From positions 21,447 through 85,446 of the forward strand of contig JAHFTX010000008.1 of the NCBI GenBank assembly GCA_023265395.1: DNA of 64,000 bases, given 5' to 3'. Each line of letters starts with the position of its first letter. Within the stretch, counting starts at the first letter, position 1. A model generated the notes under the pieces. The model made no database searches, was not told the DNA's origin, and saw only the letters and a list, made by a program, of their open reading frames with translations. Below, one piece after another: positions 1 through 64,000 of this stretch. The DNA comes from Thermoplasmata archaeon (GTDB taxonomy: Archaea > Thermoplasmatota > DTKX01 > JAHFTX01). The position numbers and the translations under genes were made by a program.

Positions 1-569
1 GAAAGGGGATCGACCTGCCGAACCCTACCATCAAGATTGAGAACGTGGTCGCTTCGACTGCGCTGGGCAGCGCGCTTGACCTTCAGACCATCGCATTGTC
101 GCTGGTTGACGCCGAGTACGAGCCCGAACAGTTTCCCGGGCTCATCTACCGGATGAAGAAGCCCAAGACCGCCACCTTGATCTTCCGAAGCGGCAAGGTC
201 GTCTGCACCGGTGGTAAGTCCTTGCTGGACGTCCAGACGGCGATCGCCCATGTGATCACGGAGATCGAGAAGGCTGGTATCTCCGTCAACCGCAACCCCG
301 AGATCATCATCCAGAACATCGTCGCCAGCGCTGACCTGGGCTCGAAGATCAACCTCAACGCCATCGCCATCAGTCTCGGCCTCGACAAGGTCGAGTACGA
401 GCCCGAACAGTTCCCCGGCCTCGTCTACCGTCTCGACCACCCCAAGGTGGTCCTGCTCCTCTTCGGCAGCGGGAAGCTCGTCTGCACCGGGGCCAAGAAG
501 CCCTCCGATGTCGACGAGGCCGTCGACAAGATCACCATCGAGCTACGCGACGCGGGCCTGCTCCAGTAG
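1..569 (+). CDS. tbp: TATA-box binding protein (TBP), 5' truncated by window edge
   Basis: Open from the window start (KGIDLPNPTIKIENVVAST...); two TBP half-repeats, each with EYEPEQFPGLxYR and F(R/G)SGKxVCTGxK. Confidence 0.96.
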   Translation, partial: KGIDLPNPTIKIENVVASTALGSALDLQTIALSLVDAEYEPEQFPGLIYRMKKPKTATLIFRSGKVVCTGGKSLLDVQTAIAHVITEIEKAGISVNRNPEIIIQNIVASADLGSKINLNAIAISLGLDKVEYEPEQFPGLVYRLDHPKVVLLLFGSGKLVCTGAKKPSDVDEAVDKITIELRDAGLLQ

Positions 570-617
570 TCTTGTGCGCAGCACGCGCGCGGGCCCTCGC
601 TCGCAGGAGGGTTCGTC

Positions 618-1475
618 ATGGGCCGCACGCCACTGGATGGGTATGACGGGCCAGTCCTCGACAACCACTTCCACCTCGACGACGCGGGGGCAAACGTCGC
701 AGCTGCCGCGGAGTTCCAGCGGGCTGGCGGCACCCACCTGCTGCTGGTGCACAAGCCTTCATGGCACGAGGTGGACCGCCCCACACTCGAGGAGAGCTAC
801 GCAGCGACGATCCGCATGGCGGGACGGCTTCGGGCCGAACTCGGATTGGTCGTCGGCGTGTGCCTTGGCCCGCATCCGGCCTTCGTCTCCGTCCTGCGGG
901 ACCGGCTGAGCCTCCAGGAGCGCAGGGCGTTCCTGAGGATGGGCGTCGAGCTGGCGGCGCAGTACGTCCAGGAAGGGGAGGCTGTCGCCATCGGCGAGGT
1001 CGGCCGTCCGCACTATCCCGTCCCTGCGGAGGAGCAGGCGCTCTCGGAGGAGGCGCTGCTGCTGGCGGCGCAGCGCGCCAAAGAGGTCGAATGCCCACTG
1101 ATCCTGCATACGGAGGAGGCCAGCGCCCAGACCTACGCCTTCCTTGCGCAGATCGCCGACGCGGCGGGATTGCCCCGCGCCCGCATGGTCAAGCACTTCG
1201 CCGGCCCACAAGTGCTGCCGGAGGAGAACCTCGGCCTGCTGCCCTCGGTCCTGGCGTCACGTCAGAACGTCGACGCTGCAGCGGACAAGAGCGATCGCTT
1301 CCTGCTGGAGACCGACTACCTCGACGACCCGAGACGGCCCGGAGCGGTACTCGGGCCGCGCAGCGTCCCCAAGGCCTGCGCGCGGTTGCTGGCGCGCGGA
1401 TGGGATTCCGAGCGCTTGTGCCGACTCCATCTGCAGGGGATCAATGGCCTCTACCGCCTGCCCCCGGGGCGTTGA
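618..1475 (+). CDS. TatD-like metal-dependent hydrolase
   Basis: DNHFHLDD N-terminal motif, AIGEVGRPHY, LILHTEEAS, FLLETDYLDDP; ribosome-binding-like aggaggg upstream. Confidence 0.75.
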   Translation: MGRTPLDGYDGPVLDNHFHLDDAGANVAAAAEFQRAGGTHLLLVHKPSWHEVDRPTLEESYAATIRMAGRLRAELGLVVGVCLGPHPAFVSVLRDRLSLQERRAFLRMGVELAAQYVQEGEAVAIGEVGRPHYPVPAEEQALSEEALLLAAQRAKEVECPLILHTEEASAQTYAFLAQIADAAGLPRARMVKHFAGPQVLPEENLGLLPSVLASRQNVDAAADKSDRFLLETDYLDDPRRPGAVLGPRSVPKACARLLARGWDSERLCRLHLQGINGLYRLPPGR

Positions 1476-1481
1476 GGCCAC

Positions 1482-2210
1482 CTACGTGGTGGGCGGGGTC
1501 AGCTTGGCCAAGAAGGCGCCCAGGGCATCGCCGTCGATCTCCTGGTAGCCGCCGTCGGTCGAGAGCACGGCCAGCTCGAGGTTGTCGACGGTCAAGTCCT
1601 CATCGTACTGGTCAGCGATGGCATGGAGGGCTAGCTCGATCGCCTCGTCCTTGGTCAGTCCCTTGTGCCAGTGCACCTCGAGGTAGGCCTGTACCTTGGC
1701 GGTACCTCGGCCTATCCCCCCCGCGTAGATGGACCGGTAGGCACCGCTGGGGTCGGTCTCAAAGAGCGCCGGCACCCCTGCGTCGATCCCGCAGATCAGG
1801 AGCGCAGCCCCAAAGGGGCGAACGCCACCGTGTTGGGTGTAGCCTTGCTTGACCTCGCAGATTGCCCGGGCGAGCATGCCCACAGGGAGCTCCTCGCTGT
1901 AGCGGATGCGGTTGTTCTGGCACTCGACCCGGGCGATGTCGATGAGCACACGGCTATCGGCCACCAGCCCGCTGCTGGCGACGGCGATGTGCTGGTCGAT
2001 CACATACAGCTTCTTGGTGTGTGCCGGCTCGATGAGGCGCGAGTGAATCCGCCGCTCGGCCAGGAGCACGACGCCATTGTCATAGAGGACGCCCAAGGCG
2101 GTCGCCCCGCGCTTGACCGATTCGCGGGCGTACTCGACCTGGAAGATCCGGCCCTCAGGAGAGATGATGGTGATGCCGAAGTCGTAGTCCTGGTCTTCGT
2201 GCTCGGGCAT
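1482..2210 (-). CDS. psmA: Proteasome subunit alpha
   Basis: YDFGITIISPEGRIFQVEYARESVKRGATALG; ATG at 2210 chosen because a TATA box lies about 27 nt upstream. Confidence 0.95.
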   Translation of the reverse strand: MPEHEDQDYDFGITIISPEGRIFQVEYARESVKRGATALGVLYDNGVVLLAERRIHSRLIEPAHTKKLYVIDQHIAVASSGLVADSRVLIDIARVECQNNRIRYSEELPVGMLARAICEVKQGYTQHGGVRPFGAALLICGIDAGVPALFETDPSGAYRSIYAGGIGRGTAKVQAYLEVHWHKGLTKDEAIELALHAIADQYDEDLTVDNLELAVLSTDGGYQEIDGDALGAFLAKLTPPTT

Positions 2211-2231
2211 CGAAGCGCCGACGGCACCGGT

Positions 2232-2242
2232 GCTATATAAAA
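2232..2242 (-). promoter_or_regulatory. TATA box for psmA (minus-strand TTTTATATAG), implying a leaderless transcript
   Basis: Matches archaeal TTTAWATA; centre about 27 nt before ATG. Confidence 0.75.
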
Positions 2243-2315
2243 GGCCATCGTGGAGCCCGCAGCTCTGCCGAGCCTGGGCCACCATGGCGCTCCCCGATGG
2301 GCCGCTCCGGGCACA

Positions 2316-2342
2316 ACCGGCCGAGGGCCGGTGGTCTTTTTT
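2316..2342 (+). terminator. Hairpin ACCGGCC-GAG-GGCCGGT followed by GGTC and T6
   Basis: Perfect 7-bp inverted repeat, 3-nt loop, then TTTTTT, in the hisG upstream region. Confidence 0.45.
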
Positions 2343-2362
2343 GGTGGTCGAGAGGTGTGGCG

Positions 2363-3232
2363 ATGATGCACCTGCGGATTGCGGTCCCCAACAAGGGTCG
2401 GCTGGCCACTCCCGCCATCGAGTTGCTCAAGGCCATCGGCCTGCCCCTAGAGGAGAGCGTGCTTACCGACCGAAAGCTCCTGGCCAAGGTGGGCAAAGGG
2501 CAGACCGTGCTGCTGGCCCGTGCGGCGGACATCCCCCAGTATGTCGCCGGCGGGGCGGCCGATGTCGGGATCACGGGGGTCGACCTCCTCGAGGAATCGG
2601 CCGCGGCAGTCGAGAGACTTCAGCCGCTGGGCTTTGGGCGCTGCCGTCTGGACGTCGCGGTCCCCCAGGACTCGCCGATCACCACCCTCACGCAGATCCC
2701 CCCAGGCTCGGTGGTCGCGACCTCCTTCCCTGCGGTCGTCGAGCGGCATTTCGCTGCTGCGGGACTGCCCGTGACGGTACGCACCGTCAGCGGGGCGACC
2801 GAGGTCACCACCCACATCGGGGTCGCTGACCTGATAGTCGATCTGACGGCCAGCGGGACGACCCTGCAGCAGAACCAACTCCGGGAGATCGGCACGATCC
2901 TCCAAAGTGAGGCGGTGCTCGTGGGCAACCCGACCTTCGTCGCAGCCCACGCGTCCGAAGTCGCCGAGCTGACCGCCACCATCCGTTCGGTCCTCGATGC
3001 CCGCCTGAGGCGCTACCTGATGGCAAACGTCCCCCGGGCACGCCTCGAAGCGGTGCGAGAGGTGCTGCCTGGACTGGACGGGCCGACGGTGATGGATCTG
3101 ATGGGCCGCCCCGACTGGGTCGCGATTCACGCCGTCGCGGGTGAGCGCGAGGTCAATGGAATCGTCGCTGCGTTGCGCTCTCTGGGAGCGACGGGTATCC
3201 TGGTGATGCCCATCGAGCGGATGGTCCCGTAA
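2363..3232 (+). CDS. hisG: ATP phosphoribosyltransferase (long form)
   Basis: MMHLRIAVPNKGRL..., DVGITGVDLL, DLIVDLTASGTTLQQN; C-terminal regulatory-like domain. Confidence 0.95.
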   Translation: MMHLRIAVPNKGRLATPAIELLKAIGLPLEESVLTDRKLLAKVGKGQTVLLARAADIPQYVAGGAADVGITGVDLLEESAAAVERLQPLGFGRCRLDVAVPQDSPITTLTQIPPGSVVATSFPAVVERHFAAAGLPVTVRTVSGATEVTTHIGVADLIVDLTASGTTLQQNQLREIGTILQSEAVLVGNPTFVAAHASEVAELTATIRSVLDARLRRYLMANVPRARLEAVREVLPGLDGPTVMDLMGRPDWVAIHAVAGEREVNGIVAALRSLGATGILVMPIERMVP

Positions 3233-3255
3233 GGACGGGGCCAGGAGCCGAGTGG

Positions 3256-4557
3256 ATGTACGTCGGTCCGGTCGAGGGTCTGCCAGCAGGATTGCGAGCT
3301 CTGCTCTTCGACCGGGAGGCAGTCATCCGCGCGGCCGAGCGCGCGGTCGTTCCCATCATCGAAGCCGTGCGCCGTGAGGGCGACCTCGCGCTCTTGCGCC
3401 TGACCAAGGAATTCGACGGCGTCGAGCTGCAGGCGACGGACCTGGCGTTGGACCCTCGAGGCCTTGCCGACCCGACACCCGAGCTCCCCAAGATGGTGCT
3501 TGCCGCCACGGAGACCGCGATGACGCGAGTGATAGCCTATCACCGACGCCAATGGTCCGTGCGCCAGCTCGAAGCCGATGGTGCCACGGGGCGATGGACC
3601 GTTCCCGTCGATTCGGTGGGTCACTACGTCCCCGGCGGCCGTGCCGCCTATCCCTCCTCGGCAATCATGACTCTGGCCCCCTCGCTGGTCGCGGGCGTCA
3701 GAGAGCGGCACCTGTGCACGCCGCCGACCGCATCGGGCCGCGTGCACCCTCTGACGCTATGGGTCGCACGGCGCATGGGCGTGACATCCCTCCACCTGGT
3801 CGGGGGCGCGCAGGCGATCGCCGCGATGGCGCTTGGGACGCCTTCGGTGGCTCGGGTCGACCGGATCGTCGGACCGGGTAACGCCTACGTGGTGGCGGCC
3901 AAGCGGGCGCTGCGCCACGAGGTCGAGAGTGACTCCTACAGCGGTCCTTCGGAGCTCCTCGTCATCGCCGATCACAGTGCGACCCCGCATGCTGCTGCCA
4001 TCGCCGCCGACCTCATCGCCCAAGCAGAGCATGACCCCGCTGCCAGCGTGGTGCTGTTGACCGACAGCGAGGCCGTGCTCGACTCCGTCACCGCCCAGGT
4101 GCGGGAGCAGCTTGCGGATCTCCCGCAGGGGAAGACTGCCAGCGCAGCAATGGCCTCGGGCGGTGCGCTGCTGCTCTTGCCCGATCTCCCGTCGATGGTC
4201 GCTTGGGCGGAGCGTTTCGCGCCCGAGCATCTGAGCCTGCTGGTCGCCGCACCAGAGCACGTGCTCCCCCAGTTGCGCCACGCCGGCGCCATCTTCGTCG
4301 GCCCCGAATCGGCGGTCGCCTTGGGGGACTATGTTGCCGGGCCCAACCATGTCCTGCCGACCGGTGGCGCTGCAGCGCGGCACAGCGGGCTGTCGGTCGA
4401 CTCCGTCAGCCGCTCCTTCTGCGTGGTGCGCATCGACGCTGCGACACTCTCGCAACTGGGGCCCGTCGCAGTAACATTGGCGCGCCTGGAGGGACTCGAG
4501 GGCCATGCCCGATCCCTCGAGGTGCGGCTCCAATCCGTGCCGGAGCCGCGGAGATGA
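3256..4557 (+). CDS. hisD: Histidinol dehydrogenase
   Basis: VPGGRAAYPSS, VDRIVGPGNAYVxxAK, SGPSELLVIAD, EHLSL, GPNHVLPTGGAAR. Confidence 0.97.
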   Translation: MYVGPVEGLPAGLRALLFDREAVIRAAERAVVPIIEAVRREGDLALLRLTKEFDGVELQATDLALDPRGLADPTPELPKMVLAATETAMTRVIAYHRRQWSVRQLEADGATGRWTVPVDSVGHYVPGGRAAYPSSAIMTLAPSLVAGVRERHLCTPPTASGRVHPLTLWVARRMGVTSLHLVGGAQAIAAMALGTPSVARVDRIVGPGNAYVVAAKRALRHEVESDSYSGPSELLVIADHSATPHAAAIAADLIAQAEHDPAASVVLLTDSEAVLDSVTAQVREQLADLPQGKTASAAMASGGALLLLPDLPSMVAWAERFAPEHLSLLVAAPEHVLPQLRHAGAIFVGPESAVALGDYVAGPNHVLPTGGAAARHSGLSVDSVSRSFCVVRIDAATLSQLGPVAVTLARLEGLEGHARSLEVRLQSVPEPRR

Positions 4558-5669
4558 GCGTCCCTCCCCTCGATGGCGCAGCCCTGGCATCAGCCCTAGC
4601 GCGCCCAGCGATTGTCGGGATGACCCCGCAGCGCTACCCCGACCCCTCGGGGCTGCGGCTGGATCTCAACACCAACCTCTTCGGGCCCAACCCGGCAGTG
4701 GCGCAGGTGGCCGCCGCACTGGCTGAGGGGCGGCTCGACCTCACCCAGTACCCCCAAAGCGATGCAGCTGGCCTGCGCAGCGCCTACGCGAAGCATCTCC
4801 ACGTCGGGCCGGAGCAGCTCTGCTTCGGCAATGGGTCCGATGAGATGATCGACCTGCTGTTCAAGGCCTACGTCGATCCCACCGAGGTCGTCGCGTGGGC
4901 TGTCCCGACCTTCTCGATGTACCGGTTCTACGCCACGGTGGCTGGTGCCCGGGTCGTTGAAGCGTCGTTCGGTCCCTCCTTCAGCCTGCCCGAGGAGGAA
5001 CTGCTGGCAGCCCGACCCAAGGTCCTGGTGCTGTGCAGTCCAAACAATCCGACCGGGAGCGCAGTCGCGACGTCGCAGGTGTACCGTTTGGCGACCCTGC
5101 TACGGGATCGCCCCACTGCCGAGGGCGGGCCGGGGTTGCTGGTGCTCGATGAGGCGTACGGAGAGTTCGGCGGTGCCCACCATGCCTCATCGATCGCCGC
5201 GCATCCCAACCTCGTGGTGCTGCGCACCCTGAGCAAGGCGATGGGCCTTGCCGGAGCGCGAATCGGGATGGCGATAGCCGATGGGGCGGTGATGGATCGA
5301 ATCGCAGCGGTCAAGCCGCCCTTCAACCTCAACGAGGTCTCCATCGCGTTGGCCCATGCGGCCCTCGACCATCTCCCCTGGGTCGAACAGGTCGCCATGA
5401 CCGTCGTTCAGGAACGCCAGTGGTTGGCGCAACAGTTGCAGTCCCGTGGGTATGTCGTCCACCCGAGCAGTGCCAACTTCCTCTTGGTGCGACCCCCCGG
5501 TGAGGTCGATGAGGTGGTGCGACGACTGGCCGCCGCAGGCCTCGTGGTGCGCCACTTCCCCCACCAGCCGGCGCTCGCTGGTCACGTGCGGCTGACGGTG
5601 CCGCCGCGGGAGGTCGGGCAGCGTCTGCTTGCGGTGATCGACACGATGGGGGGGTCCGATGGCCGCTAG
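4554..5669 (+). CDS. hisC: Histidinol-phosphate aminotransferase
   Basis: ATGA overlap with hisD; LDLNTNLFGPNP, FGNGSDEMIDLL, CSPNNPTGS, LDEAYGEF, RTLSKAMGLAGARIG. Confidence 0.95.
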   Translation: MSVPPLDGAALASALARPAIVGMTPQRYPDPSGLRLDLNTNLFGPNPAVAQVAAALAEGRLDLTQYPQSDAAGLRSAYAKHLHVGPEQLCFGNGSDEMIDLLFKAYVDPTEVVAWAVPTFSMYRFYATVAGARVVEASFGPSFSLPEEELLAARPKVLVLCSPNNPTGSAVATSQVYRLATLLRDRPTAEGGPGLLVLDEAYGEFGGAHHASSIAAHPNLVVLRTLSKAMGLAGARIGMAIADGAVMDRIAAVKPPFNLNEVSIALAHAALDHLPWVEQVAMTVVQERQWLAQQLQSRGYVVHPSSANFLLVRPPGEVDEVVRRLAAAGLVVRHFPHQPALAGHVRLTVPPREVGQRLLAVIDTMGGSDGR

Positions 5670-6345
5670 GGTGTCACCGCTCCGGGTGCATCTGTTCGAC
5701 TACGGAGTCGGCAACATCCACAGCATCAGCAAGGCGCTGAGGGCGGTGGGTGCACACGTGACGATTGTCAGCGATCCCGAGCGGTTGGTGGGCGCCCGCG
5801 CAATCGTTCTTCCCGGTGTCGGGGCCTTTGGTGCGGCGATCGATGCCCTGGCACCGACCCCCCGACTCCGCAGCGCCCTGCGCCTGCGCCTCTTGAGCAG
5901 CACAGCCCCGCCGACCCTGGGTGTGTGCGTCGGGTTTCAGGTCCTGTGCCGCTCGTCAGAGGAATCGCGGGGCGCAGGCGTAGGAGTGTTCCCGACGGCC
6001 GTGCGACGACTGCGGCGGCCACCGGTGCCACACATGGGCTGGGCGCTGGTGACTCCTCGCAAGGGTCGGGGCATTGCGGCGCTGCGCTCCGCGCACCCCG
6101 CGCTGCGGACCCTCCCGTCCCCTCCTTATCTCTACTACGCACACAGCTATGGTCCCCGCGTAGACCGGTACACCCTGGCGCAGACGGTCCATGGCGTGCC
6201 CTTCGGAGCGATTGCCGCACGCGGCAGGGTCCTGGGCGTCCAGTTCCACCCTGAGAAATCCGCAGGGGTGGGCCTGGCGCTGTTGCGCGGCTGGGCGAAA
6301 TGGGCGAGCGCCATCGTGCGCGGCGACCCAGGAGGGGAGCGATGA
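5659..6345 (+). CDS. hisH: Imidazole glycerol phosphate synthase, glutaminase subunit
   Basis: DYGVGNIHS, GVGAFGAA, GVCVGFQVL (Cys nucleophile), VQFHPEKS; overlaps hisC. Confidence 0.93.
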   Translation: MAARVSPLRVHLFDYGVGNIHSISKALRAVGAHVTIVSDPERLVGARAIVLPGVGAFGAAIDALAPTPRLRSALRLRLLSSTAPPTLGVCVGFQVLCRSSEESRGAGVGVFPTAVRRLRRPPVPHMGWALVTPRKGRGIAALRSAHPALRTLPSPPYLYYAHSYGPRVDRYTLAQTVHGVPFGAIAARGRVLGVQFHPEKSAGVGLALLRGWAKWASAIVRGDPGGER

Positions 6346-7076
6346 AAGTCGTCCCGGCCGTCGACCTCCTCCATGGCCACTGCGTCCAGCTGCGCGGGGG
6401 CGATCCCTCGGCGATGCTCGTGGACCTGCCCGATGCGGAGGCCGCTCTGGCTCACTGGATCGATGCGCGGGCGCCCGCCATCCACCTCGTCGACCTCGAT
6501 GCGGCGTTCGGCGAGGCACCCCAACGCAGCCTCGTCGCCTGGCTGCTCCAACGTGCGGGAGCTGCCTTGGTGCCGGTCACGGTCGGCGGTGGGGTGCGCG
6601 ACGACCTGATGGTGGCATCATTGTTGCAGGCGGGTGCCCAGCGGGTCATACTCGGAACCGCAGCGCTTTCCGACCTCCAGTGGTTCGGTTGGCTGAGTAG
6701 GCACCACCCAGATCGGCTGGTACTGGCCCTCGATCATCGCGGGGGCGAGGTCGTGACCCGTGGTTGGACCTCCCTCAGCGGCCATGCCGTTCTGGACGTC
6801 CTCGAGAAGACCGCCGACCTCCCCATCGCGGGGGTGCTGGTCACCGACGTCTCGGTCGAGGGCGGATTGGGCGGAATCGTCGAATCCCATGTCGCGCCCA
6901 TCGCGACGGCTGCCAAGCGCATGGGGATACGGATGATCCACAGCGGGGGAATCTCCACGGTCGAAGACCTCGAGACCCTCGAGCGCTTGGGCGTCGACGA
7001 ATCTGTCGTTGGCTCGGCGTTTTATACCGGGCGGCTCCCTGGGACACTCTGGGAGGAGGCACGATGGCGCGAGTAG
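6342..7076 (+). CDS. hisA: HisA, phosphoribosylformimino-AICAR ribotide isomerase
   Basis: MKVVPAVDLLHGHCVQLRGGD; IHLVDLDAAFG; VTVGGGVRD; IHSGGISTVEDL. Confidence 0.92.
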   Translation: MKVVPAVDLLHGHCVQLRGGDPSAMLVDLPDAEAALAHWIDARAPAIHLVDLDAAFGEAPQRSLVAWLLQRAGAALVPVTVGGGVRDDLMVASLLQAGAQRVILGTAALSDLQWFGWLSRHHPDRLVLALDHRGGEVVTRGWTSLSGHAVLDVLEKTADLPIAGVLVTDVSVEGGLGGIVESHVAPIATAAKRMGIRMIHSGGISTVEDLETLERLGVDESVVGSAFYTGRLPGTLWEEARWRE

Positions 7077-7675
7077 GCTCGCATGCTCGGGGGAAGGTCC
7101 GACGTGCACCAGGATCGCTTTCGCGGCGTCGCGCGAAGTTGCAGCGCAAGACCCGTGAGACCCAGGTCGAGGCGAGTCTGGTCGTCGATGGCAGCGGTCG
7201 TTTTGAGGTCTCCATCCCCCAGGACCGTTTTTTGGCTCACATGACGGAGACCCTCGCCCGCTACGCCGGCTGGGATCTGGCCCTTCACGCGCAGGGGGAC
7301 CTCGACCACCATCTGGTCGAGGATGTGGCCATCACGCTTGGGCGGGCGCTGCGCAGCGCCATCGGCACCGAAGCCCCAATCGTTCGCTTCGGCTCGGCCA
7401 CCGTCCCCTTCGACGAGGCGTTGGTGGCCGCGCATGTCGATCTCGTCGACCGCGCCTACGCCGTGCTCGAGGTCCCCGATGAGCTGTACGAGCATTTCCT
7501 CCGCTCGCTGGCGTTCGAAGGCAAGTTCACCCTCCACACGCAACGCCTGCGGGGCACCAACAAGCACCATATCATCGAAGGGTCGATCAAGGCCACGGGT
7601 ATGGCACTGCGTCAAGCGTCGGCGCTGCGTCCGACGGTGCTCTCGACCAAGGGCACGGTGGCCAATCGAGCCTGA
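7064..7675 (+). CDS. hisB: Imidazoleglycerol-phosphate dehydratase (divergent)
   Basis: RKTRETQVEASL, LDHHLVEDVAITLG, NKHHIIEGSIKA; overlaps hisA. Confidence 0.85.
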   Translation: MARVGSHARGKVRRAPGSLSRRRAKLQRKTRETQVEASLVVDGSGRFEVSIPQDRFLAHMTETLARYAGWDLALHAQGDLDHHLVEDVAITLGRALRSAIGTEAPIVRFGSATVPFDEALVAAHVDLVDRAYAVLEVPDELYEHFLRSLAFEGKFTLHTQRLRGTNKHHIIEGSIKATGMALRQASALRPTVLSTKGTVANRA

Positions 7676-7678
7676 GTG

Positions 7679-8581
7679 TCAGCGGAAGGGCTGGCCCGTC
7701 AGCCGCTCGAAGAGGCTGATGTAGAGCGAGCTGGTCTGCGCCAACAGGTCCGGTGGGAGTGGCGGGATCGGCGGTTCCTTCTCTCCTCGCTCGCGCGCCG
7801 CGTAGAGCTGCCGATGGTACCCGCTGGCGCGATAGTGCCCCCGCACGAACTCCTTGGAGAGGTCCACGAGCTCACCGGCATCGAATCGGGCCTTGTCCCA
7901 GAAGCGGTCCTCGTCGGCGGTGCCGAAGGTGTCGATGACCATCAGCTGTCGCCGACCATCCAGGGCAAACTCCTTCTTGCCATCGACATGGACCAGACCG
8001 CGGCTGCGGACCGAGTCGTTGATGACGTCATCGATGCGCAGCGCGGTCTCCCGGAGCGCACCGAACTCCTGGCGCGACAACCCCGAGATGGCGCGCGCCT
8101 CAGTCTCGTCGAGCAGCCGGTCGGTCGGTTCGAGCTTGGTCGTGACCTCGAAGTAGGGGTCGGGGAGCTCCGTTCCCAGCGCGGCAGGACCCCGCAGTCC
8201 AAGGGCCTTGGGGTCAATGACGCCCGATTCGATCCGGTCCAGGAAGGACCCCGCGACATAGTAGCGCACGATGACCTCCAGAGGGACCATCACGTTGGTC
8301 GCGCTCGCCCCCCGTTTGGCGACGTCTGGGTCGACCTCGACCTTGCGCACCCGCATCGTGGTCGGGTCGGTCACGCGCAGGAAGTGGGTCGGTATGCCCT
8401 TGGCAGCGGTGCGCTCGAACCAGTGGGCCGAGGTCCGGCAGAGGGTCTCGCCCTTGTGCGGGATGAGCGAGGGGATGACCTTGTCGAAGACCGAGATCTG
8501 ATCGGTGAACCGGAACTCCAGCTCCGCCCCAGCATCGTAGACCTCCTTGACTTTGCCCTTGCGCACTAGTGGCAATCCCAT
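7679..8581 (-). CDS. purC: SAICAR synthetase
   Basis: RKGKVKEVYD, FTDQISVFDKVIPSLIPHKGETL, EVIVRYYVAGS. Confidence 0.93.
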   Translation of the reverse strand: MGLPLVRKGKVKEVYDAGAELEFRFTDQISVFDKVIPSLIPHKGETLCRTSAHWFERTAAKGIPTHFLRVTDPTTMRVRKVEVDPDVAKRGASATNVMVPLEVIVRYYVAGSFLDRIESGVIDPKALGLRGPAALGTELPDPYFEVTTKLEPTDRLLDETEARAISGLSRQEFGALRETALRIDDVINDSVRSRGLVHVDGKKEFALDGRRQLMVIDTFGTADEDRFWDKARFDAGELVDLSKEFVRGHYRASGYHRQLYAARERGEKEPPIPPLPPDLLAQTSSLYISLFERLTGQPFR

Positions 8582-8636
8582 CGCAGCGCTCTCAGCCGGC
8601 GAGGGGCAATCGGGGGGAAAAAGGTGGTGGCGACCC

Positions 8637-9107
8637 TCAGCGGACCCGCAGCTCGAGCTTCTTGTCGATGACGCGCTCCTCGTAGGAACGGCCCAGCCGG
8701 TAGGCCAGCCGCTCGAGCTCCTTGAGGTTGGCCATGAGCTCCTGCCGGCTATTGGTGTCGATCAGCCTCAGGAAAGTGTGCCGCGCCCAGAGCGCATCGC
8801 CCAGGAACCACCCACTGACCGCCATGGCGATGGGCATGGCACCTAGGAAGCAGAAGTCCCAGCGGCTCTTCTCGAGGGAGTCGAGGAAATCTGCGAGCTG
8901 ACCCTCGTGGGGACGCCAGTCCGGATAGGAGATGAAGATGACTCGGGTGAAAAGGGCGATGATGAAGAGGGCTGTGAAGGCGCCGAAGAGCCCGCCGCTC
9001 CAGAGGAAGGTCTGGGTCCGGATGAAGTCGTTGTAGCTCGTCCGAAGCCGGCCGAAGTTGACCTTCTTCTTGCGGCCCCTACGCTTGCCAGAGGATTCGC
9101 TGGCCAT
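8637..9107 (-). CDS. Hypothetical membrane protein, two predicted TM segments, basic N-terminus
   Basis: Hydrophobic stretches FGAFTALFIIALFTRVIFIS and FCFLGAMPIAMAVSGWFLG; no recognised family. Confidence 0.65.
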   Translation of the reverse strand: MASESSGKRRGRKKKVNFGRLRTSYNDFIRTQTFLWSGGLFGAFTALFIIALFTRVIFISYPDWRPHEGQLADFLDSLEKSRWDFCFLGAMPIAMAVSGWFLGDALWARHTFLRLIDTNSRQELMANLKELERLAYRLGRSYEERVIDKKLELRVR

Positions 9108-9206
9108 CGTCGACCGACCCGCTCATAGGAGCGCATTACGGCGCAGCGCCCCACCGGCCGTAAATGTTGGGGTGTGGGCGTTGGGAGGCCACCATCGCCC
9201 CATTGC

Positions 9207-11852
9207 CTACCCCGCACCATGCCAAAGGAGGATCTGGACGTCTGCCGCCTGCAGGACTTCGACTGCCTGGCCCCCTACCTCGGTGCGGCTGATTACCTGC
9301 ACCATGTTCGGAGGGATATCGACCATCCTGCCCTCTTGAAGCGCCACGGTCAGGGGTTGGCCCTTGGCGATTTGCGCTGCAACGACCTCCAGCGGGAGGG
9401 CTTCGATGGCAGCGATGACTTCCTTGGCCGCCCCGCGGAATGCTGGACCCAGCAGCTTGTGGTCGGGTCGAAGCGCGATGGCGCGCTCGTCGACCGTCGC
9501 GACCGTCGCAGTGCGGAGCTGCGTGATGTTGGCGACATCGGTGAGGATCGCTAGGTCCACCAGTGGGGTGGCGGTCACGAGCTCCACCATCGCGATCGGG
9601 TCGCTGCGCTTGAGCTTGTGCTCGCTGCGCCAATGCCGGAGCGCGGCCAGCACGGCCTTGAGGCGCTCGCCCTGCTGGAGAGCAACCTCGTCGCGCAGTG
9701 GGGCCTTGGGCCAGGGGAGCCGGCCGACCGAGGGGGCCGCGTGGAACCGCCGGAAGTGGTTCTGGTAGACCTCCTCACACACGTGCGGAAGGAACACTGA
9801 GAGCGCCGCCAAGGTGCCAGTCCCGATGGTTGCGAGTGTATACTGCAGGGCAGGATCGGGCGTACCGGTGGCCAACAGCGCCACTCGGGGCTTGATCGAC
9901 TCGAGGTAGTGATCTGCAAACTCATGCCACAGGAACTGCTCGAGCTCCCGGATCGCCTGGTCGAAGCGGTACGCAGACAGCGCCTCGTCCGCGCGGTCGA
10001 CGGCCTCACCGAATCGGTGCAGGACCCAGCGATCGAGGGCGCTCAGCTGGGCAGGTGGCGGCACGGCGCCGCGGTACCCCTCGAGCGCCTCCCCCGCATA
10101 GGAGAGCGCATTGTAAGCCTTCTGCACCAGCCGGCTACCGTGGACGACCACTTTCTCCTGGAACGCATGGTCGACCCCCAGGCTGCAGTTGGCCGCCCAG
10201 GTCCGGAAGGCATCGGCCCCGTGGCGTTCCACCAAGGGCACCGGGTCGACGACGTTTCCCTTCGAGGTGTGCATGGGGGTGCCATCAGGCGCCATGATGA
10301 ACCCGGTGATCATGATCTGCTCCCAGGGTGGGGCATCGAAGAGTTGCACCGCGCGCAGCAGGGTGTAGAAGGCCCACGTCCGGATGATGTCGTGGGATTG
10401 GGGTCGCAGGCTCGTCGGCCACAAGCGCTCGAAGAGCGCACGGTCGCGTTCCCAGTAGGTGATGAACTCCGCGGTGATGCTGCTATCGACCCAGGTGTCG
10501 AAGACGTCCTTGCAGCCCTCGAGCGTCCCCCCGCAGGCAGGGCAGGCGGCCACGGGGGGAGCGTCGACCGTCGGGTCGACGTACAACTGCTCCTCGGTCG
10601 CCGGCACGACGTGCGCGCAACTGCTGCACTCCCACAGCGGGATGGCGGTGGCGAAATAGCGCTGGCGGCTGACGCACCAGTCCCAGGCGAGGCTGTCAGC
10701 CCAGTTCTCGAGCCGCACGCGCATTGTCGGCGGGAACCACTGGACCTTCGCCGCCACATCCTTGACGCGCTGCCGTAGGTCGGTCGAGCGGATGAACCAT
10801 TGAGGCACTCGCAGGAACTCGACCGGGGTGCCACATCGCCAACAACAGCCGACGTTGCCCGTGGTGGGTCGCTGCTGGAGCAGCAGCCCGGCGCTCCGCA
10901 GCCGCTGCGTGGTCTGCTCCCGAGCGTGCAGGATGGTGGAGCCTTCGAGCTCGGGGCCAATCAGGGAGGTCATCTTGCCGTCGCGGTCGATGGGATCCTG
11001 CATGGGCAGACGATGACGTTGCAGCCATTCGAGGTCGACTCGGTCCCCAAAGGAGCAGACCATCACCGCGCCACTTCCGAAGGCAAGGTCCACGTCGGGA
11101 TCCGCCAGGACGGGGACTTGCTTGCCGTACAGGGGCGTCGATACGGTCGTGCCGACCAGCGAGGCACCTCGCGGGTCGTCGGGGTTGACCAGCACGGCCT
11201 GGCAGGCACAGATCAGTTCGGGGCGCGTGGTGGCGACCTCGAGGGTGCCCCCGTCGGTTCGCGCAAAGGGAATCGTACAGAGCTGGGTGCTGCGCTCCTC
11301 GTATTCGACATCGGCCGCCGCCAGTGCCGTGCCGCAATGGCCGCACCACGTCACCGGGTGTTCCTTCTTGTAGACGTAGCCCTTGGCGAAGATCCGCAGG
11401 AAGGTCTTCTGCGTGATCGCACGGTACTGGGGACTGTCCGTTCGGTAGTACTGTGTCTCGTCCATGCTGTGGCCGAGCATCGTGAACTGGTCGATCATGC
11501 GCTGGATGTTCGAATCGGCGAACTCGGTGCACAAGCGGATGAGGGTCTGGCGGTCGGTGTCACGCTTGGAGACCTTGTGCTTCTTCTCGACCGCGACCTC
11601 GATCGGCATCCCGTTGACGTCGGCGCACAGCGGGAAGAGGACGTTGTCACCCTTGAGGCGGCGATGCCGCGCAACGAAATCGATCTGGGTGTACCCGGTG
11701 GCATGGCCCAGATGGAGTGCACCGCTGGCGTACCGCGGGGGGTTATCGATGGAGAATATCGGTGCCTTGGATCTGGGGTCGAAGTGGTGGACTCCCCACG
11801 TGCGCCATCTCTCCTGCCAGTGAGCTTCCCGTGCGCGATGGTCATAGGGCAC
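9207..11852 (-). CDS. valS: Valyl-tRNA synthetase (start uncertain: GTG 11852 or ATG 11900)
   Basis: LHLGHATGYTQIDFVARHRRLKG, TTRPELICACQAVLVNPDDPRG editing motif, VFDTWVDSS, MHTSKGNVVDP in place of KMSKSKGN. Confidence 0.88.
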   Translation of the reverse strand: MPYDHRAREAHWQERWRTWGVHHFDPRSKAPIFSIDNPPRYASGALHLGHATGYTQIDFVARHRRLKGDNVLFPLCADVNGMPIEVAVEKKHKVSKRDTDRQTLIRLCTEFADSNIQRMIDQFTMLGHSMDETQYYRTDSPQYRAITQKTFLRIFAKGYVYKKEHPVTWCGHCGTALAAADVEYEERSTQLCTIPFARTDGGTLEVATTRPELICACQAVLVNPDDPRGASLVGTTVSTPLYGKQVPVLADPDVDLAFGSGAVMVCSFGDRVDLEWLQRHRLPMQDPIDRDGKMTSLIGPELEGSTILHAREQTTQRLRSAGLLLQQRPTTGNVGCCWRCGTPVEFLRVPQWFIRSTDLRQRVKDVAAKVQWFPPTMRVRLENWADSLAWDWCVSRQRYFATAIPLWECSSCAHVVPATEEQLYVDPTVDAPPVAACPACGGTLEGCKDVFDTWVDSSITAEFITYWERDRALFERLWPTSLRPQSHDIIRTWAFYTLLRAVQLFDAPPWEQIMITGFIMAPDGTPMHTSKGNVVDPVPLVERHGADAFRTWAANCSLGVDHAFQEKVVVHGSRLVQKAYNALSYAGEALEGYRGAVPPPAQLSALDRWVLHRFGEAVDRADEALSAYRFDQAIRELEQFLWHEFADHYLESIKPRVALLATGTPDPALQYTLATIGTGTLAALSVFLPHVCEEVYQNHFRRFHAAPSVGRLPWPKAPLRDEVALQQGERLKAVLAALRHWRSEHKLKRSDPIAMVELVTATPLVDLAILTDVANITQLRTATVATVDERAIALRPDHKLLGPAFRGAAKEVIAAIEALPLEVVAAQIAKGQPLTVALQEGRMVDIPPNMVQVISRTEVGGQAVEVLQAADVQILLWHGAG

Positions 11853-11989
11853 GCCTTCAACCCCCTGTTCGGTCCAGGGCGGAGTGCTCCATAAAACCAT
11901 TCGGACGCGCCGTGAATCGCTGCCGATCGCAGCCCCGCGAGTCCAGGAGCGCCACGGAGCGACACGTTCGCATTCGCCGAGAGGCTGCG

Positions 11990-11999
11990 GTATATATAG
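11990..11999 (+). promoter_or_regulatory. TATA box for the nuo operon (GGTATATATAGG)
   Basis: About 30 nt upstream of the nuoA ATG. Confidence 0.75.
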
Positions 12000-12024
12000 G
12001 CCCCGTTCCATCCCACGGCCGTCC

Positions 12025-12444
12025 ATGGTACCGGCTGACCAGTATGTGGGCGTAGGCGTGCTCATCATCGTGGCGCTGTTGTTCCCGTTGGGCACCCTCT
12101 TCGCCACCCGCCTGTTCCGTCCCCGTCGCACGCCGGTGGGCGCGCGCCAGTTCATGCTGGGGATCCACTATGCCGAGCGGACCGATGACCGCTACGCCGA
12201 AGATACCTACGAATGCGGCAACCCACTGATGACCGAGACCAGCGACATCGATTTCCACTTCCAGTATTACATGTACGCCATCATCTTCGTCGCTGCCGAC
12301 GTGATGGCGATCTTCCTAATCCTGTGGGGCTTGGACTACCAGGAACTCTCAGACTCGGCGCGAATGGCGATGCTCGGCTTCGTCGCCGTGTTGGTCATCG
12401 GGGTGCTCTACGCCCTGCGCAAGGAATCGATGGTGTGGATATAG
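12025..12444 (+). CDS. nuoA: NADH dehydrogenase/complex I-like subunit A
   Basis: YECGNP motif, FHFQYYMYAIIFVAADVMAIFL. Confidence 0.93.
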   Translation: MVPADQYVGVGVLIIVALLFPLGTLFATRLFRPRRTPVGARQFMLGIHYAERTDDRYAEDTYECGNPLMTETSDIDFHFQYYMYAIIFVAADVMAIFLILWGLDYQELSDSARMAMLGFVAVLVIGVLYALRKESMVWI

Positions 12445-12455
12445 GGAGGGTGCCG

Positions 12456-13073
12456 ATGACCGCTCAATCGCCGGGGATCCACTTGGAGCGGCCAACGGAC
12501 GACCGGGAGACCCAGATCGGTTTTGCCCGCAGCGAGGACCTCCTTGAGTGGTTGACCAACATCGCTGAGGACCAGACCGAGAAGTTCGGCATCAAGAACC
12601 TGGTGAAGCCCCTCAACCATGACATCTTCAACTGGGGACAACGTCACAGCATCTGGTTCCTCGAGATGGGAATCATGTGTTGTGCCCTCGAGATGGGGGC
12701 GGCGATTGGTCCGCGCTATGACCTGCACCGCTTCGGGATCGTCCCGCGGGCCAGTCCGCGGCAATGCGATGTCATGATCGTCAACGGACCCATCTCGTAC
12801 AAGCTGAAGGACGGCTTGTTGCGCCTCTATGAGCAGATGCCCGAACCCAAGTGGGTCATCTGCATGGGGGAATGCTCCATCAGTGGCGGTCCCTACCACA
12901 AGGCCTACTCGATCATCAAGGGTGCGCGGCAGTTCTTGCCCGTGGATGTCTTCATCCCCGGCTGCCCGGTACGGCCCGAGGCGTTGATCCACGGCTTCAT
13001 GGTCTTGCGGGAAAAGATTGAGAGCATGAAGGTCAGCCAGGGCAAGCAGACCGTCCTGGTGGAGAAGATCTGA
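12456..13073 (+). CDS. nuoB: Complex I-like subunit B
   Basis: MGIMCCALEMGAA, RASPRQCDVMIVNG, CMGECSISGGPY, VDVFIPGCPVRPEALI. Confidence 0.97.
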   Translation: MTAQSPGIHLERPTDDRETQIGFARSEDLLEWLTNIAEDQTEKFGIKNLVKPLNHDIFNWGQRHSIWFLEMGIMCCALEMGAAIGPRYDLHRFGIVPRASPRQCDVMIVNGPISYKLKDGLLRLYEQMPEPKWVICMGECSISGGPYHKAYSIIKGARQFLPVDVFIPGCPVRPEALIHGFMVLREKIESMKVSQGKQTVLVEKI

Positions 13074-13101
13074 GCATCATCGGGTGCTGGGGAGGGTTGC
13101 G

Positions 13102-13749
13102 ATGGCTGGCGGACGCAAGGTCGTTGCCAAGCGACGGGTCACCACCTCAGCGGCCTCGCCCGACCCTGGGCATCTCGGCGCACGCCACAGCTCCAAGAGC
13201 GGCGTGGCAGGGAGCGGGGGCGACAGCAGCCCTGAGGTCCTGCTCGAGGAACTCGAGGAGCTCCTCCCGAGCGTCATCCTGCGATCGGCCGTGCGCCTGC
13301 AGAAGCACGAGTTGCGCATCAAGGTCGGCCGGGACGACCTCGTCCGGGTCTGCACGCTGCTGCGCGACAACTTGAGCCTCGAGCACTGCACCCTGATCAC
13401 CCCGGTCGACTGGGTGACGCACTGGAGCTGCGTCTACCACCTGTTCAGCTACAGCCGCCGTCCCCTCAACCTCGAGATCATCGTCGACCTGCCGCGGGCC
13501 GAGCCCTGGGTCGACAGCATCACGCCCCTCTATGCCGGCGCCAACTGGCACGAGCGCGAGGCCTACGACCTGATGGGGATCGACTTCCGCGGCCACCCCG
13601 ACCAGCGCCGGATCCTCAATCCTGACTGGTGGGAGGGCCACCCGTTGCGCAAGGATTACACTTGGGACATGGAGCCCCACAAGATCGGAGGATTCGTCCC
13701 CCTGTTCGAGATCAAGGGCGGCGAGAGCGGCGGCAACACGAACCTGTAG
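13102..13749 (+). CDS. nuoC: Complex I-like subunit C
   Basis: WHEREAYDLMGIDFRGHPDQRRILNPDWWEGHPLRKDY. Confidence 0.94.
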   Translation: MAGGRKVVAKRRVTTSAASPDPGHLGARHSSKSGVAGSGGDSSPEVLLEELEELLPSVILRSAVRLQKHELRIKVGRDDLVRVCTLLRDNLSLEHCTLITPVDWVTHWSCVYHLFSYSRRPLNLEIIVDLPRAEPWVDSITPLYAGANWHEREAYDLMGIDFRGHPDQRRILNPDWWEGHPLRKDYTWDMEPHKIGGFVPLFEIKGGESGGNTNL

Positions 13750-13764
13750 GTCGGGAGGGCGCAC

Positions 13765-14868
13765 ATGGCACAGATGTGGGTAAGCATGGGTCCGCAACAC
13801 CCGATGACCCACGGCCTGTGGCGCCTGCGGGTCAGGGTCGATGGCGAGATCATCACCGAGGCCGACCCGGACATGGGCTGGCTTCACCGCTCGGTCGAGA
13901 AGCTCACCGAGCTCTACGAGTACCCTTTCAATACCATCTTCACCGACCGGCTCTGCTACGCCTCACCGCTGACCTGGTCGCATTGTTACGTCGCGGCGGT
14001 CGAGGACCTGATGGGTGTCGAGGTCCCCGAGCGGGCTCGGTACATGCGTGTCATCGTCCTCGAGCTGCAGCGGATCCTGTCCCACTTGATGTGGTTTGCC
14101 GCCTATGGCCCGGACCTGGGTTTGTTCGCCGCAGCGGTCTACGGGTTCCGCGAACGCGAGGACTTCATGGACCGCATCCAGGAGCTGACCGGTCAGCGGC
14201 TCAACTACAATTACCTCCGGATCGGTGGTCTCAAGCATGACTTCCCGCCAGGATGGACCGATCGGCTGTTGGAGACCTGCGACCGCTTCCTTCCGCATCT
14301 GGAGGAGTACAAGGGCATGTGCGAGAACAACTCGATCTTCCGCATGCGCACGCAGGGTGTCGGAATCCTGCCTGCCAAGGATGCGATGAACCTGGGGGTG
14401 ACAGGCCCCAACTTGCGGGCCAGCGGCGTCGACTACGACGCGCGCGTGGACAATCCCTACGAGGCCTACGGGGAACTCGATTTCCCCAAAGTCGTCGCTA
14501 CCGAGGGGGATTGCTATGCTCGCTTCGTCGTCCGGCTCTACGAGCTGGAGCAGTCGGTGGGGATTCTCCGCCAAGCGATCAAGCAGATGCCCGACAAGGG
14601 CAAGTACCGGGCCCGAGCCCCGCGCAACGGGCCCAAGTGCGACCGTGTCTTCGACGGCACTGGTGTCGCCCGCGTGGAAGACAGTCGCGGTGAAGCGATG
14701 TTCTACGTCATCGGTCAGGGTAACGAGTACCCCTACCGGGTGAAGATACGCTCCCCTGCCTATACGACCATCGGCGCAAGCCCGGTCATGCTCGTGGGCA
14801 GTCGTGTCGCCGACATTCCCGTGATCCTCGGCTCCATCGACATGTGCATCGGCGAGACTGATAAGTAG
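13765..14868 (+). CDS. nuoD: Complex I-like subunit D
   Basis: GPQHPMTHGLWRLRVRVDGEIITEADPDMGWLHRSVEKL; SRGEAMFYVIG; DIPVILGSIDMCIGE. Confidence 0.97.
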   Translation: MAQMWVSMGPQHPMTHGLWRLRVRVDGEIITEADPDMGWLHRSVEKLTELYEYPFNTIFTDRLCYASPLTWSHCYVAAVEDLMGVEVPERARYMRVIVLELQRILSHLMWFAAYGPDLGLFAAAVYGFREREDFMDRIQELTGQRLNYNYLRIGGLKHDFPPGWTDRLLETCDRFLPHLEEYKGMCENNSIFRMRTQGVGILPAKDAMNLGVTGPNLRASGVDYDARVDNPYEAYGELDFPKVVATEGDCYARFVVRLYELEQSVGILRQAIKQMPDKGKYRARAPRNGPKCDRVFDGTGVARVEDSRGEAMFYVIGQGNEYPYRVKIRSPAYTTIGASPVMLVGSRVADIPVILGSIDMCIGETDK

Positions 14869-14895
14869 GGACGTCGGCGCTGGGAGGGGTGGGAC

Positions 14896-16329
14896 GTGGG
14901 GCTGTCGTTGCATGAGGTCCTACTGGTCTACCTGCTGACGCCCATCGCGGGATTCCTCGATGGCCTCCTAGAGCGGATCACCGGATTCCTGGTGCCGCCC
15001 TTGGTCGGAGCCATCGAGTTCGGCGCGGAGCAGACAGGATTCCGAGTCCTCGGCTACCTCGCCCAAGGGATCTCCTACCTCAACTGGACCCGCTTCCCCT
15101 TGCGCCTGAGCACACCCTTCATGCTCAGCTTCCTGACGGCAGCGGTCGCCGCGGTGCTCCTGTTCGCTTTCATGATGGTCAACGTCCTGGTGCTCACCTG
15201 GCTGGAGCGCAAGATGTTCTCACGCATGTGGGACATGCGCGGTCCGATGGCCGCGTCGCTCAACAACATGCAGGCTCTCTGGTGGGTATTCGTCGTGGCG
15301 GGTCTCGCCGCTCTTGCGGTGTGGGTGTGGGTCGCCTGGTTCGTCTACCCTGGCGAGGTTGCCGACAGCGTCAAGATTGCCGGTGTGGCGCTGGGTGGTT
15401 TCGTCGCGTTCGGGTCGCTCCTGTGGACTCGAGGTCACCTCGAGGGTGCCGGCTTCATGCAACAACTGGCCGATGGCAACAAGTTCTTCCTCAAGGAACT
15501 GATCATCCCGCGGGCTGCCGACCTGACGATCTACAACCTCGCCCCGATACTGTTCGTGAGCAGTTCCATCGTCCTGATCGCGGCCATCCCGTTCTCTGAC
15601 GGGTTCTTTGCGGTGGATACCTCCATGGGGCTCATCTTCACGATGGGCGTCTTCGCGGTCGCCCCTCTCGCCGTCCTCGGGGGCGGGTGGGCGCAGAACA
15701 ACAAGTACACCCTGATCGGCGGGATGCGCTCGGCTGCGATGATGATGAGCTATGAGATTCCTCTTCTGTTGTCGCTGGTGCCGGTGTTCATTTTCGCCGG
15801 GACTTTCAACCCTCTGGAGATCGTCCAACGCCAGGTCGATGCTGGCGTCTGGTTCGGCACTGGGACCTTCTTCCTGGCACCGTTGGTGTTCATGATCTGC
15901 CTCGTCGCTGAGGTCGAGCGCATCCCCTTCGACCTGCCCGAGGCCAATTCGGAGCTCGTCGAAGGCTGGGTGACCGAGTACACCGGCATGCGCTTCCTCT
16001 TCCTGCTGATGGCGGAGTACATCCGTAGCTTCGTCGGCGCGGCGATCTTGGTGCTGGTGTTCTTCGGCGGCTGGACCGGCCCCATCTACGCGGCCCTCGC
16101 GCCGACGCTGGTGGGAATTCTCGGCTTCGACCTAGCGGTGCTCTTCATGCTCGCGAAGATCTACCTCGTGTTCATCCTCTTCATCTGGATCCGCGCCTCA
16201 CTGCCCCGGGTGCGCACCGACCAGATCCTGCAGATTGGCTGGCATCGCTTGTTACCGTTGGCGCTGATAGCAATCGTTATCGCCATGTTCATGCAATTCC
16301 TCGACTGGACATCCTGGAGCCTGTTCTGA
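14896..16329 (+). CDS. nuoH: Complex I-like subunit H with N-terminal extension and internal insertion
   Basis: WLERKMFSRMWDMRGP, QQLADGNKFFLKELIIPRAAD, EVERIPFDLPEANSELVEGWVTEYTGMRF, RASLPRVRTDQ. Confidence 0.95.
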   Translation: MGLSLHEVLLVYLLTPIAGFLDGLLERITGFLVPPLVGAIEFGAEQTGFRVLGYLAQGISYLNWTRFPLRLSTPFMLSFLTAAVAAVLLFAFMMVNVLVLTWLERKMFSRMWDMRGPMAASLNNMQALWWVFVVAGLAALAVWVWVAWFVYPGEVADSVKIAGVALGGFVAFGSLLWTRGHLEGAGFMQQLADGNKFFLKELIIPRAADLTIYNLAPILFVSSSIVLIAAIPFSDGFFAVDTSMGLIFTMGVFAVAPLAVLGGGWAQNNKYTLIGGMRSAAMMMSYEIPLLLSLVPVFIFAGTFNPLEIVQRQVDAGVWFGTGTFFLAPLVFMICLVAEVERIPFDLPEANSELVEGWVTEYTGMRFLFLLMAEYIRSFVGAAILVLVFFGGWTGPIYAALAPTLVGILGFDLAVLFMLAKIYLVFILFIWIRASLPRVRTDQILQIGWHRLLPLALIAIVIAMFMQFLDWTSWSLF

Positions 16330-17237
16330 TGGCCGGTGCGTTGGTGATCCCCCCTCGTCCCGAGGGGACGGGAATCGACGGGGGTTTGCTCGAGTTGTTC
16401 ATCAAGCCGATGGGGGTGACCGCCAAGACGATGTGGCGGACCTGGAAGTTCGGCGCTGCGCGGCCGCGCACCAACCTCTACCCGATCGAGAAGCCCGACA
16501 TGCCCGAGTACTACCGGGGCTTCCATGAGATCGACTGGGAACTCTGCATCGGCTGTTCCGTCTGTGCACGGGTCTGCCCCAACGACTGCATCCAGATGGA
16601 GAAGGTCGATCTGACCGCTTCAGACGAGATCGACAAGCTCTACTCGCGGTCGTTTATGGACTCTAAGAAGGGCGTCGCCAAACGTCCCGGTGTGGACATG
16701 GGCCACTGCCTGCTCTGCGGGTTCTGCGAGGAGTACTGCCCCACAGACGCCTGGCGGATGGTCAACAAGTTCGAGCTCGCCGATACCGAACGCGACCGAC
16801 TCTACTACAGCGCCGCCGCCTTGCGCAAGGACGAGCCCCGAGCGCCGCCGCGCCTGCTCAACAAGGCCATGGAGAATCCGCAGTTGGACTGGGCCAACTG
16901 CACAGGTTGCCAAGCCTGTGTCCGCCACTGTCCGACGCGGTGCATCTACACGGTCGAAGCCGGCGCCAACGAGAAAGGGCGGAAGATCCGCAAGGTCGTC
17001 TTCGACTACGCCATCTGCATCGGTTGCCGCACCTGCGTCGAAGCCTGCAAGTTCGACGCGCTGGAGATGAACAATCAGGAGGCCGTCACCAATCCCGTGG
17101 AGGCCGAGCCCTGGGTGCGGGCCTTCAACATCGAGGAGGGGACGTTGCGGTTGCAGCCCAACATGCCCAAGTTCCAGAAGGTCAACCCCGTCGGAGCTCC
17201 GCAGGAGCAGCCCCTCTCGGGACCCCTCGAACCCTGA
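16329..17237 (+). CDS. nuoI: Complex I-like subunit I with four 4Fe-4S motifs
   Basis: CIGCSVCARVCP, CLLCGFCEEYCP, CTGCQACVRHCP, CIGCRTCVEAC. Confidence 0.9.
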   Translation: MAGALVIPPRPEGTGIDGGLLELFIKPMGVTAKTMWRTWKFGAARPRTNLYPIEKPDMPEYYRGFHEIDWELCIGCSVCARVCPNDCIQMEKVDLTASDEIDKLYSRSFMDSKKGVAKRPGVDMGHCLLCGFCEEYCPTDAWRMVNKFELADTERDRLYYSAAALRKDEPRAPPRLLNKAMENPQLDWANCTGCQACVRHCPTRCIYTVEAGANEKGRKIRKVVFDYAICIGCRTCVEACKFDALEMNNQEAVTNPVEAEPWVRAFNIEEGTLRLQPNMPKFQKVNPVGAPQEQPLSGPLEP

Positions 17238-17257
17238 GCGTCGGTGCCGTGTCCGCC

Positions 17258-17764
17258 TCATTCGTGGAGGAAGAGGTCCCCGTTGCCGATGAACCCGGGA
17301 AGCGGTTGAGCGACCTGGAGGGTGTAGACGAACTTCCCCTCTGGGGGGACCTGCTCGATGGCTGTGATCTCCACCCCGCGCAGATGGGCCACCGATCGCT
17401 CCGTCGAGACGATCGGATGGGGGGGGAACGAGGCCAGCTGATCCCCGGGGTGCACCTTCTCAGCGCGCTGGGTGGTCATCTTCCCGGCCGCCAGCAGGTA
17501 GACCCGTTGGGAGGGTCGGACCATGAGTGGGGGGTGGTCGGCGACCGCCAACCGCAGCATCACATCTGGGGCAGGATCCTTGGTGGTCTCGGTCACGGGA
17601 TTGGTTATTGGTCGGTGGCGCGGGCTGAGGCCCAAGGCCACCTGAAGCGAGTGCGGCGGTGTCGTGCCGGGGCCCGCAGGGAGGAACGAATCGACGAGGT
17701 CCCCGAGGCCGACCTCGTGCAGCCTTCCATGGCGCAGCAGGGTGATCGACGTGCGTCGGTCCAC
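17258..17764 (-). CDS. Stand-alone Hint (hedgehog/intein)-fold-like protein, apparently catalytically degenerate
   Basis: RTSITLLRHGRLHEVGLGDLVDSF, VRPSQRVYLLAAGKMTTQRAEKVHPGDQL, VEITAIEQVPPEGKFVYTLQVAQPLPGFIGNGDLFLHE resemble intein blocks A, B, F and G. Confidence 0.6.
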   Translation of the reverse strand: MDRRTSITLLRHGRLHEVGLGDLVDSFLPAGPGTTPPHSLQVALGLSPRHRPITNPVTETTKDPAPDVMLRLAVADHPPLMVRPSQRVYLLAAGKMTTQRAEKVHPGDQLASFPPHPIVSTERSVAHLRGVEITAIEQVPPEGKFVYTLQVAQPLPGFIGNGDLFLHE

Positions 17765-17884
17765 CGGCGACGAAGGGAAGGGCCCCTTATTACGCTTCGC
17801 GCAGAGGTCGCAGGGGCTGGTCAGGAGAGGGCTTGGCGGCCATGCGTGGCCTCCCTATGCGTCGCGGCTCCGCCAATACCCCGA

Positions 17885-17897
17885 AAGCGTTATATCG
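17885..17897 (+). promoter_or_regulatory. BRE/TATA-like element CGAAAGCGTTATAT
   Basis: Upstream of the FG-GAP protein; resembles GAAAGGTTAT and GAAAGGTTAA upstream of other surface-protein genes. Confidence 0.55.
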
Positions 17898-17967
17898 CGT
17901 CCCTCCCGGTCAGCGCATCCTAGCGCTGTGTGCTCGCAAGGCCGCAGCTCTGCTCCCGAGGGCCTTC

Positions 17968-20900
17968 ATGAATCGACGTACCCGCGTTGGTCGGATGGCC
18001 GCCACTACAGGTCGTCGACCTGCACGCAACGCCCGTAGGGGCGGTCGGACCGCCGCCCGGTTGCTGGTGGCGCTGCTGGTGCTAATGGTGCTGCCGATTC
18101 TCGACATGCCCGCAGGCGCCCAGTCGACGAGCACGGGATCGACGACCAAGCTCGCCGACGGCACGACCACGGCCTTCCTCAACTTTACCCAAGCCGGCAC
18201 ACTCTCGTTCGATGTGCGGATCAACAAGGCCTGGACGATCAACGAGGCGGTGTTCCAGATTCGCGGGGGAGAACAGGTGATCGACCCTGGCACAGAGTTC
18301 GAGACCCATGCCTGGCCGGCGAACCTGCGGCTCGACGTCGGTGGTGATTCGACGATCGAGTTCCAATTCCCCGGTGAGTGGGGACGGATGGCGAACTTCG
18401 GCCTGGAGGCCAACGAGCCCAGCCCCGACTTGCGATTCATCGCCAAGGAGACTCAAGAGGTCCCCCTGCACGTCCCCGTGGCGGACGTCGAGACCTCCCG
18501 TTTCGTCGCCAACTCGACCTCCGAGGACCAATTCGAGTACAAGGCCGTCATCCCGACCTCTCCCGAGAGGGTCGTCTGGCGCAAGAGCTCGATTGGATTC
18601 ACCTTGGCCCAGACGGTCAACATCCCCGACGATGCCAACGATCTGGCGGTCACCAACATCGACCTCAACAATGCCCCCGATGTGATAGTCGCCAGCGACA
18701 AGAGCGGCGTCGTCACTCTTGCCAACAGGCCTCCCAACGGGCTGCAGCCGGGCGTGACCTGGACCGGGGTCGGTCAAGGCGAACGCCTGCTGGCGATGGG
18801 CGTTGGCGATTATGACGGGACAACGTCCCAGGATGTCGTCGTCGGGACGGACAAGGGCAAGGTCTACGTCTTCAACAACCAAGGGCAAGGAATCCTGGGG
18901 GTCCCGGAGGCCATCACCCTGGGCGACCAGGCGGTGGATGCCGTCCTGGTGACCGACCTCGACGGGGATGGCGATGGCGACATCATCGCTGGATACGAGG
19001 GGCTCTCGATCTTCCTCATAAAGTACGACCTCAACCAGAACACCTGGGAGGAGCCGTTGCGGATCCCCAGCGGCTTGGGAGGCTTCACCGACCTGGTCGC
19101 TGCCGACCTCGACCAGGATGGCCTGACCGATGTCGTTGGCGCCAACCAGGACGGCGCCATCTACGTCTTCCTCAACAGCGGCGGGAACACCCTCGTCCCG
19201 CAGCCGAAGGTCAGTGCTGCGACCAAGTCGATGCGAAAGGTCGTCGCCGCTGACTTGACCGGCGATGGGATTGCCGATGTGGGCGGGGTGAGCGAGGACG
19301 GGCGGTTCTACCTATTCTCGGGTCTGGGCGGCGGCGTGCTCGATTCAGGTGATGCGTACCTGGTGAGCCAAGCTCCCCTGCGCGACCTTGCGCTTGCCGA
19401 CCTCAACAAGGATGGCAAGGAAGACCTGCTGCTCCTCTCACAGGATCGTTTCCTCTATGTCCTGGTAAACCGGGGCTTCGGTATCTTCGGCGGCCTCGAG
19501 GCAGGGGTCTCGACGGCCTCGCGCTTGCTCGAGGCGGGAGCCTCAGCGCTGAGCATCACCACCGGGGACGTCGACCACGACAGCGATGTGGACCTCCTCT
19601 TGGGCACGACCAAAGACGTTCAGGTGTGGACCAACAACCTGGGGCCCTTCGAGGTCACCAGCGCGGACTTCGCCCCTGCGCTCGACACCTATCTGGAGCA
19701 ACTCGGCGCCGAGGAGCAGATCAAGGACCCCTGGGGGACCCCGTTCGTCAATGTCCCGCTGCAGTTGACATCGGAGTTCGACAGCGATATCTCGCTGCTC
19801 GGCCTCAACATCACCTACAACTACACCGCGCCGGTAGACTTGCGGGCCGCTTTGGGTGTCTACAAGGACAGCCACAAGAGTGACGCCGATACTGCGGGGG
19901 ACATCATCGTCCCCGTCACCCTCACCTCCGATGGCCCAGGGCAGGTGTTCCTCGAGGGGCTGCACATCGCCTATTCCGAGAATTTCGCCGTCACCGTCAT
20001 CTCGCCCTCGACCCGCCAGAACCACCTCACCAATCAATCGTTGGTCTTCGAGGGCCGCTCGACCATCGACCGCGAGCCCGACTTCGCCAACCCCGACGTC
20101 AACTACACCTGGCGGGTCGAAGGTCGCGCCTTCGGATGGGGGCGCCGCGTGGTGGTCGCCGACATCGAGGAGGAGCTAGGTGCCCTCGAGGCCGACGTCC
20201 AGACCTTCACGGTCCGCCTCACCGCCAAGGTGCTGGCGGGGTCCTACAAGGGGGCGACGGATAGTTCGGAGTTCGCCGTCACCGTCGAACGGCCATCGTT
20301 GCCCGTGGTTCGTGTCAAGCTCTCTGTCTCGGAGACCTCGGTGGTCGAGGGAACGAAGGTCCGGATCATCATGCAGATCGAGAATACCGGCAAGATCAAT
20401 GCCACGGGGCTGACCATCCAACTCCGAGACGACACGGTCGGCCGCTCTATCCAGGCCTACGTCATCCCCCGTCTGATCCACGGCGAGATTCCGCAGCAGT
20501 ACACCCTCGATCAGACGCTGGGGGTGGGCAAACATACCATCGTGGCGGTGATCAAGTCCGTCAGCCCCGTGGAGACCGAGGTGATCTCCAACGACGCTCG
20601 GCAGGTCACCGTCACCGCCAAGCCCATCGACTGGGACTTCATCTTGACCCTGGCAGTGTTCTTCGCGCTGATCGCCTATGTCGCCTTGCTGGGCCTGCGG
20701 ATCAAGAAACGCCGGGATGACCTGGCGATGCGTCAGGACCGCAAGGAGGAGATGAAGGCCATGCACCTGAAGATCCAGGCCGAGATGGCTCAGTTCATCG
20801 CCACGACCGGGGGCATCGGGACCGCAGCTCAACAGGCCCAGCTCTCGGAGGTCCGCAAGGCCCGCGAGCAGGCAGAGTTCGAACGCCAGAACCTGATCAA

Positions 20901-21300
20901 CGACATCCGCGCACAAGTGCGCCTCGCTGAAGAGACCTTGCGACAGGTGCGAGAGATGGGCATCGACGTCGATGACGCCGACGACCTGCTGGCCTCCGCC
21001 AAGGAGGCCTTGGCCAGAGAGAACTTCGACCAGGCGCTCGCCGATGCGGAGACGGCCGAGGACATCGCCACCGAGCAGAAGGAGCGTTACGAGGCAGCCT
21101 TCACGGTCATGGCCCAGCAGGCCGAGACCGAGGACGCCACCGAGCGCCGTCGCAAGCGCCTCGATCGCCGCCGCGATCTGCGCAAGAGGCAGGAATCGTA
21201 CCAGAAAGCCGTCGACGGTGCCGAAGGGAGCGGGCAACCGCCCGGAGATACGCCCGAAGGGGCGGATGGCGCGAGCGCAGGACCCTCCCCCAAGCCGTAG
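17968..21300 (+). CDS. Membrane-anchored FG-GAP/VCBS beta-propeller protein with CARDB-like region, TM and cytosolic coiled coil
   Basis: Signal-like N-terminus; repeated ADLDQDGLTDVVGANQDGAIYVFLNSG-type units; TM FILTLAVFFALIAYVALLGL; helical charged C-terminus. Confidence 0.88.
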   Translation: MNRRTRVGRMAATTGRRPARNARRGGRTAARLLVALLVLMVLPILDMPAGAQSTSTGSTTKLADGTTTAFLNFTQAGTLSFDVRINKAWTINEAVFQIRGGEQVIDPGTEFETHAWPANLRLDVGGDSTIEFQFPGEWGRMANFGLEANEPSPDLRFIAKETQEVPLHVPVADVETSRFVANSTSEDQFEYKAVIPTSPERVVWRKSSIGFTLAQTVNIPDDANDLAVTNIDLNNAPDVIVASDKSGVVTLANRPPNGLQPGVTWTGVGQGERLLAMGVGDYDGTTSQDVVVGTDKGKVYVFNNQGQGILGVPEAITLGDQAVDAVLVTDLDGDGDGDIIAGYEGLSIFLIKYDLNQNTWEEPLRIPSGLGGFTDLVAADLDQDGLTDVVGANQDGAIYVFLNSGGNTLVPQPKVSAATKSMRKVVAADLTGDGIADVGGVSEDGRFYLFSGLGGGVLDSGDAYLVSQAPLRDLALADLNKDGKEDLLLLSQDRFLYVLVNRGFGIFGGLEAGVSTASRLLEAGASALSITTGDVDHDSDVDLLLGTTKDVQVWTNNLGPFEVTSADFAPALDTYLEQLGAEEQIKDPWGTPFVNVPLQLTSEFDSDISLLGLNITYNYTAPVDLRAALGVYKDSHKSDADTAGDIIVPVTLTSDGPGQVFLEGLHIAYSENFAVTVISPSTRQNHLTNQSLVFEGRSTIDREPDFANPDVNYTWRVEGRAFGWGRRVVVADIEEELGALEADVQTFTVRLTAKVLAGSYKGATDSSEFAVTVERPSLPVVRVKLSVSETSVVEGTKVRIIMQIENTGKINATGLTIQLRDDTVGRSIQAYVIPRLIHGEIPQQYTLDQTLGVGKHTIVAVIKSVSPVETEVISNDARQVTVTAKPIDWDFILTLAVFFALIAYVALLGLRIKKRRDDLAMRQDRKEEMKAMHLKIQAEMAQFIATTGGIGTAAQQAQLSEVRKAREQAEFERQNLINDIRAQVRLAEETLRQVREMGIDVDDADDLLASAKEALARENFDQALADAETAEDIATEQKERYEAAFTVMAQQAETEDATERRRKRLDRRRDLRKRQESYQKAVDGAEGSGQPPGDTPEGADGASAGPSPKP

Positions 21301-21337
21301 GGAGCGCCCGGCGACGCGCTAGTCAGCCACGGCCCAG

Positions 21338-21349
21338 AAAGGTTATAGG
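21338..21349 (+). promoter_or_regulatory. BRE/TATA-like element GAAAGGTTATAG
   Basis: About 40 nt upstream of ATG 21386; followed by aaaggagg. Confidence 0.55.
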
Positions 21350-21385
21350 GCGCCCAGCGGCATCGAAAGGAGGCTGGGTGCTCTG

Positions 21386-24300
21386 ATGCTACCTGGTCGA
21401 TGGACGAGCCTGCTGCCCCTGCTGGTCGTGGCACTGCTGGTCCTCCCCCTCCTGTCGGCGGCCGTCGCAACCGAGGCATCGGATCCTTCGTCGACCCATG
21501 GTCGGCAGCAGACCATTCCCAGCTGTCTCTCGACGCCAGTGGTAGATGGCTTCTACAATAGCAGCGCGGAGTGGGTCGGCTCTCTCAACCTCGACATCGG
21601 CGTCAGCGGCAGGGCCGCCGAGCTGTACGTTTGTGCCGATGGGATGTCGCTCTACTTCCTGGCAGACCTCATCCAGGAGACGACCCCTGACCCGACCTCG
21701 GGCCCGCTGGCCGCCGACGGCGCGACCGAGTACTTCACGATCATCATCGACGGCGACAACGATGGCGAGGTCACCTACGCGCAGAACCAACAGGGGTTCA
21801 AGCCCCCCGACCAAGGAGGTCAGAACGTCGACCATGGCGTCCTCGTGGGCAAGAACCTCACCACCCGCTGGGTCGGGCAGCTCTACACCGGTCAGGGCCT
21901 GACCTTTGCCACGCAGTGGAGCTACGCCGACATCTTCGCGTACAACTACAACGGCAGCGCCAACTTCGGCACCTCGCACCTGATCGCCGAGGTCTCGATC
22001 CCCTACGATGGCCCCGGTGATGTCCTGGGTGGTTCGATCTGGAAGGGTTTCGTCAAGGGCCTCTACATCGTCGGATTCGACAGCGCCCTGCCGGCAGGGG
22101 ACCAGATGTATGCCTCCTGGCCCCAGCCCCCCCCGGCGGGTCTGGCCGGTGGCTTCGACCCGATGACGTTGCCCCAGGAGCTCCCCCACATCCGGATCAC
22201 CGACCCGGCGGTTGCTGATGGCCCCTTCGAGGTCGGGACGGCGGTGGTCGTCACGACCGAGGCGACCGATGACTCGGTTGGCACCCTCACCTATCAGTGG
22301 GACCTCGATGGCACGCCCATCGCTGGTGCGACGGCGGCCACCTACCCGTTCGATCCGACCGCCGCCGGATTCTACGATCTGCAGGTGACGGTCACCGACA
22401 CCCAGAGCAATGCTGAGTCGGCCGACATGGTGATGGAATGGATCCCCCAAGAGACGGGACCGTCGACGGTCAGCACCGAGCCACCCGCTGGCGCTGTGGA
22501 GGGCGTCGAGGGCGCGGACCTTCCGCTGTCGTTGACCTACCAGGATCTCAATCTGGGCCAATCGGATGAGGCGGTGGCGGTCTCCTGGACCCTCAACGGT
22601 GCTGCCGTCACTCCCTCGAAGGTCTCGGGTTTCCAGGTCGATCCGACGACCCGGCGGACCACCTACACATTCTCGACCGACTACGAGATGGCGGGCACCT
22701 ACGCGGTCTCAGTCTTGGTCACCGACAGCTACCTCGATGCCGGGCTCACGACCTCGGCGACCTGGTCGGTGACGGTCGCCAACACCAACCGACCGCCCAA
22801 GATCGAGACGGCGACCCCAGCGGGCAACGCGATCGCCCTCAAGGAACTCGAGTCGGTGCAGTTCGAGATCTCGGCGACAGACCCCGACTCGGACACCCTC
22901 GAATACGCGTGGACCTTCGATGATCTCCCGCAGCCCCTCTCAGCGGGGGCGCTCAGCTTCACCTATCTGAGCGACCTCTCCTCTGCCGGTCCCCACACGG
23001 TGCGAGCGGAGGTCTCCGATGGCACCGATGAGGTCAACCGCACTTGGAGCGTGACGGTCGACAACCTCAACCAGGCCCCGCGGATCGTCTCCCTCTCCCC
23101 CGAGGGGGCCGTGGTACTCGACGAAGGCTCCAGTCAGACCTTCTCCGTCGTCGCCGCGGATGCCGACGAGGACTCGTTGACCTACCTCTGGCGGCTCAAC
23201 GAGCTCGACATCGAGAGTGCCACCACTCCAACCTTCGTGTTCACAACGGCCTTCACTGGTCCGATGAGCGCAGGGGGCTACACCCTCGAGGTCATCGTCA
23301 AGGATGGCCACGTCAGCACCCCGACGAGCTGGGAGATCGAGGTCCGCAACGTCGATCGACCGCCGGTGGTCGTCTGGGCCTCGCCCCAAGAGGGCAGCAC
23401 CTTCCCGCTCGGAAGCCGCGTCAACTTCATCGCCGGCGAGAGCAAGGATCCCGACGGGCACGCGCTGACGTACGCATGGGACTTTGGGGACGGGTCCAAG
23501 GCCGTCGAGGCGGTGCTCACCCATGAGTACCGCCAGCCGGACACCTATCAAGTGACCCTGACCGTCTCCGATGGTGGGACGCCCATCGTGCTCAGCCGCA
23601 CCATCACGATCGAGGCAGCGGTGGTCTCGGTGACCTTCATCAAGGCCGAGCCAACGACTGCCAAGGAGGGTAGCTCGATTCACCTCGAGGTGACCGTGCG
23701 CAACAGCGGAAACCTGGCGGTCGACGGCGTGGCGGTGACGCTGGTGATCGGGAGCTCTGTGTCTGCCCAGCTCTTTGCGAACCTCACCCCCCAGGCCGAC
23801 CAGGTGCTGACCTTCGAATGGAAGGCGCGACCAGGTACCCACAAGGTCTCCGCCTCGATCGCCCCAAAGGACGGGCTCCAGATCGATACCAGTGGCACCC
23901 CACCGAGTGTCACGCTCACGATCGAGGCCCTCCACCGGACCGACGATTCGGGACAACCTTCGTTGTTGACATCGCCAGTGGTCTTGGGGGGGATCGTCGG
24001 GTTGCTGGTCGTGCTCATCGTGGTCGCGCTTATCGCCGCCAGGCGCGTCAAGGCGAAGCGCTACTCCGAGGGATTGATGGCCTCAGTACCAGCCCCTGCC
24101 GCGCCGATGACCTACCAGACCGACTACCAGGCGAGGGCGCTCTCCCAGGAGACCTTCGCCCGAGCTCTCCAGACGACCCAGACGCCAGCGGAGCGCTCCA
24201 CGGCCTCGAGCAAGGCGCGCGTCTGCCCCCATTGCAAGGCCGAGGTGTTCGAGGAGAGTGCCGACTGCCCCTTCTGCTACAAGCCGATGGTGGTGGCGCC

Positions 24301-24955
24301 CCCGCCGCCAAAGCCCGTCATCGCTCCGCCTGCAGCCGTCCCCTCCGTACCTGTCACACCCAAGGGGCCGACCTGCCCCGCGTGCCACGAGCCGGTCGAG
24401 GCAGGCTGGAAGCTCTGCCCCTTCTGTGACCACGCACTCGGCGAGCCGTCTGCGCCAAGCAGCGCCGGTGCAGCAGGGACGAAGTCTGCCAGCACTCGGC
24501 CCACCTCAGCCAAGACCCACTGTCCCGCCTGCAACGAGGAGGTCGAACGGGATTGGAAGATCTGCCCCTTCTGTGACAACGAGCTCAAGGGCAGCTCACC
24601 GACTCCCCCTAGGTCGACCAGGCCCAGCGGCACCGCCGTCAGTGGGCCATCCCCTACCAAAGGATCCGCAAGCGCGGCTCCGTCACGACCTTCGCCGACC
24701 AATGCTGCCAGCCCGTCGCCCAGGGGGGCTGCTCCCATCCCAGCGGTGGCCCCCCCCGCGGCGAGCCTCGCAGGCGCATTCACCAGCCGGCTGGCGACAT
24801 TGCAGGCCGCTCTCGAGCGCGCGGAGGCGGGGGGGAAGCCCCGCAAGGACGTGCGCAACTTCCTGACCCTGGCGCAGCGCAATCACGGCTCCGGGAAGCT
24901 CGACAAGGCGACCGAATACCTCGATAAGGCGCAGAAGGCCCTCGAGCCCTCCTGA
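21386..24955 (+). CDS. Surface protein: CBM9/DOMON-like N-terminus, PKD/Ig repeats, CARDB, TM, three cytosolic zinc ribbons, helical tail
   Basis: ALTYAWDFGDGSKAVEAVLTHEYRQPDTYQVTLTVSDGG (PKD); TM LLTSPVVLGGIVGLLVVLIVVALIAA; CPHCKAE..CPFC, CPACHEP..CPFC, CPACNEE..CPFC. Confidence 0.88.
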   Translation: MLPGRWTSLLPLLVVALLVLPLLSAAVATEASDPSSTHGRQQTIPSCLSTPVVDGFYNSSAEWVGSLNLDIGVSGRAAELYVCADGMSLYFLADLIQETTPDPTSGPLAADGATEYFTIIIDGDNDGEVTYAQNQQGFKPPDQGGQNVDHGVLVGKNLTTRWVGQLYTGQGLTFATQWSYADIFAYNYNGSANFGTSHLIAEVSIPYDGPGDVLGGSIWKGFVKGLYIVGFDSALPAGDQMYASWPQPPPAGLAGGFDPMTLPQELPHIRITDPAVADGPFEVGTAVVVTTEATDDSVGTLTYQWDLDGTPIAGATAATYPFDPTAAGFYDLQVTVTDTQSNAESADMVMEWIPQETGPSTVSTEPPAGAVEGVEGADLPLSLTYQDLNLGQSDEAVAVSWTLNGAAVTPSKVSGFQVDPTTRRTTYTFSTDYEMAGTYAVSVLVTDSYLDAGLTTSATWSVTVANTNRPPKIETATPAGNAIALKELESVQFEISATDPDSDTLEYAWTFDDLPQPLSAGALSFTYLSDLSSAGPHTVRAEVSDGTDEVNRTWSVTVDNLNQAPRIVSLSPEGAVVLDEGSSQTFSVVAADADEDSLTYLWRLNELDIESATTPTFVFTTAFTGPMSAGGYTLEVIVKDGHVSTPTSWEIEVRNVDRPPVVVWASPQEGSTFPLGSRVNFIAGESKDPDGHALTYAWDFGDGSKAVEAVLTHEYRQPDTYQVTLTVSDGGTPIVLSRTITIEAAVVSVTFIKAEPTTAKEGSSIHLEVTVRNSGNLAVDGVAVTLVIGSSVSAQLFANLTPQADQVLTFEWKARPGTHKVSASIAPKDGLQIDTSGTPPSVTLTIEALHRTDDSGQPSLLTSPVVLGGIVGLLVVLIVVALIAARRVKAKRYSEGLMASVPAPAAPMTYQTDYQARALSQETFARALQTTQTPAERSTASSKARVCPHCKAEVFEESADCPFCYKPMVVAPPPPKPVIAPPAAVPSVPVTPKGPTCPACHEPVEAGWKLCPFCDHALGEPSAPSSAGAAGTKSASTRPTSAKTHCPACNEEVERDWKICPFCDNELKGSSPTPPRSTRPSGTAVSGPSPTKGSASAAPSRPSPTNAASPSPRGAAPIPAVAPPAASLAGAFTSRLATLQAALERAEAGGKPRKDVRNFLTLAQRNHGSGKLDKATEYLDKAQKALEPS

Positions 24956-24959
24956 GCGT

Positions 24960-25403
24960 TCAATCGACGACGTCGAGGCGCAGTTCCTCGCCGGCGGAGG
25001 ACCACGCCCTCCATGACCGGCGGGTGTAAGGATGGGCGATGATCAGGTGCACATCTCCTAGGCGGGAGAAGAACCCCAAGTCGGCCTCCGATGGGAAGGG
25101 ATAGGGGCTTGGGTGCGAGTGGACCGACCCGATGATCAGTCTGCCCGAGCTGACGTTGGCGAACTGGACGATGGCATGGCGGTCCCCGCTGACGGTCCCA
25201 GGGATGAGGAGCAGGTCGTCGATCACCCCTTGCGTCTTTGAGGAGAGGATCCCGGAGAACTCCCGGGGGTGAGTCTGCGCGCTGCTCTGGAGGAGCATCT
25301 CTAGGAGACGGCCAGAGATCCTCCGATAGCGCGCGCTCCGTCGTCTTCCCTTTGAGGTCGACGATGGTGAGTCGCCGACCTTGATTCCGCGGATGCGCAC
25401 CAT
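24960..25403 (-). CDS. JAMM/MPN (JAB) domain metalloprotease-like protein
   Basis: REFSGIL ... HSHPSPYPFPSEADL fits E-x(n)-HxH-x7-S-xx-D exactly. Confidence 0.75.
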   Translation of the reverse strand: MVRIRGIKVGDSPSSTSKGRRRSARYRRISGRLLEMLLQSSAQTHPREFSGILSSKTQGVIDDLLLIPGTVSGDRHAIVQFANVSSGRLIIGSVHSHPSPYPFPSEADLGFFSRLGDVHLIIAHPYTRRSWRAWSSAGEELRLDVVD

Positions 25404-25503
25404 CGCCCGGCACCGTCGAGCTCTCTGCCGTGGTGTCGCTGCTTGAAGTCTGCGCTTTGCCCGCCTCGCTCCTCGGTGGCGCGATCGCGGTGCGACGGTG
25501 GGA

Positions 25504-25511
25504 CTTTATAA
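25504..25511 (+). promoter_or_regulatory. TATA box (CTTTATAA) for aIF5A
   Basis: About 38 nt upstream of ATG 25546. Confidence 0.6.
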
Positions 25512-25545
25512 GCCCGTCATCCTTGCCCACCTCGGAGCCCTCGAG

Positions 25546-25932
25546 ATGTCCGTCACCCAAGCTGAAGTACGGGAGCTCAAACCCAACAGATACATGGTCA
25601 TCGACGGCGAGCCTTGCAAGATTATCTCCATCAGTGTCAGCAAGCCGGGCAAGCATGGTGAGGCCAAAGCCCGCATCGATGCCGTGGGCCTCTTCGACGA
25701 TTCGAAGCGATCCGTCGTCCATCCGGTCAAGCACAAGATCAGCGTGCCGCTGATCGACAAGCGCTCCGCGCAGGTCTTGGCGCTGGTGGGCAGCGATGTG
25801 CAGCTGATGGACATGTCGAGCTACGAGACCTTCGAGCTGCCCATCCCAGAGGAGTTCCGTGCCGAGATCTCCCCCGGCAAGGAGGTCTCATACTTTGAGG
25901 CCATGGGCCGGCGCAAGATCACTCGCGTCTGA
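25546..25932 (+). CDS. eif5A: Translation initiation factor aIF5A
   Basis: MSVTQAEVRELKPNRYMVIDGEPCKIISISVSKPGKHGEAKAR (hypusine loop). Confidence 0.95.
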   Translation: MSVTQAEVRELKPNRYMVIDGEPCKIISISVSKPGKHGEAKARIDAVGLFDDSKRSVVHPVKHKISVPLIDKRSAQVLALVGSDVQLMDMSSYETFELPIPEEFRAEISPGKEVSYFEAMGRRKITRV

Positions 25933-25973
25933 ACCACCGTCCCTGGTGAGGGGACCGCGGCGGAGGTAGCATC

Positions 25974-26846
25974 GTGCAGGGTCGGAACAATCTTCAGTTT
26001 GCCGACGCGAACAGCACATACGCCGATTCGACCTTCGTGCTCTTTGGCGTGCCCTTCGACAACACCTGTTCCTTCCGGACCGGCGCCCGCTTCGGCCCCG
26101 CAGCGGTGCGGACCGCCTCGTACAACTTCGAGACGTGGCTCTTTGCCCATGGCATCGACCTCGCGGAAGAGGCGATTTTCGATTGGGGAGACGTCCATGA
26201 CTTCGCGATCGTCGACCAGATGGTCGCAGAGGTCGAGCAGGTGGCCACCCCGTTTGCCAAGGATGGCAAAGTCCCGATGGTCATCGGTGGTGAGCATTCC
26301 ATCAGCGCACCGTGGATCGGTGCGTACGCCACGCGCAACAAGCTCGCCTGTATCCAGGTCGATGCCCACCTGGACTTCCGCGATTCTTACCAGGGTCTGG
26401 CCAACTCCCATGCCTGCGCTGCGGCGCGGATCGTGGACCGCATCGGAGTCGAGAACCACGTGGTCATCGGCGCGCGGTCGATCTGCCGCGAGGAGCACGA
26501 GCGCGCCACCGAGCTGGGGTTGCGGTGGTACAGCGCCTTCGACGTCCGCGATCGCACGCTCAAGGCCGTGGTGCAAGAAGCCCTCGATTACCTCAAACCC
26601 GAGCGCGTGATCGTCACGCTCGACATCGATGGGATCGACCCGGCCTATGCACCGGGCACCGGCACTCCCGAGCCCTTCGGGCTGACCCCCATGGAGGTGC
26701 GCCAACTCCTCATCGAGGTCGGTCCGCGCCTGGTAGGGTTCGACGTCAATGAGATCGCGCCAGTCTACGACCAGGGGATCACTGCCGCTCTTGCGGCGCG
26801 CATGGTCCGCGAAGCGATGGGGATCGTCGCTCGCCATCGTGCCTGA
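25974..26846 (+). CDS. speB: Agmatinase/arginase-family ureohydrolase
   Basis: FGVPFDNTCSFRTGARFGP, GGEHSIS, DAHLDFRD, DIDGIDPAYAPGTGTPEPFG. Confidence 0.92.
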   Translation: MQGRNNLQFADANSTYADSTFVLFGVPFDNTCSFRTGARFGPAAVRTASYNFETWLFAHGIDLAEEAIFDWGDVHDFAIVDQMVAEVEQVATPFAKDGKVPMVIGGEHSISAPWIGAYATRNKLACIQVDAHLDFRDSYQGLANSHACAAARIVDRIGVENHVVIGARSICREEHERATELGLRWYSAFDVRDRTLKAVVQEALDYLKPERVIVTLDIDGIDPAYAPGTGTPEPFGLTPMEVRQLLIEVGPRLVGFDVNEIAPVYDQGITAALAARMVREAMGIVARHRA

Positions 26847-26854
26847 ACGGCCAT

Positions 26855-27574
26855 CTACTCATCGATGGCGGCGAGCATCCGGGTGACATCGGGTTCGAGG
26901 CGGGGCTCCCGCGACGGCGGCGGCGGATGCGGTCCCACGGGGCGCAACGTGCTGACGTTCCGTTGGACCTGCAACATTCGCAAGTGGGCTGCAAGGGGGG
27001 CGGGCAGCAGCAGCAGGGCCGTCGCCACACCGTAGAGCGTGATCGCCCAGGAGCTCCCCAGTGGGACGGTCTGGAGCGTGGCGAGGGCCAGCAATGCGCA
27101 GCGTGTGAGAACGGCAAGGGTGCCGATGATGACGGACTCTCGCATGTCCATCTCCATACCCGCAAGCGCAATCGCCAGGATCACCACCGGGGTGGTCAGC
27201 AACACTGCCGATCCCACCAGGGGTGTGGTCCCCAAGACGGCGATGAGGAGCACGAGTGCGCGCACCACCCGCAGCTCCCAGCGCAAGCCATGGAGCCAGC
27301 GGGCGCCACGCACCATCGTCGGAATCGAGCCGAGCTGGAGAATCGCGGTGGTCACGCTGTCATGGGGCGCCCTGCCACCATGGTCTGCTGCAGCCATCAG
27401 GTGGGCCCGGAGGTCCGCCGTCAGGGTCGCGCGGGCCTGGGCCGGGACCATCCACAGCGCCGAGTCGAAGGTAGCTACATGCTCTTCGATGAGGCTCAGC
27501 CAGCGGGGCCGAGTGTCGAGGGTCCCGCCGTCGGGACGGCTGCGGCGCGGGTAGAGCCGCGAGGGCGTGCTCAC
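26855..27574 (-). CDS. Hypothetical multi-pass membrane protein
   Basis: Several hydrophobic segments; GTG start inferred from GTGA overlap with upstream small ORF. Confidence 0.55.
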   Translation of the reverse strand: MSTPSRLYPRRSRPDGGTLDTRPRWLSLIEEHVATFDSALWMVPAQARATLTADLRAHLMAAADHGGRAPHDSVTTAILQLGSIPTMVRGARWLHGLRWELRVVRALVLLIAVLGTTPLVGSAVLLTTPVVILAIALAGMEMDMRESVIIGTLAVLTRCALLALATLQTVPLGSSWAITLYGVATALLLLPAPLAAHLRMLQVQRNVSTLRPVGPHPPPPSREPRLEPDVTRMLAAIDE

Positions 27575-27711
27575 GGGGCCCCCGTTGCGTCGTCGTCCGG
27601 CAGGGAGAGCCGCCAGCGCCGCCACAGGTAGGCCATGACCAGGGCACCGGTGAGCAGGAGGCTGACCCCCGCCTGGTACGCCATCAGTCCATCGTCGAGA
27701 AGAGGTCCCAT
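27571..27711 (-). CDS. Small single-TM protein (46 aa), absent from the ORF track
   Basis: MGPLLDDGLMAYQAGVSLLLTGALVMAYLWRRWRLSLPDDDATGAP*; stop overlaps next GTG. Confidence 0.5.
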   Translation of the reverse strand: MGPLLDDGLMAYQAGVSLLLTGALVMAYLWRRWRLSLPDDDATGAP

Positions 27712-27782
27712 CGCCCTCCGTTGCCCTAGCGGTGCACTGGGCTATGCTTCTTCGCACCGCGCGGCCGTCAGTGTGGGTGAAC

Positions 27783-27790
27783 CTTAATAT
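27783..27790 (+). promoter_or_regulatory. TATA-like element (CTTAATAT) for the J-protein
   Basis: About 29 nt upstream of ATG 27816. Confidence 0.5.
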
Positions 27791-27815
27791 CGACCCGGCG
27801 GGCTTGGCCGAAGGC

Positions 27816-28904
27816 ATGCTAGTGGACTACTACGGTCTGCTAGGAGTCGCACCAACCGCCACACGGGAGGAGGTCAAGGCGGCCTACCTCAAGCTCGCCC
27901 GCAAGTTCCACCCGGACCTCAACCACAACAGCAAGGAGTCCGAGGAGCGGTTCAAGGACCTCAACCTCGCCTACCAGGTGCTGGTAGACCCGCAGCAGCG
28001 GCGGGATTACGATCAGCAGCGGGCGGCGGCGCTGGGGGGGGGACCTGGGCAGGAGAATGTCGGCTGGAGCACGCCTGAGTCTGCGGGAGGTAAAGCTCAG
28101 GGAAAGTCCGGAGGCCCCACTCTCTCACCAAACGACATCGTCTACGATGTCACCATCACCCTCGAGGAGGCGGCGATTGGGGTGACCCGTGACTTGCAGG
28201 TTCCCTCCTGGGTCAGTTGCTACCAGTGCGGCGGGCTGGGCAGTGCCGATGGGACCACCGCCGCCGCCTGCCAGGCCTGTGCTGGATTGGGCCAGATCCA
28301 ACAGGTCGAGAACCGTGGGGGGCAACGGGTCAACAACCTTTCACCCTGCACTCGCTGCCGCGGGATCGGGAGGCTGACCACCAACCCCTGCACCGTCTGC
28401 AAGGGCCGGGGGAAGGTCACGCAGCACCAGGTCATGACCGTCTCGATCCCTCAGGGTGTCCACGATGGGGTCGCCTTGGAGGTCCCCATGCACGGGAACC
28501 CCATGCAGCCAGGCGGACGCATGTTCGTGCGGGTGTCGATTCCCGCACACCCCAAGTTCAAGCGCGACGGTACCGACGTGCGTTCCAAGCTTTCCATCCC
28601 CTTTTCGATGGCCGCGATGGGCGGTGAGGTCGATGTCCCCACCCTCCAAGGAGTCTCGCGGTTGAGCGTGCCCCAGGGCACCGATGGGGGGACCGTCTTC
28701 CGAATCAAGGGCAAGGGGATGCCCGACCCCTATGGGGGCAGTCATGGCGATCACCTGGTGGCCGTCCGAATCGAGGTTCCCACGGACCTGACCGAAGAAC
28801 AGCGCCAGCTCCTGCGCGAATACGCTCGCGCCCGAGGTGAACCCCTGCCAGAGGCGCGGCCTCCAGGTTGGAAGGGGAGCGGCCTTGGTGGCCGCTGGCG
28901 CTAG
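27816..28904 (+). CDS. dnaJ: DnaJ-type chaperone (J domain plus Cys-rich zinc domain)
   Basis: DYYGLLGV..KFHPDLN..; four CxxCxGxG-like repeats CYQCGGLG, CQACAGLG, CTRCRGIG, CTVCKGRG. Confidence 0.88.
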   Translation: MLVDYYGLLGVAPTATREEVKAAYLKLARKFHPDLNHNSKESEERFKDLNLAYQVLVDPQQRRDYDQQRAAALGGGPGQENVGWSTPESAGGKAQGKSGGPTLSPNDIVYDVTITLEEAAIGVTRDLQVPSWVSCYQCGGLGSADGTTAAACQACAGLGQIQQVENRGGQRVNNLSPCTRCRGIGRLTTNPCTVCKGRGKVTQHQVMTVSIPQGVHDGVALEVPMHGNPMQPGGRMFVRVSIPAHPKFKRDGTDVRSKLSIPFSMAAMGGEVDVPTLQGVSRLSVPQGTDGGTVFRIKGKGMPDPYGGSHGDHLVAVRIEVPTDLTEEQRQLLREYARARGEPLPEARPPGWKGSGLGGRWR

Positions 28905-29074
28905 GCGGGAGTCTCTCGACGAGTGGTGGCCGCGCGCAGGTCCGTGCGTGGGCCAAGAGGCTCAGCCACTGCATGGTCGGTGCCGCTGCGGTCTCCTCGC
29001 CAGATCGATGTCGGGGGGGTTGGCGGGTAAGCTTCTATGGCGCAGGCACCCCATCGTCCCTGCCGGAGGGGCAC

Positions 29075-30178
29075 ATGGGGTCGATGGCCACTCCCGTTGT
29101 CGATCCGGTCGGGACGGTGGCGATACTCAGCGGGGAGGCGCCAGAGCTTGCCGCAGCGGAGCTTCTCACACTGGTGGAAGGGGAGGGGTGGCGAGGGTCC
29201 GCCAAGCTGCTGCAGCCCCGGCTGGTGCTCGTACGTCCAGCCCTTGAGGCGCCCCTTGCAGCGGTGGCCCTCGAGCGGCTGGGTCTGACCCATCGTCTCA
29301 TCGCACTCTGGGCAGAGGCGCACTTCGATGGGTCTCCCGCCAGCTTGCCGCAGAGGGTGCCATTGCCCGAGGGGACCTTCTGCGTCCGTGTCGAGCGGGT
29401 CTCGGGGTCTTGGCCCACCCTCGACGTCCCCCAGCTGCAGCGCACCCTGGGGGAGCGTTGGGGCACTGCTCCCCGGAACCCAGTGTCCCTAGTCGATCCG
29501 GGGACAGAGGTCCGGGTGGTGCTCCAAGGAGAGCTTGCCTTCATCGGTGCGACATTCGGGACGATCGAGCGAGGGCCTTTCCAGAAGCGCCATGTCCGCA
29601 ACCGGCCCTTCTTCCGGCCGGTCTCCCTCAGCCCCCCGATCGCCCGAGCGCTCGTGGTCCTCAGTGGCGTGCGCCCCCCGCAGGCCATCCTCGACCCATG
29701 CTGTGGGACAGGGGGCTTCCTCTTGGAGGCTGCTTCTGCTGGGGTGCCCTGCATCGGGGCTGACATCGATTCGCAGATGGTACAGGGTGCTCTGGCCAAC
29801 CTCGACCATTTGGGCCTTGCGGCGACCGCCATGGTCTCAAGCCCACTGGGGGAGCTTGGAGCGCTGCTGCGGGGCCGCGGGCTTGCGACTGGCGGGATGG
29901 TGACCGACCTTCCCTACGGGCGCTCGAGCACCCTCTTTGGGAGCACACCCGAGCGGGTCGTGGAGGATGTCCTTGCACTGGCGATGGAAGTCCTCTCACC
30001 GGGCGCGCACATCGTCCTGGTCAGCCCTCAACCTATCAGGGAGGGCGCAGTCCCAGAAGGGCTGGAGGTCGTTGACCGTTTTTCCCTTCGGGCGCACCGC
30101 AGCCTGACCCGGTACATCGTCCGCCTGCGCCGCCGAGCACCCGACCCCGCAGCAGAGGCAGAACTCCGCAAGGCTTAG
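29075..30178 (+). CDS. THUMP-type tRNA methyltransferase (Trm-G10/Trm11-like)
   Basis: ILDPCCGTGGFLLEAA, GADIDSQMVQGALANL, VTDLPYGRSS. Confidence 0.85.
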   Translation: MGSMATPVVDPVGTVAILSGEAPELAAAELLTLVEGEGWRGSAKLLQPRLVLVRPALEAPLAAVALERLGLTHRLIALWAEAHFDGSPASLPQRVPLPEGTFCVRVERVSGSWPTLDVPQLQRTLGERWGTAPRNPVSLVDPGTEVRVVLQGELAFIGATFGTIERGPFQKRHVRNRPFFRPVSLSPPIARALVVLSGVRPPQAILDPCCGTGGFLLEAASAGVPCIGADIDSQMVQGALANLDHLGLAATAMVSSPLGELGALLRGRGLATGGMVTDLPYGRSSTLFGSTPERVVEDVLALAMEVLSPGAHIVLVSPQPIREGAVPEGLEVVDRFSLRAHRSLTRYIVRLRRRAPDPAAEAELRKA

Positions 30179-30203
30179 GACGCGTCAAGGGCTGCCGTCG
30201 CCC

Positions 30204-30752
30204 ATGAGCCGCGGGCCGCGCACGTTCCACTTGCTGTTCCTGGGCGACAAGGACGTCGGGATCACCAGCCTGATCGAACACACCCCCATCGACTACGCTG
30301 GCGAAGGAGATTGGGGCTTGGGGATCGAATTCTACCAACAGAATGTCCGCCTGCAGGAGGGGCCCGCCCGCCTGGTCATGTTCGAGCTCGGCCGCGAGGA
30401 TTCCTTTGCCACCGTCGCTCGCAACTTCAAGCGAGACTGCGGCGTCATCCTCGTCTATGACGTCACCCGCCCGACGACCTTGGCCAACGTCCTCGACACC
30501 TTCTCCCGCCTCAAGCCCCACCTGCCGGAGGTCATCCCCCGGATCCTCGTCGCCAACAAGGCGGACCTCGAGGATTCTCGGGAGGTCGACACCCCAGCGG
30601 GGTTCGCCGCAGCATCGGCAATCGACGCCGAGTACCTCGAGACCTCGGTCGTGGACAAGGATCGGGAGAACATCCAATTGGTCTTGACCGACATCGCTGA
30701 GGCCATCGCCCACGTCGACTTCGACGAGGGCGACTCTCAAGACCTCGAGTAA
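30204..30752 (+). CDS. Ras/Rab-like small GTPase homologue with degenerate P-loop and switch II
   Basis: LLFLGDKDVGITSLIEH; FELGREDSF; DCGVILVYDVTRPTTLANV; ILVANKADLED; EYLETSV. Confidence 0.82.
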   Translation: MSRGPRTFHLLFLGDKDVGITSLIEHTPIDYAGEGDWGLGIEFYQQNVRLQEGPARLVMFELGREDSFATVARNFKRDCGVILVYDVTRPTTLANVLDTFSRLKPHLPEVIPRILVANKADLEDSREVDTPAGFAAASAIDAEYLETSVVDKDRENIQLVLTDIAEAIAHVDFDEGDSQDLE

Positions 30753-30781
30753 GTCCCGAAGGTAGGACCGTCGCCGCTCCC

Positions 30782-30809
30782 GCGGGGCGGGCTCCAATGC
30801 CCGCCCCGC
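30782..30809. terminator. Perfect 11-bp hairpin between convergent genes
   Basis: GCGGGGCGGGC-TCCAAT-GCCCGCCCCGC. Confidence 0.6.
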
Positions 30810-30819
30810 TGCCTTCCTG

Positions 30820-33800
30820 CTACTTGTGGCGAGCCGTCTGGCTGACGATCGCGGCCATCGGAGGGTCGAGCGCGGACTGCGCGATGGCGGGGTCGGCCTC
30901 TGCCGCAGCTGCTCCAAGCAGTTGGGTCAGCGATAGCGCGCTCGCTGCGCCCGTGGTCAAGGAGACACCCCCGACAACTGGCGCCACGGTGGTCACGAGC
31001 ACGAAGCCGCCGGCGAGGCTCCCATGGTTGGAGAGACCGACCTGTCGCCCGCCGGTAGGTCCAAGCTCGCGGCTGGACGTGGGTTTGCTGCGCGAATCAT
31101 GGGGGTTGGTCGGCCAGGGATCGGCGCGATACTCATCGATGTTGCTCCATTGGTCGGCGTCAGGGTCCCCGGCAGAGCCGTTGTCGCCGATCGGCTCCCG
31201 GTCGTTGAGGTTGTAGACCTTCTCGTACCAGAAGGGGATCAAATCCTGGTCTCCATCGGTCAGGAACAGCAGGAAGTAGGCATCCGGGATCGGGATGGGC
31301 AGCACCAGCGGGCGCCCGTTCCCGTCGAAGAGGTTCTTCGAGATGATGGGGCTGAGGTACTGCGAGGGGTCGGTGGTCAGCTCGTTGATACCATCGGCGT
31401 CGACATCCGTGCCCGCGACGTATTCCTGGAGGTTGGGGAAGCTCTCGTTCTCCCAGATGGGGTCGATGAACCCGTCCCCATTGAAGTCCTTGCGGGTGAT
31501 GATCCAGTTCTCGCCCTCGTCGTACTGGAGGTTGCCGTTCGCATCGTTGAACTTGCTCGAATAGTTCATGCCGTCCTGGTCGGGATCGTCATACCAGTCG
31601 GTGGGAACCAATGGGTCGATGGTGTACTTGTTCGTCCCATTGATCGGCCGCCCATATGCGACCTCGAAACCGTCTGGCATCCCATCCCTATCACTGTCGG
31701 GGTCGAGCGGGTCGGTCTGCCCAAAGGGACGCCGGAACTCCTCGACGTCCTCCAACCCGTCCTGGTCGATGTCGCCATCGAGGGAGGAGGGGATGATCGG
31801 GTTGAGGGCATTGGTGCCCTTGGCGACGACGCGAAGGGGGCGTTCGGGCAGTCCCGAGGGAATCACCCCGGGGATCTTGTCCCGGTCATCATTGGCGGTA
31901 TCGCCGTCCGTGTCATTGCCGTTGTACGTGAACCCAGTCCGAGGGTCCTCCCAGGCCATCACGGGGATGGTGCGGTAGACGTTCTGCCCCATAACCCGTT
32001 GCAGCTCCACGCTGCTTTCGGCGTCGACCCAGGTGCGTTCCCACTCCTGGAGGTTGGTCCAGTTGTCGCCATAGGTGAATCCCGCGGCTGGGCCATCGGA
32101 ATTGTCTCCCGGGTCGCAGGCTTGCAGGTACGTGCTGCCGGCGGTAGGCTCGAAGTAGAGGCGTTCCCACCAGTCGGCGATGCCATCGGGCTCTGAGTCG
32201 AAGGCGTCGTCGCTGAATGCCCACTCATGGTTCCACCAATCGTCCCCCTTGCCATTGCTGGGGTCGGTGTTGTAGATCCACTCGTCGATGTTATGGAAGC
32301 CGTCGTTGTCCTTGTCCCCCTTGCCGTCGGAGTTGAGGATGGGGTTGAGGTCATAGATCCGCTCCCACCAGTCGGGCATCCCGTCGCGATCGGTGTCCGA
32401 ATAGACCGGCTGCCGGAGCAGCAGTGGGCGGCCCGAGGGGTCGAGATAGGTGTCGGAACCGTCAAGGATGTCGTCCGCATCGGTGTCGGGATTGAATGGC
32501 TCCGTGCGGTGCTGGTACTCTGCGATGTTGTTGAACCCGTCGAGGTCGAAGTCCTCCTCGCTGTCGAGCACGTCGTCATCGTTGGGGTCGGAGGCATCGG
32601 AGTTGATGCGGGTCGGGTCGAGCTTGAACAGCCCGTAGGCGAGCTCCCAGAAGGTCGGCAGGCCGTCCTTGTCGAGGTCCGAGTGGTCGAACTCGAAGCC
32701 GTCGGTCATGCCGTCATAGTCACTGTCTTGCAGCTTGGGGTCGGAGCTGTTGACGATCCCGACGGTGCTATAGACCACTTCGAAGCGGAGGACAGACCCG
32801 TCGATGTCTTTGATGGGACGGATCTTGGGGTTCCCAACGTCCTGCCCGTCGATTGGGTCGAAGTCCGTCAGCACCTCCAGGCCGTCCGAGAGCCCATCGC
32901 TATCGCTATCGGCCCGCAGGGCGTAGGGCCTGACCGTCGCACGCTGGTTGTTGACGGGCGTCCAGATATCGATTCCCAAGACCTCTTGGAGGTCGGAGAG
33001 ACCGTCGCCGTCGCTATCGGACTGAGTCGGGTCGAGGTACTGCCATCCGGCGTCGGGGTCGGCATCGATAGTGTACAACTCGTCGAAGTCGGAGATCCCA
33101 TCACCATCGGTGTCAGGGGCCGAGGCGTTGAGGGTGTAGCCGCGGAGGCGGCCGCGGACCTCGTTGTAGTCGTTGAGGTCATGCTCCTCGTTGGGGTTGG
33201 AGCTCCCGTCATTGTCATCGTCGATGTCCTGGCCGTTCTTGGGTCCATCGAGGATGTACTCCTCGTCGGCGCCGAAGTAGTTGTCCCCATCCTCATCGTC
33301 AGAAACGTCGTCGAGGTCGGTGTCAATCGCAGTGGCGCAGGTGAAATACCGTTCTTCCTTGTCGTTGACCCACACTAGCCATCCCTTGATGATCTCCTCG
33401 TCGTCGTGGAGCCGATCCCCGTCGGTGTCGAGCTTGAATGGGTCGGTGTTGTTGTAGTACTCTTCCAAGTTGAGCAGCCCATCGGGATGGGAAGCCCCGG
33501 TCTCGTCGAGATCGTTGTCTTCTTGGGCGTCCGCTGCGCGAAGCGGATCGAGATGATAGGCCACCTCCCACCCATCTGGGATCTTGTCGCTGTCGGTGTC
33601 GGGGTCTTTTGGATGGGTCCCTGCGTCGAACTCGGCGATGTTCTGCAACTCATCGCCATCAGGGTCAGCGAAACGGTCGTTGGGGTCGAGTGGATTGAGG
33701 CCGTAGTAGATCTCCCAGCCGTCGAACATGTGGTCGCCATCGGTGTCCGGGTTGATCGGGTCCGTGCCGTAGATGCAGATCTCAGCGAAGTCGATTGCCA

Positions 33801-35064
33801 AGCGCCCCCCCCGCTCGAGCCCCAAGCCGGTCGGCTTCTCCTGGTAACTGTCGCGGTCGGTGTCGGGGTCGCCCGGGTCAGTGCCAAGGTGGTATTCGTC
33901 GATGTTGAATCCGGTGATCCCTTGCGCGTCTCCGGTACAGTTCTCAGAGACCCCATAGTTGGCAGCGTCCTGGTCAGGATCGAGGTAGCGGTCCCCCGGA
34001 TAGGTCGGGTCGATCGGCACGATCCACTCCCAGAACGGGACCCCCCGGTCGTTGGTCGAGTTGACATGGCCGAGTCCGTAGAATGCCTCCCAGCCATCGG
34101 TCATGCCGTCTGCATCGGTGTCCGCGTTGACGGGCGAGGTCTCGTTGAGTGGGTTGAGCAGGTCCTCGAGGTCGACATCGAACCGAGCCTGGTACTCCAT
34201 GATGTTGGTGAACTGCTCACCGCCCCGAATGACCAGCTTGGGATCGGGGTCATTGGCGTTGAAGCAGGGTGCCAGTGGCCGCTGGAAGCAAAAGATTCCC
34301 TGGATGTCCACTAGGTCATTGGTCCCGACGCCGCCGAGGCTGGGGCCATGCAGCTCCACGGGGCGGTTGCCGCGGGATTGGACCTCCACGGAGAGGTTCT
34401 GCAGTTGTTGGGCGTCCAGGTCTGCGATTGAGAACCGGATGATGTTATCGACCTCCCCGCCGAGCCCCAGCCGGTAGGAACCATTGTCGTCGACGACAGC
34501 GTGCTCGATTCGCACCGAAGAGCCGCTGAATTCGAGCTTGTTGCTGAGCAGGTTCTCGACCGTCTTGATCTCGTAGTCGCTGTTGGGTGCGACCTTGAGG
34601 TCCGAGAGGAAGACGTTGTCGAAGAAGGAATCAATACGGCCGTTGTGGTTGAAGTCGTAGCCGTCCCCGTCGGGGTCCTCATAGGCGTCGGTCGGGTCGT
34701 TGGGGTCGACGTTGAACTGGTTGGTGAATAGGTCACGCACACCGTACTTGACCTCCCAGGCGTCGCCGATCCCATCCCCGTCGGTATCGGGGTTGCTCTC
34801 GTTGGTACCGTACCGATAGTTCTCGGCGAGGTTGGAGAGGCCATCGCCATCGGTATCAACCTCGGGGAGCGCGACGTCCTTCTGCGCGACTGAGAACTTG
34901 ATGTCCGGACTCTTGTCGACGGCGGTCGAACCCTGGTTCGAGAAGGCAATCGCCCCAGCGACGAGCAGCAGCGCCACGATGAGCACGACGACGCTGATGA
35001 TCACATCGTACCGCTTGATGCGGTCCATCTGCTTCCATTGGTCCCAAAAGCCCATGTCCAGCAC
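30820..35064 (-). CDS. Membrane-anchored giant protein with about 30 TSP3/EF-hand-like Ca-binding repeats
   Basis: N-terminal TM DVIISVVVLIVALLLVAGAIAF; repeated DTDGDGxxDGWEVxYGLDP and NIxEYxxGTDP units. Confidence 0.9.
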   Translation of the reverse strand: MLDMGFWDQWKQMDRIKRYDVIISVVVLIVALLLVAGAIAFSNQGSTAVDKSPDIKFSVAQKDVALPEVDTDGDGLSNLAENYRYGTNESNPDTDGDGIGDAWEVKYGVRDLFTNQFNVDPNDPTDAYEDPDGDGYDFNHNGRIDSFFDNVFLSDLKVAPNSDYEIKTVENLLSNKLEFSGSSVRIEHAVVDDNGSYRLGLGGEVDNIIRFSIADLDAQQLQNLSVEVQSRGNRPVELHGPSLGGVGTNDLVDIQGIFCFQRPLAPCFNANDPDPKLVIRGGEQFTNIMEYQARFDVDLEDLLNPLNETSPVNADTDADGMTDGWEAFYGLGHVNSTNDRGVPFWEWIVPIDPTYPGDRYLDPDQDAANYGVSENCTGDAQGITGFNIDEYHLGTDPGDPDTDRDSYQEKPTGLGLERGGRLAIDFAEICIYGTDPINPDTDGDHMFDGWEIYYGLNPLDPNDRFADPDGDELQNIAEFDAGTHPKDPDTDSDKIPDGWEVAYHLDPLRAADAQEDNDLDETGASHPDGLLNLEEYYNNTDPFKLDTDGDRLHDDEEIIKGWLVWVNDKEERYFTCATAIDTDLDDVSDDEDGDNYFGADEEYILDGPKNGQDIDDDNDGSSNPNEEHDLNDYNEVRGRLRGYTLNASAPDTDGDGISDFDELYTIDADPDAGWQYLDPTQSDSDGDGLSDLQEVLGIDIWTPVNNQRATVRPYALRADSDSDGLSDGLEVLTDFDPIDGQDVGNPKIRPIKDIDGSVLRFEVVYSTVGIVNSSDPKLQDSDYDGMTDGFEFDHSDLDKDGLPTFWELAYGLFKLDPTRINSDASDPNDDDVLDSEEDFDLDGFNNIAEYQHRTEPFNPDTDADDILDGSDTYLDPSGRPLLLRQPVYSDTDRDGMPDWWERIYDLNPILNSDGKGDKDNDGFHNIDEWIYNTDPSNGKGDDWWNHEWAFSDDAFDSEPDGIADWWERLYFEPTAGSTYLQACDPGDNSDGPAAGFTYGDNWTNLQEWERTWVDAESSVELQRVMGQNVYRTIPVMAWEDPRTGFTYNGNDTDGDTANDDRDKIPGVIPSGLPERPLRVVAKGTNALNPIIPSSLDGDIDQDGLEDVEEFRRPFGQTDPLDPDSDRDGMPDGFEVAYGRPINGTNKYTIDPLVPTDWYDDPDQDGMNYSSKFNDANGNLQYDEGENWIITRKDFNGDGFIDPIWENESFPNLQEYVAGTDVDADGINELTTDPSQYLSPIISKNLFDGNGRPLVLPIPIPDAYFLLFLTDGDQDLIPFWYEKVYNLNDREPIGDNGSAGDPDADQWSNIDEYRADPWPTNPHDSRSKPTSSRELGPTGGRQVGLSNHGSLAGGFVLVTTVAPVVGGVSLTTGAASALSLTQLLGAAAAEADPAIAQSALDPPMAAIVSQTARHK
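31100..34870 (-). repeat. Degenerate coding tandem repeats (TSP3 type)
   Basis: Recurrent D-x-D-x-D-G-(x)2-D-x2-E units, counted by eye. Confidence 0.85.
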
Positions 35065-35094
35065 ACTCCTTCCCGTTGCGGTAGGTCCGATAGC

Positions 35095-35574
35095 TCAATT
35101 GCGCCAGGGTCGCGTCATCCACCATCGGGAGGTGACGACGACGAGCGTGACGCCGATGACCATGCTCATCAGTGTTAGGGTTCCGACCTGGCTGGGGTCG
35201 ACCACGGGAACCTCGAACCAGACGAGGTAGACCGCCAGGGCGATCAACGCGACCCCACCAAGCCACAGAGGGGTGCTCAGCATCAGCGAGACCGAGACGT
35301 TCTCCGGGTGCAGGAGTTTCTGCCCCTTGCGCGTGAGCTGGTAGTAGACCCACTTGCGGTCCTCTTCGAGCTTGGTGACCAAGCCAACCTCCACCAGCCG
35401 TTCGAGGTGGCCATGGGCGGTGCTCTTGCTCACCCGTAGGCTCCGTGCTAGGTCGGAGACCGTCTGTTGATGCTCGTCGAGCTGCTTGAGGATGTCAATG
35501 CGCAGCGGGTGGGAAAGGGCCCTGAAGGACTCAGCATCCAACAACACGTGGCCGAATATTCGCATGGACATCAC
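35095..35574 (-). CDS. Winged-helix (ArsR-like) regulator with two C-terminal TM helices
   Basis: FRALSHPLRIDILKQLDEHQQTVSDLARSLRVSKSTAHGHLERLVEVGLV; TM LWLGGVALIALAVYLVWF and LTLMSMVIGVTLVVVTS. Confidence 0.87.
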   Translation of the reverse strand: MMSMRIFGHVLLDAESFRALSHPLRIDILKQLDEHQQTVSDLARSLRVSKSTAHGHLERLVEVGLVTKLEEDRKWVYYQLTRKGQKLLHPENVSVSLMLSTPLWLGGVALIALAVYLVWFEVPVVDPSQVGTLTLMSMVIGVTLVVVTSRWWMTRPWRN

Positions 35575-35599
35575 TTGAGGAGGCCGACGATACTTAAGG

Positions 35600-36040
35600 G
35601 TTGTAGCAATCGTTCGGAACTCCAGAACACGGATATCATCATCGGCAACCCAATGGCATTCTGGGAATCGAAGTCTACTTACGAGAGAACTGCTTCGGCC
35701 CTACGTATTCCAGAGTTCCAACCCTACAATCATTCTCGATTCGCTGGCAACTTCCCGGTGTCACTCGGAAGGCAGCCAGACGCCTGGTGGATACCGCCAA
35801 GATCGGAGGTCGCCAGGCTCAGCGCTCACTGGCGCTGGTCGATGGGAGCACGCCCGAGGAGCTTGGGGGCAATCCCGCTCGTATTTCAATCCCGCCGCTG
35901 GGGCGTCAGACAAGCGGGGGATTTGGGAGGCCGAATGGCCACCGATTGGCCAAGGATGGCTACCCGCGGGCAGCCTGCTGAGAAAGGGATATGAACCTTC
36001 TCTAGCAGCCTGTCGGACAAAACTCAAGCACCACCGATAT
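35600..36040. other. Long unexplained intergenic region with secondary-structure potential
   Basis: No convincing ORF; inverted repeat CGCCAG-N12-CTGGCG; lower GC in the 5' part. Confidence 0.4.
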
Positions 36041-36044
36041 CCGT

Positions 36045-36056
36045 TAGATATATATT
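36045..36056 (+). promoter_or_regulatory. TATA box for ftsZ (TAGATATATATT)
   Basis: About 50 nt upstream of GTG 36100. Confidence 0.7.
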
Positions 36057-36099
36057 GCGGAAACATTATTCACCATCCATCGGGCAAATCCCGTAGTGA

Positions 36100-37230
36100 G
36101 TGGAGACCGTGCAATCGCTTATCGAGGCCGCGCTTGCGAAGGGGAACTCAACGACCCCCGCGCATCTGCAGAAGTTCCAGAACGTCGAATCCCCTGATGA
36201 CATGGAATTGGAGGAGCTCGTCAAGGGGCTCCAGCTGAGCATCAAGGTGGTCGGCTGTGGCGGGGGCGGTTGCAACACCGTGACCCGCCTGATGGAGGAA
36301 GGTGTGGTGGGCGCCGAGCTGCTCGCTGCCAACACCGACGCGCGGCACTTGGTCAACGTCCATGCCCACCGCAAGGTCTTGATCGGGCGTCACCGCACCC
36401 GGGGTCTGGGAGCCGGAGGCAACCCCGCCCAAGGCGAAGCATCGGCGCAGGAAGCCGACGAAGAGCTCCGCGGCCTGATCAAGGGTGCGCACATCGTCTT
36501 CGTGACCGCAGGCATGGGCGGCGGAACGGGTACGGGCTCGGCCCCGTACGTCGCGCACATCGCCAAGCAGGAGGGTGCCCTCGTGATATCCTTCGTCACC
36601 ACCCCCTTCCACGGCGAGGGGCGGCAGCGCATGAGCACCGCGCAAGCTGGCGTCGCCAAGCTGGCTGGGATCGCCGACACCGTCGTCGTCCTCAACAACG
36701 ACAAGCTCTTGCAGGTCAGCCCCAAGCTGCCCCTCAATGACGCCTTCCGCGTCCTCGACGAGCTGCTGATGAACTCCATCAAAGCCTTGATCGAGCTGAT
36801 AACCAAGCCCGGTCTGGTCAACGTCGACTACAACGACCTGCGGACCATCATGTCCGGGGGTGGCGTTTCGGTGATGGGGCTGGCCTCGACTGATGAGACC
36901 AGCAACCGCGCCGAAGCAGCAGTCAACGAGCTGTTCGGCTCCCCGTTCCTCGAGTACGACATCAGCCGTGCCAGCGGAGCATTGATCAAGGTCACCGGCG
37001 GCCCCGACCTCACCCTCTCGGAGGCGCAGAAGGTCGCGGAACTACTCCAGACGCGAATCAACCCCAACGCCCGAATCATCTGGGGCGCGGGCATCGAACC
37101 CGACATGAGCGGGCAGTTGCGCGTGATGATGGTGGTCACGGGTGTCGATGGCTCGGGCCTGACTGGATCGTCTGTCGCGCCGCGTGCCCAGGCCGGTGGC
37201 AAGTCTTTCGGTCTCGACGTGATGCAGTAA
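36100..37230 (+). CDS. ftsZ: Cell division protein FtsZ
   Basis: VVGCGGGGCNTVTRL, GMGGGTGTGSAP, ANTDARHL, NVDYNDLRTIM. Confidence 0.97.
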   Translation: METVQSLIEAALAKGNSTTPAHLQKFQNVESPDDMELEELVKGLQLSIKVVGCGGGGCNTVTRLMEEGVVGAELLAANTDARHLVNVHAHRKVLIGRHRTRGLGAGGNPAQGEASAQEADEELRGLIKGAHIVFVTAGMGGGTGTGSAPYVAHIAKQEGALVISFVTTPFHGEGRQRMSTAQAGVAKLAGIADTVVVLNNDKLLQVSPKLPLNDAFRVLDELLMNSIKALIELITKPGLVNVDYNDLRTIMSGGGVSVMGLASTDETSNRAEAAVNELFGSPFLEYDISRASGALIKVTGGPDLTLSEAQKVAELLQTRINPNARIIWGAGIEPDMSGQLRVMMVVTGVDGSGLTGSSVAPRAQAGGKSFGLDVMQ

Positions 37231-37243
37231 CGACTGCGATCGC

Positions 37244-37257
37244 AGGGGGGCCCCCCT
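37244..37257 (+). terminator. AGGGGGGCCCCCCT palindrome just after ftsZ
   Basis: Perfect 14-bp palindrome. Confidence 0.4.
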
Positions 37258-37285
37258 CCCTGCCATCCGTCCAGTCCAGCTCGTT

Positions 37286-37308
37286 GTGGGGGCCCCATGG
37301 GCCCCCAC
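37286..37308 (+). terminator. GTGGGGGCCC-CAT-GGGCCCCCAC hairpin
   Basis: Perfect 10-bp stem, 3-nt loop. Confidence 0.45.
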
Positions 37309-37372
37309 CCCTGGCCAAACCTTTCGTGGAAAAGGCCTTAGCCGGGGCCCAGGCATCCTGATTCTCGTGTAT

Positions 37373-38269
37373 ATGCGCGACTGTACCGGCAGGCAGCGCC
37401 CTTCGCTGGGTAAGGGTTGGCACCGTGGCATTGCCATCGTTGCGATGGTGGGGGCGTTGCTCCTCATGCCCTTCGTCGTGAGTGCCGCCAGCGGCCCCGA
37501 CCTGCAGTTGCGCGATTCGGAGCTGCAAGTCAGTGGCGGAGCGTCCCCAGGGCCTGTAGTCGGAGATATCCTGCAGGTCAGCGGTATCATCCACAATGTC
37601 GGCAGTGTCGCCAGCGGCGTCACGCTCGAACTGCGGGTGGGCGATGCCGTCGTCCAGCGCCAGCCGATTCTAGGTACCATCGCCAGCGACACTCCTTTCA
37701 CCTTGCCGTGGAACACAAGTGGCGTGGCCCCTGGGACAGTGACGCTGCGAGTCAGCGCACTCGTCACCAACGATACCTCACCGCTCGACAACATCGCGGT
37801 GGTGAGCCTTCTGCTGGCCCCTTCCGCGGGCAACGGAGGGCGTCTGGAGGTCCTCGACCTCGTCCTCAGTGACGGCACGCCCGTGGCCCAACAGGACGTG
37901 GAGGTGCGGTTCACGGTGCGGAACGTCGGCAACGCGAGCGCGACCACCGATGTCACGCTCAAGGACGGCACGAAGGTCATCCAGCGATGGGCTGGCCAGA
38001 CCATCGGAGCGGGTGAGTCGCGTACGTATGAGGCGACCCACGCCTTTGTCGGCGGGGATCGGACCGTACGGGTGGTGATGAGCAGCCATCCCGAGGCGAC
38101 CTATGCTCGGCGGATCGTCGTCGAGGCGGGGCAACGGACAGCCTGCGCCCTTGCGGTCCCAACAGTGGTACTTCCCCTGGGGCTGCTCAAACTGCGCACT
38201 CATCGTCGATCTCGCGGAGATATCCAGGCTGGACCATCGGGAGACGGCGCGCCGCGCGATCCGGAGTGA
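37373..38269 (+). CDS. Secreted/membrane CARDB-domain protein
   Basis: Signal-like N-terminus; SGIIHNVGSVASGVTLELRVGD and VRFTVRNVGNASATTDVTLKDG repeats. Confidence 0.7.
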   Translation: MRDCTGRQRPSLGKGWHRGIAIVAMVGALLLMPFVVSAASGPDLQLRDSELQVSGGASPGPVVGDILQVSGIIHNVGSVASGVTLELRVGDAVVQRQPILGTIASDTPFTLPWNTSGVAPGTVTLRVSALVTNDTSPLDNIAVVSLLLAPSAGNGGRLEVLDLVLSDGTPVAQQDVEVRFTVRNVGNASATTDVTLKDGTKVIQRWAGQTIGAGESRTYEATHAFVGGDRTVRVVMSSHPEATYARRIVVEAGQRTACALAVPTVVLPLGLLKLRTHRRSRGDIQAGPSGDGAPRDPE

Positions 38270-38276
38270 CCCTCTC

Positions 38277-38921
38277 ATGGGCAAGGCGTGGTTGCGCGAT
38301 CGGCGACGTGATGGCTACTACCGGATGGCCAAACGCCTGAACTATCGCTCTCGTGCTTCCTTCAAGATATTCCAGATCGATGACCGGTATCGGATCTTCC
38401 GACCTGGGGGGTTGGTCGTCGACCTGGGTGCCTCGCCGGGGGGGTGGAGCCAAGCAGCGGCCGAGCGGGTCGCCCCCAATGGGTTGGTCGTCGCCGTCGA
38501 TACCGCGACGATGGCACCTCTCGAACGCGTCACCGTGTTGCGGGGCGACGTCCGCAGCGAGGAGACTCGACGAGACATCCTTGGAGCATTGGCGGGCCGC
38601 CATCCCAACGTCGTCCTCTCCGACATGTCCCCCAACTTGGCGGGTAACGCCTCCCTCGATCAGTCGCGGTCCGCTGAGCTGGCGCAATCGGCGCTCGATG
38701 TCGCCCGCTCGCTCCTGCGGTCACGGGGTCATCTGGTGGTCAAGATCTTCCAAGGAGAGGACTTCCCTGAGTTCTTGCGACAAGTCCGTGCGGACTTCCG
38801 ATTCACCAAGGCCCACAGCCCCAAGGCCAGCCGCTCGGCGAGCAGTGAGATCTACATCGTGGCCAAGGGCTATCGCGGTCCACCTGGAGACGATTCCGAG
38901 GAGAGCGCATCGGAGGAGTGA
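38277..38921 (+). CDS. rlmE: 23S rRNA 2'-O-methyltransferase RlmE/FtsJ family
   Basis: RSRASFKIFQID, VVDLGASPGGWSQAA, LSDMSPNLAGN, LVVKIFQGED, KASRSASSEIYIVAKGY. Confidence 0.94.
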   Translation: MGKAWLRDRRRDGYYRMAKRLNYRSRASFKIFQIDDRYRIFRPGGLVVDLGASPGGWSQAAAERVAPNGLVVAVDTATMAPLERVTVLRGDVRSEETRRDILGALAGRHPNVVLSDMSPNLAGNASLDQSRSAELAQSALDVARSLLRSRGHLVVKIFQGEDFPEFLRQVRADFRFTKAHSPKASRSASSEIYIVAKGYRGPPGDDSEESASEE

Positions 38922-38965
38922 TTCCTCCGGTGCCCCGGACCTCTCTTCTCCCGTTGTGGGACGTG

Positions 38966-38977
38966 ACGAAAGGTTAA
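38966..38977 (+). promoter_or_regulatory. BRE/TATA-like element ACGAAAGGTTAA
   Basis: About 35 nt upstream of ATG 39007. Confidence 0.55.
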
Positions 38978-39006
38978 TCCCCCAAGGACAGGACCTGTTC
39001 ATCTCG

Positions 39007-42000
39007 ATGGTCCGCAGCATCGCTCCTTGGCCATCCTATGGGAACGGGCGTGCCTGGTACGCCCACACCGGGTCGGCCACCCTGGTGGTCCTGCTGGTCT
39101 TTGCCGCCTTCCCGCTGGGTTCGATTGGCACGATTCCGTTGCAATACAACCTCGGAACCGGACTGGCGGGGATGCCCCAGGGCTTCGTTGCTGAGCAGGA
39201 CAACCAGAACCTGGGGTTCTCGACCGGCTCGGGGACTCCGCTCAGTATCGTCGGTGACCTCAATGGGGATGGATACGAGGACCTCGCGATCGGCTCTCCT
39301 ACGTTCGACCAGGGTCTCAACAACCGTGGACGGGTGTATCTGTTCTTCGGACCAGGAAAGCAGTGGAATGCCAGCACTACGGTAGGAAGTGCTGATGTGA
39401 TCCTCACTGGTGAAGCTGCCGAAGATCAGCTGGGGATGGCACTCAGTGGTGTCGGTGATGTCAATGATGACGGGATCGACGACATGGCTATCGGCGCGCC
39501 ACGAAGCGACCGCGGTGCTGGCGATTCTGGTTGCGTCTACCTTCTTTTCGGTCACACCGGTCCATGGTCCGGAGGCGACATCTCCACCCTCCCCGGGGTC
39601 ATGGTGCTGCTGGGGAACACCGGCTCCGAGTTCGCAGGTTCGGCAATCGCTGGCGGCGGTGACATCGATGACGACGGGATCGCCGACCTCGTGGTAGGCG
39701 CGCCCAATTGGATGGGTCTAGCTGCAAACGCTGGTGCGGCTTACCTCATCCGCGGTCGTCCGACCTGGCCAACTTCCCCGGTGTTCCTGGGCAATAGCGG
39801 CACGCGTATCTACGCCGACTCACAGGGATTGGCCGGCACACAGGTCTCCCTCGATGGAGACCTCGATGGCGACGGGTTCGATGACCTGGTCATCGGAGCG
39901 CCACAGTTCATGAGTCCTGCTCCGCAGGCGGGCCGAGTCTACCTCATCCGAGGAGGTGCAGGTCCCTGGCCCAGCTCGATCCCGGTGGAGACCGCTGCCA
40001 ATGGGATCATCACCGGGCTCCGCTCGCAACACCATATCGGTGTCTCGCTGGACATCATCGGAGACGCCAATGGCGATGGCCGCGATGACCTTCTCCTAGG
40101 CTCACCGGACAACAACCTCGCCAACAGTTCGCTGCCCGAGTGCTATCTGCACCAGGGGAGCGCCAACTTCTTCGGCGCGATGACAGACGTCAGCGCTGCG
40201 ACGAGCGTCCTGACCACGACCATCGGCGGGGGGCGGTTGTGCAGAAGCATCGTGGGCGTAGGCGACATCGATGATGACGGCATGGCAGACATCGCCATCG
40301 GGGCACCCTACGCCTTCGATCAAGGGCTGGGCACGACGTATCTGCTCCAAGGTCGGGCGAGCTGGCCCCCCAGCGCCGATATCAGCAGTCTTGCAGGGGC
40401 GACCTATTTGGCGGAAGGCAACCCCGCCGCGGGGGGATTCACGCTAGGTGCAGGGGGGGATATCGATGATGATGGATTGCCCGACCTGCTAGTGAGCCAG
40501 CCCGACCTCTCAGCGAGCGGACCAAACCGGGGGAAGGTGAGTCTCATCCACCCGACCCATGAGCCGGGCCCTACGACGATCTTGAGCTTGACGGTCTACG
40601 GCGACGCAGCTCATGCAGTGCCCATCAGCGTCGCGAGCCCAGGCCAGCGACTGTACCTGAGGATCGAGGGGACAGGGGGGGACCTCCAGGCACGTGACCT
40701 CACCAAGCTGCATCTGCAGGTCGATGACGGATCAGGGCCGGTGGTCCCGCTGGTTCTTCGGGAGACTGACGTCCAGAGTCATCTGTTCGACGGCGAGGTC
40801 ACGCTCGGCGCCAAGACCAACCCTGATGCAGCAATCCTCGGTGCGGCGCTCGGTGATGACATCCTGCTGACATCGGCGGCCAACCCTGCGATCACGGCGC
40901 TCCTCCCCGTGGTTCCCCTTGAGGTCCATCTGGACCCTTCTGATGGGAACCTGACCGAGGATGACGTGGTGACCTTCACGGCCAGCGTGGTCAATGGGAC
41001 CGCCAGCAGCCTGACTCTTGCCACCACTGCCCCGTTCCTGGACGTGGATGCCGACCTCCACACTGCCACAGGTACTCCCAACAATGGCGACATCGGGACT
41101 TACACGCTGACCGCCACCGCCATCGACCGCTGGAGCGGCCTACAGGTCGATCGGACCCTAGGCTTGACAGTCGTGAACACCCCCCCGACGATCTTGACCA
41201 TCGATGTGCCCCTGGCTCTCGTCGGCAGCGAGTACCGGGTGCCCTACCGGAGTGACGACGACGGGCAGGGATTCACGAGTTGGGCGCTGCTCGAAGCACC
41301 TGCCTGGTTGGACATCGAGGCGGCGACGACCGAGCTCTTCGGGACTCCACAACCCAGCGATGTTGGGACGGATGCAGTCTCTCTGCGCGTCGACGACGGC
41401 AATGGGGGGAGGACGTTCGCCAATTTCAGCATCGAGGTCCGTGCGTTGCAAGAAGCCCCCTTGATTACGAGCACGAACCTCCCCGATGCCTTCGAGGATA
41501 GCCTGTATCAGGCCAACTTGACAGCGGCGAGCCCCCTGGGTCTGCCGCTGACCTGGTCCCTTCAGACCAACGCGACCTGGCTGACCCTCGACCCGCAGAG
41601 CGGTCGGCTCAGCGGGACGCCTCGGAACGAGCAGGTGGGTCAGACGATGTTGCAGCTGCGAGTCTCAGACCCCCAGGACCGCAACGACTCGCGCACGATT
41701 GTCCTCGAGGTGCAGAACACCAATGACCCCCCGCTCTTCTTGACCGACCCCCCAGGCGTCGTCACTGTCGGGGAGACGTTCCACTACTCACCCGGGACCC
41801 AGGATCCTGATGTGGGTGACGATGTGGCGGTGATCCTCCGAGTCGGTCCTACGGGGATGGCCTTGCAGGGGGACCCGCCGATCCTGCAGTGGGTGCCCAC
41901 TGTCGGCGATGGTGGGATCACGACGGTCGAGCTCGTCGCCAGCGATGGCGATTCCCAGACGGTCCTTGCCTTCTCGCTACTGGTCAATCTTGCTCCACGT

Positions 42001-44313
42001 ATCGACATCGCACCTCCTGCGACCGTCCGTGCCGGGGACCTCTACCTTTTCGACATCCCCGTCACCGATGATGGTCACGCCGCCCCGGTGTCCTTCTCGC
42101 TTTCCTCAGCCCCTGCGGGGATGACGGTGGGCCTCTCCGATGGCCAGTTGCGATGGTCCCCCACCGCGACGGACGTCGGGAATCTGAGCGTCACGCTGGT
42201 CATCGCCGATGGGATTGTCGCTGTGCCGTTCCCTTTCACGATCACCGTGCTGCCCACGGATGCCCCTGCGCCCCCCCAGATCGAGCTCGTCGCCCCGGGC
42301 GAGGGCGCGGCGGTGCACACCACCGTCCCGCTCTTGCGATGGCGCATCACCGATGGCGGCGAGGGGCCAGTTCGATGCACCGTACTCCTCTCGGTCGACC
42401 GGGCATCGGTCGGCACACGAGACCCCGCTGCCCGGATCGGCGCGACACCAACGGGTGTCGAGCAGCTGCAGCTGACCGATTCACTTGTGCCCGGTACGAC
42501 CTACTTCTGGAGCGTCCTGGCCGAGGATAGTCTGTGGCAGGTGGCGTCGCAACCTCCCCGCAGTTTCACCATCTCAGCCGTTGCGACGGAGGACTGGCCT
42601 CCGCTTCCGCAGGGCCCGGAGCGCTGGGTCACCGTGGCGGGGAGCAATGGCACCGTCCAACTCAACGGCACGGACCCGGAGCATGTCCGGATCGGCTTCC
42701 TGCTCGAGGAAGGGCCGAGTGGGCTATCGATTAGCCCCGAGGGTCTCGTCCACTGGCGCACCAGCCGTGCCGACATCGGCACCCACACGGTCCGCTACCT
42801 CGTTGACGACGGTGTCAGTCAGAGCGAGGGCCTGCTCATCATCGAAGTGCGGGGAGTCCCGATCCATGATGCCGGGCTACCCCTCGGGGTGCTCGCCCTG
42901 ATCGCGGCCCTGGGGCTGGTCGCCACGGGTGTGGGCCTCCTCGTGTGGCGGCAGCGGCAGGGTCGGGCACCCGTCCCGCCAACCATCCTCAGTCCACCAC
43001 CGCCGGCCATCGGTGTCGAGCCATTCCATGTCGCTTCAGTGCTCCTGCTGCATCAGGATGGTCGATTGCTCCAGCACCTGCTCCCCTCTGGCGCCGAGTC
43101 GCTGGGTCAGGGCAACGCCACGGAGGCCGATATCGTCGGGGCGATGCTCGTGGCCATCCAAGGTTTCGTGCAGCAGTCCTTTGCCACGGACCGCGGATTG
43201 GACCGTTTTGGCTTTGACCGTTTCACGGTGGTTCTGCGATCCCAAGGTCCGCTTCTGGGGGCGGTGGTGGTCGAAGGCACCCCACCGGCCCAGCTGGAGG
43301 ACTTGCTCGAGCGAATCGTCGTCAGCCTCCACGCGGAATATGGCGCACTGCTGGAGGTGTGGGACGGCGACCCTGCAGCCATGGTCGCGATGGGGCCGTC
43401 ACTGACCCAGCTGTTGGAACTCGAGCAGCACCTCGAGGTGCGCACCGACTTGGCACCGATCAAGGTACGCTCGGCGATGGAGTACTTCCAGGGTTACCTG
43501 CGACTCAAGGTCTCAGTCGCGAACAATGGTGCGACGCCGGCGTCCTCGGTTCGGCTGACCCTTCGGTATGACCACTCCTACCTGCGCCTTGCTCGTATCG
43601 AACCTGAGTTGGCGCGCCAAGAGGACACCGTTACCTTGGGGGAGGTCCCAAGCGGGGAGCGGCGGGCGGTCGCCTTCCTGCTCGACCCTCTGATCTGCCA
43701 AGAGAGCGTGCTGCGAGCCGATCTCAGCTATACCGATGGCGCGGGGGCACCTCAGACGATGCAGATGAAGGAACGACACGTCGATGTGGTCTGCCCAGTG
43801 TTCTACACACCGCAGACGGTCAACGTCGCGATCCTCCGCCGACTCTTGGCAAGATCGACTGTGCACGACCTGCGTCGCTATCGCCCGGCCACGGGCGGCA
43901 CCCTCCACGAGCTGTATCTGAAGGTCAAGGACGTCATCGCGGGCTATGACATTCGGCTGGTCCGTGAGCTCGAGGGGTCGGACACGCAGAGTGTCGGGGA
44001 TACGGAGAGCGCCACCCCCGGGACCAGTGCCGTGGCGTGGTTCTACGGGAAGGTCCCCGCGACCAGCGAGGAGCTGGTCGTCGCAGTCATTGCCAATTCT
44101 GACGCCCAGGCCGTCGATGTCACGGTCACCTGTTCGAACCTTGCCTCGCTGACCGGATTGCTTGCAGACATCGCCCACCAGGTCGGTCGTGTCATCCCCG
44201 GGGTCCTCACCGACGAAGGAGAGGACGAACAGCAGGTGCTCGAGCGCGCCCTGCGGTTGCTGCAGCTGCTCGACCCAGAAGAGGGTCCGGATCAGGGCCG
44301 TAGCAGCAAGTAG
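39007..44313 (+). CDS. Integrin-like FG-GAP membrane protein with putative Ig/cadherin-like repeats, one TM and a large cytosolic region
   Basis: GDLNGDGYEDLAIGSPTFDQGLNNRGRVYLFFG and similar FG-GAP units; TM LPLGVLALIAALGLVATGVGLLVW; about 460-aa cytosolic tail. Confidence 0.87.
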   Translation: MVRSIAPWPSYGNGRAWYAHTGSATLVVLLVFAAFPLGSIGTIPLQYNLGTGLAGMPQGFVAEQDNQNLGFSTGSGTPLSIVGDLNGDGYEDLAIGSPTFDQGLNNRGRVYLFFGPGKQWNASTTVGSADVILTGEAAEDQLGMALSGVGDVNDDGIDDMAIGAPRSDRGAGDSGCVYLLFGHTGPWSGGDISTLPGVMVLLGNTGSEFAGSAIAGGGDIDDDGIADLVVGAPNWMGLAANAGAAYLIRGRPTWPTSPVFLGNSGTRIYADSQGLAGTQVSLDGDLDGDGFDDLVIGAPQFMSPAPQAGRVYLIRGGAGPWPSSIPVETAANGIITGLRSQHHIGVSLDIIGDANGDGRDDLLLGSPDNNLANSSLPECYLHQGSANFFGAMTDVSAATSVLTTTIGGGRLCRSIVGVGDIDDDGMADIAIGAPYAFDQGLGTTYLLQGRASWPPSADISSLAGATYLAEGNPAAGGFTLGAGGDIDDDGLPDLLVSQPDLSASGPNRGKVSLIHPTHEPGPTTILSLTVYGDAAHAVPISVASPGQRLYLRIEGTGGDLQARDLTKLHLQVDDGSGPVVPLVLRETDVQSHLFDGEVTLGAKTNPDAAILGAALGDDILLTSAANPAITALLPVVPLEVHLDPSDGNLTEDDVVTFTASVVNGTASSLTLATTAPFLDVDADLHTATGTPNNGDIGTYTLTATAIDRWSGLQVDRTLGLTVVNTPPTILTIDVPLALVGSEYRVPYRSDDDGQGFTSWALLEAPAWLDIEAATTELFGTPQPSDVGTDAVSLRVDDGNGGRTFANFSIEVRALQEAPLITSTNLPDAFEDSLYQANLTAASPLGLPLTWSLQTNATWLTLDPQSGRLSGTPRNEQVGQTMLQLRVSDPQDRNDSRTIVLEVQNTNDPPLFLTDPPGVVTVGETFHYSPGTQDPDVGDDVAVILRVGPTGMALQGDPPILQWVPTVGDGGITTVELVASDGDSQTVLAFSLLVNLAPRIDIAPPATVRAGDLYLFDIPVTDDGHAAPVSFSLSSAPAGMTVGLSDGQLRWSPTATDVGNLSVTLVIADGIVAVPFPFTITVLPTDAPAPPQIELVAPGEGAAVHTTVPLLRWRITDGGEGPVRCTVLLSVDRASVGTRDPAARIGATPTGVEQLQLTDSLVPGTTYFWSVLAEDSLWQVASQPPRSFTISAVATEDWPPLPQGPERWVTVAGSNGTVQLNGTDPEHVRIGFLLEEGPSGLSISPEGLVHWRTSRADIGTHTVRYLVDDGVSQSEGLLIIEVRGVPIHDAGLPLGVLALIAALGLVATGVGLLVWRQRQGRAPVPPTILSPPPPAIGVEPFHVASVLLLHQDGRLLQHLLPSGAESLGQGNATEADIVGAMLVAIQGFVQQSFATDRGLDRFGFDRFTVVLRSQGPLLGAVVVEGTPPAQLEDLLERIVVSLHAEYGALLEVWDGDPAAMVAMGPSLTQLLELEQHLEVRTDLAPIKVRSAMEYFQGYLRLKVSVANNGATPASSVRLTLRYDHSYLRLARIEPELARQEDTVTLGEVPSGERRAVAFLLDPLICQESVLRADLSYTDGAGAPQTMQMKERHVDVVCPVFYTPQTVNVAILRRLLARSTVHDLRRYRPATGGTLHELYLKVKDVIAGYDIRLVRELEGSDTQSVGDTESATPGTSAVAWFYGKVPATSEELVVAVIANSDAQAVDVTVTCSNLASLTGLLADIAHQVGRVIPGVLTDEGEDEQQVLERALRLLQLLDPEEGPDQGRSSK

Positions 44314-44429
44314 AGGATGACGATCGCCCCCAGGGCAGTCATCGCGTTGGTGGCGATGACTGCGGCTTTGAAGAGCCGCGTGCGGCCCTGCTCGGAGCGC
44401 CAGTAGGTTTGGAGCCAGCGGTTGAGCAT
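44292..44429 (-). CDS. Small single-TM protein (45 aa) at end of the ATP synthase operon, absent from the ORF track
   Basis: MLNRWLQTYWRSEQGRTRLFKAAVIATNAMTALGAIVILYLLLRP*, starting 15 nt after the atpD stop. Confidence 0.5.
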   Translation of the reverse strand: MLNRWLQTYWRSEQGRTRLFKAAVIATNAMTALGAIVILYLLLRP

Positions 44430-44444
44430 CAGTGACGCGCCCAC

Positions 44445-45077
44445 TCAGGCCTGGCCTTTGGCCTTGATCCGCTTGAGTCGGAAGGTGTTCTCCCGTTCCA
44501 TCTCCTCGAGACGGAGGCGGACGAACGCTGCTGCCTCGTCGAGCTCCGGGATCACCTTGAACTCCAGGGCGTTGACGCGCCGCTTGGTCTTCTCGATGTC
44601 GTCGAGGAGCTTGCGCATGGTGGTCTCGAGCTCTGCCGCGGCGATGATCTTCTCGACGAGGGCCTCGTAGGCCTTGGCGGCCTCGTCGATTCGCGCGGAG
44701 GTTCCGATGACCCCATACCCTCGTTGCGTCAGCTTCTTGGCGATGCCAGAGGAGGTGATCTTCGGGACCACGACCCCCATGATGTTCTTCGAGGCGACCT
44801 GGATCGTAGGTTTTTCCTTGAGGGCGAAGGCTGCGCTCTTGACAGCGATGACTCCTTCCACCGCCTCGGCGATGGCGATTCGTTCATCGGCCGCCCTATA
44901 GTCGGCCACCAGCTGGGCACGGATCCCCTTGGCCCGCTCGAGCATGTTGAAGAACTCGATGATCAGGCCATCCCGTTTGAGTTTGAGCAGCTTGTGCCCG
45001 CTCTGGGAGAGCTTGATCCTCTTCTTGAGGGCCAGCAGCTCCGAGCGGTTGGGCTTGATGTCATCCTTGATGGCCAT
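44445..45077 (-). CDS. atpD: A/V-type ATP synthase subunit D
   Basis: MAIKDDIKPNRSELLALKKRIKLSQSGHKLLKLKRD. Confidence 0.95.
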   Translation of the reverse strand: MAIKDDIKPNRSELLALKKRIKLSQSGHKLLKLKRDGLIIEFFNMLERAKGIRAQLVADYRAADERIAIAEAVEGVIAVKSAAFALKEKPTIQVASKNIMGVVVPKITSSGIAKKLTQRGYGVIGTSARIDEAAKAYEALVEKIIAAAELETTMRKLLDDIEKTKRRVNALEFKVIPELDEAAAFVRLRLEEMERENTFRLKRIKAKGQA

Positions 45078-45112
45078 CGTCCGCACCTCGTGTCCGATTC
45101 AGCGGTGGGCGC

Positions 45113-46582
45113 CTACTCCGCCTTCGCCTTCTTGGGCTTGGTCCTCTTGGGAGCGTCCACGGTTGGCGAAGCCGCAGGCGTCACCACGGCCGGGGCCGAT
45201 GCAGCCTTGGTGGCGTAGGCCGGGTGGTATTTCTTGATGAACTTGGTGTCGATGCGGGTCAGTTGGCTCTCTTCGAGGGTCGAGAGCAGATTCCAGAAGT
45301 GGCCGAGCGTCGTGGTGATCTGCCGATCCTCGTCACGACCTTGCCGAACCAGCTTGTCCTCGAAGATATCAGCGAATTCGAGGAACTTGCGGTCCCGCGG
45401 CGAGAGCGCCTCCTTTCCAACGATCGCCACCAGACCGCGCAGGTCTCGCCCTTCGGCGTAGGCCGCGTACACTTGGTCGGAGACTGCCTTGTGGTCCTCT
45501 CGAGTATGCTTGGCACCGATGCCGGAGTTCATCAACCGACTGAGCGAGGGCAGCACGTTGATCGGGGGATAGATTCCCTTGCGGTGGAGTTCGCGACTGA
45601 CGACTATCTGGCCCTCGGTGATGTACCCGGTGAGGTCGGGGATAGGGTGGGTGATGTCGTCCCCGGGCATCGTCAGGATCGGGAACTGGGTCACCGACCC
45701 GGTTCGTCCCTTGATCTTGCCTGCGCGTTCATAGATGGTCGAGAGGTCGGTGTACATGTACCCAGGATAGCCACGCCGACCGGGGACTTCCTCACGCGCG
45801 GCCCCGATCTCGCGCAGCGACTCGCAATAGTTGGTCATGTCCGTCAGGACAACCAGCACGTGCATGCCCTTGGTATAGGCAAGGTATTCCGCAGCCGTCA
45901 GCGCCAATCGCGGGGTGATCAATCGCTCGATCGCTGGGTCGTTGGCAAGGTTGAGGAAGACGGTGGCCCGCTTGAGCGCACCTGTGCGTTCGAAGTCGGC
46001 CATGAAGTACTGCGCTTCCTCGTTCGTGATGCCCATCGCACCGAAGATCACTGCGAAGTCCTCGCCTTCGCCAAGCACCTTGGCTTGTCGGGCGATCTGG
46101 AGGGCGATATCGTTGTGCGGGAGTCCTGAGCCCGAAAAGATCGGGAGCTTCTGACCTCGCACGAGGGTGTTCATGCCGTCGATGGTGCTGATCCCTGTCT
46201 GGATGAATTCCGCCGGCGATTCGCGAGCATAGGGATTGATGGCGGCGCCGTTGATGTCCAATCGGTCCTCTGGGACGATCGGGGGACCGCCATCGAGGGG
46301 CTCGCCGCTTCCGCTGAGGATTCGTCCGAGGAGTCCCAGTGAAACCGGGAGCTTGAACGTCTCACCGAGGAATTTGACGCCGCTCCCGCGGTCGATCCCT
46401 GAGGTCCCTTCGAAGACTTGGACGACGACGAGGTCATGGCTGCTGTCGAGCACTTGGCCACGCTTCCGTTCGCCGTCAGGCAGCAGCAAGCTGACCAGCT
46501 CTCCATAGGCCACCGGCTCGGTCTTGTTGGCGAAGACCAGCGGTCCCTTGATGTCGGTGATCGTGTGGTATTCCTTGACCAT
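45113..46582 (-). CDS. atpB: A/V-type ATP synthase subunit B
   Basis: [37 protein letters not shown]. Confidence 0.97.
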
Positions 46583-46583
46583 A

Positions 46584-48323
46584 CTAGGCGCCTCCCATCG
46601 TTGCGAACTCCTTGTCCATGCTCTTGCGCGTCGCTGCCATCTTCTCGAGGAAACCCGGCTCGAAGCGCAGTCGCGCCAATTGCTCCTTGGCCGAGACCCC
46701 GAGGATCTTCTCGAGCGGGACTTCCCGCGTGAGCGCGTCATTGGCCGAGGTGCTGTATTGGCGGATCGCCGAGAGGATCTCGAGTTGGTTCTCCAGCGGG
46801 CAGAACGTGTCGATCTGATGGTAGGCGTTCTGCTGGAGGAACACCTCGCGAATCAGCCGGGCGACGTCGAGGAGGAGTTGTTGCTCTTGCGGCAAGGCGT
46901 CGCTGCCCACCAGTTGTACGATCTCCTGGAGTTCGGCTTCTTTCTGGAGGACCCCCATCGTCCATGCCTTGAGGCCTTCCCAATCGGCACTGACCTCGTG
47001 GGCATACCAGTCCTTGAGGATGGGGCCGTAGAGGCTGTAGGAGTTGAGCCAGTTGATCGCGGGAAAATGGCGCCTCTGGGCGAGCTTGGCGTCGAGGGCC
47101 CAGAACACCTTGACGATGCGCAGGGTGTTCTGGGTGACTGGCTCGCTGAAGTCGCCACCGGGTGGGGAGACGGCGCCGATGACGCTGACCGACCCCTCGG
47201 CCCCGTTGATCGTCTTGACCCGACCGGCCCGCTCGTAGAACGCGCTGAGCTTCGTGGCCAAATAGGCCGGATAGCCCTCCTCACCGGGCATCTCCTCGAG
47301 GCGGCTGCTGATCTCGCGCATCGCCTCTGCCCATCGTGAGGTCGAATCAGCCATCAGCGAGACGGCATACCCCTGGTCGCGATAGTATTCGGCGATGGTG
47401 ATTCCCGTGTAGACCGAAGCCTCGCGCGCGGCGACTGGCATGTTCGAGGTGTTGGCGATCAACACCGTCCGTTCCATGAGCGGGGAGTCGGTCTTGGGGT
47501 CCTGCAAGTGTGGGAACTCCGTGAGCACCTCGGTCATCTCGTTGCCTCGCTCTCCGCAGCCGATGTAGACGACAATCTGGGCGTCTGACCATTTGGCCAG
47601 CTGTTGTTGTGTCACGGTCTTGCCGCTGCCGAAGGGCCCGGGAATCGCAGCGGTCCCCCCTTTGGCCAGCGGGAAGAGGCCGTCGAAGATGCGCTGTCCC
47701 GTGACGAGTGGGATTTCGGGGCGGAGCTTCTCGTGGTGGGGCCGTGGGACTCGTACTGGCCAACGATGCATCAGCCGCAAGGGGGTGCCATCCTTCAGGG
47801 TCCCAATCACCTCGTCCACGGTGAAGGATCCGGCTGTCAGGGTGGCGATCTCACCCTTGACCTTGGGCGGGACAAGGATGCGGTGGACGATGTGCGTGGT
47901 CTCCTGCACCGTCCCGAGCACCTGGCCACCCTTGACGACGGTCCCCGGCGTCACAGCGGGGGTGAACGCCCACTTCTTGGCGTGGTCGAGGCCCGGTGCG
48001 CTGACACCGCGCTTGATGAAATCCCCCATCTTGCTCAGTAGCACCGGGAGCGGGCGCTGAATCCCGTCATAGATGGAGGTCAACAGGCCTGGTCCCAGCT
48101 CGACCGCTAGGGGCAGACCCGTGGTCGAGACCGGTTCGCCCGGGCGGATACCAGACGTATCCTCGTACACCTGGATGATGCTCTTGTCGCCACGGAGCTC
48201 GATGACCTCACCCATCAATCCTTCGTTCCCGACCAGGACCACGTCGTACATGCGCGGGCTGATCCCCCGCGCGGTGACGACGGGTCCTGAGATCCGGTAG
48301 ATCTCACCCTTGTCTTCAGCCAT
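46584..48323 (-). CDS. atpA: A/V-type ATP synthase subunit A (no intein)
   Basis: [39 protein letters not shown]. Confidence 0.98.
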
Positions 48324-48416
48324 GGCTACCACGCACCTGATTCAGTCCGACGTGCGTCGGTCCGAATGATGGAATAGGATATCCGCCAGTTGCTGGCGAC
48401 GTCAACGGTGCGGCCG

Positions 48417-48713
48417 TCACTTCCAAAGGTCCACCCCCACCGCCTGCTTGATTCGTTCGCGCAGGTCGACCTCCTCCACTTTGCCAATCGAGATGACCAC
48501 CGGGTCGATGCTGTTGCTCAATCGCCGTCGGAGCAGTGGTGGCAGGCGAATCCAGTCTTCATTGTCGACCACCAGGATTCCCACGTCTCCCTCGTCGGTG
48601 ACCTTGACCAACGTCTCTTCGAGCTGCTCGAATTCGACGGCGTGGGTCCTGCGCACCCCCGCCAGGCGGAACCCTAGGACGAAACGAGGATTCCCGACCA
48701 CTGCTAGCTCCAT
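48417..48713 (-). CDS. atpF: A/V-type ATP synthase subunit F
   Basis: MELAVVGNPRFVLGFRLAGV; small Rossmann-like protein in operon context. Confidence 0.85.
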   Translation of the reverse strand: MELAVVGNPRFVLGFRLAGVRRTHAVEFEQLEETLVKVTDEGDVGILVVDNEDWIRLPPLLRRRLSNSIDPVVISIGKVEEVDLRERIKQAVGVDLWK

Positions 48714-48724
48714 CCTCTCCCCTC

Positions 48725-49798
48725 CTACGTCCGCAACATCGCTCGGATGGTCGCATGGTCGAGTCCGCGGTCGAGGCCACGGGCGATGATTCGGATGTTG
48801 TCTGCCTCTGCCCTCTTGTGGATGATGAAGGCCAGGACGGGTAGTGCTGACAAGGGATAGAGTGATGCCAGCTTGGCGCTGAAGCGCAGCATGTAATGGT
48901 CAAGGGCACTCAATACCGGGCTGAGATCCTTGGCGGCGCCCATGGACTCGACGGCCTCACGGAGCTGCTCGTAGACGGGGAGCGAGGCAAGCTCGGTGAC
49001 CAGCCCGTCAAGGCCCTCTGCGCTCGCGAGCCGCCGAAGGTCCGCATCGGGCAGCTCGATGCCACCGCGCACGAGATTCTCAAGGACCTGCTCCGCAGCG
49101 AGGTCCTCGGCCTTCATCTTGAAGAGGGTCCGGAGATTCACCACATCGACTTCGTGGCGCAAGAAGTTGAGGAATTGCAAGTTGGCCGGCGAGGTCGGCG
49201 TCACGACGCGGAACAGGTTGGCGTAATAGGCCTTGTCCAACTGGTTCTCGACGGAGGCGAGGTCAAGCTGGCCGCCCTCGCCGCGGCCCGAGGCGATGAC
49301 GGAGTGGTAATCGGTCTGAGAGAGGTTGTCGATGACGTCCGCGAGATTCTCGATGTTGGCCAGCGCTGCAAGGTACTCGTAGCTGAACTCCCCAGCGGCG
49401 ACGATATCCTCGAGGATCTCCTGGACGGGGATGCCGTTACTCTTGCCCCGGAGGATGACCTTCAGGTTGGCAACGTCCCATCGGCGCAGGTAAAGGGCCA
49501 CCATCGCCTGCAGTTCGCCCTCGCACCAGCCGAGGATCTGCCGGAAATTGTGGGCCAGGTTGAGGGAGGTCGCCCATTCGATCAGGTCGACGCTGCCATA
49601 GCGAGGGGCCAGCTCCTCGATCTCGGCACGATAACTGCTCTCCCCTATGGTGCGGCTGAGCTCTGGCAAGCTGAGCATCAGCATCTTCTCGTAGTTCTCC
49701 CTGGGCTGGAGCTCTGCACGTCGCGCACGGACGCGGGTCGTGACGTAGGCATAGTTCCCATGCTCGCGGTACTTGCGCAAGAACCGAAGGATCGTCAC
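48725..49798 (-). CDS. atpC: A/V-type ATP synthase subunit C
   Basis: YAYVTTRVRARRAELQPRENYEKML; operon position. Confidence 0.9.
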   Translation of the reverse strand: MTILRFLRKYREHGNYAYVTTRVRARRAELQPRENYEKMLMLSLPELSRTIGESSYRAEIEELAPRYGSVDLIEWATSLNLAHNFRQILGWCEGELQAMVALYLRRWDVANLKVILRGKSNGIPVQEILEDIVAAGEFSYEYLAALANIENLADVIDNLSQTDYHSVIASGRGEGGQLDLASVENQLDKAYYANLFRVVTPTSPANLQFLNFLRHEVDVVNLRTLFKMKAEDLAAEQVLENLVRGGIELPDADLRRLASAEGLDGLVTELASLPVYEQLREAVESMGAAKDLSPVLSALDHYMLRFSAKLASLYPLSALPVLAFIIHKRAEADNIRIIARGLDRGLDHATIRAMLRT

Positions 49799-49818
49799 CC
49801 TATCCCCCCATTGAGCCC

Positions 49819-50382
49819 CTAGGCGCTCCGCGCAGGGAAAAGCTGCTGGCTGAGCTTCGCGAGCCGCGTGTCGATGAGTTCCTCAAGGAGGGTATCGTAG
49901 GTGAGGTCAAGGCGGACGGTCCGGTCTGCGCTCTCGACGATGATCCCTCCCATGCAGGGGATGTCTCCGCCGTATTTGAGTGAGGTGATGCTCTGGACGA
50001 AGAGGCGGTTGCGCGCGTTGGCATATATCGTTGCACCCCCTTTCTCGTTGGCCTTGATCAGGCTGCGGAGTAGCTCCTGATCCTGCTTCTCGGGCAACAC
50101 GGCGATGCGAGCTTTTGTGCGCTCGAGCAGCCCTTCGAGGACCTCGCGCTCCATGTGGAGGCGTCGTCTGGAGACCTCCAGCTCAGCGTTCGCCAACTCC
50201 CTCAAGCGGACGAGTTCTCCTTCCTCCTTGGCGGTTGTGCGCCGTTTTTCCTTGAGTGCGGCCGCCCGCAGGTTGGCCTCGGCCACGAGCTTCGAGCCCG
50301 TGCTCTCGCCCTCCTTGCGCAACTGCTGAGCACTGCGCTTGCCCTCGGCGATGATGCTGTCGATGACCTGTTCGAGTCCCAT
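49819..50382 (-). CDS. atpE: A/V-type ATP synthase subunit E
   Basis: MGLEQVIDSIIAEGKRSAQQLRKEGE; C-terminal GGIIVESADRTVRLDLTYDTLLEEL. Confidence 0.9.
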   Translation of the reverse strand: MGLEQVIDSIIAEGKRSAQQLRKEGESTGSKLVAEANLRAAALKEKRRTTAKEEGELVRLRELANAELEVSRRRLHMEREVLEGLLERTKARIAVLPEKQDQELLRSLIKANEKGGATIYANARNRLFVQSITSLKYGGDIPCMGGIIVESADRTVRLDLTYDTLLEELIDTRLAKLSQQLFPARSA

Positions 50383-50407
50383 GGTCGATCCTCCCCCCCC
50401 GATGGCA

Positions 50408-50425
50408 CGGCCGGCGAACCGGCCG
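50408..50425 (-). promoter_or_regulatory. atpK-atpE intergenic hairpin with TTCG loop on the transcribed strand
   Basis: Minus strand CGGCCGG-TTCG-CCGGCCG. Confidence 0.6.
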
Positions 50426-50463
50426 CGCAATCCAGAGGTGGGTGTGTTGCCTTCCTTCCGCCT

Positions 50464-50799
50464 TCAGATATTTCCCATCAGCAGGAACGCGATAACGAAC
50501 CCGAAGAGGACGATGGTCTCGGGCAGGGCGACGAAGACGATCGCCTTACCGAAGTTCTTCTCGTTCTCCGCGGTCGCACCGACGCCGGCGGCACCAATCT
50601 GGCTCTGTGCCACTCCGGTCCCAAGTCCCGCAAGCCCGATGGCCAGGCCCGCACCTATGGCCAGGAACCCGGCCCCGTCGCTCACGTCGCTTCCCTGGGC
50701 TGTTGCTCCCCCGACCATCATGCCGCCGCCGATCACGAGGACCAGCGAGGCCACGAGGGTTCGGCGAAGCCAGCCGTTGTTGTTCTTTGCGTTCTCCAC
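50464..50799 (-). CDS. atpK: A/V-type ATP synthase subunit K (c-ring), with N-terminal hydrophobic extension
   Basis: GAGFLAIGAGLAIGLAGLGTGVAQSQIG..ALPETIVLFGFVIAFLL. Confidence 0.92.
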   Translation of the reverse strand: MENAKNNNGWLRRTLVASLVLVIGGGMMVGGATAQGSDVSDGAGFLAIGAGLAIGLAGLGTGVAQSQIGAAGVGATAENEKNFGKAIVFVALPETIVLFGFVIAFLLMGNI

Positions 50800-50841
50800 A
50801 ATCTCACCTCTGGATGTACTGAGTATCACTGAATATCAACC

Positions 50842-52866
50842 TCATCCCGACCCCACCGCATAGGTGTATCGACGGGTCGTGCCGAAAGGGGTGAACTTGC
50901 GTCCTCCCCCCTTGAAGAATTTCAGGAACCATTCCACGTAATGCAATCGAACGGCCTGGATTCCGCTGCTGAGCGCACCCAGCACGAAGACCATCGCTTG
51001 AACGACGAAAAGGACGATTGCTCCGCCGATGAGCGCGGGGATGCCCCCGATTCCGATGATGGAGAGGGCTAGGCTGTTGAGCGCCAGGACCAGAGCTGCC
51101 TTCCCCACCGCGATGGCTGCGAGTCGGGTGTAGGAAATCAAATTCGTGACCAAGCCAAGGACTTCGAGGATCTCCAAGAATCCACTGGTGGCGACGAGTG
51201 CCACGATGCCGATGAGAACGATCATGATGGCAATCTGCAACGAGCCGGTCAAGGGGATGCCGGCGAACTCTCCGAGCGCGAAAGGTCTGGCGAACAGGTC
51301 GCCCCGGACCATGCCGACCATGGTCGTCAGGGTCAGGGAAAGCCCCACGAGCACCACCAACCAAGCGAGTTTCGCCGCGGCGTGCCGCGGGTGGTGCTCA
51401 CGCTCGTTGATGAAGCCAATCACGAAGCCGATGAAAATCTGGATCATCCCGATGACGAGGGCGAATTTGAGCATGAATCGCACGTCGGCCACCTCAAGCT
51501 TGAACAACATCGGGTAATGGAACAGCAGAGTCCCTTGGTAGGCGACGTCATACTGGTGTGCCACCTCCATGCCGAAAGCCTCAGCATACTGGGTGAACTC
51601 GAACCCGAACGCCTCGGCGAAGACGAAGATCCCGAAGAAGAGGGTCCAGATGCCGCCGCCGATGAGCAGCTTGCCGAACCGCTGCCCTTCCTCGTCGGTT
51701 GCACCCCGCAGGAAGTAAAACCCAAAGAGGATCAACAGGGTACCGTAGCCAGCGTCCCCGATCATCATGCCAAAGAAGAAGGGAAAGGTCAAGGCTAACA
51801 AGAACGTGGGGTCGATCTCACCATAGCGTGGGATCGAGTAGAGGTCCATCAAGAACTCGACCGGCCGCATGACCTTCGGGTTGCGGAGGGCCACGGGCGG
51901 TTCCTCGGCAGGGTCAGGCTCATGATGGGCGCCCTCATCCCCTGCAGGTTCGTCCTGCAACGGGAGCAGTTCGAGGTGAGCACCTGCGGGCAGCAGGCCG
52001 GCGAGCCGGGGGAGATCCGCGTGCTTGACGAACCCTTCGATCAGGAAGGCGTTCTTGGTGACCGCAAATCGCAAGGGACTCTCCGCCTTCTGCACATCGA
52101 TCGAGAGCAGTTCTTCGGCCGCCAGGAGGAACCCCTCGTGCTCCTTTCGAAGGGCCTCGAGCTCCTTCCGCGCCGCACCGAGGCGCTCAACGGCGGCCGC
52201 CCGCTGGGATTGGACCTCTGCCAGTAGACGGTCGGGGCTGCGTTCGCCTTTGGGGATGCGCAGCTCGGAGAACTGTGCCCCCTGGAGCACCTTGCTGACC
52301 TCTGCGGCATGGACGCGAGGCACGAAGATGGCGGCGACTCCAGCCTTGGGGTCGGTCAGCAGAAGGTAATCTGGAGTGATCGCAGAGATGGCGCTGGAGA
52401 CGTCGCTTCGGACGAACCCGACGAAGACTTCGAGGCTGCGATAGCCACTGTAATAGGAGAGGTCGAGGGGGAGCCTCTGGAGCGGTGTGAGGTCCTCGCT
52501 CCACTTTTCGAGGTCCCGCAGCTCGGTTTCGAGGCGAACATTGTCCTCACCCTTGGTGGTCACCGAGTGTTGAACTCGCGCGAGGCGGCTATCGAGCTCC
52601 ATCCGGAGCTCGCCCTCTTCCCAAGGTTCCTGAGCAGCGCCACGATCAATCCCAAGCACCTTCATCGCTGCGCGAATCTGAAGCAGTTGTTCCGAGGCGC
52701 GATGAGCCGCCGGCAGCGGTGCGCCAATCGAGAATCCGTCTTCGGATCCTGCGTAGTCTCGGATATGGACCAGGCGGTGCCGATGGAGCATCTCGATGGT
52801 CTCGTAGAGGCACGGCTTGGCGCCGGCGATCAAGACCCGCTGCATGCGGTGGGGACGGAAGGCCAT
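50842..52866 (-). CDS. atpI: A/V-type ATP synthase subunit I
   Basis: MQRVLIAGAK..; C-terminal multi-TM FFFGMMIGDAGYG, VLGLVTNLISYTRLAAIAVGK. Confidence 0.95.
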   Translation of the reverse strand: MAFRPHRMQRVLIAGAKPCLYETIEMLHRHRLVHIRDYAGSEDGFSIGAPLPAAHRASEQLLQIRAAMKVLGIDRGAAQEPWEEGELRMELDSRLARVQHSVTTKGEDNVRLETELRDLEKWSEDLTPLQRLPLDLSYYSGYRSLEVFVGFVRSDVSSAISAITPDYLLLTDPKAGVAAIFVPRVHAAEVSKVLQGAQFSELRIPKGERSPDRLLAEVQSQRAAAVERLGAARKELEALRKEHEGFLLAAEELLSIDVQKAESPLRFAVTKNAFLIEGFVKHADLPRLAGLLPAGAHLELLPLQDEPAGDEGAHHEPDPAEEPPVALRNPKVMRPVEFLMDLYSIPRYGEIDPTFLLALTFPFFFGMMIGDAGYGTLLILFGFYFLRGATDEEGQRFGKLLIGGGIWTLFFGIFVFAEAFGFEFTQYAEAFGMEVAHQYDVAYQGTLLFHYPMLFKLEVADVRFMLKFALVIGMIQIFIGFVIGFINEREHHPRHAAAKLAWLVVLVGLSLTLTTMVGMVRGDLFARPFALGEFAGIPLTGSLQIAIMIVLIGIVALVATSGFLEILEVLGLVTNLISYTRLAAIAVGKAALVLALNSLALSIIGIGGIPALIGGAIVLFVVQAMVFVLGALSSGIQAVRLHYVEWFLKFFKGGGRKFTPFGTTRRYTYAVGSG

Positions 52867-52903
52867 CGTGCCACTGCCTCGGTCCTGGGGTCCTCGTCCT
52901 TGG

Positions 52904-53239
52904 TCAACCGGTCCGGTGTCGAACGAATTCGGAGAAGTCGGACATGAGCTGGTCAATGGCGCTATCGGCCCTGCTCATCGCTGCGGCGCGCTGCTGGGCC
53001 AGGGCGGCATCACCAGTCCCTAGAATCCGAGTCCGCTCCGCGTCCACCGCCACGCGAACGCCGGCGAGAATCTCCCTCGCGGCGGCTTCTGCCTCCACGG
53101 CGGCCTCTTCGAGGCTGGTCGTCGCGTTGGAGCGAGCCGCGGCAAGGGCCTTCTCGCGGATGATGCGGGCTGCCTGGGTAAGTTGCTCGGCCTCTTGCTC
53201 TGCCTGGCGAATCCGGTCCAGGACCTCGTGCTTCGACAC
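52904..53239 (-). CDS. atpH: A/V-type ATP synthase subunit H-like coiled coil
   Basis: VSKHEVLDRIRQAEQEAEQLTQAARIIREKALAAARSNATTS; first gene of operon. Confidence 0.8.
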   Translation of the reverse strand: MSKHEVLDRIRQAEQEAEQLTQAARIIREKALAAARSNATTSLEEAAVEAEAAAREILAGVRVAVDAERTRILGTGDAALAQQRAAAMSRADSAIDQLMSDFSEFVRHRTG

Positions 53240-53373
53240 CCCAAGGACCCCCGTGCGGCCTCCTAACCCCCTTCTTGGGGACACCGAAGGCGGAAACGTG
53301 GGCGGTAACGAGACTGGCCCTTTAAGGGTTTGCGAGCGGCGCAAGCACGCGCAAGACGCTCGAAGGGAGGCGC

Positions 53374-53961
53374 TCAGGAGAGCACGACGGGTGGGGTCAG
53401 TTTGCCGCCTCGGGGCCGGAGCAACCCGGCGTTGCCCAAGTCTTCCTGGAGACGTTGGACGGCGCGGCACAGATCATCGACCGTCTTGGCGCCGGTACAC
53501 ACGATCTTGCCACTCCCAAAGAGCAGGGCGACCACAGCCGGGTCGTGGAGCCGGTAGACCAAGCCAGGGAACTGCTCGGGCTCGTATTCTATCCTGTCGA
53601 GACCCAGGCTGATGGCGATAGCGTTGAGGTTGAGGTCGCTCTCGAGGTCAGAGGAGGCGACGATGTTCTGGACGTGCACCTCGGGCGAGGGATCGACCTT
53701 TACTCCGGCTGCGGTCAGCTCCTTGACGACAATCTCGACCGCGTGGTGCACCTGCTTGACCGATTTGGCCCCGGTGCAGACCATCTTGCCACTCCGGAAG
53801 AGGAGCACGGCAGTCTTCGGGTCCCGGATCCGGTAGACGACGCCGGGGAACTGTTCAGGTTCGTACTCAGCGTTCTCGAGCATCACGGCGACAGAGGGGA
53901 GCTCGAGGTCGGTGTTGAGAGCCGTCGTCGCGACGACGTTCTCGATTCGGATAGACGGCAC
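53374..53961 (-). CDS. tbp2: Second TATA-box binding protein, with C-terminal extension
   Basis: Two TBP half-repeats (EYEPEQFPGxVYR); GTG 53961 chosen from TATA spacing (ORF opens at TTG 53988). Confidence 0.95.
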   Translation of the reverse strand: MPSIRIENVVATTALNTDLELPSVAVMLENAEYEPEQFPGVVYRIRDPKTAVLLFRSGKMVCTGAKSVKQVHHAVEIVVKELTAAGVKVDPSPEVHVQNIVASSDLESDLNLNAIAISLGLDRIEYEPEQFPGLVYRLHDPAVVALLFGSGKIVCTGAKTVDDLCRAVQRLQEDLGNAGLLRPRGGKLTPPVVLS

Positions 53962-53991
53962 GGCGAGCCCAATCGACCTACTCGTCAAGGA

Positions 53992-54002
53992 CTATTTATA
54001 TG
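53992..54002 (-). promoter_or_regulatory. TATA box (CATATAAATAG) for TBP2
   Basis: About 36 nt upstream of GTG 53961. Confidence 0.65.
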
Positions 54003-54173
54003 CTCAGGCCCCAGCTCACACATTTTCCTGCGGGGCCGGACCAAAGCACGTGCAAGTGGATGGTGTGAATTGGGCCTGAGAACACCAACGTCCTAATGGC
54101 CCTGCAGCCGTGTTGACGCTACTTCGGAAGCGTTCTGGATGCTGTGCAAACACAGGCCCCTGCAAGGGAGGGG

Positions 54174-54467
54174 CTAGACGTTGAATACGGCCTCTTCTTC
54201 GGAGCCGGTGGCGTCTTCTTTCATGACGGTGACGCGGCCGGGAAAATAGCGGAGTACGACAATGTCGCCGACTGCCTGAATCCATCGGAAGGGGACGCCC
54301 ACGGCCTTGCTGTCCTCGACCAGCTGGGGGTTGGTATCCGTGATGTAGAGGCTGTCGACCTTGTTGACGGAGACGTCGACGATGAGGTTGGAGACGTTCC
54401 CTAGGTAAATCCCCTTGCTTGTGTAGACCTGGAGCCCAATCAGCTCCGAGACCTCCTCCAACATCAT
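54174..54467 (-). CDS. PRC-barrel domain protein
   Basis: LIGLQVYTSKGIYLGNVSNLIVDVSVNKVDSLYITD...VPFRWIQAVGDIVVLRYFP. Confidence 0.8.
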   Translation of the reverse strand: MMLEEVSELIGLQVYTSKGIYLGNVSNLIVDVSVNKVDSLYITDTNPQLVEDSKAVGVPFRWIQAVGDIVVLRYFPGRVTVMKEDATGSEEEAVFNV

Positions 54468-54540
54468 GCCACCCTCGGGTCGACACCTGAAGGCGAGGGT
54501 AAAAAGGTTGGCGTCCTCGCCGAGCGGCATTGGCCCCACT

Positions 54541-54831
54541 TCAAGGGACCTGTGTCGAGAGGTCGGCAGCCAGCCGCGCAGCTGCCTCAGTCGCTAGGTG
54601 TGGCCGATCGGTCTTGATCAGCAGCCTCCCCGAGGGGTAGAGGTGGACCTCTGGCAGCTCTGCCTCAGGGAGGGTTACGACCAGTAGCACCCCCACATTG
54701 AGGATACGGCACCCCCGCGTCAGAAGTTCCTGTTCTACGTGATCGAGGTCGAGCTCCAGGGGGTCCTCAAGGATTGCCTCAAACCCGCTCTTTGTCCGGC
54801 AGGGTCGCACCGTGGTGTAGTGCACCGGCAT
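54541..54831 (-). CDS. Conserved hypothetical protein, 96 aa
   Basis: ORF adjacent to thiI-like gene; ELPEVHLYPSGRLLIKTDR. Confidence 0.6.
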   Translation of the reverse strand: MPVHYTTVRPCRTKSGFEAILEDPLELDLDHVEQELLTRGCRILNVGVLLVVTLPEAELPEVHLYPSGRLLIKTDRPHLATEAAARLAADLSTQVP

Positions 54832-54846
54832 GGTGGGACCCCTTTG

Positions 54847-55473
54847 TCACTGCCGCCGCAACTGTGGGAGGAATCGCAACTTCCCAGCTTCGACCTGCAG
54901 CAGCGACTCTGCGGAAAGGACCTCGGTCAACGCGGCTTGGGTCGTGGGGCGTGGCGGGACGATGGTGCAGCACAGACCAGGCTTGGTCGAAATCTCGAAG
55001 GTCCCGACTTCTCGGGCCAGCTCGACGATCTCCGCCTTGTCCATCCCGATGAGCGGCCGGATAATGGGCAGGCTCACCGACTGGTCCTGGACCCAGATGT
55101 TGTGCAGCGTCTGGGAGGCGACCTGCCCCAGTGATTCGCCCGTAAGGATCCCTACCGCGCCCTCCTTGTGCGCGACCTCCTCAGCGACTCGGAACATCAT
55201 CCGACGGCACAAGAGGCACCCGATGTTCCGACGAGCGTTCCGGGCGAACTCGACTTGGTGGCGGCCATGCTCGATCATCAACAAAGGAATCGTGCGCTTG
55301 GGGAATAGAGTGCGCAGCCGGCCGACGAGCTCCTCGACTTTGGCGACCTCCCGGTCATCGGTGAACGGTCGGTTATCCATGTGGATGGCGGTCACGTCGA
55401 AGCCGTGCCGCAAGGCCGCGTACGCCGCGACGGGTGAATCGATACCGCCACTGATCATCGATAGCAAGCGCAC
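54847..55473 (-). CDS. thiI: ThiI-like PP-loop 4-thiouridine synthase domain without THUMP
   Basis: MISGGIDSPVAAYAAL, GILTGESLGQVASQTL, LPIIRPLIGMDKAEIVELAREVGTFEIS. Confidence 0.88.
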   Translation of the reverse strand: MRLLSMISGGIDSPVAAYAALRHGFDVTAIHMDNRPFTDDREVAKVEELVGRLRTLFPKRTIPLLMIEHGRHQVEFARNARRNIGCLLCRRMMFRVAEEVAHKEGAVGILTGESLGQVASQTLHNIWVQDQSVSLPIIRPLIGMDKAEIVELAREVGTFEISTKPGLCCTIVPPRPTTQAALTEVLSAESLLQVEAGKLRFLPQLRRQ

Positions 55474-55530
55474 GCTTGCGCGCTATCCTCGGCGGTCTTA
55501 ACACTTCGGGCCAAGCGCGATGCATGGGGC

Positions 55531-55565
55531 GCAGGGCCGGTGCGGCGATTCCACACCGGCCCTGC
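55531..55565 (-). terminator. Perfect 12-bp hairpin downstream of the 1.4-kaa surface protein
   Basis: GCAGGGCCGGTG-N11-CACCGGCCCTGC. Confidence 0.55.
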
Positions 55566-55576
55566 TTGTGCCGTCC

Positions 55577-58500
55577 CTACTGCTGGGGAGGTCGCGGTGG
55601 TCCCTGCGGCTGACCCGGCGGTGGCCCACCTGGGCCAGCCGCGCCCGCACCGGGTGGTGGTCCCCGCGGACCTGCTCCCGACGGCGGCGCCCCGGAGGCC
55701 CCAGGACCGCCCGGTGGCGGGCCTTGGCCCGCGACGGTGATGATCACGTCGCGGTCCTCAGCCTCCAGCTGTTGCGACTTGACGTACATCGACGCCTTCT
55801 GCTCCTCCGAGAGCATGATGCGCTCGAGCGAGAACTGGACCCGCCGCAAGGCGGCGATGGCCTTCTCCCGCTCCTCGGCGCCGATCTCGTGGCTGCTGTA
55901 GCGAGCCTCCTCGAGGACCTCGATGAAGTCGTCGAGGGCCTCCTTGTCGATCGGCAGCGCATCGCGGATCGCCTTCTCGAAGTCGCGGAATGTCTCGCTT
56001 TCCCGACGCATCTGACCGTATTGCTTGAGGTTCTTGGCCAGCCGCCGGTACGCCTTGAAGATCGACCCGGCGAATTCGTTGCCGGCGACCAACTGGTCTG
56101 CGGCCTTCTTGATGATCGCTGCCATGCCGCGCAGCTGGCGCTTCTGCCAGTGCTTGTACGCGAAGAAGCCGATTACGACCGACCCGGCGATGATCGCTGC
56201 AAGCAGCAGGAAGGGCCAGGCTCGAGTCAGGGTCGGCGTCGGCGGAATCCGGAATGTGAGGTTGGCAGACGCCTCGCTACCCCCGATCTTTTCGACATCC
56301 TCGACGAGGAAGGGGTCGTCGTCGGGAGTGACCATCTCCCCTGCGTAGATAGCGACGATCTTTCGATCGATCAGTTGTTCGTCGTCCTTGGTGATGCCAG
56401 AGAGGAAGGTGATGTTGAAGGTCAGCTCCCCGTTCTGATCGGTTGCCGCCTCGATGATCTTCTGATCGAGGTTCGAGCGTCCGGTCCTCTCGTCCTGCCC
56501 TGCGTCGATGAAGTACAGGTAGAGGGTGGCGTTCTCGATCGGGTCTTGCGTGTCGGCGTAGACCAGTCGGGCGGTCCCCGAGAGCGTGTCACCTTGGTTG
56601 ACGGTGCCGTTGGGTTCGAGGTTATCCAGTTCCAGCCGGCTACCCGCGCCGATGTAGATGTAGGTCGAGTTCTCCGTGCGCGAGAAGCGTCCATCGGTCG
56701 TCCCGTTGTAGGAGAGGGTGACCGTCTGTTTGTCCACCGGAATAGTGTCGGGGACGACCGACTCGAAGATGAAATTGCCCCCTGAGACGTCGGTCTCCTG
56801 GCTGTCGAGCAAGTGCCCGCCGATGGAGAGGATGACGCGTTCCTGGCCGATGGGGTTGTGGGGCACATCGTCGATGAATTCATAGAGCACGCCCTCGATC
56901 GTCACCGGCTGGCCGCGGATCACCGATTGAGTGTCATCAAGTCGGACGATGGTCGTATTGACCTTGATCGTGTAGTTGGTCGTGTTGGAGCTCGTAAGGT
57001 ACTCCGGCGTCCCCTTGAAGGACGCCTTGACGGCCACCTGCCCGACCAGGTCTTCGATCTTGATCGGATGAGGCACGCGGAAGTAGCCGGCAGAATCGGT
57101 GTCCGAGCGACCCCAGTTGGCAGCAGTCGCTCCGCCGACCTTGATCTCCTCGACGATGATGGGAAGGCTGGGAATCCGGTCTCCAGCATCGTCGATGATC
57201 GTCCCTTCCACCAAGAGCTTGTTCCCAGCGCCCTTGAACACCTCGAAGTTCTGCGAGCTGGTGAAGGCGATCTCGGTGGTGCTGACGACGGAGTAGTTGA
57301 TCGTGAATTCGCACGGTTCGTACTTGGGGAGCGCCCCCTCGAAGACCATCCGCACAGGCACCTGGCCCAGCTGGGCGAAGCTCAGGAGCTCGTAGTCTCG
57401 GGAGAAGGTCCCCTCGTCGTCGGTGGTGGTGGTCGGCAGCGCCTCGTTGTTCCACCAGAGCTTGACGTCCTGGAAAGGCACCGGGTCGCCGGCGCTCTGG
57501 AGGACACTCTGGTTAGTGAGCACGAGCAGCTTCGTCGTTATGGTCACCACGTCGCCACGGAACACCTGCAACGCCGATGCTGGTGGGGTCTTGAACTTGG
57601 TCTGAGCGGTGACGTCGTAGATGTCGGTGCCTGAGGCGGCCGCATAGAAGGGCGTCCCGGCATACTCGAAGCGAACGTCGATTAGCCCGAGCTCCTGCTC
57701 GGCCTTGAGGACCTTGTACTGGTCGCCCGAGCCCTGCGGTCCGAGCCAGCCCCAACGGCTCTGGTTGGAGCCATCGAGGTAGATCTCCTTGGGCGGTGTG
57801 CTCACCTTGTCATCGGGGTCGTTGGGGTTCGTGGGCGTCCGGTCCCAGTAGACGGTGACGAAGTAATGTTGGTCCTCGTCCTCGATGATGGCCTTGGGAA
57901 TCTCACCGCGGTTGTCCACTAGGCGTGCCTTGGGCTGGACATAGCTGTCGCGGTGGGCGACCTTCGAGGAGTTGCTGGTCGGGAACTCGAAGTGGGTCGT
58001 GCGAGCCACGGGGAGGTCGAGGATGGTGGTGCTCTCAAGGTACTTCTGCGTCTTGGGGTGCTTGGCGATGAACTGGTGCATCGCCGGCAGCGCGTCCTCG
58101 GGGACGAGCCATTCGAACTGGAACTCTCCGGAGGCTTCGGTGTGGACCGAAAAACCATTGGAGATGATGTGAAAGCGTGCCCGCACCTTCTCTGCTCCCG
58201 CGAAGCCGAACCACTCGCCCTTGTAGCTGAAGGAATCGAGGTCGACGGAGTAGGAGGTCCAGGTGGTGACATCGTCGTCGATCTCGGCTGAGACGGGCGC
58301 CCAGCTGGAGCCGTCGTTGTCCGAGGCCTCGACGATGACGTGGTCAAGATCGTCGAGTTCCAACCAGTGGTAGAAGGAGAGGGTCGCCGACCCGACGCCG
58401 GAGAGGTTGATTGGCGGCGAGATCAGGTAGCTGTCCGTCTGGACCTGATAGGAGCCGTCGAGGTTGGTCGCCGCGACCCGCACAGGGCTGTTGGCGTTGC

Positions 58501-59743
58501 CCGGGCCATTGAGTGGGATGCCGATCTCCCAATCGTCGCGGTTCCCGCCGCTGCTCCAACCGCTGCCCGCGCCCGCCTCGAAGTTCTCCTTGAACTGGGG
58601 GACGTTGTCGCCGGTGATCGTGACGTCATCGATGTACCACCCTGCCGGGAGGTGCTCGCTGATGGTGGTGGTCGCCCCTTCACTTGTCTCGAAATCGATG
58701 AGCAATCCTTCGGCTGCGATGGGGGCGCTCGTGCTCTGGGTCTTGAGGCTCCCGCTGATGGTCACCGGTTCGCCAGCGATCGGGTTGGCGGGCTCGACCT
58801 GGAGGTCGACGATGGCTGGCTCCTGCCAATAGAACGGAATCTCGTCATGGATGGTGAAGGGCCACAGGATCACCCCGGTGGCCTGGTCGATGTATCCCTC
58901 GCCGTTCCAGTCGAAAGTGACCTTCCCCAGTCCCGCAGGGAAGCTGCCTGAGGGTGTGACATCGAATTCGAAGGTACCGTTGGTCTTGCCTTGGGTGCTG
59001 TTGTCGCCGAACACGAAGAATTCGACATCCTCGGACGAGGTGACGAGGATCACACCGTTGCTGTCGTAGACCTTGATGGTGACTGGCGGTACCTGAGGCG
59101 TCTGGCGCCCAATCCCATGGTTTGAGGCGAGTCCCCCATTCTCGAGCGAGGTGATGTTCTCGATGTGGCCATCGACGACCTGCCCGGTGATGTGGACGGC
59201 CTCGTTGTTCTTGAGGCCGCTGGTGGAGTTTGGGTCTGCCGCCGGGAAGTGGGAGAGCGCCGTGGTGCGGTCCCCAAGGGCGATCGTGATGTGCGCCTCA
59301 TCGGAGATGACCACCAGCCGCCCCAGCGGGTCTGCCGCCGCGGGTGCACCCAAACGCTCGCTGGCGAGAATCTCGCCTGGCTGGACGTGGTGGATGGTCT
59401 GGGGCTCTGCGTGCCATGTGCCATCAATGCGTTGACCGCCTTTCCCCAGGATCGTGGACCGGTCCACCAGCGCAGAAGCCGGTAGATCCCCCGTCTTGTC
59501 CTCCGAAGTTCCAGCGGAGATTGTCGTCGCCATCGACCCATCTGCGGGGTCGGCCTCGTGGGTCATCGCCACGTCGGCCTGGACCGGCTGCGCCTGGTTC
59601 ATGTCGACCGACTGGAGAGGACCAGCGATGCCTGGTGAAGAGAAGGAGACCTCCGGCGCCATCGTGGCGGGGGCCGCCGCGACGGTCAGGACCGGGAGGA
59701 GCAACAGGAGCGAGATGATCGAGATGGCCTTGAGGTTCTGCAT
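55577..59743 (-). CDS. Large surface protein: Ig-like and jelly-roll domains, TM, DUF4129-like cytosolic domain, Pro/Gly-rich tail
   Basis: Signal peptide SIISLLLLLPVLTVAAAP; WYIDDV; TM AWPFLLLAAIIAGSVVIGFFAY; EALDDFIEVLEEARYSSHEIGAEEREKAIAALRRV; GPPPGGPG repeats. Confidence 0.88.
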   Translation of the reverse strand: MQNLKAISIISLLLLLPVLTVAAAPATMAPEVSFSSPGIAGPLQSVDMNQAQPVQADVAMTHEADPADGSMATTISAGTSEDKTGDLPASALVDRSTILGKGGQRIDGTWHAEPQTIHHVQPGEILASERLGAPAAADPLGRLVVISDEAHITIALGDRTTALSHFPAADPNSTSGLKNNEAVHITGQVVDGHIENITSLENGGLASNHGIGRQTPQVPPVTIKVYDSNGVILVTSSEDVEFFVFGDNSTQGKTNGTFEFDVTPSGSFPAGLGKVTFDWNGEGYIDQATGVILWPFTIHDEIPFYWQEPAIVDLQVEPANPIAGEPVTISGSLKTQSTSAPIAAEGLLIDFETSEGATTTISEHLPAGWYIDDVTITGDNVPQFKENFEAGAGSGWSSGGNRDDWEIGIPLNGPGNANSPVRVAATNLDGSYQVQTDSYLISPPINLSGVGSATLSFYHWLELDDLDHVIVEASDNDGSSWAPVSAEIDDDVTTWTSYSVDLDSFSYKGEWFGFAGAEKVRARFHIISNGFSVHTEASGEFQFEWLVPEDALPAMHQFIAKHPKTQKYLESTTILDLPVARTTHFEFPTSNSSKVAHRDSYVQPKARLVDNRGEIPKAIIEDEDQHYFVTVYWDRTPTNPNDPDDKVSTPPKEIYLDGSNQSRWGWLGPQGSGDQYKVLKAEQELGLIDVRFEYAGTPFYAAASGTDIYDVTAQTKFKTPPASALQVFRGDVVTITTKLLVLTNQSVLQSAGDPVPFQDVKLWWNNEALPTTTTDDEGTFSRDYELLSFAQLGQVPVRMVFEGALPKYEPCEFTINYSVVSTTEIAFTSSQNFEVFKGAGNKLLVEGTIIDDAGDRIPSLPIIVEEIKVGGATAANWGRSDTDSAGYFRVPHPIKIEDLVGQVAVKASFKGTPEYLTSSNTTNYTIKVNTTIVRLDDTQSVIRGQPVTIEGVLYEFIDDVPHNPIGQERVILSIGGHLLDSQETDVSGGNFIFESVVPDTIPVDKQTVTLSYNGTTDGRFSRTENSTYIYIGAGSRLELDNLEPNGTVNQGDTLSGTARLVYADTQDPIENATLYLYFIDAGQDERTGRSNLDQKIIEAATDQNGELTFNITFLSGITKDDEQLIDRKIVAIYAGEMVTPDDDPFLVEDVEKIGGSEASANLTFRIPPTPTLTRAWPFLLLAAIIAGSVVIGFFAYKHWQKRQLRGMAAIIKKAADQLVAGNEFAGSIFKAYRRLAKNLKQYGQMRRESETFRDFEKAIRDALPIDKEALDDFIEVLEEARYSSHEIGAEEREKAIAALRRVQFSLERIMLSEEQKASMYVKSQQLEAEDRDVIITVAGQGPPPGGPGASGAPPSGAGPRGPPPGAGAAGPGGPPPGQPQGPPRPPQQ

Positions 59744-59848
59744 GATTGACACCGCGGGGAGGTCCTCCCCCTTGCGATGAGGACATAAAGGCGACTGTGG
59801 GAGCCCGACCGGATTGATTTATCTCGTTTTCGGTGCCGGAGCTCTTGG

Positions 59849-61261
59849 TTACCCCAGCAGTCCGCCAACTCGTGGGCCGATGATCTGCCAGAGGATGAGT
59901 ATGAGCCCAAAGATGGAGAAGTATAGGCTCAAGCGTCGCGCCATGGCGGCGGTCTCCTCCTCTGGGGACTTGGGGCGGACCCGCTGCAGAGCGCCGCGCA
60001 GCCTGTCCTGGAACATGTATCCGCCATCAAGGGGTTTGAAAGGCAAGGCGTTGGTCAGGCCGACCATCAGGTTGAGCCAGAAGAGCCAGTAGAAGGTGTT
60101 CGCCAGCATCCAAAAGCCACCCGGACCGAGTATCGCGAGCGGTCCCGAAATGACATAGAGGTCCGCGACCTCCTGGGGCATCGGCTGCAGCCCGAGCACC
60201 GGCTGGAGCACGAAGAAGAATGCCTTGCCCAGCCCTTGTTCTGGATGCTCGAGGACCCCTCCCATCGGCCGGGCCAGGGAAGACGCGTAGGCCCCGTGGT
60301 CGAGTGTGCTGACACCCAAGAAGCCTTTTCCGTGGTTGGAATCGGTGTTGAGGTCGGGGGCAACGGCCGCGTAGTAATCGAAGCGGTCTGCGAGGGTCAG
60401 CACGACCGAACGGGCCGTCCCCTTGTGGACGAACTCTAGTCGGACCTGTTCACCTGCCACTCGCTCCGAGAGCAGGGCGCTGAAGCCACTGCGGCTCTGG
60501 ATCGTTCCTCCACGCGTGGCATTGGGGTCGGTAGGATGGAGGGCCGTCAGGACATCGCCGGGGACGATCCCACCTCTGTGGGCGGGCCACCCCTCGCTGA
60601 CCGAGGTCACCATCACTCCCTCGTCGGCCGGTGCCAGGGCGCCCATGAACCCCCAGGCGAAGACGCCCGCACAGAGGAACGCCACGACCACGTTGGTCGC
60701 CGGCCCGGCGGCGAAGATCCGCTCGCGGTCCCGCCGGGGCGCAGCCAGCAGTTGCCGCTCATCGGGTTCGACGAAGGCCCCGATGGGTAGTACGAGCATG
60801 ACCAGGCCCATCGACCGCAGCGCGATATCATGGGCGCGCATCTGGATCGCATGGCCCCCCTCGTGCACGACGATGGCGATGCCCAATGCGACGATGCCGT
60901 AGCCGACGGGAATCAGGGGATTGATCCCCGGGAGCCCGATGAGCACCTCGGGGCGAGGGGCAGCCTCAGGGGGGAGGGAGGTGGCGATCACCGCCTCCCA
61001 GACCAGCAACAGGAAGATGAGGACCATGAAGGAATAGGTCAAGCCCCGGGCGAACGCACCATAGGCACGCCAGAAGCGCCGCACTGACGCGATGCGCTCC
61101 ACCAGCCCTCGTCCACGACCTGTGCGTACCAGCAGGATCGGACCGAGCAGCCCCAGGTCATAGCGCTCGAGCAGCCCCCCCCTCGAAAGTGCCAACAGCA
61201 CCAGCGCCCAGAGGATCAGCGCGAGGACCAGCATCTGCAGAGGAGAGAGAATGGTCACCAC
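59849..61261 (-). CDS. Site-2 protease family (M50) membrane metalloprotease with PDZ
   Basis: IVVHEGGHAIQMRAHDI (HExxH), NLMVGLTNALPFKPLDGGYMFQD. Confidence 0.9.
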   Translation of the reverse strand: MVTILSPLQMLVLALILWALVLLALSRGGLLERYDLGLLGPILLVRTGRGRGLVERIASVRRFWRAYGAFARGLTYSFMVLIFLLLVWEAVIATSLPPEAAPRPEVLIGLPGINPLIPVGYGIVALGIAIVVHEGGHAIQMRAHDIALRSMGLVMLVLPIGAFVEPDERQLLAAPRRDRERIFAAGPATNVVVAFLCAGVFAWGFMGALAPADEGVMVTSVSEGWPAHRGGIVPGDVLTALHPTDPNATRGGTIQSRSGFSALLSERVAGEQVRLEFVHKGTARSVVLTLADRFDYYAAVAPDLNTDSNHGKGFLGVSTLDHGAYASSLARPMGGVLEHPEQGLGKAFFFVLQPVLGLQPMPQEVADLYVISGPLAILGPGGFWMLANTFYWLFWLNLMVGLTNALPFKPLDGGYMFQDRLRGALQRVRPKSPEEETAAMARRLSLYFSIFGLILILWQIIGPRVGGLLG

Positions 61262-61370
61262 GCTCCGGGTTCGAAGGTACGGTCAGTGCCTGCCAGACGT
61301 CGGTCGGATGCTCTGCGCCCACGCCGCTCCATAAGGGTTTGTGTGCTGCCGGTCCGAAGGCAAACAGCCT

Positions 61371-61778
61371 TCATTCCACCGTCAGGCGAATCGAGGGCGG
61401 CACGCGCAAGGTGTGTGTGAGCGTGCAGACGCTGCTCGCCAGCAGGAGCGCGCGTTGTATCCGCTGTTCTTGCGAGCTCGCGCTCGAGGCACGGCGGACG
61501 TGCAAGGCGAGCACCGCAGGCGTCGCCGGATCCCCCCATTCCACTTCGACCGAGGCATCGAGGAGGTCGGCTCGGACCGCCGCGGCGGCATAGACGAAGG
61601 AGGTCAAGAAGCAGGCCCCGAGCGCGGCCAATGCAATCTCCTCGCCACTGGGGGCTGCCCCTGGCATCGGTTCGATACTCTCCTCTTGGGCTTGCAGCTC
61701 GAACTCGCGGATCCGGACGACTGCCCTGCCCGGCGCAATCCGGACCCCTGCACGCATGGGAATCGCTCGTTTCGACAT
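61371..61778 (-). CDS. OsmC-family protein (start uncertain; TTG 61865 possible)
   Basis: GEEIALAALGACFLTSFVYAAA ... SSVCTLTHTLRVPPSIRLTVE. Confidence 0.75.
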   Translation of the reverse strand: MSKRAIPMRAGVRIAPGRAVVRIREFELQAQEESIEPMPGAAPSGEEIALAALGACFLTSFVYAAAAVRADLLDASVEVEWGDPATPAVLALHVRRASSASSQEQRIQRALLLASSVCTLTHTLRVPPSIRLTVE

Positions 61779-61922
61779 CCGTCCTCCCTGAGGGCTGACC
61801 TTGGGTCGGGCCAACCGCGGGGGCCGTACGCGCCACGAGAGGGGCCGCGACCCCCGGTCAGCCAACCTCGCATTGTTCTCCCCAAGCGCTATATATACTG
61901 ACCTTCGCTAGCCTTCCTCGTC

Positions 61923-61931
61923 TGCTTATAA
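61923..61931 (+). promoter_or_regulatory. TATA box (GCTTATAAG) for the PKD protein
   Basis: About 36 nt upstream of ATG 61964. Confidence 0.65.
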
Positions 61932-61963
61932 GCTGGGCAGGCACACCCTGGGGAGGGACAAAC

Positions 61964-64000
61964 ATGAGTGATGTTGGGGGCTTGAGCGGCCGCAACGAGC
62001 GGTCGCGCGACAGTGGAAGATTGACTGCACGTCAGGAGGGCCACGCCGCCACTGTTCAGGGCACGGATGCGTCCCGCCACAATGGACTGCGCCCAGCTCT
62101 GCTCGGTGGCGCCGCCCTGCTCGGCCTGCTTGCTCTGGTCCTCCTGGCGCTCCCCACGCTGGCAGTACCCGATTTCCACTTCACCGATCAGGACATTGCG
62201 TTCGCCGAAGCCAGCCCCACCATCGGGGAGACGCTGGCAATCACGGTGGATATCGAGAACGAGGGGGATATCGATGGGGCAAACGTGGTCGTCAACTTCT
62301 ACGATGGCCCAGTGGGCGTAGGCCTTTTCGACTCTACCTCCGTCGACATCGCTGCCGGTGGTGGCGCGGAGGCGTTCGGGAACTGGACGGTCGTCGGCCC
62401 CAGTGGACCGCGATTCCTCAACGTCTCGGTCGTCGCTCAGGGCGGCGAGACCGATGTCTCGGACAACAGCGCCGACGCCTCGGTCGACGTCAACGAGGCC
62501 CCCGTGGTCTCCCTCTCTGCCGACCAGTACACCAAGCAGACCCTGACCAACTTTGCCTTCAGCAGCGCGGGGACCAGTGACAGCGATGGCCTCATCAACT
62601 CTTACTTCTGGATCTTTGGTGATGGGACCTTCTCCTTCAATCCCAACCCTAGCCACCAGTATGACGACAACGGTTCCTACGTCGTCACCCTCATAGCGAC
62701 CGACGACGACGGCGGCACTGACAGCGGCTCAGTCTCGGTCAATGTCACCAATCGCGACCCGTCGGCCAACGCCGTCGATCAGACGGTCCAGACCCTCGTC
62801 AACGTCAAGTTCAGCGGGGCCAACAGCTCCGATGCAGACGGTTTCATCCAGGGGTACGACTGGCTGTTCCACGATGGCTCCCATCAGCTGGGCAAGAACG
62901 TCCAGTACATGTACGCCGATGATGGCGTCTATAGCGTCACCTTGACCGTCACCGATGATGACGGTGCCATCGACCAGCACACGCTGAGCGTCACGGTCCT
63001 CAACCGCGCGCCATCGGCTGACCTCCTGACCAACCGAACACAACTCAACACCACCGAATCGGTACATTTCGACGCCGATGACAGCGGCGATCCCGATGGG
63101 GTCATCTCCAACTACACCTGGATCTTCCCCGGCGGCCAGTTGCGCTACGGTGTGGTCCTCGATTATGCCTTCAACCTCGCCAACGGCTCGTACCAGGTCG
63201 TCCTGCTCGTCATCGACGATGACGGGGCTATCGACAGCGCGACCGTCCAGATCAAGGTAGGCAATCGCGCGCCGGTGGCCGTGGGTCCGCAAGCCCTCGT
63301 GGGCGATACCAATGAGAACCTCGACTTCGACGGGACCAACAGCTACGACCCCGACGGGATCCTCGTCAACTGGTCCTGGGACTTCGTCGACGGTACCCCG
63401 AAGAGCTATGGCGCCAACGCCACCCACGCCTTCTCGGACGATGGTCTCTACAACGTCCGACTGACCGTGCGCGATGACAGCGGTGCGACGGACTGGACCC
63501 TGGTGGCGGTGACCGTCAACAACCTCGCCCCGCAGGCCATCCACCTCAACCTCTCGACCGAGACACTCACCGAGGTGCGCGTCAATGGCACCGCTTCGAC
63601 CGATAGTGACGGGATCGTCTCCCAGTGGGCGTGGGACTTCCACGACGGGCAGCCGGTCCAGATCACCACTGCGGCGGACGAGGAGGCCACCAAGACCTAC
63701 AATGACGATGGGGTGTACCGCGTCACCCTCAGCGTCACCGACGATGATGGTGCGGTCGGCATCACCGATTTCTGGGTGACGGTCACCAACCGCCCACCGG
63801 TCGTCGACTTCGACTGGCAATGGGACACTTCGACCAGCCCAGAGACCCCCATCGCCGGGGAGAACGTCACATTCGAGGCCGTCGACAGCCTCGACCTCGA
63901 TGGCACGATTCTCTCCTTCAACTGGGAGTATGGTGATGGCCAGTTTGGGACCGGGAACCAGAGCCAGCACATCTACTTCACCGAAGGCGCCTACTCGGTC
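61964..64000 (+). CDS. PKD-repeat surface protein, truncated by window end (absent from the ORF track)
   Basis: MSDVGGLSGRNERSRDS...TM LLGGAALLGLLALVLLALPTLA; repeated FGDG/YTFNLANGSY..VTLTVTDDDG units; open to window end. Confidence 0.9.
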   Translation, partial: MSDVGGLSGRNERSRDSGRLTARQEGHAATVQGTDASRHNGLRPALLGGAALLGLLALVLLALPTLAVPDFHFTDQDIAFAEASPTIGETLAITVDIENEGDIDGANVVVNFYDGPVGVGLFDSTSVDIAAGGGAEAFGNWTVVGPSGPRFLNVSVVAQGGETDVSDNSADASVDVNEAPVVSLSADQYTKQTLTNFAFSSAGTSDSDGLINSYFWIFGDGTFSFNPNPSHQYDDNGSYVVTLIATDDDGGTDSGSVSVNVTNRDPSANAVDQTVQTLVNVKFSGANSSDADGFIQGYDWLFHDGSHQLGKNVQYMYADDGVYSVTLTVTDDDGAIDQHTLSVTVLNRAPSADLLTNRTQLNTTESVHFDADDSGDPDGVISNYTWIFPGGQLRYGVVLDYAFNLANGSYQVVLLVIDDDGAIDSATVQIKVGNRAPVAVGPQALVGDTNENLDFDGTNSYDPDGILVNWSWDFVDGTPKSYGANATHAFSDDGLYNVRLTVRDDSGATDWTLVAVTVNNLAPQAIHLNLSTETLTEVRVNGTASTDSDGIVSQWAWDFHDGQPVQITTAADEEATKTYNDDGVYRVTLSVTDDDGAVGITDFWVTVTNRPPVVDFDWQWDTSTSPETPIAGENVTFEAVDSLDLDGTILSFNWEYGDGQFGTGNQSQHIYFTEGAYSV

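Follow-up and report, generated by a model that had tools for sequence, protein, structure and literature searches.

A predicted longin- and appendage-type tail shared by surface receptors of a non-Asgard archaeon, and the Rab-like genes that accompany its longin module

The receptor gene and the predicted folds of its tail

Could an archaeal surface protein built on the outside like an integrin pass a signal to a small GTPase inside the cell? The question is raised by a gene at 39007..44313 (+) of the window, the stretch of 64,000 nucleotides from a Thermoplasmata archaeon that was analysed here. The open reading frame is exact, from the ATG at 39007 to the stop at 44313, and its translation gives a single-pass surface protein of 1768 aa. 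The upstream neighbour on the same strand, across a gap of ~85 bp, is an RlmE/FtsJ-like gene.

The gene-level observation at this locus is confirmed. A hydrophobic stretch at the N-terminus (aa ~23-41, 39073..39129, +), read from sequence alone, resembles a signal sequence. Behind it lie seven FG-GAP repeats with calcium-binding-type GDxDxDG loops (aa ~77-515, 39235..40551, +): Pfam PF01839 matches the protein in seven stretches (E 2e-46), and the loops stand at aa 83, 150, 218, 284, 352, 419 and 484, with a regular spacing of ~66 residues that far exceeds chance. The seven repeats are predicted to form a 7-bladed propeller of integrin type. Ig/cadherin-like repeats follow (aa ~628-1284, 40888..42858, +), detected by Pfam as He_PIG in five stretches (E 1e-27) and as Big_9 (E 1e-10). 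The single strong transmembrane (TM) helix, called from its hydropathy score, spans aa 1293-1314 (42883..42948, +) and is followed by RQRQGR and a tail of 454 residues. An earlier note had listed tandem FG-GAP units, Ig/cadherin-like repeats and one TM segment with about 460 residues behind it, and all three are borne out; the tail segments that it quoted are located at aa 1341, 1497 and 1594.

No Pfam or NCBIfam family exceeds its cut-off in the tail. On the whole receptor Pfam yields FG-GAP and Ig families only, the HEAT/ARM trunk of adaptins being absent, while an NCBIfam search with the tail gave nothing useful and PDB sequence searches with the tail or with its alignment (A1) gave nothing meaningful. 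The tail was modelled with AlphaFold2 (AF2) from shallow alignments, which admitted the window and relatives and left out the other paralogs of the genome. The model of the whole tail (13 rows) has a pLDDT of 75.6, with individual domains fair to good and an uncertain arrangement between domains (pTM 0.38); that of the first domain alone (2 rows) reaches a pTM of 0.69. From N- to C-terminus the secondary structure reads bb-a-bbb-a-a, nine strands and a-b-a-bbbb-a.

The first of these domains (43018..43428, +) is modelled as b1 b2 a1 b3 b4 b5 a2 a3, and its family shares the motifs DGR...MLxAIQxF...WDGD. When the domain is searched alone with Foldseek, the top PDB match is Mon1-Ccz1 in complex with Ypt7 (E 1.8e-4, TM-score 0.59), followed by zeta-COP, AP-sigma, TRAPP, Ykt6, BLOC-3 and Ragulator, and nearly all of the 50 matches listed are longin or roadblock proteins. 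Scores to known longins are modest (E 1e-4 to 1e-2, TM-score ~0.4-0.6). A profile of 24 longin modules (alignment A2) ranks MON1, BET5 and again MON1 first among 177,635 PDB sequences, with E-values (0.19-0.35) that are singly not significant. No curated Pfam longin model exceeds its cut-off; the best is Fuz_longin_1, the longin of FUZ, MON1 and HPS1, at E 0.015 and in two of 11 tail members.

The earlier note had left the choice between roadblock and longin undecided. The roadblock fold begins with a helix, and both AF2 models, of the whole tail and of the first domain alone, give the order bb-a-bbb-a-a without an N-terminal helix; because of this order the domain fits a longin rather than a roadblock in the models. 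Roadblock/LC7 was dropped on topology. Pfam PF03259 (Robl_LC7) matches three other loci of the genome, the receptor gene not among them, and among tail members it reaches E 0.098 in one. Hence the longin half of the noted pattern stands, on AF2 topology and Foldseek, and the roadblock half falls, with no N-terminal helix and no PF03259 match over cut-off.

In the remainder of the tail AF2 places an Ig-like beta sandwich of nine predicted strands (43450..43785, +) ahead of a TBP-like platform of a-b-a-b-b-b-b-a order (43804..44187, +), as expected from the beta-rich segment and alpha/beta end described before. The platform is further defined by alignments A1 and A3, in which W and G are invariant in its AW[FY]YGK strand and in its TGLLA helix. 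With the whole tail as query, the best 13 of 1,524 PDB matches in Foldseek are all appendages of COPI-gamma, AP2-alpha or AP2-beta (E 2e-9 to 9e-7), the first, a COPI-leaf chain, being identified as gamma-COP by where it ranks and how long it is. Below them come BBSome subunits, AP mu chains, gamma-ears and GGA ears. TM-scores over the whole appendage are near 0.3, since the arrangement between domains is uncertain. At the sequence level no Pfam adaptin or coatomer appendage family appeared at E<=10 among 11 tail members, and an appendage profile searched against PDB sequences found no adaptin. The note had called its appendage comparison speculative. Because COPI and AP2 appendages rank first for the whole tail, and longin or roadblock proteins first for its N-terminal piece, an appendage is now the best-supported reading of the modelled fold of the second half. 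By analogy, the unit may bind short peptide motifs. The AlphaFold and Foldseek check proposed in that note thus recovered a longin, a sandwich and a platform and did not refute the reading given there; the folds of the tail, like the tail family described below, are well supported.

One tail family behind exchangeable ectodomains

The genome, a draft assembly in 75 pieces, holds 25 matches to the tail sequence and 29 to a profile of its first, longin part. These amount to 29 longin modules and 13 appendage units; 12 proteins, the receptor included, carry both, and one further protein has the appendage half only. A strong TM segment lies just ahead of the tail in ten of the 12 full-tail proteins; of the other two, one has several TM segments and the other lacks any. 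Their ectodomains comprise FG-GAP with Ig, Kelch with laminin-G, PKD/CARDB, fn3, Big_13 and Ig. A further dozen proteins carry the longin module without the appendage unit, in contexts that include FG-GAP-TM, a NosD-type beta-helix with TM, polytopic membrane domains, TPRs, a zinc ribbon and an insertion in an AAA_16-TPR protein.

Tail identity to nine TM paralogs is 31-49%, and end-to-end likeness of ectodomains (~30-33% identity) is found only between FG-GAP paralogs. A tree of the second half of the tail places 11 of 12 tails of this genome in a supported clade (99/98) with mixed ectodomains, and on it the FG-GAP and Kelch labels each change at least twice on well-supported branches. The tree and the contrast in identity therefore indicate, at the level of sequence, that a constant tail is repeatedly combined with exchangeable ectodomains.

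Near the N-terminus of AAA_16-TPR (STAND-like) ATPases a longin is inserted at L039:1227-6834 and L043:207-3245. In one same-class genome (G002) a full-tail receptor gene (L084:3159-7390) is broken in its appendage part into two overlapping ORFs, and is either a pseudogene or an assembly error. Three long ORFs of the window, 21323-24952 (+), 30823-35094 (-) and 55580-59818 (-), encode 1210-1424 aa with hydrophobic N-terminal segments and are possibly further surface proteins; none of the three contains a longin or appendage unit.

A survey of 293 genomes of the same phylum found the longin module in 33 of them and a whole or partial appendage unit in 11. Both modules are present in each of the five same-class genomes (G000-G004), which have 7-29 longin copies. 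Long receptors, often single-copy, that combine an FG-GAP/PKD ectodomain and one TM with a longin tail lacking the appendage occur in other families. On the simplest history, TM-longin receptors would be older, and the class of G000-G004 would have acquired the appendage unit and expanded the family. A Robl_LC7 gene stands upstream of the single-copy TM-longin receptor gene, in divergent orientation, in five genomes that belong to three families (G167:C1:528292-528555, G176:C7:93808-94062, G212:C11:197946-198191, G241:C9:7063-7308 and G265:C13:118345-118608).

A single-protein search of genome contigs returned no relatives and an alignment search returned nine; viral contigs gave none. Relatives outside the phylum were drawn from named loci only. 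Among them, proteins of Methanoperedens open with an appendage unit without a longin, followed by a coiled coil, a TM and domains that, judged from their residues, are FGE-sulfatase-like. At these loci (L047-L054) the N-terminal appendage is accompanied by IKDSIIQRSN-type repeats, and a second, divergent copy often lies upstream.

Rab-like genes and what the tail may do

Single Rab-like proteins have been reported in Aciduliprofundum and in a Thermoplasmatales archaeon, and BLAST revealed no significant archaeal relatives of human Rab regulators (Surkont and Pereira-Leal, PMC4915359). In the present genome there are about ten Rab-like proteins, the majority of which keep their G motifs intact; searched as a profile, four of them match Rab1, Rab7 and the Thorarchaeota Rab of known structure (Thor-Rab) at E ~1e-37. 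The window itself encodes, at 30204-30752 (+) and ~8.3 kb upstream of the receptor gene, a Rab-like protein that is divergent (E 4e-11 against the Rab profile) and likely a pseudo-GTPase: its P-loop (GDKDVGIT) is degenerate and WDxxG is missing, but its NKAD motif is intact. Two complete genomes of the set (G035 and G067) have one Rab-like gene each.

Across the 293 genomes a Rab-like gene is present in 30 of 33 with a longin and in 9 of 260 without (Fisher p 1e-29), and by family in 15 of 16 longin families (p 8e-8), with p 2e-5 for roadblock tested in the same way as a comparison; the genomes are related and not independent, so these p-values are inflated. Copy numbers of the two genes are correlated (rho 0.84; partial 0.78 after genome size). 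Furthermore, 14 of 152 longin modules, in eight families, lie within 1 kb of a Rab-like gene, where 1.1 are expected under uniform placement. The ORF of an FG-GAP/PKD-TM-longin receptor ends ~10 bp from a convergent Rab-like ORF in G226 and G281 (loci including L097 and L100), in G079 (L102) two same-strand Rab-like genes come after a TM-longin receptor gene, and in G001 and G003 the gene of a tandem-longin membrane protein adjoins a Rab-like gene. Together these data give good support to a functional link of the longin module with Rab-like GTPases. In the Asgard strain MK-D1, operons generally do not combine genes of small GTPases with those of longin or roadblock proteins (Tran et al., PMC10933270).

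Other neighbours of Rab-like genes were observed as well. A protein of 890-1030 aa, with the longin placed much as in the AAA_16-TPR ATPases, is encoded beside a Rab-like gene at L098, L101, L104 and L105, and at two of these loci (L098:1737-2765 and L101:2843-3865) the Rab-like protein has ~170 extra residues ahead of its GTPase domain. Tandem-longin membrane proteins are found at L037:4444-6309, L055, L056 and L099:2199-4097; such a protein is a candidate for a built-in longin dimer.

In the receptor's own genome every longin gene is more than 5 kb away from any Rab-like gene, and the appendage unit is absent from all Rab-adjacent longin proteins examined, so that the link to GTPases is direct only for the longin module in other genomes. 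This absence of adjacency leaves some room for a structural adhesin or S-layer-associated stalk, whose longin-appendage tail would be a static scaffold that clusters or sorts surface proteins and regulates no GTPase. FG-GAP, PKD and Ig repeats typify adhesins, some longin-bearing proteins have no part in GTPase regulation (SNAREs, AP-sigma), and the fold matches include the longins of AP-sigma, zeta-COP and Ykt6. However, the top single fold match is a Rab GEF, and the co-occurrence, adjacency and copy-number correlation of longin and Rab-like genes across the phylum are strong; we consider a static scaffold unlikely, though it fares best among the alternatives.

Our preferred reading, with a probability of roughly two in three, is a modular family of surface receptors in which the longin domain couples outside binding to Rab-like GTPases and an appendage-type ear recruits partners. 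It builds on a domain order, predicted folds and a paralogous family that computation has established. Outside the cell, the calcium-dependent FG-GAP propeller and the Ig repeats would bind a ligand or a neighbouring surface, the binding part being Kelch/laminin-G, PKD/CARDB, fn3 or other Ig-type domains in the paralogs. The tail is probably cytosolic, because basic residues stand behind the TM in all paralogs listed and a GTPase partner would be inside. There, the longin would dock a Rab-like GTPase, most likely as a GEF-like or scaffold surface, acting by exchange or scaffolding rather than by inhibition. Since longin and roadblock regulators work as dimers (PMC10933270) and tandem longins are seen here, clustering of receptors may bring longin domains together, and the longin would then act as a dimer. 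Like AP2 and COPI ears, the appendage unit would gather partner proteins through short peptide motifs. When a ligand binds or receptors cluster, a Rab-like GTPase could thus be positioned and switched at a selected spot on the membrane, with adhesion, polarity or surface sorting as conceivable outcomes. Outside-in signalling, which the earlier note had suggested, is helped by the genomic link between longin and Rab-like genes, and we infer it in this form.

Archaeal ESCRT systems include adaptin appendages, and the available text of Makarova et al. 2024 (PMC10936438) describes IG+TBP appendages that may be TM-linked, as well as Asgard proteins with Vps28-C, appendage and longin, so that the tail might pick cargo for ESCRT membrane remodelling as part of such a sorting system. 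No Snf7/ESCRT-III protein exceeds the cut-off in this genome (PF03357 at 18.9 bits against 27.3), FtsZ is present in the same window and the paralogs scanned lack any ESCRT domain, all of which makes this improbable; ESCRT membership was dropped for lack of Snf7. Least probable of all is a convergent or too generic likeness, with profilin-like and Ig/alpha-beta domains in an archaea-specific role apart from GTPases and coats: neither unit is recognised by any curated sequence family and the sandwich-platform unit of Methanoperedens precedes coiled coils and FGE-sulfatase-like domains without a longin, but two separate eukaryotic-type folds stand in the tail in the order expected, their top matches are nearly exclusive, and the longin unit has the genetic link to Rab.

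Rab GTPases, longin regulators and coat appendages are usually seen as eukaryotic traits foreshadowed in Asgard archaea. In the present case a non-Asgard euryarchaeon has at least ten membrane receptors with differing outer parts and with two common inner modules otherwise known from eukaryotic vesicle trafficking. Outside Asgard, the longin family follows Rab-like genes in copy number and position and provides specific adjacent pairs; a prokaryotic longin-Rab partnership therefore becomes directly testable. The further claim, that these proteins form a new class of transmembrane receptor outside Asgard, with interchangeable adhesive ectodomains and a tail made of a longin-type Rab regulator and a coat-adaptor-type ear, in which outside binding directly sets a Rab-like GTPase, we put forward tentatively, at somewhat less than even odds. 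If true, it would offer a plausible prokaryotic case in which an integrin-type propeller signals outside-in to a small GTPase, and surface receptors would have been coupled to Rab switches and appendage modules either before the eukaryotic endomembrane system existed or separately from it.

Comparison with known systems

Integrin alpha chains likewise are single-pass surface proteins with seven FG-GAP repeats and calcium loops; they have a GFFKR-type membrane-proximal motif and a short tail. The receptor, in contrast, has RQRQGR behind the TM and no GFFKR, a 454-aa tail with folded domains and Ig repeats of bacterial type, and the earlier label "integrin-like" accordingly holds for the propeller and not beyond it. 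With the appendages of AP2 alpha and beta and of COPI gamma (PDB 2vj0, 1e42, 1r4x and 9qpq_H) the tail shares the Ig-type sandwich followed by an a-b-a-bbbb-a platform, whereas it lacks a HEAT trunk and a significant sequence match and is placed behind a receptor TM. The longin subunits of the Rab GEFs Mon1-Ccz1 and TRAPP have the same fold, give the best fold match and lead the sequence ranking, and the longin module is linked to Rab-like genes; here, however, the longin is fused to surface receptors, and its exchange activity is putative. MglA-MglB, a bacterial Ras-like GTPase with a roadblock regulator, similarly pairs a prokaryotic small GTPase with a regulator of the roadblock/longin class, but that regulator is a soluble roadblock homodimer, whereas the longin is receptor-bound and the GTPases are Rab-like rather than MglA-like.

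The closest archaeal counterparts come from ESCRT systems, as described in the available text of Makarova et al. 2024 (PMC10936438). In the methanogen protein Meth_adaptin a euryarchaeal appendage is joined through a TM to a GOLD domain. It shares the TM-attached appendage unit with the receptor and differs in having GOLD instead of propeller and Ig domains, in an ESCRT locus (none was found here), with no longin mentioned in that text. Asgard proteins that join Vps28-C, appendage and longin, for which activation of small GTPases has been proposed, combine a longin and an IG+TBP appendage in one archaeal protein, as the receptor does, and the same text mentions no integrin- or Kelch-type ectodomain or single-pass receptor layout for them (PMC10936438). 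The receptor, in turn, is non-Asgard and lacks Vps28-C, and it has interchangeable ectodomains and a linkage to Rab-like genes. Our searches of open-licence PMC papers found none on receptors that join an integrin- or Kelch-type ectodomain to a longin-appendage tail. Each part is known; what appears to be new is their combination in a repertoire of receptors.
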